Origin: a virus
IMG/VR virus record: IMGVR_UViG_3300046507_000325
Location: 1 to 25,973 of that record
Length of the DNA stretch: 25,973 nt
Direction: 5' to 3' (one strand)
The notes under the pieces were generated by a model, which did no database searches, had not been told where the DNA came from, and saw only the letters and a program-made list of their open reading frames with translations. Numbering within the stretch: position 1 is the stretch's first letter; each line of letters opens with the position of its first letter. Both the position numbers and the translations under genes were made by a program. Below, piece by piece: positions 1-25,973 of this stretch.

Positions 1-337
1 CGCCGTAGGCCGCGTCAGCACCCGAGCCGAACGCAGCGTAGCTCACGCCATCCCAGGGGACGAAGCGGTCCCCAGCGCCCGTGAAGACACTGAGGTTGCC
101 TTGAGTGTCCACGAGGACCGCAGTGAAGTCCTTGCCCTGCGGAGGCATCGTTCCCCCGTCAGCTTCCTCAAGCCACTCGATCAGGGGCTTCTCCAGCATG
201 TCCTCGCCAGCGAGAGCGAACAAGGCACCATCAGAGAGCTTCGTGATCTTCTTGCAGTTGTCTTGGACGATCAGTTGCCCAATCGTCACCCGACCGTCAG
301 CCGCCATCACGCCGTCTCGATAGACGATGGTCGTCAT
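1..337 (-). CDS. HslV/proteasome-like Ntn hydrolase (C-terminus cut by window edge)
   Basis: Predicted N-terminal-nucleophile peptidase of the HslV/20S proteasome fold. The protein opens MTTIVYRDGVMAADGRV, very close to the start of HslV (MTTIV...GDG). Removing Met would expose Thr1, the catalytic nucleophile of the family; the Asp of AADGR and the lysines of NCKKITKL sit where the family has its catalytic Asp and Lys. Near the window edge FGSGADAAYG matches the GSG-x-A-x-A segment of HslV. The ATG at 337 overlaps the stop of the upstream dNMP kinase (ATGA), so translation is probably coupled. No HslU-like ATPase is visible. The fold is a confident call; the substrate is unknown. About 112 residues are visible and the 3' end lies outside. 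Confidence 0.82.
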   Translation of the reverse strand, partial: MTTIVYRDGVMAADGRVTIGQLIVQDNCKKITKLSDGALFALAGEDMLEKPLIEWLEEADGGTMPPQGKDFTAVLVDTQGNLSVFTGAGDRFVPWDGVSYAAFGSGADAAYG

Positions 338-963
338 GCGTAGGGACAGCCCTTACAGCGCGACACGACCGTCTTGTGACAGCAGGTATCCCTGAAGCCG
401 CTCATCAGGTTGGTGACATACCAGACGTTCTTCTTCAGGTCCTCCAACGAGCCTTCGTTGTAGATGTTGAAGTCGAAGTCATGGTTGTCCAGCAAGCCCT
501 CCCCGATGCTCGTGTCACCACGAGGATCACCAGGGCGATGGATACGGATGCACTTGCCACCCATCCGCTTCAGCATTGCGAACTCGTTGGGGAAGCGCAT
601 GTCGTCGAAGATCACGCTGTAGGACTTCAGAGCGTGCTTGGCGCGCTGTTCAGCCAGCTTGGTCCACAGGTCTGCATGGATCAGGTCCCGGCCCCACTTG
701 GTGCCAAGGGTCTGGAGCATGTAGCGTAAGGTGACGTTCAGCCCAGGAATGGGCGCGTTGTCCTTCCGCTCATCAGCCAGCCATCGCCGAAGCTCTGCCT
801 CGCCCTCAGGGAAGAAGGGAGCCGCCACGGCGATGACGCACTGATAGAGAGGTTCAGCGAACGACTGGGTGAGCCCGAAGAAGCGCTCCGTGAGCATGGA
901 GGCTACCGTGGACTTCCCCGAGCGCATGTCGCTGCTGTAGAGACCGATGAGGACTGGCTTCAC
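334..963 (-). CDS. deoxynucleoside monophosphate kinase
   Basis: P-loop kinase that would phosphorylate dNMPs to dNDPs for phage DNA synthesis, in the manner of T4 gp1. Near the N-terminus the Walker A motif reads LIGLYSSDMRSGKSTVA; further on come a lid-like Arg/Lys-rich region and FDDMRFPNEF, typical of phage dNMP kinases. The chosen start is GTG at 963: GGAAGG lies 7 nt upstream, the GTG overlaps the stop of the tiny upstream gene (GTGA), and the P-loop then begins within 12 residues as usual. This gives 209 residues. An in-frame upstream extension to 1029 only covers the small membrane gene in another frame. It sits at the end of the replication genes, with the Ntn hydrolase next. Confidence 0.85.
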   Translation of the reverse strand: MKPVLIGLYSSDMRSGKSTVASMLTERFFGLTQSFAEPLYQCVIAVAAPFFPEGEAELRRWLADERKDNAPIPGLNVTLRYMLQTLGTKWGRDLIHADLWTKLAEQRAKHALKSYSVIFDDMRFPNEFAMLKRMGGKCIRIHRPGDPRGDTSIGEGLLDNHDFDFNIYNEGSLEDLKKNVWYVTNLMSGFRDTCCHKTVVSRCKGCPYA

Positions 964-1043
964 CGATTGCCCTTCCAAGCCCACACGAGCGAGGCAACAG
1001 CCACGATGACCATAGAGGAGCCGAAGCAAATCTCCATGAACAT
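960..1043 (-). CDS. 27-residue single-span membrane peptide
   Basis: Very short gene squeezed between the nucleotidyltransferase and the dNMP kinase. It encodes MFMEICFGSSMVIVAVASLV followed by WAWKGNR, a single hydrophobic helix with a short positively charged tail, so an inner-membrane location is expected. It has a strong ribosome site (AAGGAGA, 7 nt before ATG). The ATG overlaps the upstream stop (TGATG) and its own stop overlaps the kinase start (GTGA), so it is coupled on both sides. This punctuation supports it as a real gene despite its length. Function unknown; one of several such peptides in the window. Confidence 0.65.
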   Translation of the reverse strand: MFMEICFGSSMVIVAVASLVWAWKGNR

Positions 1044-1672
1044 CAGAACGTCTCCTTCAGCGCCACTTCAAACGTGGTCGCGTTCTCAGCGTCCTCAGCA
1101 GCCGCCACAAGCGCCTTGAACTCCTCAGGCACCCGAAGCTCCCAGCCAACGTACTTCTGGCTCAGGCGCACATAGCGCTTCAACGAGCGACGAACGCCGT
1201 CAACGCTCTCAGCCCTCGTGAGGGTGAGGACTTGGTTGGTGCGGTCGAACTCGTAGGCAGGCGTGTAGGTCACGCCCAGGCAGTCAGCGCCAATCTGGCA
1301 CAGGCCGAAGTCCACCCGCTCGATGATGCCAGCGGAGTTGAAGTCCGGTGCAAGCTGGATGAGGTTGAGTTCAGGCTGACCTTCCGTGCTGAGGTAGGTC
1401 GTGGTGCCCTCAACTTCGTTCGCAGCGCCGTCCATGTACTGACCATTGCACTGGGTCCTGTAGAAGTAGCCCAGCTTCGCCAAGCTGTCCTCAAGAGCAC
1501 TGAAGGCGAATTGGTCTCCTGTCTCCGTGAAGAACACGTCGAGGTCCTTCACTTGCCGCTGGTTGTCGAAGTCGCGGATAGCGCCACCAGCGAGGTACGC
1601 CGATGGCAGTACGGAGCGAACGCGCTCCATCGTCACCACCCACGCTGTAGGTAGTTCAATACGTCTGTTCAA
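1043..1672 (-). CDS. nucleotidyltransferase-fold protein (pol beta / CCA-adding type head domain)
   Basis: The first 50 residues carry the nucleotidyltransferase signature: YLAGGAIRD at about residues 26-34 (the Gly-Gly and Arg-Asp of the nucleotide-binding turn) and KDLDVFF at 42-48, whose two aspartates are the expected metal ligands. The rest (209 residues in all) has no motif I recognise and is shorter than a full CCA-adding enzyme. The start is TTG at 1672, overlapping the previous stop as TTGA; the alternative ATG at residue 15 would still keep the active site. The family moves nucleoside monophosphates onto RNA, protein or small molecules. The target here is unknown; tRNA, protein modification or host interference are all possible. 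Confidence 0.72.
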   Translation of the reverse strand: MNRRIELPTAWVVTMERVRSVLPSAYLAGGAIRDFDNQRQVKDLDVFFTETGDQFAFSALEDSLAKLGYFYRTQCNGQYMDGAANEVEGTTTYLSTEGQPELNLIQLAPDFNSAGIIERVDFGLCQIGADCLGVTYTPAYEFDRTNQVLTLTRAESVDGVRRSLKRYVRLSQKYVGWELRVPEEFKALVAAAEDAENATTFEVALKETF

Positions 1673-1845
1673 TGCAGTGTCACCCAGTTGCCGGTTTCGT
1701 CACGTCGCGTGAGAGCGACCAGTGTTTGTATGGTCACGGGACCTTCAATGGTCGCCGTGTCTTCCTTGGCTTGCGTGATGGACTGATAAGGCCCGTCGTA
1801 GGCTCCATCAGGTGTCACGAGCCAGTAGCCCTTGCGGATGCTCAA
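1669..1845 (-). CDS. hypothetical protein, 58 residues
   Basis: Begins at TTG 1845 with GAGGAG 5 nt upstream and overlaps the preceding stop (TTGA); its own stop overlaps the TTG of the nucleotidyltransferase in the same way. The protein starts MSIRKGYWLVTPDGAYDGPY and contains a short Tyr/Trp-rich N-terminal half followed by QSITQAKED. The pattern 'GPYQSITQAKED' resembles the small phage domain in which an aromatic beta hairpin is followed by an A-x-E/D helix, but no family is assigned. Function unknown. Confidence rests on the ribosome site and the two 4-nt overlaps. Confidence 0.65.
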   Translation of the reverse strand: MSIRKGYWLVTPDGAYDGPYQSITQAKEDTATIEGPVTIQTLVALTRRDETGNWVTLH

Positions 1846-2042
1846 GACTTCTCCTCGTAGCCAGCCACATACTTCAGGTGGTCAATGGCTTCGCTAATGA
1901 CGTTGCCTCCATGGAGGCCCAGCGCTCCCAGCGCACTCTCCAGCTTTCGCAACTTCGGAATGATGCGATGACGGTTGTGCTCCAAGTCCTTTCGCCACTG
2001 TTCTGCGTAGAAGGCGTCACGTTGATCGCTGTAGTGGCTCAC
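1842..2042 (-). CDS. hypothetical protein, 66 residues
   Basis: Starts at GTG 2042, overlapping the stop of the upstream gene (GTGA), with AAGGAGA about 10 nt upstream. It runs MSHYSDQRDAFYAEQWRKDL and is mostly charged and helical, with a basic central stretch (HNRHRIIPKLRKLES) and an acidic end (GYEEKS). No conserved motif is recognised. Longer reading in the same frame, up to 2171, only covers the neighbouring gene and is rejected as a start. It is part of the cluster of small genes between the exonuclease and the nucleotidyltransferase. Confidence 0.6.
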   Translation of the reverse strand: MSHYSDQRDAFYAEQWRKDLEHNRHRIIPKLRKLESALGALGLHGGNVISEAIDHLKYVAGYEEKS

Positions 2043-2218
2043 TTCGGTCCAATCTCCTTGATGATGGTTTCGATATCTCCGAACAGCCCTGCGTGAGCCG
2101 CCGAGCGTCCCCACTGGGTCTTCACCCTTGCGATGCGGCTGTTGTGCGCCATGAGCCAGTGACGGAGCCAATGGGTCTCGAAGGCCGCTGAAGCCGCCTG
2201 AGCGGCCTCAACGATCAT
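2039..2218 (-). CDS. hypothetical protein, 59 residues
   Basis: ATG at 2218 with AAGGG 7 nt upstream is preferred. A GTG at 2242 would add 8 residues but overlaps the membrane gene by 14 nt without a good ribosome site. The protein (MIVEAAQAASAAFETHWLRH...) has an Ala-rich amphipathic N-terminal helix, a Trp/His/Arg patch and a C-terminal GDIETIIKEIGPK. No family recognised. Its stop overlaps the next start as GTGA, implying coupled translation. Confidence 0.58.
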   Translation of the reverse strand: MIVEAAQAASAAFETHWLRHWLMAHNSRIARVKTQWGRSAAHAGLFGDIETIIKEIGPK

Positions 2219-2228
2219 CGCGTAGCCC

Positions 2229-2456
2229 TTAGCGTTCTTCACGCTTCCACTTGATGAGGTTACGTGTGTGGATCACGAGCATCATCCCATTGACCGGGAG
2301 GAGGCCCCACAGGCTCTCGTGGATCATCAGGAGCCACCAAGGCACTTGGGCCAAGATACCAACGATGGGTCCGCTCAGGCGCTTGCTGCCATAGAGCCAA
2401 GACCCAAGAATGGTCAGGGCAGAGGCAGCGATTTGTAGATACAAGCCATACGTCAT
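2229..2456 (-). CDS. small membrane protein, 75 residues
   Basis: Hydrophobic protein with two or three predicted membrane segments: about residues 5-20 (YLQIAASALTILGSWLYG), 28-47 (GPIVGILAQVPWWLLMIHES) and 48-62 (LWGLLPVNGMMLVIH), ending in a basic cytoplasmic-looking tail (RNLIKWKREER). The W-LYG-...GP-GI-Q-PWW arrangement is seen in small phage membrane proteins of unknown role and is faintly PnuC-like, but it is far too short to be a transporter alone. ATG 2456 lies 3 nt past the stop of the upstream gene. A role as holin or in superinfection exclusion is possible but unsupported. Confidence 0.65.
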   Translation of the reverse strand: MTYGLYLQIAASALTILGSWLYGSKRLSGPIVGILAQVPWWLLMIHESLWGLLPVNGMMLVIHTRNLIKWKREER

Positions 2457-2459
2457 GCG

Positions 2460-2762
2460 TCACGGCTTCGGTTTGATGACGGCGATAGCAGACGTGAAAA
2501 CCTGCTCAGGTCCCGTCACTTCATCCCCAATGTGCCTGATGGTGCTGACGACCAACCCGTCATCGAACAGCTTGCGAGCGAACGTGCGCTCTTGCTCTCG
2601 CTGAACAATGTCGATCAGGCGCTCCTTGCCGATACGCATTTGCTCCGGGTACGGAGGCAGGACGTAGTTGGCTTCAAGGATCACGCGGCGCTCCTTGCGG
2701 ATAGCCACGTAGCCATTGGTCCTCAGGACGTTCTTGCAGTGCTCTAGGTAGGAGGCGTCCAA
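2460..2762 (-). CDS. hypothetical protein, 100 residues
   Basis: The start is TTG 2762, with AAGGAG 8 nt upstream, lying inside the last codons of the exonuclease (19-nt overlap). A longer reading to 2888 would be wholly inside the exonuclease and is rejected. The product begins MDASYLEHCKNVLRTNGYVA and has a basic first half, then a helical charged middle (RLIDIVQREQERTFARKLFD) and an extended C-terminus ending KPKP. No domain recognised. Its tight coupling to the exonuclease suggests co-production, not necessarily a shared function. Confidence 0.6.
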   Translation of the reverse strand: MDASYLEHCKNVLRTNGYVAIRKERRVILEANYVLPPYPEQMRIGKERLIDIVQREQERTFARKLFDDGLVVSTIRHIGDEVTGPEQVFTSAIAVIKPKP

Positions 2763-3541
2763 AGGATTGGCTCCTTCTTCTTCGCGTCCCAGTCCTCGTT
2801 GCGGAGGATGCGAGCCAGCCGAGCTTGCTTGATGGCGTCCTCGACCGTGAAGCCTCGCTCCTCGTATGCCTTGCGAACGTTCTGCCAAAGCGCCAGGGGG
2901 ACCTCATGGTCCGGTACACGCTCAGGGTTCGCAGGGTCACGAGGGATGGAGAGGATGATCTTGGCCTTCACAGGTCCGACCGCTGGCAAGCCAGGGTAGC
3001 CATCCGCAGTGTCGCCCACGAGCACCTGATAATAGAACCACCAGTCCGCAGTGGGCTGGTCGATCTTCTGGAGCTTCCCGCCCTGCCACAGCGTGCAAGG
3101 GATGGTCTTCATGTCCTTGTCTTCGGACACGAGGATGGTGTTGGCGTCACGGCTGGCGAAGATCCCCAGCACGTCGTCCGCTTCCAACCCAGGATGGCTG
3201 AAGAACGGCCACGTCTCGCAGGCGCGCTTCACGACCTCGTTGTAGCACGCAGGCTTCCGCGTACCCTTGCGGTTAGCCTTGTAGGTCTCATCCACGTCGT
3301 AACGGAAGTTGCGCCCCTCAGAGAGGCACAGCAGCACGTCATCGGTCTCGAAGCGGGTGGTCAGTCGGTCAATCGCGCGCTCGACACCAGCGAAAGCCTC
3401 GCCAGCGTCAGAAGTGACCGTGAAGGTGTCTCCATCGGTCTCATCGCCGGACACAGAGGCCCAGCATATTTCCCTCTCGACCGCTGCACACTGGCGATAG
3501 ATCACCAAGTCAGCGTCGATCAGGAGCTTACGTTTCTTCAG
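2744..3541 (-). CDS. 5'-3' exonuclease, T7 gp6 / FEN family, with apparent CTG start
   Basis: Structure-specific 5'-3' exonuclease that in T7 relatives removes RNA primers and degrades host DNA. Acidic metal ligands are visible in order: LLIDADLVIY near residue 9, GLEADD near 120, SEDKD near 141 and LVGDTADGYPGLPAVG near 177, the helix-three-turn-helix loop; YKANRKGTRKP is the basic arch. The first strand, with its essential Asp, is only included if translation begins at CTG 3541, which follows AAGGAG by 6 nt and sits directly after an in-frame TAA. The first ordinary start, TTG 3508, would delete that Asp. With CTG the length is 265 residues, normal for the family. It overlaps the upstream gene by 14 nt. 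Confidence 0.85.
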   Translation of the reverse strand: MKKRKLLIDADLVIYRQCAAVEREICWASVSGDETDGDTFTVTSDAGEAFAGVERAIDRLTTRFETDDVLLCLSEGRNFRYDVDETYKANRKGTRKPACYNEVVKRACETWPFFSHPGLEADDVLGIFASRDANTILVSEDKDMKTIPCTLWQGGKLQKIDQPTADWWFYYQVLVGDTADGYPGLPAVGPVKAKIILSIPRDPANPERVPDHEVPLALWQNVRKAYEERGFTVEDAIKQARLARILRNEDWDAKKKEPILWTPPT

Positions 3542-3686
3542 TTACTTCTCCTTCGGTCTTGTACCTACCCGCCTCGCAGGGGTACGCTTCAAACCGGCCT
3601 CTGGAGCCGATCAGTTTGCATTTGGAGCACAAGCGCCACCCACGCTCCTTATCGAACGGAACAGTGTTGTGCCCCACCCCACTCAC
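3528..3686 (-). CDS. small Cys-containing protein, 52 residues
   Basis: GTG 3686 overlaps the stop of the tiny upstream gene as GTGA. The protein starts MSGVGHNTVPFDKERGWRLC and carries C-x-x-C (CSKC) followed by a third Cys (YPCEAG); with the nearby His or Glu this could bind one zinc, but a complete four-ligand site is not obvious. The C-terminus is acidic (TEGEVTEET). The last codons contain the ribosome site of the exonuclease. A longer frame reaching 3800 would lie inside the previous gene and is not used. Function unknown. Confidence 0.58.
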   Translation of the reverse strand: MSGVGHNTVPFDKERGWRLCSKCKLIGSRGRFEAYPCEAGRYKTEGEVTEET

Positions 3687-3754
3687 CGATAGATGCTGAC
3701 TTGCAGCCACGTCCGAGGGTCCATCATCGTCATGAAGAAGATGTAGAGCAGCAT
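3683..3754 (-). CDS. 23-residue hydrophobic peptide
   Basis: Small frame linked by TGATG to the stop before it and by GTGA to the start after it. It encodes MLLYIFFMTMMDPRTWLQVS plus three residues: a short hydrophobic helix with an amphipathic tail. The ribosome site is weak (AAAAGAA), so expression would rely on coupling. The same double-overlap arrangement as the 27-residue peptide at 960-1043 is the main reason to list it. Confidence 0.42.
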   Translation of the reverse strand: MLLYIFFMTMMDPRTWLQVSIYR

Positions 3755-4089
3755 CAGAGGTTCTTTTCGATGTACTTGGCGATCTTCTTGAACGAAGCAC
3801 CTTCGTCGTCGTTCATGCGGATCAGCGTGCACATTTCATCGTGGCTGATGCCGAACTTGTCCCGACCGCCTTGGTCAAGGTCCCCGTGAGAGCCAACGGT
3901 CACTGTGCCTGCGTGGACGTACTTGTCTTCGTCGTTCCATCGCGAGTTCGCTGGGAGGTCACACAGGACACCCAGGCAGCAGAACGACGGCTTCTTCTTC
4001 CCTTCAACAAGGCGAAGGGTGCCTTGCGTCTGCTTGTAGGCCCCGCGCCGCAGAGCTTCGATCCACTTCTTCTTCCAATACTTCTTCAC
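3754..4089 (-). CDS. conserved phage protein with CCLGVLCD motif, 111 residues
   Basis: Starts at GTG 4089 with GAGG 7 nt upstream, just past the TAA of the previous gene. The N-terminal half reads KKKWIEALRRGAYKQTQGTL and then SFCCLGVLCDLPAN. The pattern 'W-x-x-AL-R-G-x-Y-x-Q-x-x-G-x-L ... CCLGVLCD' is a recognisable small protein family found widely in tailed phages, of unknown function. The C-terminal half (ISHDEMCTLIRMNDDEGASF, then KKIAKYIEKNL) also matches that family's usual ending about reaching for a substrate or partner. Location between DNA polymerase and exonuclease. Function not known. Confidence 0.7.
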   Translation of the reverse strand: MKKYWKKKWIEALRRGAYKQTQGTLRLVEGKKKPSFCCLGVLCDLPANSRWNDEDKYVHAGTVTVGSHGDLDQGGRDKFGISHDEMCTLIRMNDDEGASFKKIAKYIEKNL

Positions 4090-4090
4090 G

Positions 4091-4285
4091 TTAGACCTCG
4101 CTTTCGTTGATGAGGCACCTACCCGTGACCGTGATGAGCCATTGACGGCCATACAGTCCCTTGGAGATGCGAGTTGAGATGAGACCCTTGGAAGCAGCCA
4201 GCGCCACGTAGGGCGCGTTCTGCCTCGCAAAGTCACATGAGAGCGTGAACGGTGCCCGCCAAGCTCGACGGAGCACCCTCAGCAC
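4091..4285 (-). CDS. small winged-helix-like protein, 64 residues
   Basis: Lies 10 nt after the DNA polymerase stop. GTG 4285 is the first usable start after that stop, though its ribosome site is weak. The sequence (APFTLSCDFARQNAPYVALA, then ASKGLISTRI...YGRQWLITVTG) has the helix-helix-wing rhythm of a winged helix: an alpha segment with A-x-x-YVA-x-AAS-x-GLI, followed by a beta hairpin ending in W-x-ITVTG. DNA binding is therefore plausible. No family is assigned and the exact start is uncertain. Confidence 0.52.
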   Translation of the reverse strand: MLRVLRRAWRAPFTLSCDFARQNAPYVALAASKGLISTRISKGLYGRQWLITVTGRCLINESEV

Positions 4286-4295
4286 TAGTTGGTCG

Positions 4296-6320
4296 TCAGT
4301 GGCACTCTGCCCAATTCCGACCGATCTTGTATTCGCTCGCGAGTGGCACTCGGAAGCCGAGCTTGACGCCAGCCTCTTTGGCACACGCAACGAGCGTTTG
4401 ACCGACTTCTTCTGCAATGCTTTTCCTACAGGCCACTTGGACCTCATCGTGAACCCACGCCATGAACCAGAAGTCCCTGCCCCACACGTAGCCCTTAGCG
4501 ATCAGGGCCTCGTAGGAGGAGATGATCCATTCCTTGCACAGGATGGCTTCGATACTGGAGCAGGCGAAGTTGAGAGCGGAGTGGTCGGAGCGACACGGCA
4601 CGAGGCGACCATCAAGACCCGGTAGGTGGTTCTTGAAGTGCTTCATGCACCCCTTGAGCTTCGCGTGCAGCTTCCCGAGCTTCAGCTTCTCATCGAAGCT
4701 CTTGCGGACGGCACTACCCACTGCTTTGTCACTGTATAGCTTCCCATCAGGTCGCTTGAAGAACTTGTCGAACAGGTATCCCCATTCCGGGTTCTTGTTC
4801 CTCGCAGTGATAAGACAGTCGCGAACCACTCGACCAGACTTCGGAGGGAAGCAGCCAAACAGGTACGAATACCCAAACGTCTTGGCTCCCTTCTCACGGA
4901 GAATGTTGTGGAGTTCGGAGTGCTTGTCGCGAGGCTCATCCTCTCCCACGAGACCCATTGCTTGAGTATGGGACCAGTGTACGTCTCCGCTAGTGACAAT
5001 GGCACTGTAGGCTCCTCCGTCCAGTGGGTGCAGTAAGTGGGCCAGGGCTCGTAGCTGGAGGCCGCTCATGTCGGCTCCGACTTGAACAATCTCCTCGCCG
5101 TCCTCTGTGGTCATCCCATTGGGACCGAACGCCGAGCGGCACTCATGACCGTAGGGAGACTTCGAGGCAGGCACCTGACCCATGTTCGGGCTGAAGTGGC
5201 TTGCACGACTATGGACGGTCCCCATAGGGTCCATCGCGCCGTGCATCCTGTCATCGTCCGCTATCTTCTTGAGCCACGCGTTGTCGCCGTCAGCGATCTG
5301 GCCCAGGCGCTTGTCCAAGAGTAGGTACTCAACGAGCTTCGACGCCTGCGGGAAGTCATCCGCCATGCTCTCCAGCACGTCGTCATCCAGCTTGGCCTCC
5401 CCGCTCTCGGTGAAGGCTTCAGGCTCCCAACCAAGCTCCTTCAGCTTCTTGATGCTGTGGCGGCGGCTCGACGGGTTGAACGTGACCTTCTCAATCTTCG
5501 TGAGCGGGTAGCCCTTGAAGACCTTCTTGTGGACTGGAGTACCGAACTGGTCCTCACAGGTGTAGGTGTCGTACTCGCCCCAGTACCCCGCCTTCGTGTC
5601 AGCCCGCTTGGGCGTCCACGTCTGCGCTATGCCGTTCACGAGCGACTTCTTGATGGGCTCGTACCAGCTTCCGAACTCTGCGATGAGTTCCTTGCCGATG
5701 ACCTCTTGCTTGCTGAGGAGCATCACATGAAGCGCCTCAAGCGCCTTGCGGTCCACAGGGAAGCCAGCGGTCTCCATCATCCTACAGAGCCGAGCCACCT
5801 TGTGCTCACGCTCGATAGCGTCCTGAGAGTAGGCGTCAGGCTTCAGCCAGTCCCACAAGGCGTCCTGCACGTCCACGTCGCTCTCGCAACGCTCACCCAT
5901 CTCGGGTGTGTAGACGGACCAGTCCTCAATGTCGGCATGGAGCTTCTGGACGCCCAGGCGGTAGCCCCAGGCTTCGATGCTGTGCTTCCCGTGGAGCTTG
6001 CCAGGGAGGCGGCCAGCCTTCACGAGGCCCGTGTCGCTGTCCTTCTGCCCAGGGCGCATGGTCTTGGCGACCACGTAGCTGTCTGTGGCCTTGTTGAACT
6101 TGAACTTGTGTAGCTTCTCCAGCACGGCGAAGTCGTAGCCAATGCCGAAGTGCGCTATGACCTCATCAGCGTTCGAGAGCAGCGTGAGCCCGTCGCGGAT
6201 ACGGTCAGGCCCGAAGGCGAACTTCTCCTTGGTGTCCACGTCCTTGGCATGGATGCAGTGGACGCGGGTAACGGTGTCAAGGAAGCCATCCGCCTCGATA
6301 TCGAAGTGGAGGCGCTTCAC
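4296..6320 (-). CDS. T7-type DNA polymerase (family A with 3'-5' exonuclease)
   Basis: Replicative polymerase, 674 residues (T7 gp5 has 704). The N-terminal proofreading exonuclease shows FDIEADG at 6-12, an exo II-like region (AHFGIGYDF, about 56-64) and exo III near CESDVDVQDAL (145-155). The polymerase domain has the template-contact segment MDPMGTVHSRASHFSPNMGQ, motif A VGADMSGLQLRALAH with Asp417, motif B REKGAKTFGYSYLFG with Arg475, Lys480 and Tyr484, and motif C AWVHDEV with Asp625. Tyr at 484 is the position that allows dideoxynucleotides in T7. The start is GTG 6320, overlapping the upstream stop as GTGA, with GGAG 5 nt upstream. T7 needs host thioredoxin; whether this enzyme does cannot be told here. 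Confidence 0.97.
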   Translation of the reverse strand: MKRLHFDIEADGFLDTVTRVHCIHAKDVDTKEKFAFGPDRIRDGLTLLSNADEVIAHFGIGYDFAVLEKLHKFKFNKATDSYVVAKTMRPGQKDSDTGLVKAGRLPGKLHGKHSIEAWGYRLGVQKLHADIEDWSVYTPEMGERCESDVDVQDALWDWLKPDAYSQDAIEREHKVARLCRMMETAGFPVDRKALEALHVMLLSKQEVIGKELIAEFGSWYEPIKKSLVNGIAQTWTPKRADTKAGYWGEYDTYTCEDQFGTPVHKKVFKGYPLTKIEKVTFNPSSRRHSIKKLKELGWEPEAFTESGEAKLDDDVLESMADDFPQASKLVEYLLLDKRLGQIADGDNAWLKKIADDDRMHGAMDPMGTVHSRASHFSPNMGQVPASKSPYGHECRSAFGPNGMTTEDGEEIVQVGADMSGLQLRALAHLLHPLDGGAYSAIVTSGDVHWSHTQAMGLVGEDEPRDKHSELHNILREKGAKTFGYSYLFGCFPPKSGRVVRDCLITARNKNPEWGYLFDKFFKRPDGKLYSDKAVGSAVRKSFDEKLKLGKLHAKLKGCMKHFKNHLPGLDGRLVPCRSDHSALNFACSSIEAILCKEWIISSYEALIAKGYVWGRDFWFMAWVHDEVQVACRKSIAEEVGQTLVACAKEAGVKLGFRVPLASEYKIGRNWAECH

Positions 6321-6526
6321 GTCTTCTCCACGCCGACGTAGACCTCGTTGGCGACACGAGGCAGGACCTTGATGACCCCGCCCATGCTCTCGACGCGGAG
6401 CCAGAGCATCCCGTGCGTCAGGCCCAGGTGGACCTTGCCACCATCAAGCTCGAAGGCCGCGAAGCCGTACTTGCCCAGGTCGAACTCAATCGCCTTGTCG
6501 CCGTAGCCGCCTTGGAAGACCTTCAC
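6317..6526 (-). CDS. hypothetical protein, 69 residues
   Basis: Begins at GTG 6526, which overlaps the stop of the secreted-peptide gene (GTGA) and follows GGAGG by about 5 nt; a longer frame to 6556 has no ribosome site. The product (MKVFQGGYGDKAIEFDLGKY...) is rich in beta-forming residues, with alternating hydrophobic stretches such as FAAFELDGGKVHLGLTHGML and VYVGVEKT. It looks like a small all-beta domain. No family is recognised. It is coupled to DNA polymerase at its 3' end, so it may act in the replisome, but that is only positional inference. Confidence 0.6.
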   Translation of the reverse strand: MKVFQGGYGDKAIEFDLGKYGFAAFELDGGKVHLGLTHGMLWLRVESMGGVIKVLPRVANEVYVGVEKT

Positions 6527-6723
6527 GCGCTCCTCCGCTCTTGGCAGTTGCGCCACGTCGTCTCAAGGTCTCCACCCACGCACAGGCGGATGGGACGCTT
6601 CTTCGTACCCTTGAGGACCTTGAAGCCCCTTGGGTACTTCACCGTGCATTGAGGTCCTGCAAACGCAGGCGCGCTCATGCACAGCGCCAGCCCGAGGGCT
6701 AGAACCGTTGTCGTCAGTTTCAT
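6523..6723 (-). CDS. secreted (periplasmic) small protein with Sec signal peptide
   Basis: A 66-residue protein with a classical signal peptide: MKLTTT, a hydrophobic core (VLALGLALC) and the cleavage motif SAPAFA before Gly23. The Cys in the core lacks a proper lipobox (-1 is Leu), so a lipoprotein is unlikely. The predicted mature part, about 44 residues, is basic with three cysteines (GPQCTVKYPRGFKVLKGTKK, then RLCVGG and WRNCQE). Export to the periplasm is expected. ATG 6723 overlaps the preceding stop (ATGA). An exported product in the middle of a replication operon is unusual; superinfection exclusion or envelope modification are guesses. Confidence 0.72.
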   Translation of the reverse strand: MKLTTTVLALGLALCMSAPAFAGPQCTVKYPRGFKVLKGTKKRPIRLCVGGDLETTWRNCQERRSA

Positions 6724-7115
6724 TTCTTCCTTTTGCGCTTGGGGCTTGAGAGCTTCGAGACAACTAACTGGACTGATGGGCGTGTCATATCGACCTCCAT
6801 CATGGCGTGTTCGTATCCAACGTCATCGAAGCCCGGCCACTTCTTGTGGACGATGGTGTTCGTCACGAGCGGATGGGGACAATCAGCGAAGAATGGGTCC
6901 GCTGCTCGCTGCTCTCGCAGTATGCGAACCAGCGTGAGGTATCGGACCTCCGCAGCGTCGTAGACCTCATCCGTCACGTCGTAGTCCTTGAAGCGTGATG
7001 AGTGGACGTACTCAGGCTTGTAGTAGGCGACCTTCCATTCGATCAGTCGCCAGCCGAGAGCCGTGAACTCCTGCTCCTCAGCGCTCGAAGACAAGGGCGT
7101 AGTCCAGCCCACCAT
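6720..7115 (-). CDS. hypothetical protein, about 131 residues
   Basis: Stop at 6720 overlaps the next ATG. The start is uncertain: ATG 7115 (used here) overlaps the methyltransferase by 38 nt, TTG 7094 would overlap by 17 nt, and neither has a clear ribosome site. The body reads EFTALGWRLIEWKVAYYKPE with several aromatic residues, then an acidic segment (DYDVTDEVYDAAEVRYLTLV) that looks helical, and a very basic end (SSPKRKRKK). No motif recognised. Coupled with the methyltransferase before it. Confidence 0.58.
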   Translation of the reverse strand: MVGWTTPLSSSAEEQEFTALGWRLIEWKVAYYKPEYVHSSRFKDYDVTDEVYDAAEVRYLTLVRILREQRAADPFFADCPHPLVTNTIVHKKWPGFDDVGYEHAMMEVDMTRPSVQLVVSKLSSPKRKRKK

Positions 7116-7626
7116 TGAACGTGATGATCTGGCTAGGCTGGCAGATATCCCACCAAGCCTGCACGCTCATCAGGCGCTCATCTCCGAACGTCGGTTCGTC
7201 GTAGAGGCCAGGAACGTAGTGGACTTGCACCCGAGCGCTCTTGTGGACGCGGATGACTTCGCGGATGGTCTCATCGTTGAAGTGCTCCAGCATCCCGTGA
7301 CTGTGAACCACGTCAGCACGAGCCGACAATGGATCAATGGCGCTCCTCTGAAACACAGTCACGTTGTCCTGAGCGAGGCGTGACTTGGCTACACCAACCA
7401 TCTCAGGGTCAATGTCGGAAGCGCAATACTCGACACGACCGACCACCACGTCAGGACCAACGAGGGCCTTCGTGATGGTGCCAGTGCCGCAGCCAATCTC
7501 CATCACGAGGTCTTGGCGACGAATGCGGGAGTTGATGGCGTTGATGAAGGGCGCGTAGCGCTTCTTCGCGTACTGAAGATAATCATGGCCCTCACGGCCA
7601 GCGTAGAATGACTTCCAAGGGCTCAT
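7078..7626 (-). CDS. class I SAM-dependent methyltransferase
   Basis: 182 residues with motif I VMEIGCGTGT at 41-50, the Gly-rich SAM-binding loop, an acidic residue after strand 2 (CASDIDPEM, about 68-76) and VVHSHGMLEHF at the strand-4 position. The overall layout is that of a small-molecule or protein methyltransferase of the UbiE/Methyltransf_11 type. No DPPY/NPPY is seen, which argues against an N6-adenine DNA methylase, and no Pro-Cys, which argues against a C5 methylase. The substrate is unknown. ATG 7626 follows AGGAG by 4 nt and lies 7 nt past the primase-helicase stop. Confidence 0.8.
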   Translation of the reverse strand: MSPWKSFYAGREGHDYLQYAKKRYAPFINAINSRIRRQDLVMEIGCGTGTITKALVGPDVVVGRVEYCASDIDPEMVGVAKSRLAQDNVTVFQRSAIDPLSARADVVHSHGMLEHFNDETIREVIRVHKSARVQVHYVPGLYDEPTFGDERLMSVQAWWDICQPSQIITFNGGLDYALVFER

Positions 7627-7633
7627 GATGCTC

Positions 7634-9256
7634 CTAGAGCGTTACGTCGAACCCAGTTGGCGCTCGTAGCCAACCAGTCGATCTGTTGTAGACAAGCGTG
7701 TCAGCCACGCCCGTATCGCCGGTCTCACGGCACTTCAGGACGCGGATAATCATGGTGTCTCGTTGCTCGTCTTCCGCCTGCTGGTCGCGTTCGGCGGCGA
7801 TGACGTTGAACGACAGTTGCTCCAGGGCTGCGGAGCCTCTGAGGTCGCTCAGGCTGATGATGGAGCCCTCGTTGAAGCTCTTGTCCTTGGCGCGCTTGAG
7901 ATGGACGATGGCAACGATGCCCACGCCAGTCTCCTGCACCAGCGAAGCCAGCTTCGTCATGAGGATATCAATGTCCTTGCGTTCGCCTTCGCTGCTGCTT
8001 TCCATGCCACTCGTCACGATGCTGATATGATCTAGGAAGATGAAGTCGCACTTCTCGACCGTCGCCATGTAGCGGAGCTTGGCGAGCAGGTTGGCTTGCT
8101 CCAGCGAACCGAAGTGGTTGTAGAAGCACATGCGCTTGTGAACGACTTCGGAGGTCGCCGCCGTCCACTGCTCCCGTGTGATGATGTTCGGGTTGGCACG
8201 GAGCCGCCCCAGGGGCACTTCACAGTGGAGAGCCACGTAGGCTTGCGCGGTCTTCTTGTTCTGCTCCTCAAGGAACACGTTGCCTATCTTGAGGCCGTGC
8301 GTCTGGTGGAGCATGTAGGCCCACTGGCGAGCGATGGTGCTCTTGCCGATGCCTGAGCCAGCCGTGAGCAGCGTTAGCTCTCCCTTGCGGAGACCCAGCA
8401 GCTTCTCACTGAGTTCGGGACAGCCTTCGATGCTGTACCCAGGCTCCGTGGCCTCCATGAGGTCGTCAACGCTGAAGTCCTCACCTGATACGATGCCATC
8501 AGGTCTCCATGGCTTCGCGTTCCAGAACGCAGACACGAGCGCCGCAGCGCCTTCCTTCACGAGGACTTCGTTGGCGTCCTTGTGTGGTAGGACAGCGACC
8601 GAGACCTTGCCGATGGGCAGGACCGCAGCAGCTTCCTCAGCGGCTTGGCGTCCCGGCTCATCCTGATCGAACATGAGGACGATCTTCTTGAAGCCGTCCA
8701 ACCACTCGTAGTAACGCTGGCAGTTGTAGGCCGCGTCCTTGCTCCCATTCGGGAGGGAGACGACCGCGTACTTGTGCTTGAAGGCTTGGCTGACGCTCAA
8801 GGCATCAATCTCACCCTCCACGATGACCACGCTGAGGTCGCCCTGAGCGCGCCACATGCCGTAGAGGGGCATGTCCTTGCTGCCGTTGATGCACTGGAAT
8901 TTCTTGCCAGCGCGCCTGATCTTCTGAGCGACTAGATCACCGTCAACGTCGCGGTAGTTGGCTATGTGGCACTTCTCATCCACATTGATCTGGTAGCCCC
9001 ACTTCTCCAGCGTCTCGCGTGTGAGCCCTCTGTCTTCGAGGTCCGCATAGATGCCGGTCTTAAAATCTGCTCGTGACGTGGTACGCTTCTCCTTCGTTGG
9101 CTCGAACTCGTCTGAGCCCTTCTCGTGGTGCCCGCACCCGAAGCAGAAAGCTCCGCCATCCGCTCGACGTGAGAGGTTGTCTTTGCTTCCGCACTTCGGG
9201 CAGGGTTCGTGATAGAGATGAGGGCTGCTCTCGCGCTCCTTAGAGCGGTGCTTCAA
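7634..9256 (-). CDS. primase-helicase, T7 gp4 type
   Basis: 540 residues that unwind the fork and make primers. An N-terminal zinc ribbon has Cys19, Cys22, Cys38 and Cys41 (CPKCG ... CFGCG). The TOPRIM primase domain shows VVIVEGEIDALS at about 143-154 and LMFDQDEPGRQAA at 194-206. The RecA-like helicase domain has Walker A AGSGIGKST near 299-307, Walker B CDFIFLDHISIV near 403-414 and later ISLSDLRGSAAL. The C-terminus (GWLRAPTGFDVTL) lacks the acidic Phe-ended tail that in T7 docks the polymerase. The start is TTG 9256 without a good ribosome site; a strong AAGGAG lies inside the frame a few codons later with no usual start codon after it, so the true start is unsettled. Confidence 0.95.
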   Translation of the reverse strand: MKHRSKERESSPHLYHEPCPKCGSKDNLSRRADGGAFCFGCGHHEKGSDEFEPTKEKRTTSRADFKTGIYADLEDRGLTRETLEKWGYQINVDEKCHIANYRDVDGDLVAQKIRRAGKKFQCINGSKDMPLYGMWRAQGDLSVVIVEGEIDALSVSQAFKHKYAVVSLPNGSKDAAYNCQRYYEWLDGFKKIVLMFDQDEPGRQAAEEAAAVLPIGKVSVAVLPHKDANEVLVKEGAAALVSAFWNAKPWRPDGIVSGEDFSVDDLMEATEPGYSIEGCPELSEKLLGLRKGELTLLTAGSGIGKSTIARQWAYMLHQTHGLKIGNVFLEEQNKKTAQAYVALHCEVPLGRLRANPNIITREQWTAATSEVVHKRMCFYNHFGSLEQANLLAKLRYMATVEKCDFIFLDHISIVTSGMESSSEGERKDIDILMTKLASLVQETGVGIVAIVHLKRAKDKSFNEGSIISLSDLRGSAALEQLSFNVIAAERDQQAEDEQRDTMIIRVLKCRETGDTGVADTLVYNRSTGWLRAPTGFDVTL

Positions 9257-9500
9257 CGTAGTAGTAGCGCGTGTACTTCTGGCCGTCCTCAGCGCGCTTC
9301 TCGACGCTGTTGATGGAGAAGCCAGCTTCGCGGAGGTCGAAGATTTGTGCGGCGAGGCGCATGGTCCCGTAGGTGTTCATCGCTTCGAGCGGCGAGATGC
9401 TGCCGCGCTTGCGAATGTGCTTGAGGATCGTCATGCCGAGCGGCTTCAGATCGTCTTCGCGGGTGTCGCGTTGGGTCAGTAGGGTAGCAACTGCGTTCAT
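9240..9500 (-). CDS. helix-turn-helix protein
   Basis: 86-residue protein. Residues from about 26 to 62 (ILKHIRKRGSISPLEAMNTY, then GTMRLAAQIFDLREAGFSI) match the small phage helix-turn-helix domain in which 'GSIT-P-x-EA-x-x-x-YG-x-x-RLAA-x-I-x-x-LR-x-x-G' defines the fold. A beta wing (SVEKRAEDGQKYTRYYYVEA) follows. DNA binding is expected; target and role are unknown. ATG 9500 follows GAGG, and the end overlaps the primase-helicase frame by 17 nt. Confidence 0.78.
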   Translation of the reverse strand: MNAVATLLTQRDTREDDLKPLGMTILKHIRKRGSISPLEAMNTYGTMRLAAQIFDLREAGFSINSVEKRAEDGQKYTRYYYVEAPL

Positions 9501-9501
9501 G

Positions 9502-9633
9502 TCAGTCCTCGATCTGTGAGCCAGGAATAAGCCAGCGAGCGTGCTCAGTGATTTCGCCGTCAGGGCCGAAGCTGGCGAACACGATGTAGTCGCCGTCCAT
9601 CGCCCAGTGGTGGGTATAGAAGTGGTGGTGCAT
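9502..9633 (-). CDS. hypothetical protein, 43 residues
   Basis: Joined to its upstream neighbour by TGATG and separated from the HTH gene by one base. It encodes MHHHFYTHHWAMDGDYIVFA, then SFGPDGEITEHARWLIPGSQ and IED: a His-cluster N-terminus (metal binding possible) and a beta-hairpin-like middle. No family recognised. Supported by frame packing and by GAGG of the next gene lying within its last codons. Confidence 0.55.
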   Translation of the reverse strand: MHHHFYTHHWAMDGDYIVFASFGPDGEITEHARWLIPGSQIED

Positions 9634-9797
9634 CAGTGCTTCACTCCGAGCAGCCGTAGAGCGCGCTTGACCTTGCGAGGATCAATCGTGTTGGCGTAAC
9701 GGCTCTTGAGCACCTTGCCGTCGCTCGTGATGACCACTTCCGCCAATTGCACGGCTTGCATGGGCAACTGAGCGAGCTTGTTGACTACAATCACCAT
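9633..9797 (-). CDS. hypothetical protein, 54 residues
   Basis: ATG 9797 overlaps the stop of the preceding gene (TGATG), and its own stop overlaps the next ATG the same way. The product starts MVIVVNKLAQLPMQAVQLAE and continues VVITSDGKVLKSRYANTIDP, ending in a basic segment (RKVKRALRLLGVKH). It is small and basic, with an N-terminal beta strand. No motif recognised; nucleic-acid binding is conceivable given its charge and place between endonuclease I and primase. Confidence 0.55.
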   Translation of the reverse strand: MVIVVNKLAQLPMQAVQLAEVVITSDGKVLKSRYANTIDPRKVKRALRLLGVKH

Positions 9798-10030
9798 CAG
9801 CGCTTGCCCTTCTTCGGCTTGTTGGCAGGAATGAACGCGACCTCGCCGCCTGTCATGGCCTTGAAGCGCTTCTTCGCGTCTGCGTAGTTCGTGCCCTGCA
9901 CGGTCACTTCGCTGCCAGCGATAGCGAACTTGAAGGGCTGCATATGCTTGCGCATGTGCGGACGTGTGGCTTCAATGTCGTGGTCCTTGGGACGGTCCAC
10001 GTTGAACAGATTGCTTGAGGTCGCGTTCAT
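9797..10030 (-). CDS. hypothetical basic protein, 77 residues
   Basis: ATG 10030 with AGGA about 7 nt upstream. The N-terminal third is polar (NATSSNLFNVDRPKDHDIEA), the middle contains a compact segment, FKFAIAGSEVTVQGTNYADA then KKRFKAMTGGEV, and the end is strongly basic (IPANKPKKGKR). The middle looks like a short beta-alpha unit. No family recognised. It directly follows endonuclease I. Confidence 0.6.
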   Translation of the reverse strand: MNATSSNLFNVDRPKDHDIEATRPHMRKHMQPFKFAIAGSEVTVQGTNYADAKKRFKAMTGGEVAFIPANKPKKGKR

Positions 10031-10039
10031 GTGTTTTTC

Positions 10040-10471
10040 CTACTTGGGTTTCAAGTCTTTGAGCCACGCAGGCGGAATGAGACCCTTGTCGGAGTAGGTG
10101 AAACCGTGATCGGTCGCCCACTTCGCATAGGTCGTCTTCGAGCCCTTGTAGATTGGCTTCTTCGCGTTCTGAAACACGATGCGAATGTCCAGTTCAGGAT
10201 GCTGCTCTTTGAGCAGGATCATCTTCTGGCGTTCCTTCGCTCCTGTGTTGTCGCTCATGTGACCGCCGAAGCGGCCCTTGGCTTCAATCAGGATGCGCGT
10301 GTTGTTGATCGTGAAGTCGGGAAGGTACTTCGCTTCCCTCGCAGGCACGGTGTAGTGAACCCATTGGCTTTCGTAGCCGTAGGGCACACCGGCCTCATCG
10401 AGTTGGTCCGCAACCTTCTTCTCTAGAAGCGAGCGATACCGAGCCTCAATGAGGATCGGCTTGCTTGCCAT
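10040..10471 (-). CDS. endonuclease I, Holliday junction resolvase (T7 gp3 type)
   Basis: Resolves four-way DNA junctions before packaging and helps degrade host DNA. The 143-residue length fits the family (T7: 149). Catalytic residues align with T7 Glu20, Asp55, Glu65 and Lys67: Glu17 in SLLEKKVADQL, Asp52 in KYLPDFTI, Glu63 and Lys65 in ILIEAKGRF. Other family segments are RQKMILLKEQHPELDIRIVF and YAKWATDHGFTYSDKG. ATG 10471 overlaps the ssb stop (TGATG), and the two proteins are neighbours in T7 as well. Confidence 0.95.
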   Translation of the reverse strand: MASKPILIEARYRSLLEKKVADQLDEAGVPYGYESQWVHYTVPAREAKYLPDFTINNTRILIEAKGRFGGHMSDNTGAKERQKMILLKEQHPELDIRIVFQNAKKPIYKGSKTTYAKWATDHGFTYSDKGLIPPAWLKDLKPK

Positions 10472-11064
10472 CAGAGCTTGAAGGCGTCGTCACCAGCGGG
10501 AGTGTCGGTATCGTCGTCAGCGGGAGTGTCACCGCTGTCTTCACCGTCACCGAACGACGTGTTCGGCTCGTACTCATCGGCGTCGAAGCCGTCTTCCGCA
10601 GCACCGAAGGCCGCGTTGGCGTCGAAGCCTTCCGAGAGCTTGATGACGCGGACAGCATCCGGCCACAGGCTCACGCCGCGCTTCGCACCCTTCTCCCACG
10701 CTGCAATGACGCCAGCGATACGGAGGAGAGAGCCGCCGCGAATGGTGATGCCAGCCTTGAGGGGCTTGCCCTTCGCGTCAGTGAGTTGCGGTTTCTTCTT
10801 GGGGGATTTGAAGTTGAACGCAATCGCGCCCTCCTTCGTTTCCTTCCACGGCACATGGACGTTCTTCTTGCCAGCGAAGTAGGTGTCGGCAACGGCCTGA
10901 ATGGCCTCTTGGAACGTCTCGGTATAAGCCTCGTCGGCAGTCGCTTCGGTCTTATACTTGCCATCGGCGTATTCGCCCTTCGTGTCGGGCTCTGACAGCT
11001 TCGGGTAGCGAGCGGTCATGACTTCGGTGACGAAGGGGACGTACTTGAACTTCTTGTCAGCCAT
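10471..11064 (-). CDS. single-stranded DNA-binding protein, T7 gp2.5 type
   Basis: Coats ssDNA and coordinates polymerase and helicase at the fork. The chosen ATG 11064 gives 197 residues (T7 gp2.5: 232) beginning MADKKFKYVPFVTEVMTARY. An OB-fold region (KNVHVPWKETKEGAIAFNFK ... GGSLLRIAGVIAAWEKG) is followed by a very acidic C-terminal tail (DSGDTPADDDTDTPAGDD) ending in AFKL. An acidic tail with a terminal aromatic is the hallmark of gp2.5 and binds partner proteins. Sequence upstream in frame (to 11202) is non-coding leader and has no good start signal. Position before endonuclease I matches T7. Confidence 0.9.
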   Translation of the reverse strand: MADKKFKYVPFVTEVMTARYPKLSEPDTKGEYADGKYKTEATADEAYTETFQEAIQAVADTYFAGKKNVHVPWKETKEGAIAFNFKSPKKKPQLTDAKGKPLKAGITIRGGSLLRIAGVIAAWEKGAKRGVSLWPDAVRVIKLSEGFDANAAFGAAEDGFDADEYEPNTSFGDGEDSGDTPADDDTDTPAGDDAFKL

Positions 11065-11389
11065 TATGCTGAGGTATCTTTCCTTTCGGGTATCGAGAGC
11101 ACTCCAACGCCTCAGAGGGCTGGAGGAGTGAAGGTGTGGGGCTCTCACCCACTGCGGCCTGTTCGCCTCTACCACCTCTCCTACGGAAAGCGGGTAGTCC
11201 ACTCACCCGAGTTTGTTTATCGACGTTACGGGTTTAACAGCCTTGCGGCTCGTCACTGAGCGCCCGGGGTAACTAACTATCCCGCGCCACGCTCAATCAG
11301 TCGAAGCGCGCGGTCCATGGCATTGGCTGGCCCGTCGCCATTCAGGGGACTTGAACCCCACCAATCATTCCCACGCCGCGCGCTGTTGG
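11065..11389. other. structured non-coding stretch upstream of ssb
   Basis: About 325 bases without a convincing gene. Read on the minus strand, the direction of the flanking genes, it holds several stem-loops: AGCGCGCGG/CCGCGCGCT arms spanning 11305-11384 (described separately), GCC-GCAA-GGC (near 11240), CGGGT/ACCCG around a 9-nt loop (about 11192-11210), GTGGG/CCCAC with a 7-nt loop (about 11138-11154), and CACTCC/GGAGTG (about 11100-11130) just before the ssb leader. It may hold a phage promoter, a processing site or a structured RNA; no promoter sequence is recognised. Confidence 0.5.
11305..11384 (-). other. tRNA-like element or tRNA remnant
   Basis: An 80-base element closed by a perfect 9-base inverted repeat (AGCGCGCGG at 11305-11313, partner at 11376-11384), which is tRNA-sized. 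Inside, on the minus strand, GGGG-TTCAAGT-CCCC forms a 7-nt loop identical to a T-loop; it also reads as an anticodon loop with CAA after T33. The core of 14 bases GGGGTTCAAGTCCC and the GCGCGCG closing stem are shared with the real tRNA-Leu at 14897-14983. D- and T-arm positions are not canonical and no CCA is encoded, so a working tRNA is not claimed. It is either a decayed tRNA or a tRNA-like RNA. Confidence 0.45.
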
Positions 11390-11884
11390 TTACGCTGCTT
11401 CGCGAGTGACCGTGAAGCGAGCGAGATGCACGCTGCGTATCTCGAAGACGGCGATCTGATCTTCCGTCTCGTTGAGGCGCAATATCTCCTCCGCATGGGC
11501 GTCAGCGGCCTCAAGGGTCTTGTAGGCGTGCCCAGTGGGCGTGAAGCCGTCATCGTCGCCTGTGATGTAGGCGGTCATGAAGCGGGGGCGGTCGTTGTCG
11601 TCCATCGGCGGCTCCTTCTGGTTATCGGAAGGAGAACCTACCGTGAACGGTTCGGACCCGTCAACAGCTATTTTCGGCAATTCCGAACCCAGGCCGTTGA
11701 GGTAGGTCGAATGGCGGACCCTGATCCATTTGGCAGTGTCGTTGTAGTCGTACTCGCGATCCATGTAACGAACCCAAACACGCGAGCCCTCGATCTTGGT
11801 GACTTCATGACCCTCTTTGCCCCAATAGGGCTGAGTAACCCAGTCACCCACGCGGAGAGCAGAAGCCTTCAGATACTCAGTCAA
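11390..11884 (-). CDS. hypothetical protein with SH3-like N-terminus; possible internal start
   Basis: TTG 11884 with GGGAG about 7 nt upstream overlaps the previous stop by 8 nt and gives 164 residues. The first 60 residues (RVGDWVTQPYWGKEGHEVTK, then IEGSRVWVRYMDREYDYN) resemble an SH3/KOW-like beta barrel: 'VGDWV ... V-x-x-I-x-G-x-R-V-W-V'. After a Pro/Ser linker comes a second part beginning MDDNDRPRFMTAYITGDDDG with a helix (LEAADAHAEEILRLNE). At 11605 this second part has its own ATG with AAGGAG 6 nt upstream, in the same frame, so a separate 71-residue product may also be made. No family assigned to either part. Confidence 0.68.
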   Translation of the reverse strand: MTEYLKASALRVGDWVTQPYWGKEGHEVTKIEGSRVWVRYMDREYDYNDTAKWIRVRHSTYLNGLGSELPKIAVDGSEPFTVGSPSDNQKEPPMDDNDRPRFMTAYITGDDDGFTPTGHAYKTLEAADAHAEEILRLNETEDQIAVFEIRSVHLARFTVTREAA

Positions 11885-12035
11885 AGCCGTGCTCCCTGCG
11901 GAAGTTGCGCTCAGTGGTGGGTACGTCAATGCCGAGGCTCATGAGCGCTACGGCAGTGTCGAAGGCGATGGCGCCATCAGTCTCGACTTGGCTGCGCGCC
12001 TGAAGGAGCAGGCTACGCAAATGCATATTGGGCAT
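11877..12035 (-). CDS. small conserved phage protein downstream of RNA polymerase, 52 residues
   Basis: ATG 12035 lies within the end of the RNA polymerase gene and follows GAGGT by 5 nt. The protein (MPNMHLRSLLLQARSQVETD, then GAIAFDTAVALMSLGIDVPT) is helical, with the pattern 'L-x-x-AR-x-x-V-x-TDG-x-I-x-x-D-x-A-x-x-LM-x-LGIDV', which I recall as a short protein following the polymerase in marine T7-like phages. Function unknown. The longer in-frame reading to 12116 lacks a ribosome site. Confidence 0.7.
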   Translation of the reverse strand: MPNMHLRSLLLQARSQVETDGAIAFDTAVALMSLGIDVPTTERNFRREHGFD

Positions 12036-14541
12036 GAAGTACCTCTTTGATGTTGAGAGAGCCGCGAAGCTCCGCGAGTGTGTCTGCCAATTCTGACAGT
12101 CGGTCGTTGTGTTCAATCAGGTCACACGTAGCCTGCTGATAGACTTCAGCGAGTACGTCGTGCTGCTCGTACATCTCCACGAAGGTTTCGCGGATGATGC
12201 CTTGGAAGCGCGCCGCATGACTTGGCAGACTGCCGAAGCTGTCATGCACCAGTGCGAACTGAGTGATGCCTTCCCTCCGCGCCGCGTTCACTGTGAGAAG
12301 CAAATGACTAGCGTCACAAGCATGAACGAAGTTGGGCGCGGAGCCGTTCTTTGCACGGTTCTTGTCGATAGGCTTCTGAGAGCCGGTAGCAATCAGAGGC
12401 TCGAAGCGCCTTTGGACAGGCCCGTTAACGCCGTGGTCGTGCATCCATAGCCGCAGGCGCTCAGTGAGAGCTTCGTGGTAGCGATTGCTCCACGGGAGCC
12501 CCACAGGCGTTACCCACTCCAAAGGTCTCCCCGCGTGCGCCATGACGCCTGCGAGTTCTTGGAGGTACTTCATCGCCTTCATCGCCAGCGGTAGCTCGTT
12601 GGCAATCGTGGTGCTGGCGTGTTGAGCCAGGAAGCGAGAAGCTGCGTGCTGCTCCTTGAAGGTCTTGCCGAACGGATGGTCCTTGCGCTTCTTCTTCAGC
12701 ACGTCGCGCCTCAGGGGCTCCATCAGGTCCGTCATGTGCTGTTGAGCCATGCCGAAGCCCTTCGAGCCGTAGAAGGTCGTCATCGTGTTGCGCTTGAAGA
12801 CCTTGCGCCAGTCACCGTCGTAGGCGAGCACCACAGGGGCGATAGGATCACGGGAGAGCGCCATGGCCTTCCGAGCCCCGTCACCAACGAGGGTGTAGAG
12901 GTCGCTAGGCTCCTCACGGTTTGTGAGGTTAACCTTCCAGGCGTCCTCTGAGCGTGTAGCGGCGCACAGATGTTGTGCTCCAGAACACGAGCCGTCCCAC
13001 GAGCACGGTAACGAACAGACGTATTCCGGCCCATAGCTCAGGGCCTTCGTAAGTTCGACGCAAGCTGCAAGGAACAGGAAGGGTTTGTCGGCCTTCGTCC
13101 AGAACGCAAGTCCCTCCGTGGATAAGGGTCCACGGGCGTCCCAGTCCTGCATCGCGCAATCGCGGATGCTGTTCAGATTGTCGTCCACCCATTTGATACG
13201 TTCCTCGTAAGGGCGCTTCGACACCTTGCCTTTGCTGGTGGGGAAGTCGCCACAGTTCGCCACATGCACCTTGAGCCACTGAATGCCCTCCTCCCCGATG
13301 GGCTCACCGTCCTTGAACAGGAACAGCGACCTCACCACGTCTTCACGTTGGAAGTTGAAGGTCGTCAGCGGGTACTCGCGCCCACGCCAATCGAGATTGT
13401 GCGGGATATAGAACTGCTCCATGCCTGCGAGAGCATCGGCAGTTACCAAGTCGTCGTCCAGCTTCATGCGGTCGCGGCGAAGAACTCGGTTCTCCTTCTT
13501 GACCTCTGAGCGCTCGACACGTGCCAGCTTCTTCTCCTCATCGCTGAGGTCATCCCACTCGCCCTCGATCTTGGGCATGGGGATATCGGTGACTGAGGGA
13601 AGCCCCTCGACCTCGACGCCTCGCTGCCTGCACTCCCTGATGACGTTGAGAATGTGCGTGTTGATCCGCCACGGCGTTGCCTGCACGGTGTTCACAGCGT
13701 CGAGCGCTGGCTGCATCTGCCCCGACTTGATGGCGGCCTTCACAGCCACGATGGTCTCGCGGTGGCGCGTCCTAATCAGCGTAGCGAGGCGTCGAGCCGT
13801 AGGGTCCACAGGCCCACCCTTGTTGAAGTCCGTCCACGGCACAGGGGGCTCATCAGATGGCAGGAAGACTGGGAAGCGGCGTATGTGCTGCTTCAGAGCC
13901 TCTTGAGCCTTCTCAGAAGCGCCCTCAGTCACAGCGAGCATCTGTGTGTCGCCGTCGTGGTAGACCTCGAACAGGTCAGGCAGTGTGTATTGCACCACGT
14001 CGAGGACAAGGTTGCCCATGGCGACGTGCTCTTTAGGAGCCCAGCGGTTGACGAACGAGAAGCCCTTCTTGCGGGCCAGTAGGCGCGCTGCCTGCACTCG
14101 GTACTTCAGGTTCCCGTGCTTCTCCTTCACCCACTGCTCAACCTCCGCTTTGATCTTTGGGTCATGGACCTCAAGCTGATGGCTGAACAGTTCGTTGCGC
14201 AGCATGTCGCCAGCGCGCTCACAGATCGCCGTCCAGTTATCCTCCTCAATCACTCCGCGCAGCGCGCAGTTGAGCGCCACGAGGGCGCAGATTTGCTCAG
14301 GGAGTTGCTTCAGCAGCGCCAGGGAGTTCTCGGAGGGCGCGGCAACGCCGTTGCTGGCCTTGACTGGCTGCGACAGCATGACCTTGATAGCGGCTGCAAG
14401 ACGCTCATAGCAGCCCTGCTGGATATGCAGCGCTTCGTTGGTCGCGCCGTAGCCGAAGTTGCGGTTCGTGCGTTCCTTGATGACCTCGAAGCGACGTGCT
14501 GCGGCGTCAATCTCAGCATTGGGTAGTTCGGTCTGTTCCAT
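12013..14541 (-). CDS. single-subunit DNA-directed RNA polymerase, T7 type
   Basis: Phage RNA polymerase that would transcribe the middle and late genes. From ATG 14541 it has 842 residues (T7: 883). Signatures: NLDWRGREYPLTTFNFQ, then SLPCSWDGSCSGAQH with catalytic Asp516, VFKRNTMTTFYGSKGFG with Lys583 and Tyr591 (T7 Lys631 and Tyr639), and FALVHDSFGSLPSHA with Asp767; the C-terminus ends in YAFA, close to the FAFA end of T7. An upstream TTG (14562) would add seven residues without a ribosome site. The leader contains two copies of a motif shared with early genes. Its promoter sequence cannot be identified from this window. Confidence 0.96.
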   Translation of the reverse strand: MEQTELPNAEIDAAARRFEVIKERTNRNFGYGATNEALHIQQGCYERLAAAIKVMLSQPVKASNGVAAPSENSLALLKQLPEQICALVALNCALRGVIEEDNWTAICERAGDMLRNELFSHQLEVHDPKIKAEVEQWVKEKHGNLKYRVQAARLLARKKGFSFVNRWAPKEHVAMGNLVLDVVQYTLPDLFEVYHDGDTQMLAVTEGASEKAQEALKQHIRRFPVFLPSDEPPVPWTDFNKGGPVDPTARRLATLIRTRHRETIVAVKAAIKSGQMQPALDAVNTVQATPWRINTHILNVIRECRQRGVEVEGLPSVTDIPMPKIEGEWDDLSDEEKKLARVERSEVKKENRVLRRDRMKLDDDLVTADALAGMEQFYIPHNLDWRGREYPLTTFNFQREDVVRSLFLFKDGEPIGEEGIQWLKVHVANCGDFPTSKGKVSKRPYEERIKWVDDNLNSIRDCAMQDWDARGPLSTEGLAFWTKADKPFLFLAACVELTKALSYGPEYVCSLPCSWDGSCSGAQHLCAATRSEDAWKVNLTNREEPSDLYTLVGDGARKAMALSRDPIAPVVLAYDGDWRKVFKRNTMTTFYGSKGFGMAQQHMTDLMEPLRRDVLKKKRKDHPFGKTFKEQHAASRFLAQHASTTIANELPLAMKAMKYLQELAGVMAHAGRPLEWVTPVGLPWSNRYHEALTERLRLWMHDHGVNGPVQRRFEPLIATGSQKPIDKNRAKNGSAPNFVHACDASHLLLTVNAARREGITQFALVHDSFGSLPSHAARFQGIIRETFVEMYEQHDVLAEVYQQATCDLIEHNDRLSELADTLAELRGSLNIKEVLHAQYAFA

Positions 14542-14590
14542 CGAATGCTCGCTTTCTGGCAAAGGTGCGGGCCGGATTGGCTAAGTGATT

Positions 14591-14638
14591 GTTGTGTTTG
14601 GTCTAAAGCTGCGTTTTGTCTGCTTCTGTGTTTGATCT
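14591..14638 (-). repeat. two copies of the early-gene leader motif before RNA polymerase
   Basis: GTTGTGTTTGGTCTA (14591-14605) and TTCTGTGTTTGATCT (14624-14638), written on the plus strand, are two copies of a motif found upstream of most early minus-strand genes (consensus on the minus strand RATCRAMCACAA). The 31 bases 14608-14638 match 20456-20486 at about 26 positions. They could be protein-binding or promoter elements; no standard -35/-10 pair is visible. Confidence 0.6.
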
Positions 14639-14660
14639 GCGGAAGTTGATTATCTGTCAT

Positions 14661-14686
14661 AGAGGACCCAGGCAATCCGGGCCTCT
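14661..14686. other. hairpin in the RNA polymerase leader
   Basis: AGAGGACCC and GGGCCTCT pair over eight bases with one bulged A and a 9-base loop. There is no following T-run on the minus strand, so it is not a textbook terminator. It lies between the probable attachment site and the RNA polymerase gene and could act in processing or attenuation. Confidence 0.4.
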
Positions 14687-14717
14687 ACGGGGAGACCTTA
14701 GTTCTAGCTCTGTTCTG

Positions 14718-15034
14718 GATTGTCCCCAGGATTGTCACCGCTGATTGTCACCAAGTGCCCTTGGCACCCGTATCCCCTGCGGTCGCTCCGAAGGGGCGGA
14801 TTGCACTTGTCCAATCAAAATGGGCTTTACTTACAACACACTGGGGGATCAAACACACCTGCATACTGTTCGGTGTGGAACCTAAATCCCCTGCGATGGT
14901 GCGCGCGGAGGGACTTGAACCCCCAATTCCGTAAGGAAATCAGAACCTAAACCTGACGCGTATACCAGTTCCGCCACGCGCGCTTTGTCACCAAAGGGGG
15001 TAATTGGCACCGCTTTGTCACCCGATTTGTCACC
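14718..15034. other. attP: probable phage attachment site (attP) with integrase arm-type repeats
   Basis: Direct repeats of TTGTCACC, all in the same orientation, flank the tRNA-Leu gene. Left: GATTGTCCCC at 14718 (one change), GATTGTCACC at 14730 and at 14743, spaced 12-13 bases. Right: CTTTGTCACC at 14983 and 15013, and ATTTGTCACC at 15025; one more, CTTTGTCACC, is at 15261. Two arms of short direct repeats around a core next to a tyrosine integrase gene is the known layout of attP sites, and tRNA-Leu is the integration target reported for the marine T7-like cyanophage P-SSP7. Inference, not proof; the core would be within the tRNA. Confidence 0.62.
14897..14983 (-). tRNA. tRNA-Leu (anticodon UAG)
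   Basis: Complete 87-base class II tRNA. The acceptor stem GCGCGCG pairs with CGCGCGC, followed by discriminator A and an encoded CCA (14897-14899). The anticodon stem TCAGG/TCTGA encloses loop TTTAGGT, giving anticodon TAG with T33. The long variable arm has TTCC/GGAA, and the T-arm GGGGG/CCCTC encloses TTCAAGT. It is intact, so it could serve as a working tRNA for CUN codons, or be carried as the attachment core that rebuilds the host gene after integration. It lies between the integrase and RNA polymerase genes. Confidence 0.93.
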
Positions 15035-15090
15035 CGGTCAGGGCAACAGTGGATGCCATCTACTACGCCTCTTTTGCGTTGTCTATCCAG

Positions 15091-15273
15091 TCACTTCACG
15101 CTCCCAACAGGGCGCATGTCGATCCAATGCATCGCTTTGATGCGGTCCATAGCGTACACTCCCCTGAGGCGTTCCATCTCCCGTTCACACGCCGCTTCTG
15201 TCTTCAACGGGCCGACGATCAGGTACTCCCTGTGGGCGTCATCGAACATAACTATCACCACTTTGTCACCCAT
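15091..15273 (-). CDS. hypothetical protein coupled to integrase, 60 residues
   Basis: ATG 15273 follows the integrase stop directly and has a near-perfect ribosome site (AAGGAGG, 5 nt). The protein (MGDKVVIVMFDDAHREYLIV, then GPLKTEAACEREMERLRGVY) has a beta strand, then an acidic/basic helix, ending in a polar tail. It lacks an obvious helix-turn-helix, so an excisionase role is a positional guess only; the match to the small phage 'V-G-P-x-x-x-E-x-A' domain is loose. One integrase-type repeat overlaps its start region. Confidence 0.65.
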   Translation of the reverse strand: MGDKVVIVMFDDAHREYLIVGPLKTEAACEREMERLRGVYAMDRIKAMHWIDMRPVGSVK

Positions 15274-16329
15274 CTATGCCTCCTTAGCGTTGTCCACGAC
15301 CACCACAGGCTTGGGCGCGAAGCCCCCGCCGTTGAGCGCAGCCAGGGCCGTGGCGAACGCAGCGCTGTCCTCGAACACGGCATACCGCTCCGTCATCTTA
15401 ATGTCGGAGTGGCCCATGAGCTTCTTGAGGACGCTCAGGGGAACCCCGTTCATGACCATGCGGGAGCCGTAGGTGTGCCGTGTGCAGTAGAGGACAGCAT
15501 CCTCCACCTGAGGCAGTTGGGCGCGCGTGCGCTCCCACAGCCAGCGCATGTAGGGCTTGGTGAGGTCCGTGAACGGTCCCTTCTGGTTGCCCTTGCGCGT
15601 CCTCAGGTCCCTCAAAGCCTCTTGAGCCCTGTTGGACAGCGGCACAGCCCTGAAGCTCCCGTTCTTGGTGTCCCAAAATATCGCACGGTCCTTGTGAATG
15701 TCGTCCCACTTCAGGGCGGTTCCCTCCGTGTAGGTGCGCGCTCCCGTGTCGATCAGGAACAGGAAGAAGGCCATCTCGTCATGCTTCTCCCAAAGCTGCC
15801 AGAGCCCCAGGATGGCTGTCTCCTCCTCGTGGCTGAAGAACCTGAAGCGCCCCTTGTTCTCCTTGAACTTGGGGAACGTCGGGACCTCAGGGAGCTTCTT
15901 CGCCACGCGGTTCATCATGACGCTGATAGCCGACTTGTAGCGGTTCACCGTCGAGCCTGCGACCTCCCGCTCATTGAGGAGGTAGGCCAGGAAGTCGTCA
16001 ATGTTGGACTGCGTGAAGGCGTCGAGGATGCTCATGCCCTCCCCGCACCACGTCACGAACGTCTGCGCGTTCAGTTCGCACTTCGAGCTATCCTTGCCCT
16101 TCGACCAGTGCAGCGTGGCCGTCTCCCGTAGGAGGTTGCCCAGCGTGCCAGCGTCAGAGCCCCCAATGCGCTTCTCGGCCTCAGGGAGCGCCTTGCCCAG
16201 CTTGAGGTTGGAACGGGCCTGAAGCTCCCACGCCTCGCCCTGTGCCTCCGTGTCGTGCATCCGCGTGTGGCGTTCGCCGTTCACCATGAACTTGGTGATG
16301 AACTTGTTGCCCTTTGGGTAGGTGGTCAT
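15274..16329 (-). CDS. int: tyrosine recombinase / integrase
   Basis: 351 residues. An N-terminal AP2-like arm-binding segment (TTYPKGNKFITKFMVNGERH) is followed by a SAM-like core-binding domain (about 60-145) and the catalytic domain. Catalytic residues: Arg198 (DTGARTYTEG), Lys222 (DTKNGSFRAVPL), Arg284 (YCTRHTYGSRM), His307 (LMGHSDIKMT) and nucleophile Tyr316 (ERYAVFE). The usual His three residues before Arg284 is Tyr281 here, a variation that may still be active. It would integrate the phage at attB, probably in a host tRNA-Leu. The ATG at 16329 has a weak ribosome site but follows the leader motif at 16346-16359. Unusual for a T7-like phage and points to a temperate life. Confidence 0.95.
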   Translation of the reverse strand: MTTYPKGNKFITKFMVNGERHTRMHDTEAQGEAWELQARSNLKLGKALPEAEKRIGGSDAGTLGNLLRETATLHWSKGKDSSKCELNAQTFVTWCGEGMSILDAFTQSNIDDFLAYLLNEREVAGSTVNRYKSAISVMMNRVAKKLPEVPTFPKFKENKGRFRFFSHEEETAILGLWQLWEKHDEMAFFLFLIDTGARTYTEGTALKWDDIHKDRAIFWDTKNGSFRAVPLSNRAQEALRDLRTRKGNQKGPFTDLTKPYMRWLWERTRAQLPQVEDAVLYCTRHTYGSRMVMNGVPLSVLKKLMGHSDIKMTERYAVFEDSAAFATALAALNGGGFAPKPVVVVDNAKEA

Positions 16330-16345
16330 TGTGTTCAGTCCGTTC

Positions 16346-16359
16346 TTGTGTTCGATCTA
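16346..16359 (-). repeat. early-gene leader motif upstream of integrase
   Basis: TTGTGTTCGATCTA on the plus strand (TAGATCGAACACAA on the coding strand), 17 nt before the integrase start. It is one of a family of such motifs in front of early leftward genes (see 14591, 18973, 19749, 20456 and 20939). Confidence 0.6.
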
Positions 16360-16375
16360 GGTAAAGCCAATCGCG

Positions 16376-16450
16376 TCACCCGCTCTTGATGATCCTGTCT
16401 GCGACGTACACGAAGACCGCCGCGCATACGATGTAGAGCAATAGGCTCAC
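16376..16450 (-). CDS. 24-residue single-span membrane peptide
   Basis: GTG 16450 with AAGGA about 5 nt upstream, just past the stop of the 42-residue membrane gene. It encodes MSLLLYIVCAAVFVYVADRI plus four residues: one hydrophobic helix with a basic end (RIIKSG). Two consecutive single-span peptides between the regulator and the integrase suggest a paired membrane function, but none is known. Supported only by ribosome site and composition. Confidence 0.5.
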   Translation of the reverse strand: MSLLLYIVCAAVFVYVADRIIKSG

Positions 16451-16458
16451 AGCGTTCC

Positions 16459-16587
16459 TTACTTGCGTGCCACCCACACGTCATACGCCTCAGGGTACTT
16501 GCGAGGAGCCGGACGCTCCGTGAGGACTGCGGTTACTGCGAACCCCAGCAGCACCACAGCGGCGATGAAGACCTCTATAGCCTTCAC
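16459..16587 (-). CDS. 42-residue single-span membrane protein
   Basis: GTG 16587 lies 5 nt after the stop of the MarR-like gene, with GAGGGG just before it. The N-terminal half, AIEVFIAAVVLLGFAVTAVL, is one membrane helix; the C-terminal half (TERPAPRKYPEAYDVWVARK) is polar and basic. Topology cannot be fixed. A longer frame to 16782 is mostly inside the regulator and is rejected. Function unknown. Confidence 0.58.
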   Translation of the reverse strand: MKAIEVFIAAVVLLGFAVTAVLTERPAPRKYPEAYDVWVARK

Positions 16588-16592
16588 GCCCC

Positions 16593-16997
16593 TCACTTGC
16601 ACAGCCTCCTCGCCGCCTTCATCAGCATGTTCTTGCCCTTGATGGACAAGTGAACCTCGTGCTCTCGAAGGGAGTGAGCGGAGGTCCTGAAGTCCACAAG
16701 CCCCAAGCCCTCCTCGCCCTTGCGTGTCTTCACGCCCAGGTCGAGCATTGCACGGCTCACGGTCGAGGGTGGATAATCCCACTTCTCGCTGTAGTATTTC
16801 TGAGACTTGCCCTCATCGAGAGCGAGCCTCAGGAGCATCTTCACTTGATGCAAAGGAATGTTGGGCCGCAAGGCTTCAAACTGATCTAGCACTTCAGCGA
16901 GACCAGCAAGCACCTTGCGCTCATCGTCGTTGAGTTCAGTCACCCTAGTTCCCTTGCCGCCTGTCAAAACATCTGTGTTTGCAATCTCTAACATCAT
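16593..16997 (-). CDS. MarR-like winged-helix DNA-binding protein, candidate lysogeny regulator
   Basis: 134 residues. From about residue 45: NIPLHQVKMLLRLALDEGKS, then QKYYSEKWDYPPSTVSRAML (recognition-helix region), a wing (GEEGLGLVDFR ... REHEVHLSIKGKNML) and a final helix. The order and the 'P-S-T-V-S-R-x-L-x-x-LG' and 'L-T/S-x-KG' patterns are those of MarR-type winged helices. The family usually represses by binding inverted repeats as a dimer. An inverted repeat just upstream (17011-17027) is a natural target for self-regulation. Being next to integrase, it is the best repressor candidate in the window; this is inference. ATG 16997 follows AGGTGG. Confidence 0.75.
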   Translation of the reverse strand: MMLEIANTDVLTGGKGTRVTELNDDERKVLAGLAEVLDQFEALRPNIPLHQVKMLLRLALDEGKSQKYYSEKWDYPPSTVSRAMLDLGVKTRKGEEGLGLVDFRTSAHSLREHEVHLSIKGKNMLMKAARRLCK

Positions 16998-17010
16998 TCG
17001 CCGCCCACCT

Positions 17011-17027
17011 GTTAATTACTCGTTAAC
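17011..17027. promoter_or_regulatory. inverted repeat upstream of the MarR-like gene
   Basis: GTTAATTACTCGTTAAC: GTTAA/TTAAC arms with a 7-base centre, 14 bases before the start of the regulator. It is AT-rich compared with its surroundings and suits a dimer-binding operator. Confidence 0.45.
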
Positions 17028-17032
17028 GTTGT

Positions 17033-17140
17033 TCACAAGAGTAACGAGACCACTCCGAGAGCCAGTGCGCTGAGAAAAACCGCTCTGGACCCAAGCAGCG
17101 CCCCGAGTATGAGTGCCATACTCGATATCTGCAACAGCAT
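17033..17140 (-). CDS. 35-residue very hydrophobic peptide
   Basis: ATG 17140 with AGGAA 8 nt upstream. The product, MLLQISSMALILGALLGSRA then VFLSALALGVVSLLL, is almost entirely hydrophobic with a single Arg in the middle, consistent with two short helices or a hairpin in the membrane. It lies between the larger membrane protein gene and the MarR-like gene, 38 nt after the former's stop. Function unknown. Confidence 0.52.
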   Translation of the reverse strand: MLLQISSMALILGALLGSRAVFLSALALGVVSLLL

Positions 17141-17178
17141 TCTTTCGGTTCCTGTAGTTATGAGGCGTTAAGAAAACC

Positions 17179-17943
17179 TTATTGCTTGGTGGCTTCAGTC
17201 TCCTTTGACAGTGTGCCCTCGACGTTGAGGAGCGTTCTGCGGACAGCCTTGGCGCTACTGCACAACCAAGGCACTAAGAGGGCCATAGCCACCCACGTCG
17301 CAGCCCTCACGTATTCGTCGGCTGTAGGTATCGAGAAGGCCAGCGCGGGTGGTACGATTAGCAGGTTGCGAGCGAGGGGAAACGCTAGGGCCAGCAGCAC
17401 GGCGTGTGACTGCCCCAGGATTATCGCAGTGCATACCACAGCCACACCCATGAGGATGGAAGCAGTGTGCGGCGGAAAGAACAGCGTCATGAGGTACGCC
17501 AGAGGCACCGTGACCGCGAAGACAGCCCCAACCCACAACAGGCTTGGCGAGGTTCGCACGCAGCGCTTTGGCTTGAACTCGACTAGGCGCGCTAAGACGG
17601 CATCGTCATGGAATGGGACGATGACCAGCAAGTTCCCGTCCAGGCCATTGTGAATACCTTCGAGCAATAGACCGACCTCTCCAGTCACCTTGTCAATGGA
17701 TGCCACATGGCACCGCTCACTCCCTGCCACAAAGGCATAGGGCGATAGGTCCACTGGCGCTGTGAACTCCCAGCGTTGCCCGATGGTGAAAGCCAAGCTC
17801 GCATTGGGCACCACACGGATCGCCATAAAGTCCCCCTCCTCAGTGTCGCATATGTCCCCCGTCGCTTCGTTGATCCATCCCGACTGCACTGCGAGCGTCC
17901 CCGCTACACGATAGAACGCAGGCTTTAGATTGGTTAGTGGCAT
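17179..17943 (-). CDS. multi-span membrane protein with soluble N-terminal domain
   Basis: ATG 17943 gives 254 residues; a longer frame to 18024 overlaps the small upstream gene. Residues 1-150 are soluble and beta-rich (MPLTNLKPAFYRVAGTLAV ... EGDFMAIRVVPNASLAFTIG). Then come membrane segments around LLWVGAVFAVTVPLAYLMTL, ILMGVAVVCTAIILG, VLLALAFPLARNLLIVPPAL and ATWVAMALLVPWLC, and an acidic C-terminus (STLSKETEATKQ-like). No transporter or holin family is recognised. Its place in the early region near integrase makes a host-takeover, exclusion or lysogen-expressed role possible. Confidence 0.72.
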   Translation of the reverse strand: MPLTNLKPAFYRVAGTLAVQSGWINEATGDICDTEEGDFMAIRVVPNASLAFTIGQRWEFTAPVDLSPYAFVAGSERCHVASIDKVTGEVGLLLEGIHNGLDGNLLVIVPFHDDAVLARLVEFKPKRCVRTSPSLLWVGAVFAVTVPLAYLMTLFFPPHTASILMGVAVVCTAIILGQSHAVLLALAFPLARNLLIVPPALAFSIPTADEYVRAATWVAMALLVPWLCSSAKAVRRTLLNVEGTLSKETEATKQ

Positions 17944-17998
17944 TGTCGCATTCCCATAAGCCGCCGCACCGGCCCCATTTGACTTGTTGAGCCCTGCC

Positions 17999-18133
17999 CT
18001 ACTGGGGCAGAACGATAAACGCATATCCCCACCAGTTTGTTCTGGCCTCGTCGCTCGCCTCCTCTCGCGTTGTGTGGTCGAAGCCTACCTCCTGCCACAA
18101 TCCCCGTATTTTAACCAATAGTCTATATGTCAT
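17999..18133 (-). CDS. hypothetical protein, 44 residues
   Basis: ATG 18133 with a weak upstream GAG. It encodes MTYRLLVKIRGLWQEVGFDH, then TTREEASDEARTNWWGYAFI and VLPQ. The beta-strand, 'T-REEA-x-x-EAR' helix, beta-strand pattern is the layout of a common tiny phage domain, so it is probably real. Function unknown. It precedes the membrane protein gene; the intergenic part between 17944 and 17998 shows nothing else. Confidence 0.5.
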   Translation of the reverse strand: MTYRLLVKIRGLWQEVGFDHTTREEASDEARTNWWGYAFIVLPQ

Positions 18134-18169
18134 AGCTGATACTCGGTTAATGTGGATAATCCAAACCCG

Positions 18170-18370
18170 TTAAACTACTGCCTTGTAGTCCAGGGCGATG
18201 AGACAGGCCGCGCTCCAAGCACGGTCGGAGGTTTTGAAGTCCCCTTGCGTGTGCGCTGGCAAGCGAGGGCGAGACGGCACAGTCACCAGCCAGCCGTTGC
18301 CGTCTTCGTTCTCGACCACGCCAAAGCCCTTGCCTTGCGCTTCGATAATCAGTTGCATCCTGTCAGTCAT
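18170..18370 (-). CDS. hypothetical protein, 66 residues
   Basis: ATG 18370 overlaps the upstream stop (TGATG) and has GGAG upstream. Sequence: MTDRMQLIIEAQGKGFGVVE, a beta-rich first half with NEDGNGWLVTVPSRP, then a helix (TSDRAWSAACLIALDYKAVV). This looks like a small two-layer domain. No family recognised. Confidence 0.62.
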   Translation of the reverse strand: MTDRMQLIIEAQGKGFGVVENEDGNGWLVTVPSRPRLPAHTQGDFKTSDRAWSAACLIALDYKAVV

Positions 18371-18555
18371 CAATCCTGCTCCGTGAGTTTGGCGTATGTC
18401 TTGGCTGCGAGGTAAGCGAGCGTTGCCGCCTCGACGCGCTTGCGCTGCTTGTCGATCTCGCCATTGCTTGAACCACTGGCAAACAAGGCTTTGGCGCGCT
18501 CTATCTCGACCTCAGCGTGTCGCTGAAGCTCCTCAACGATCTGCTGTGGCGTCAT
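18370..18555 (-). CDS. hypothetical helical protein, 61 residues
   Basis: ATG 18555 overlaps the previous stop (ATGA) and has GAGG in front. The product (MTPQQIVEELQRHAEVEIER, then AKALFASGSSNGEIDKQRKR and an Ala-rich end) is predicted as two amphipathic helices joined by a Gly/Ser turn, likely a small coiled-coil hairpin. No family recognised; a 14-residue longer frame is rejected because it lies in the preceding gene. Confidence 0.62.
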   Translation of the reverse strand: MTPQQIVEELQRHAEVEIERAKALFASGSSNGEIDKQRKRVEAATLAYLAAKTYAKLTEQD

Positions 18556-18710
18556 TGCCTGCCCCTCATCTGCTCGACCGTCTTGAACTCGAAGCAAACG
18601 GTTTCAGTGGAACGAACACGCTGAAGCGTCGAATATGCCACTAGGCCAATGCAGGCGATGAGGAGGAAGGCAAACGCAGCTTCCCAATGCGACGGGGGCT
18701 TATAGGTCAT
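18552..18710 (-). CDS. 52-residue single-span membrane protein
   Basis: ATG 18710 with GAGG upstream, 3 nt past the preceding stop; its stop overlaps the next start as ATGA. It has a short N-terminus (MTYKPPSHWE), one clear membrane helix (AAFAFLLIACIGLVAYSTL), then a basic/polar tail (QRVRSTETVCFEFKTVEQMR). This fits a bitopic protein with N-out or N-in unresolved. Function unknown. Confidence 0.6.
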   Translation of the reverse strand: MTYKPPSHWEAAFAFLLIACIGLVAYSTLQRVRSTETVCFEFKTVEQMRGRQ

Positions 18711-18713
18711 CCC

Positions 18714-18947
18714 TCAGCCCTCCCCTGCGAACGGGTTGGGCAAGCGAGCGGCGCGAAGCTCTTGAGCGTATGCAGCGTTGCGCGTGGTTAGCTGCTCTGA
18801 GATATCGCGTAGGCTGTCACCAAAGAAGTATTCGGCACCCTTGCGCGCTTGCCAGCGCTTGCCGCTCTTGCTGACTTTCCAAGCCCCATTGGCGTAACCC
18901 GTGTACTCGCCCTTGCGATACGCGCTCTTATCAATGTTGTGGTACAT
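18714..18947 (-). CDS. hypothetical protein, 77 residues
   Basis: ATG 18947 follows GGAAGG and the leader motif at 18973-18986. The protein reads MYHNIDKSAYRKGEYTGYAN, then GAWKVSKSGKRWQARKGAEY, FFGDSLRDISEQL and an Ala-rich helix. The W-x-V-x-K-x-G-x-R-W-x-A-x-x pattern is that of a short beta-sheet DNA- or protein-contact module similar to AP2-like folds, but this is only a resemblance. Basic overall. Function unknown. Confidence 0.6.
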   Translation of the reverse strand: MYHNIDKSAYRKGEYTGYANGAWKVSKSGKRWQARKGAEYFFGDSLRDISEQLTTRNAAYAQELRAARLPNPFAGEG

Positions 18948-18972
18948 CGTCCAAACCTTCCGATTGATTGTT

Positions 18973-18986
18973 ATGGTGTTCGATCA
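18973..18986 (-). repeat. early-gene leader motif
   Basis: ATGGTGTTCGATCA on the plus strand, the same family as the motif before integrase; it lies about 25 nt upstream of the 77-residue gene. Confidence 0.5.
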
Positions 18987-19027
18987 GGCCGCAATGAGAG
19001 AGGGTTGACTGTGTTCGGCCTCCTCCG

Positions 19028-19447
19028 TCATCTGAGGCACCCAGTCCCAATGAGGGATATCAATCGAGAGGAGCGCAGGGCCACCGTTTCAGTCCGCGAA
19101 TAGCTGTAGCGCTTGCACTTCCACTCAACAGCCCGAACGCGCGCCTTCCATTTCCCTTCGACCTCGACACCATCCCAAATAGCTACCGCGTTCGTACCTT
19201 CGGGAATGGTCAATCCGTCACGTTGCGCCAACCATTCCGCGTAGAGCGTTGCCCGTTGCGCTGTGTATTCCTTCGCGCTACCAACCTTCGCAGCGCTGTT
19301 TGTCGCCTTGTGCTTGACCTTGTAGCGTTCGCCCTTCACTCGCACCCAGCGCTTGCGCGGTAGAGGCCCGTAGACAGGCAAATCACGATGAGGGAAACGA
19401 GGATTGCCCTCTTTGCCTTCCATGTAACCATAGACTTTCCAAGCCAT
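19028..19447 (-). CDS. hypothetical basic protein, 139 residues
   Basis: ATG 19447 overlaps the upstream stop (TGATG). The protein (MAWKVYGYMEGKEGNPRFPH, then RDLPVYGPLPRKRWVRVKGE) is rich in Lys, Arg, Trp and Tyr with few acidic residues. Segments such as RYKVKHKATNSAAKVGSAKE and WKARVRAVEWKCKRYSYSRT alternate basic and aromatic residues in a beta pattern, consistent with nucleic-acid binding. No family recognised. It stands in contrast to the very acidic neighbour at 19780-20439. Confidence 0.6.
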   Translation of the reverse strand: MAWKVYGYMEGKEGNPRFPHRDLPVYGPLPRKRWVRVKGERYKVKHKATNSAAKVGSAKEYTAQRATLYAEWLAQRDGLTIPEGTNAVAIWDGVEVEGKWKARVRAVEWKCKRYSYSRTETVALRSSRLISLIGTGCLR

Positions 19448-19734
19448 CAGAAGCCCCTCCCGCCCAATACGCCGCGCGGTCCATCTCGAAGGCTGTAGAA
19501 GGCGTGAAGCGCTGCGATGTAGCTGTCATGAGCGTCTTTGATCGCCACATCATTGCTCAACGCCTCATCGAAGGTCGTATCGTCATTGCGACGACCAATC
19601 CCCTTGCCGTTGACGTGCTCCACAGCCCTGTACCAGTGCCACTCAGTGAAGCCGGGGAACGATTGATCTATTGAGGCGAGGAAGCGCTCGAAGGCTGCTT
19701 CGTGAGCGCTCTTGAGCGCGGCAAGCGTTGTCAT
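19447..19734 (-). CDS. hypothetical protein, 95 residues
   Basis: ATG 19734 with GAGG about 10 nt upstream, after the leader motif at 19749-19762. Sequence: MTTLAALKSAHEAAFERFLA, then SIDQSFPGFTEWHWYRAVEH, a Gly/Arg-rich loop, a helix (EALSNDVAIKDAHDSYIAAL) and a Gly-rich end (GVLGGRGF). Mostly helical. No motif recognised. Confidence 0.6.
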   Translation of the reverse strand: MTTLAALKSAHEAAFERFLASIDQSFPGFTEWHWYRAVEHVNGKGIGRRNDDTTFDEALSNDVAIKDAHDSYIAALHAFYSLRDGPRGVLGGRGF

Positions 19735-19748
19735 GGTGTTTAATCCTC

Positions 19749-19762
19749 TTGTGTGTTGATTG
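19749..19762 (-). repeat. early-gene leader motif
   Basis: TTGTGTGTTGATTG on the plus strand, a member of the leader motif family, 15 nt upstream of the 95-residue gene. Confidence 0.5.
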
Positions 19763-19779
19763 CAGGCGTAGCTAGGCCG

Positions 19780-20439
19780 TTACCGATACCAATAAGTCAC
19801 GCCTTCAAACTCGACGCTGGAATAATCCACACGCAGATTGCGCGCTGTCGCTTCCCAATCAATTTCGATATAGCTAGGGAGGTCTTTGCTAACGTCTCCG
19901 ATATCGTTGCAAAGCTCTTGCATGGCAGTCACGAAATAGCTGTCACGGATGAGACCAATCGGATACCAAGAGCCGCGCCAATCGTGGTCGCCACCATTGC
20001 CCTCTAGATCGCTTAAAAGCTCTTGTAGCAAGGCATATTCCGCGCCTTCGTCTGCATCCTCGAAAGCGTCTTTGCCATCTACTGGCGCAATCCAGTAATG
20101 CCAGTTGCCAATGGTCTCGCCGTATTCGGCCTCCTCGTTAGCATCGTTCAAGCGCTTGATTGCGTCTTCGAGGTTAGCAACTAACGTTGCATCGTCACCC
20201 GCAAGCGCTTCGCTGTCCCCGTAGGCAAGCTCTATGGCCTCCTCAAGGTCTTTAACGATAGCGTCCCGCGCGTCAGACCACTCCTCAAAGCCACACGGCT
20301 CACTATCGGGCATATACCCAGGCATATTGCAGCCAGCCGCCCAAGGCTTTCGGAGGGCTTCAAGCTGCTCGAAGCGCTCTGTAACGTCCCGAACGTCGAT
20401 ATGGTCGTCTGTGCTGCTGATTTCGATTGTGCGGCTCAT
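19780..20439 (-). CDS. very acidic early protein, candidate DNA mimic / antirestriction protein
   Basis: 219 residues with about 52 Asp/Glu against about 16 Lys/Arg. It opens RTIEISSTDDHIDVRDVTER and ends in a motif-like block: GDHDWRGSWYPIGLIRDSYF, later IDWEATARNLRVDYSSVEFE and GVTYWYR. The pattern 'W-YP-x-LIRDSYF ... DIG ... IDW-x-x-A-x-x-L-x-x-DYSSVEF-x-GVTYW' recurs in proteins of phages and plasmids. Early position and strong negative charge parallel T7 Ocr and ArdA-type DNA mimics; that role is inference. ATG 20439 follows AGGAG (CATAGGAG). Confidence 0.72.
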   Translation of the reverse strand: MSRTIEISSTDDHIDVRDVTERFEQLEALRKPWAAGCNMPGYMPDSEPCGFEEWSDARDAIVKDLEEAIELAYGDSEALAGDDATLVANLEDAIKRLNDANEEAEYGETIGNWHYWIAPVDGKDAFEDADEGAEYALLQELLSDLEGNGGDHDWRGSWYPIGLIRDSYFVTAMQELCNDIGDVSKDLPSYIEIDWEATARNLRVDYSSVEFEGVTYWYR

Positions 20440-20455
20440 CTCGGTATCTCCTATG

Positions 20456-20486
20456 CTGTGGTTTGTCTGCTGTTGTGGTTGATCTA
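20456..20486 (-). repeat. extended early-gene leader motif
   Basis: The 31 bases here share about 26 positions with 14608-14638 before RNA polymerase; the core is TTGTGGTTGATCTA (20473-20486) and the other half contains GGTTTGTCTGC. It lies 17-47 nt before the acidic-protein start and touches the stop of the gene before it. Confidence 0.6.
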
Positions 20487-20906
20487 ATCGAGGAAAGAGC
20501 GGCGAACGAAGCGCTCTAGTGAGGCATTGCCGCGCAGCTTGTGTGTCACTTCGAGTGCGCCAAACTCTCTACGGCCCTCTTGCGCCTTACCAATCTGCAC
20601 AACGTTTGAGCCATTCCAGCAATCCCGTTCGATACCGAAATAGGCTTGGAAAGCGTAGACAAGCTCCTCACGAGTGCAGCTATCAGGGGATGAGCCAATG
20701 TAGCTTAGAGCGCTCTTGCGCTTCGCCTCATCTTTCGGGAGATAGATCGAACCGACCTCAATCCAGAACAGGTTGTCAGGGCCTCCCGCGTCAGTGCAGG
20801 GAGTGACTTGCACGGCGCAAACGTAGTCATCCGCACCATCCTCACGCCAGAACAGTCCACCATTCTCAAGGTTGTTATCGCCACTGTAATGCCAGCGCTT
20901 TGCCAT
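20484..20906 (-). CDS. conserved phage hypothetical protein (WHYSGD family), 140 residues
   Basis: ATG 20906 follows AGGAG. The protein opens MAKRWHYSGDNNLENGGLFW and continues ADDYVCAVQVTPCTDAGGPD, NLFWIEVGSIYLP. The sequence W-HYSGD-x-N-x-x-x-GG ... DYV-x-AV-x-VTPC-DAGGPDN is a recognisable family in phages and mobile elements, often near the acidic family encoded next to it. It ends LRGNASLERFVRRSFLD. Function unknown; co-occurrence with the acidic protein suggests a shared early role. Confidence 0.7.
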   Translation of the reverse strand: MAKRWHYSGDNNLENGGLFWREDGADDYVCAVQVTPCTDAGGPDNLFWIEVGSIYLPKDEAKRKSALSYIGSSPDSCTREELVYAFQAYFGIERDCWNGSNVVQIGKAQEGRREFGALEVTHKLRGNASLERFVRRSFLD

Positions 20907-20938
20907 CTCTAAAGCTCCTCTAAGCCGATTGAATGCTG

Positions 20939-20950
20939 TTGTGTTGATTG
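20939..20950 (-). repeat. early-gene leader motif
   Basis: TTGTGTTGATTG on the plus strand, a member of the leader motif family, 33 nt before the 140-residue gene. A more distant relative, AGTGTGGACGATTAG, lies at about 21181-21195 before the next early gene. Confidence 0.5.
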
Positions 20951-20960
20951 GTGACGTGGA

Positions 20961-21152
20961 TCAGGGCAGGCAACGGGTGAAGTTCATTGCCCGCATGACC
21001 TTGCGGCGATAGTGCGAAGACGTGTGGCACGCGTTAGCAGCGCGCAACGCTTGCTTGAGGCAAGCCATCGCAGTGAACTTGTCACCACGCGTGACAGCGA
21101 CAGCAGCAGCTTGAAGAAATTCGTTGTAGGCATTGGCGAGGTCGCGAGACAT
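20961..21152 (-). CDS. hypothetical helical protein, 63 residues
   Basis: ATG 21152 follows AGGAG (ATAGGAGCTT). The product (MSRDLANAYNEFLQAAAVAV, then TRGDKFTAMACLKQALRAAN) is an Ala-rich helical bundle, basic at the end (SSHYRRKVMRAMNFTRCLP), with three Cys residues. The Ala-x-x-x-Leu pattern looks like a TPR-like helix pair, but it is too short to assign. Confidence 0.6.
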   Translation of the reverse strand: MSRDLANAYNEFLQAAAVAVTRGDKFTAMACLKQALRAANACHTSSHYRRKVMRAMNFTRCLP

Positions 21153-21191
21153 GGGAAGCTCCTATGTGTGAAGGGTTGAGAGTGTGGACGA

Positions 21192-21575
21192 TTAGGACAG
21201 AGCGGAGAGCAGATAGCCGCTGGCATCGACAGGCGCGACCGTGAAGTGCAAGAGAGGAAATGCAACGCGATAGCGTTCCGCGACCGTCTCGCCATCCTCA
21301 AAGCTCTCGAAGCGCAACAGAGCAGGCTTCACGCAACCCCAAGCCATCGCGCCGTCATTGCGACAGAACAAGCGATGAGAGGTCGAGACAGGCGCAACAG
21401 CCGCGCCAAGGTAACGCGTGCCCCAACCCTTCGAGCCATCGCAAGCGACAGCAGCAGGCGCAACGGGCTCGACAGCTTCGACAGCCGCAACGGGCTCACG
21501 AGCGGCGAAGAACGCATCAGCAAGCGCGGCAAGCTCCTCATGTAGCGCAACGCGCGAATGGGAAACGGTCAACAT
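21192..21575 (-). CDS. first clear early gene; hypothetical protein, 127 residues
   Basis: ATG 21575 follows GAGGAG. The protein starts MLTVSHSRVALHEELAALAD, then has an Ala/Val/Pro/Glu-rich low-complexity linker (AAVEAVEPVAPAAVACDGSK) and a folded-looking C-terminal part (GTRYLGAAVAPVSTSHRLFC, RFESFEDGETVAERYRVAFP). It would be the first product of the leftward operon, a place where T7-like phages put host-takeover proteins. No family recognised. Confidence 0.6.
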   Translation of the reverse strand: MLTVSHSRVALHEELAALADAFFAAREPVAAVEAVEPVAPAAVACDGSKGWGTRYLGAAVAPVSTSHRLFCRNDGAMAWGCVKPALLRFESFEDGETVAERYRVAFPLLHFTVAPVDASGYLLSALS

Positions 21576-21587
21576 CGTCCAAGCTCC

Positions 21588-21725
21588 TCAAAGGCGCGGG
21601 GTTGCGCCGACCTCTTGAGTAGGCCAGAACACACGAACAAAGTCAACACACGTGCAGACAATCTGCTGAAGATAATCGACCACGCTGGTAACGAATGCGT
21701 GAGAATGCAAGTATTCGCGAAGCAC
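21588..21725 (-). CDS. possible 45-residue early ORF (low confidence)
   Basis: GTG 21725 with GAGGG about 6 nt upstream, ending just before the ribosome site of the next gene. It would encode MLREYLHSHAFVTSVVDYLQ, then QIVCTCVDFVRVFWPTQEVG and ATPRL. The composition is plausible, but codon choice is poorer in G/C at third positions than in the other genes, so it may be leader sequence. Listed only as a possibility. Confidence 0.28.
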   Translation of the reverse strand: MLREYLHSHAFVTSVVDYLQQIVCTCVDFVRVFWPTQEVGATPRL

Positions 21726-21975
21726 TCCAAAGCCCTCAAGAGCCCTTGAGCCCAGGTCAAACAACGCCTTTGAACGACCAAGCCTAGCGTAATACAAACG
21801 TGCAACACACAATATGTGCCAACGATATCTAGTAGGCGTGGCGCTCGACAGGCACTAGACGCTCTGACGCGCTCGACCATTACCCTCGCGCTCTGGCGTG
21901 GCCTAATGTCTGGAATGGTTGTCACCGATTTGTGTCACCGCATACATCTAACGCATTGATATCACTAGCCTTGCC

Positions 21976-21992
21976 GTAGATATCGTATCTAC
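21976..21992. promoter_or_regulatory. perfect operator-like dyad
   Basis: GTAGATATCGTATCTAC: 7-base arms with a 3-base centre, perfect. It overlaps a weak -10-like TAGATA and lies near two other GATATC-containing partial sites. Suits binding by a dimeric repressor at the divergence point. Confidence 0.5.
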
Positions 21993-22167
21993 TAGACCAC
22001 GCCATTCGAGTGGTCGAGAGCCCTTCAGGGTCCCTTTCGAGCCATCCCCCTTGGCATGGATTTTGCGAAATCGACTTCAAAATGTCGGACTAAATCCGGC
22101 GTTGTTGTTAGACCGAATTGGCTCTGGAAAACCCCTGGGGCGGGTCCCATCTTGGCCTAATTGTGGT

Positions 22168-22224
22168 CAAGTATAGGCAAGTATTCGCGCATTATGGCGC
22201 TCCGGCACGGATTGTCGAATACTT
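22168..22224. repeat. CAAGTAT tandem and 9-base inverted repeat
   Basis: CAAGTAT occurs twice, separated by three bases (22168 and 22178). AAGTATTCG (22179-22187) and CGAATACTT (22216-22224) form an inverted repeat around 28 bases. GCAAGTATTCGCG (22177-22189) is repeated exactly at 21707-21719. Iteron- or promoter-like; function unknown. Confidence 0.5.
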
Positions 22225-22339
22225 ACAGCGGGTTAGCCAATCCGGCCCGCACCTATACACAGGAGGCGGTCTGGATACCGCAAACAACTCATCATTCGGG
22301 TACTGGATTACTCGACATATACTTCAAGAGGCTCGTTAA

Positions 22340-23305
22340 GTGCCCGTAGAGACCTTCAACTACCTTGACAGCCTCAATCCGTCCAACCCCCCGACCTCTG
22401 ACGGTCTCGTGGGTGGCGACGACCACCTGAGGGGCATCAAGGCGACCCTAAAGACCACCTTCCCGAACATCACTGGAGCCATCACGGCGACCCAGGGCGA
22501 CCTCAATGGCGCTGCTGGCATCTTCACCAATGGTGCGGGTGTCCTCGCGGACGCTGGCGCGATGTTCAAGACCAACAGCACGGACGGTTTCAAGAACCCT
22601 CTGGCTGGTGACATTGACGTGTACCTCCAGGGCGCTATTGCAGCGACGTGGAGCCGAGCACTCAGCGTCAACACCTACACCGTCAACGGCAAGATAACTG
22701 CCACTGGTGAAATCAAAGGCCCAGGCGTTCCTCAGCCGGGCGCTACGATGATCTGGTGGGATGACACGCTCCCCACGGACGGCCTGTGGGCCTTTGCGAA
22801 CGGTCAGATCGTAGCCAACGCGAACATCGTGTGTCCGATCTTGCTGGCCCGATGGGGCAACCGCTTCGGTGGCAACGGCGTGACCACCATGGGCCTCCCG
22901 AACCTCCAAGAGGTCGTGCCGGTTGGCAAGAGCACCATGGGTGGCGCTTCCGCTCCAGGCTTGCTCTCGACCATCTCGACAGGCGTCAAGCAACTCCTCG
23001 CGGCCATCTTCGGTAGTGAGACGCACACGCTCACCGCTGGTCAACTCCCTTCCATCACGTCAGCGAACACCAACAACGTCTCCCTCAACGTCTCCTCCAG
23101 CACTGGAGACTTCATTAGAGGTCCTACCTCGACGCAAGCTGGCACTGGCACCGCTACGATTTCTGGTGTGGCGTCAGGTGCTGTTGCCTCGTCTGGTACG
23201 ATTGTCCCAGGTGCTATTACTTCGACCTCGAACAACACCAGTGGTCAGGCTCACAACAACCTTCAGCCCTCCATGGTGGTCAACTGGATCATCCGTCTAG
23301 GCTGA
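22340..23305 (+). CDS. tail fiber protein with phage tail collar domain
   Basis: 321-residue virion protein for host contact. GTG 22340 follows AAGAGG by 8 nt. Residues 20-60 (DGLVGGDDHLRGIKATLKTT, then FPNITGAITATQGDLN) are the typical N-terminal stretch of many phage fiber proteins. Residues 130-200 are a collar domain: GATMIWWDDTLPTDGLWAFA, NGQI, later RWGNRFGGNG and LPNLQEVVPVGKSTM. The C-terminal part is Thr/Ser/Asn/Gly-rich and beta, ending NLQPSMVVNWIIRLG, a usual collar-fiber ending. It lacks a T7 gp17 N-terminal attachment domain, so attachment may differ. Confidence 0.88.
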   Translation: MPVETFNYLDSLNPSNPPTSDGLVGGDDHLRGIKATLKTTFPNITGAITATQGDLNGAAGIFTNGAGVLADAGAMFKTNSTDGFKNPLAGDIDVYLQGAIAATWSRALSVNTYTVNGKITATGEIKGPGVPQPGATMIWWDDTLPTDGLWAFANGQIVANANIVCPILLARWGNRFGGNGVTTMGLPNLQEVVPVGKSTMGGASAPGLLSTISTGVKQLLAAIFGSETHTLTAGQLPSITSANTNNVSLNVSSSTGDFIRGPTSTQAGTGTATISGVASGAVASSGTIVPGAITSTSNNTSGQAHNNLQPSMVVNWIIRLG

Positions 23306-23349
23306 TCTGTTTCATCTGGATTGGTGACAGTGGACTTGGGGGTAAGGGG

Positions 23350-23470
23350 GCTTAACGCCCTCTAGAGCACTCTGAAGCTCCTTAAGAGCAACTACTATGA
23401 GTTCTTTACAGAGAACTATAGCATAGCTCTCTAGAGCTTCTTAAAGCTCCTTAGGTGCTCTTAAGAGCTT
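23350..23470. repeat. cluster of short palindromes between tail genes
   Basis: Within about 120 bases: CTCTAGAGC near 23360, GCTCCTTAAGAGC at 23377-23389, AGTTCT/AGAACT at 23400-23417, GCTCTCTAGAGC at 23426-23437 and GCTCTTAAGAGC at 23457-23468 (12-base perfect palindrome). All but the third are built from GCTCT/AGAGC half-sites. Could fold into a run of hairpins or bind a protein repeatedly. Confidence 0.55.
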
Positions 23471-23508
23471 ACCCTCAGCCCTCCCTCCTCATCATCATTG
23501 TTGGTGCC

Positions 23509-23522
23509 CCCGCTTTAGCGGG
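23509..23522 (+). terminator. terminator-like hairpin after the tail fiber gene
   Basis: CCCGC-TTTA-GCGGG stem-loop followed by CTTGG, not a true T-run. It is followed by a tandem TAGCGAGCTT repeat (about 23531-23551) just before the next gene. May end or attenuate transcription after the tail fiber. Confidence 0.5.
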
Positions 23523-23569
23523 CTTGGTGCCTAGCGAGCTTTAGCGAGCTTCAAGGAACCTATATAGCT

Positions 23570-25180
23570 ATGGCACTACCCAAGCTCCGTGACCTCGACA
23601 AGTTCGGCGTCATCACGGACATAGACCCTTTCGACCTCCCCTTGGGTGCATGGTCGATGGGCATCAACGTCCGCTTCGAGGATGGACGGATCAACTCCGC
23701 TCCCGTGTGGCGCGCTGTGGGCTCCCCGCTCGCTAACGCCTCTCCTCGCTTCTGCTACATCGCCAACCGCGCCGACAGCAGCACGACGGTCTTCGTCGGC
23801 TACAAGAACGGCACCATTGCGAACTGGTCTCCCACCGCTGAGACCGGCTACAGCATCTCGGGCTACACGCCTGCGGACGCTGAGGCTGCTTGGTCAGGCT
23901 GCGTGCTGGCTGAAGTCGTCTACATGAACCGTGAAGACCGTGTGCCGTGGTCCCTCGTGCCCTCAGGTACGCAGTTCACCACCCTCGCGGGTTGGAACAG
24001 CACATGGCGAGCGAAGCTCATCCGCTCCTACGGCAGCGCCATCGTGGCCCTGAACATGACCAAGAGTGGCACTCGCTACCCGACGATGGTCAAGACCTCC
24101 GATATCGTCACTGACCCAGGCGTCGTCCCCTCGACGTGGGATGAGACGGACGCGACCAACAACGCCACCGAAAACCTCCTCACGGAGATGAACGGTGAGA
24201 TTGTTGAAGCAGAGGTCTTGGGTAGCTCCCTCATCCTCTACAGCAACTCAGAGACGTGGCGTATGACCGCCGATGGCTCTGACGACGTGTACAGCTACGC
24301 CAAGCTCCCCTTCAGTGGTGGAGCGATCAGCACCAACTGTGTTGTCGAAGTGAACAACCGGCACTACGTGTTCGGCTCCACGGACTTGTGGATGCACGAC
24401 GGCCTCACCATGACCAGCATTGCAGACCGCAAGGTTCGCAAGTGGGTCTTCAAGGCCATGAACGCGAAGTTCTCCGATAAGTTCTTCGTCAGTTACAACC
24501 CGTCGCTGAACACCATCTCCTTCAACTTCGTCAGTGGTGACGAGTTCGTTGCATTCAACGGCTCAGGCTGCAACCGCGCTGCGGTCTACAGCATCACCAA
24601 CGGCACATGGACGTTCGATGACCTCCCCCTCGTGTTCGCCTCTGGCTACGCGAAGGTGTCTCTCGCCACGTTGACGTGGGCGAACGTCACGGCCTCATGG
24701 GAAACCATCGGTGGCTCGTGGAAGGACCTCGAAGACGGCTTCAAGCGCGTCCCGGTCTATGTAGGTGAGACAGTCTCGCCCTTGACGGCTCGTGTGTATG
24801 CTCGTGACCCTTACGAGGGTGGTGTACTCGCTGCGGACGTTGACACTGTGGCTACGCGCCCAGGCTTGCTGTTGCGTGAAGGGATGGACTTGGACGAACT
24901 CGACGCGGACCTCCGCGGCTACAAGGTCATCCTTGGCATCTATCCCCAAGGGAGGCTGGCCCCTGACGCTGCTCCGCTCACGTTCACGTTCGGTGTGACT
25001 GATTATCCCAACGTCCCTGCTGTGTACGGTCTCCCGCAGACCTACAACGCACTCGAAGACTACAAGCTCGACTTCACTGAAGCCGGGCGCTTCCTCTCCA
25101 TGAGGATGGATTACCCCGACTACAAGACCATGAGCCTTAGCGGCATTGACGTGGACCTTGACGTGTTGGGGCAACGATAA
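23570..25180 (+). CDS. virion structural protein, probable beta-propeller tail component
   Basis: 536 residues. ATG 23570 with AAGGA upstream. The protein begins MALPKLRDLDKFGVITDIDP and LGAWSMGINVRFEDGRINSA; 'NVRF-x-DG-x-I-x-x-AP' is the usual opening of phage tail hub/stabilisation proteins. Repeated blade-like units follow (TVFVGYKNGTIANWSPTAET, SSLILYSNSETWRMTADGSD, NRHYVFGSTDLWMHDG, AAVYSITNGTWTFDD), each alternating beta strands with W/Y and D-G turns. This suggests a beta-propeller similar in role to T7 gp12 or P22 gp10. The C-terminus (SMRMDYPDYKTMSLSGIDVD) is also seen in such proteins. Confidence 0.72.
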   Translation: MALPKLRDLDKFGVITDIDPFDLPLGAWSMGINVRFEDGRINSAPVWRAVGSPLANASPRFCYIANRADSSTTVFVGYKNGTIANWSPTAETGYSISGYTPADAEAAWSGCVLAEVVYMNREDRVPWSLVPSGTQFTTLAGWNSTWRAKLIRSYGSAIVALNMTKSGTRYPTMVKTSDIVTDPGVVPSTWDETDATNNATENLLTEMNGEIVEAEVLGSSLILYSNSETWRMTADGSDDVYSYAKLPFSGGAISTNCVVEVNNRHYVFGSTDLWMHDGLTMTSIADRKVRKWVFKAMNAKFSDKFFVSYNPSLNTISFNFVSGDEFVAFNGSGCNRAAVYSITNGTWTFDDLPLVFASGYAKVSLATLTWANVTASWETIGGSWKDLEDGFKRVPVYVGETVSPLTARVYARDPYEGGVLAADVDTVATRPGLLLREGMDLDELDADLRGYKVILGIYPQGRLAPDAAPLTFTFGVTDYPNVPAVYGLPQTYNALEDYKLDFTEAGRFLSMRMDYPDYKTMSLSGIDVDLDVLGQR

Positions 25181-25241
25181 GCCCACGCGAACCTGAGTGT
25201 CAGACAAGCCATTGTGCGCCCTGATCCAGAAGTAAGTGGCC

Positions 25242-25293
25242 GCGCGAGAGACAAGTGAGGGACTTCGGTCGCGCCTCCGGTCGTCTCTCGCGC
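25242..25293 (+). terminator. strong stem-loop downstream of the structural gene
   Basis: GCGCGAGAGAC (25242-25252) and GTCTCTCGCGC (25283-25293) form a perfect 11-base stem around 30 bases, followed by TTTCCCTTT on the plus strand. It is a good intrinsic terminator or RNA-processing candidate, about 60 nt after the stop. The rest of the 25181-25422 gap shows no gene. Confidence 0.65.
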
Positions 25294-25422
25294 TTTCCCT
25301 TTCAAGAGCCAATGCGGACCACGCGCGATCTGTGGTGTCAAAGCGGTGCTACAGGCCCAGTGCAGGTTAGCTGAGTGTCGGGAGCAGTCCCGCAGCCGCT
25401 TCACAATTCCCCACGAGGACCT

Positions 25423-25593
25423 ATGGCCGACACTGACGTACTGCGCCCCTACAAGGTGGGCGACGTTCCTGCATTGCCCGATGGAGACAAGCTCTATCTG
25501 GCCCAGGAGTTGAAACGTATCTCCCAGGCCATCGGCTTGCTCGTGCAGACCATGAAGAAGCTCGAAGCGCGCATGGTCGCTCATGGGATTTGA
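25423..25593 (+). CDS. small virion-region protein, 56 residues
   Basis: ATG 25423 follows GAGG (ACGAGGACCT). The protein reads MADTDVLRPYKVGDVPALPD, then GDKLYLAQELKRISQAIGLL: an extended N-terminus followed by an amphipathic helix (YLAQELKRISQAIGLLVQTM) of the kind found in small structural or assembly proteins of T7-like phages ('Y-L-x-x-EL-x-RI-x-x-AI'). No membrane helix, so a holin is unlikely. Its last codons overlap the next start by 11 nt. Confidence 0.68.
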   Translation: MADTDVLRPYKVGDVPALPDGDKLYLAQELKRISQAIGLLVQTMKKLEARMVAHGI

Positions 25594-25973
25594 GTTCTAT
25601 CAAGAACACGAACTCTCCACGAGCCCTGACTATCACTCCGTGCTTCACGAGCTTCGAGACGAGCACGACAACCAGATGCTCGTCATACACATGGACGTGT
25701 ACCGCTTCGCTCCCAGTGTGCTGAAGCGCATGATCCAAGAGTTTGCATCGCTGCGCTCGTGTACCGACGCAACCATATTCGCTATCGAGCCCAACCCCAA
25801 CGATGGGCTGTGGCACCGCTACGTCTCCCACATGGGCTTCGAGTTCTCCTCGCACGTTGAGTGCACTGATGGAGGAACGCGCCGATGCTACGTGAGCAAG
25901 AAAAAGAACAATGACCCAATCAAGCACTCAGACGCAGCAGTCCTCCCAGCCGTGGAGCGTGCAGCAGCCGTAC
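25583..25973 (+). CDS. GNAT-like virion-region protein (3' end outside window)
   Basis: ATG 25583 begins an open frame running to the window edge (130 residues visible). It starts MGFEFYQEHELSTSPDYHSV and continues with EHDNQMLVIHMDVYRFAPSV. The block LWHRYVSHMGFEFSSHVECT, then DGGTRRCYVSKK resembles the C-terminal part of GNAT folds and of T7 gp13, where 'LW-x-x-x-x-...-x-x-x-GF-x-F ... DG-x-x-R-x-x-x' lies at the end. A virion-assembly or acetyltransferase role is therefore possible. The weak ribosome site and missing C-terminus limit the call. Confidence 0.55.
   Translation, partial: MGFEFYQEHELSTSPDYHSVLHELRDEHDNQMLVIHMDVYRFAPSVLKRMIQEFASLRSCTDATIFAIEPNPNDGLWHRYVSHMGFEFSSHVECTDGGTRRCYVSKKKNNDPIKHSDAAVLPAVERAAAV

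Follow-up and report, generated by a model that had tools for sequence, protein, structure and literature searches.

A 25,973-base IMG/VR record (here called the window) contains a complete tRNA-Leu(UAG) gene, surrounded by short repeats, with a tyrosine integrase gene on one side and the gene of a T7-like RNA polymerase on the other. This location raises two questions: whether the repeats mark the attachment site (attP) of a temperate T7-like phage, and what a complete tRNA gene does in such a site. The initial annotation had answered that the region is a probable attP, that the repeats are arm-type integrase sites and that the tRNA itself serves as the core. Since the longer relatives of the phage measure 43-45 kb, the window is probably a fragment.

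The window encodes, in addition to the RNA polymerase (PF00940), a family A DNA polymerase (PF00476) and a primase-helicase (PF21268 with DnaB_C), which places the phage among the T7-like phages (Autographiviridae). The integrase lies next door to the tRNA as had been annotated, 290 bp away and with a 60-aa open reading frame in between; together with the flanking arm-type repeats its Pfam and PHROGs matches constitute one of the hallmarks of tRNA-dependent lysogeny. Its AlphaFold model (pLDDT 67, supporting the broad domain layout only) predicts an N-terminal domain of three strands and a helix resembling arm-binding domains, and Foldseek matched this model, of modest confidence, to lambda Int and XerA at 1e-6. 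The 60-aa open reading frame (15091-15273, within 15063-15294) is absent from the relatives and is flanked by two imperfect direct repeats, one of the end of the int gene (15274-15294 / 15063-15083) and one of the arm region (15249-15271 / 15001-15023); this region is an insertion or duplication within the P arm. A 281-aa protein encoded elsewhere in the window (17179-18024) has a weak DUF4118 match (PF13493, E 1.5e-6, just under the curated cut-off).

All six annotated repeats exist, with starts 2 bp later than had been given (14720, 14732, 14745, 14985, 15015 and 15027), and the copy described as carrying a single change does carry one (TTGTCCCC at 14720). The cluster contains five exact copies of TTGTCACC, along with variants, distributed on either side of the tRNA; the arm site reads GGTGACAA on the minus strand and TTGTCACC on the plus strand. 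Two one-mismatch copies (TTGGCACC) begin at 14761 and 15004; another exact copy begins at 15263. Neighbouring starts are 12 and 13 bp apart on the left, and 30 and 12 bp apart on the right. In the whole window TTGTCACC is the sole 8-mer with at least five same-strand copies inside 310 bp. None of 300 dinucleotide shuffles matched this cluster, the largest shuffled cluster consisting of two copies, and eight exact copies were found on both strands when about 0.8 were expected. With arms that exceed chance and are conserved in related phages, the proposal of an attP holds, and the sequence data support the assignment of the repeats as putative arm-type integrase sites. The features of the region are listed in the table, where L002-L006 are loci of close relatives.

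Table. Features of the putative attP region and neighbouring genes (window coordinates)
Feature	Position	Strand	Evidence or remarks
T7-like single-subunit RNA polymerase, other side of attP	12013..14562	-	PF00940 E 2e-74
Degenerate P'-side arm-like site GGGGACAA	14720..14727	-	one mismatch
P'-side arm-type site GGTGACAA	14732..14739	-	core distance 147 bp; relatives 148-149
P'-side arm-type site GGTGACAA	14745..14752	-	core distance 134 bp; relatives 135
Degenerate P'-side arm-like site GGTGCCAA	14761..14768	-	one mismatch
Putative attP core GGGATTTAGGTTCC; overlap TTTAGGT 14880-14886	14877..14890	-	host match, conservation, L007 insertion, loop-core rule
Complete tRNA-Leu(UAG), CCA encoded; proposed replacement tRNA	14897..14983	-	ARAGORN, Rfam
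P-side arm-type site GGTGACAA, just upstream of tRNA	14985..14992	-	exact; invariant in 7-phage alignment
Degenerate P-side arm-like site GGTGCCAA	15004..15011	-	one mismatch; relatives similar at same place
P-side arm-type site GGTGACAA	15015..15022	-	exact; conserved, one-base variants in some relatives
P-side arm-type site GGTGACAA	15027..15034	-	exact; equivalent places in most of L002-L006
Tyrosine integrase, 351 aa	15274..16329	-	PF00589 E 5e-15; phrog_1 E 2e-38
Transcriptional regulator beside int	16593..16997	-	phrog_9665, transcription regulation, E 3e-13

The tRNA between the repeats is complete, as had been stated; ARAGORN found the anticodon UAG and an encoded CCA end, and Rfam RF00005 gave a score of 51.8 bits (cut-off 29). 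Starting 10 bp beyond this CCA end, the heptamer TTTAGGT repeats the 7-nt anticodon loop of tRNA-Leu(UAG), and this downstream copy is likely to be the crossover site. In five genomes (Hyphomicrobiales) the anticodon arm of the host tRNA-Leu(UAG) matches the core around the heptamer over 14 bp, providing a short sequence common to attP and the presumed host attB, and a 13-bp version (GGATTTAGGTTCC) occurs in tRNA context in 163 of 397 genomes of the order to which R. palustris belongs. These matches support tRNA-Leu(UAG) as the target. The annotation had proposed that the absence of a matching host tRNA-Leu would speak against an attP; this does not apply because host tRNA-Leu(UAG) genes do match, through the core and not through the phage tRNA. 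The phage tRNA as core was rejected because its own loop region matches the host over only 9 bp, as compared to the 14 bp of the separate loop copy. The complete tRNA is ruled out as the core also by its sharing at most 17 consecutive nt with the host genes compared and by relatives that recombined downstream, leaving the tRNA intact.

In the conventional type of attP, identity to the host gene resides in the phage tRNA or in its 3' part, and integration restores the host tRNA. This is the usual arrangement: T7-like cyanophages have 39-44 bp in common with host tRNA-Leu (PMC8776855), and in three distant members of the integrase family the integrase adjoins an intact tRNA-Cys (L028, L029) or an intact tRNA-Leu(UAG) that lacks a second copy of its loop (L045), which look like conventional tRNA-restoring or different arrangements. 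For the window phage such an arrangement is extremely improbable. The longest exact block between the phage tRNA and five host tRNA-Leu(UAG) genes is 17 nt, the anticodon stem differs from that of the host genes at several pairs, and the stretch of about 40 bp of identical tRNA sequence that restoration calls for past the crossover is missing. Because the sequence beyond the core is not tRNA-like, the host tRNA would not be rebuilt; relatives recombined at the downstream core instead.

The phage tRNA is best read, from these comparisons, as a replacement gene. A comparison of phage and host tRNAs found every stem pair conserved (20 of 20), nine of them through changes on both sides, including four in the anticodon stem, and this preservation of the fold by paired changes indicates that the tRNAs are under selection. 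Since the pairs were kept by double changes, the phage tRNA retains its fold with an anticodon stem unlike attB. It was suggested for other phages that the replacement tRNA is altered to avoid being an integration target itself (PMC8631192), and the differing anticodon stem is consistent with this suggestion.

Seven IMG/VR loci encode an integrase 76-85% identical to that of the window. One (L008) stops at the integrase, and the other six carry tRNA-Leu(UAG) in the same place. In an alignment of seven phages the GGTGACAA sites are conserved upstream of the tRNA and beyond it, as is GATTTAGGT with flanking inverted bases shortly after the CCA end of the tRNA, an element that in the window reads GGGATTTAGGTTCC. 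The distances of the far-side arms to the core stay within 134-135 and 147-149 bp in the window and L002-L006. L006 and L007 are alike up to the core, diverge exactly at GATTTAGGT and become alike again after a second GATTTAGGT located 1,285 bp further on, showing that the close group holds an insertion at the downstream core and not in the tRNA. This insert (7302-8586 of L007, IMGVR_UViG_3300046665_000193), bounded by two copies of the attP core, carries a tRNA-Leu(UAG) of its own in the opposite orientation, together with arm-like sites and an open reading frame resembling a protease (GNSGG motif, recognized by eye), and lacks an integrase. It was found in this single contig only and is possibly a non-autonomous element or the remnant of a second phage. 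L005 and L007 share one 78,980-bp contig, where two different integrase/tRNA/attP regions are 42.9 kb apart; this contig is a concatenation of two related phage genomes, arising naturally or by assembly.

In four T7-like prophages with readable junctions the loop is the point at which the host tRNA-Leu is broken; about 41-43 kb separate the two halves, and a complete tRNA-Leu copy comes from the phage. The prophage of Rhodopseudomonas palustris XCP (L023 in genome G001, NZ_QKQS01000001) resembles the window in the order of integrase, GGTGACAA arms, tRNA-Leu and core and in its T7-like RNA polymerase; it differs in its tRNA-Leu(UAA), its core (CTTAAAATCCC) and its integrase, with 44-45% identity. 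In the integrase tree, branches other than the window's own group are poorly resolved. The integrase end of the XCP prophage consists of three GGTGACAA sites, the complete tRNA-Leu(UAA) and another GGTGACAA, followed by GTCTTAAAATCCC and the 3' half of the host tRNA-Leu(UAA). The other end, at a distance of about 42 kb, has the 5' half of the host gene, which continues via CTTAAAATCCC into phage sequence. Joining the host flanks yields a complete tRNA-Leu(UAA), and joining the phage flanks an attP with the layout of the window.

The same tRNA-Leu(UAA) split was seen in genomes G082 and G022, the same split in tRNA-Leu(CAA) in G991, and the same arrangement on a 14.5-kb element without RNA polymerase in G322. 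The sequence common to both junctions can be as short as 7 bp (CTTAAAA in G022). Both junctions in the four related prophages show that the host tRNA was not rebuilt; the only UAA stem-loops found in G001, G082 and G022 were those of the phage copy and of the truncated 5' half of the host gene, with no intact second UAA gene in these three genomes. In all four full-length prophages the T7-like RNA polymerase is at the end adjoining the host tRNA 5' half, the position predicted from the gene order of the window. Elsewhere in G991 (L108, C1:922078-922432) a tRNA-Leu(UAA) 5' half is cut right after CTTAAAA, with a complete tRNA-Leu(UAA) about 250 bp past it, which resembles the scar that a further replacement would leave in this genome. 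In G561 a related phage contig is without a tRNA, and the host tRNA-Leu(UAA) is intact.

A strong hairpin, succeeded by a T tract, was found within about 115 bp past the core in 10 of 12 loci (L002-L006, G001, G022, G322, G991 and G585), and none was detected in the window and G082. Such a P' hairpin could block transcription from the host tRNA promoter into the phage RNA polymerase gene in the lysogen. As none was detected in the window, insulation of the polymerase by a terminator is not claimed.

In all 12 loci of the loop-core set (six UAG, five UAA and one CAA) a second copy of the carried tRNA's anticodon loop is found 10-24 nt past the CCA end of that tRNA, the pairs being UAG with TTTAGGT, UAA with CTTAAAA and CAA with CTCAAAA, and the loops of the other leucine isoacceptors are absent from the core stretch in the same loci. 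The chance of such a recurrence per locus is about 0.001-0.015 (base-shuffled 40 nt). Being related, the six UAG phages do not count as independent cases; several distant lineages come in with the UAA and CAA loci. No second loop copy was found within 600 nt in LUZ100, RHEph21, L031 and L045. In the window itself the isoacceptor of the phage tRNA is that of the target (UAG tRNA, UAG-type core). This agreement bears on the view that the tRNA lies beside attP by chance, either as a relic of imprecise excision, as put forward for phage LUZ100 (PMC10134795), or as an aid to translation or anti-defence in lytic growth, phage tRNAs having frequent links to codon usage or host tRNA cleavage. Such a coincidence is very improbable, as the carried isoacceptor fits the core in every one of the 12 loci, the stem pairs are maintained through double changes, and in G001, G082 and G022 the phage tRNA is the sole complete copy of its isoacceptor found.

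Taken at the level of sequence, the arms, core, tRNA, host match, conservation in six relatives, loop-core match in three isoacceptors and split genes in relatives suggest the following course of integration. The integrase would bind the arms (GGTGACAA) on both sides of the core, and strand exchange in the window phage would take place within TTTAGGT. On the host side the anticodon arm of tRNA-Leu(UAG), where the 7-nt loop has this very sequence, would serve as attB. Integration would split the host gene in the anticodon loop without rebuilding it, and the phage tRNA-Leu(UAG), 10 bp from the core, would remain at the integrase end of the prophage and take over the lost function, allowing the host to survive. 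For this phage, integrase binding, the crossover, the identity of the host, and the charging of the tRNA and its necessity for the lysogen are inferred. The window phage thus most likely inserts into the middle of a host tRNA-Leu gene, carrying a complete spare, and the stretch 14720-15034 is very probably the attP of a temperate T7-like phage using tRNA-dependent lysogeny.

The integrase might alternatively act only transiently, the tRNA being unneeded for long-term survival. Integration without lysogeny has been reported for the T7-like cyanophages P-SSP7 and S-TIP37 (PMC8776855), and scans of genomes and viral contigs revealed no lysogen of the window's close group: a genome scan for integrated copies of the window phage or the close UAG group gave only the 44%-identical XCP prophage, a scan of IMG/VR with a core and P' pattern for UAG-type integrated relatives gave only known contigs, and an overly strict CCA-end pattern search gave no matches. 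The other prophages came from family, order and class searches. Purely transient integration is nevertheless unlikely, for relatives are fixed as 41-43 kb prophages with RNA polymerase in sequenced genomes, and a replacement tRNA makes sense mainly under stable lysogeny.

Tentatively, the tRNA gene with the adjacent 7-bp core may be regarded as a retargeting module of about 100 bp. One integrase family might have moved among tRNA-Leu(UAG), (UAA) and (CAA) by swapping both while keeping arms and integrase, and the integrase-less 1.3-kb element of L007 was apparently integrated this way.

tRNA-dependent lysogeny was named and proven experimentally in actinophages, where Fionnbharth and Gaia, like the window phage, have a short core (about 8-17 bp) and encode the same isotype and, as is predicted for the window phage, do not rebuild the host tRNA; unlike the window phage, the actinophages are of other, not T7-like lineages and target tRNA-Lys, tRNA-Ile2 or tRNA-Leu(CAA) (PMC10865867). 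The Paadamvirus-type Rhizobium phages vTRX32-1 / RHEph01 are temperate and Autographiviridae-like, with a 12-bp core (CAGATTTAGGTT) within host tRNA-Leu and a complete tRNA-Leu without the 12-bp motif, proposed as a replacement (PMC8631192). The integrases of RHEph21 and vB_RleA_TRX32-1 are only about 26% identical to that of the window, and the tRNA of RHEph21 lies on the other strand, upstream of int, whereas that of the window is between int and the core. The SAR11 phages uv-Fonsiphage-EPL, HTVC011P and HTVC025P are T7-like, target tRNA-Leu(TAG) (with an 11-bp core in Fonsiphage) and encode a tRNA-Leu said to substitute for the lost function (PMC6811365); they differ in their AT-rich marine hosts and very divergent integrase. 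In HTVC011P we read a recurrence of the loop CTTAGGA after the tRNA (L127, 5592-5800), the core being about 160 nt from the tRNA loop rather than 65-67; the tRNA-Leu(UAG) lacks annotation in that record. Lo5R7ANS-like prophages of Sinorhizobium meliloti AK21 and RU11/001, of podovirus type, disrupt tRNA-Leu(UAG) centrally and carry a tRNA-Leu(UAG) (PMC11476347), whereas Lo5R7ANS differs in its integrase (30% identical), and no tRNA was found within 1.5 kb of its int. The strategy is already known in actinophages and in T7-like SAR11 and rhizobial phages, and the window is a clear further example. The present analysis adds the precise core of this phage, the agreement of loop and core in three leucine isoacceptors, and junctions in several genomes outside those papers; a limited literature search found no published description of these junctions.

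These observations assign a definite function to a phage tRNA that might have passed for a codon-usage aid, a relic or an att core. They also bring well-resolved T7-like phages of Hyphomicrobiales-type hosts into tRNA-dependent lysogeny, whose occurrence outside actinophages had been left open by the 2024 description (PMC10865867). Finally, they provide a simple diagnostic: the 7-nt anticodon loop of a phage tRNA, repeated soon after its 3' end and beside an integrase, singles out T7-like phages that are temperate and allows both attB and the isoacceptor to be predicted from raw sequence.
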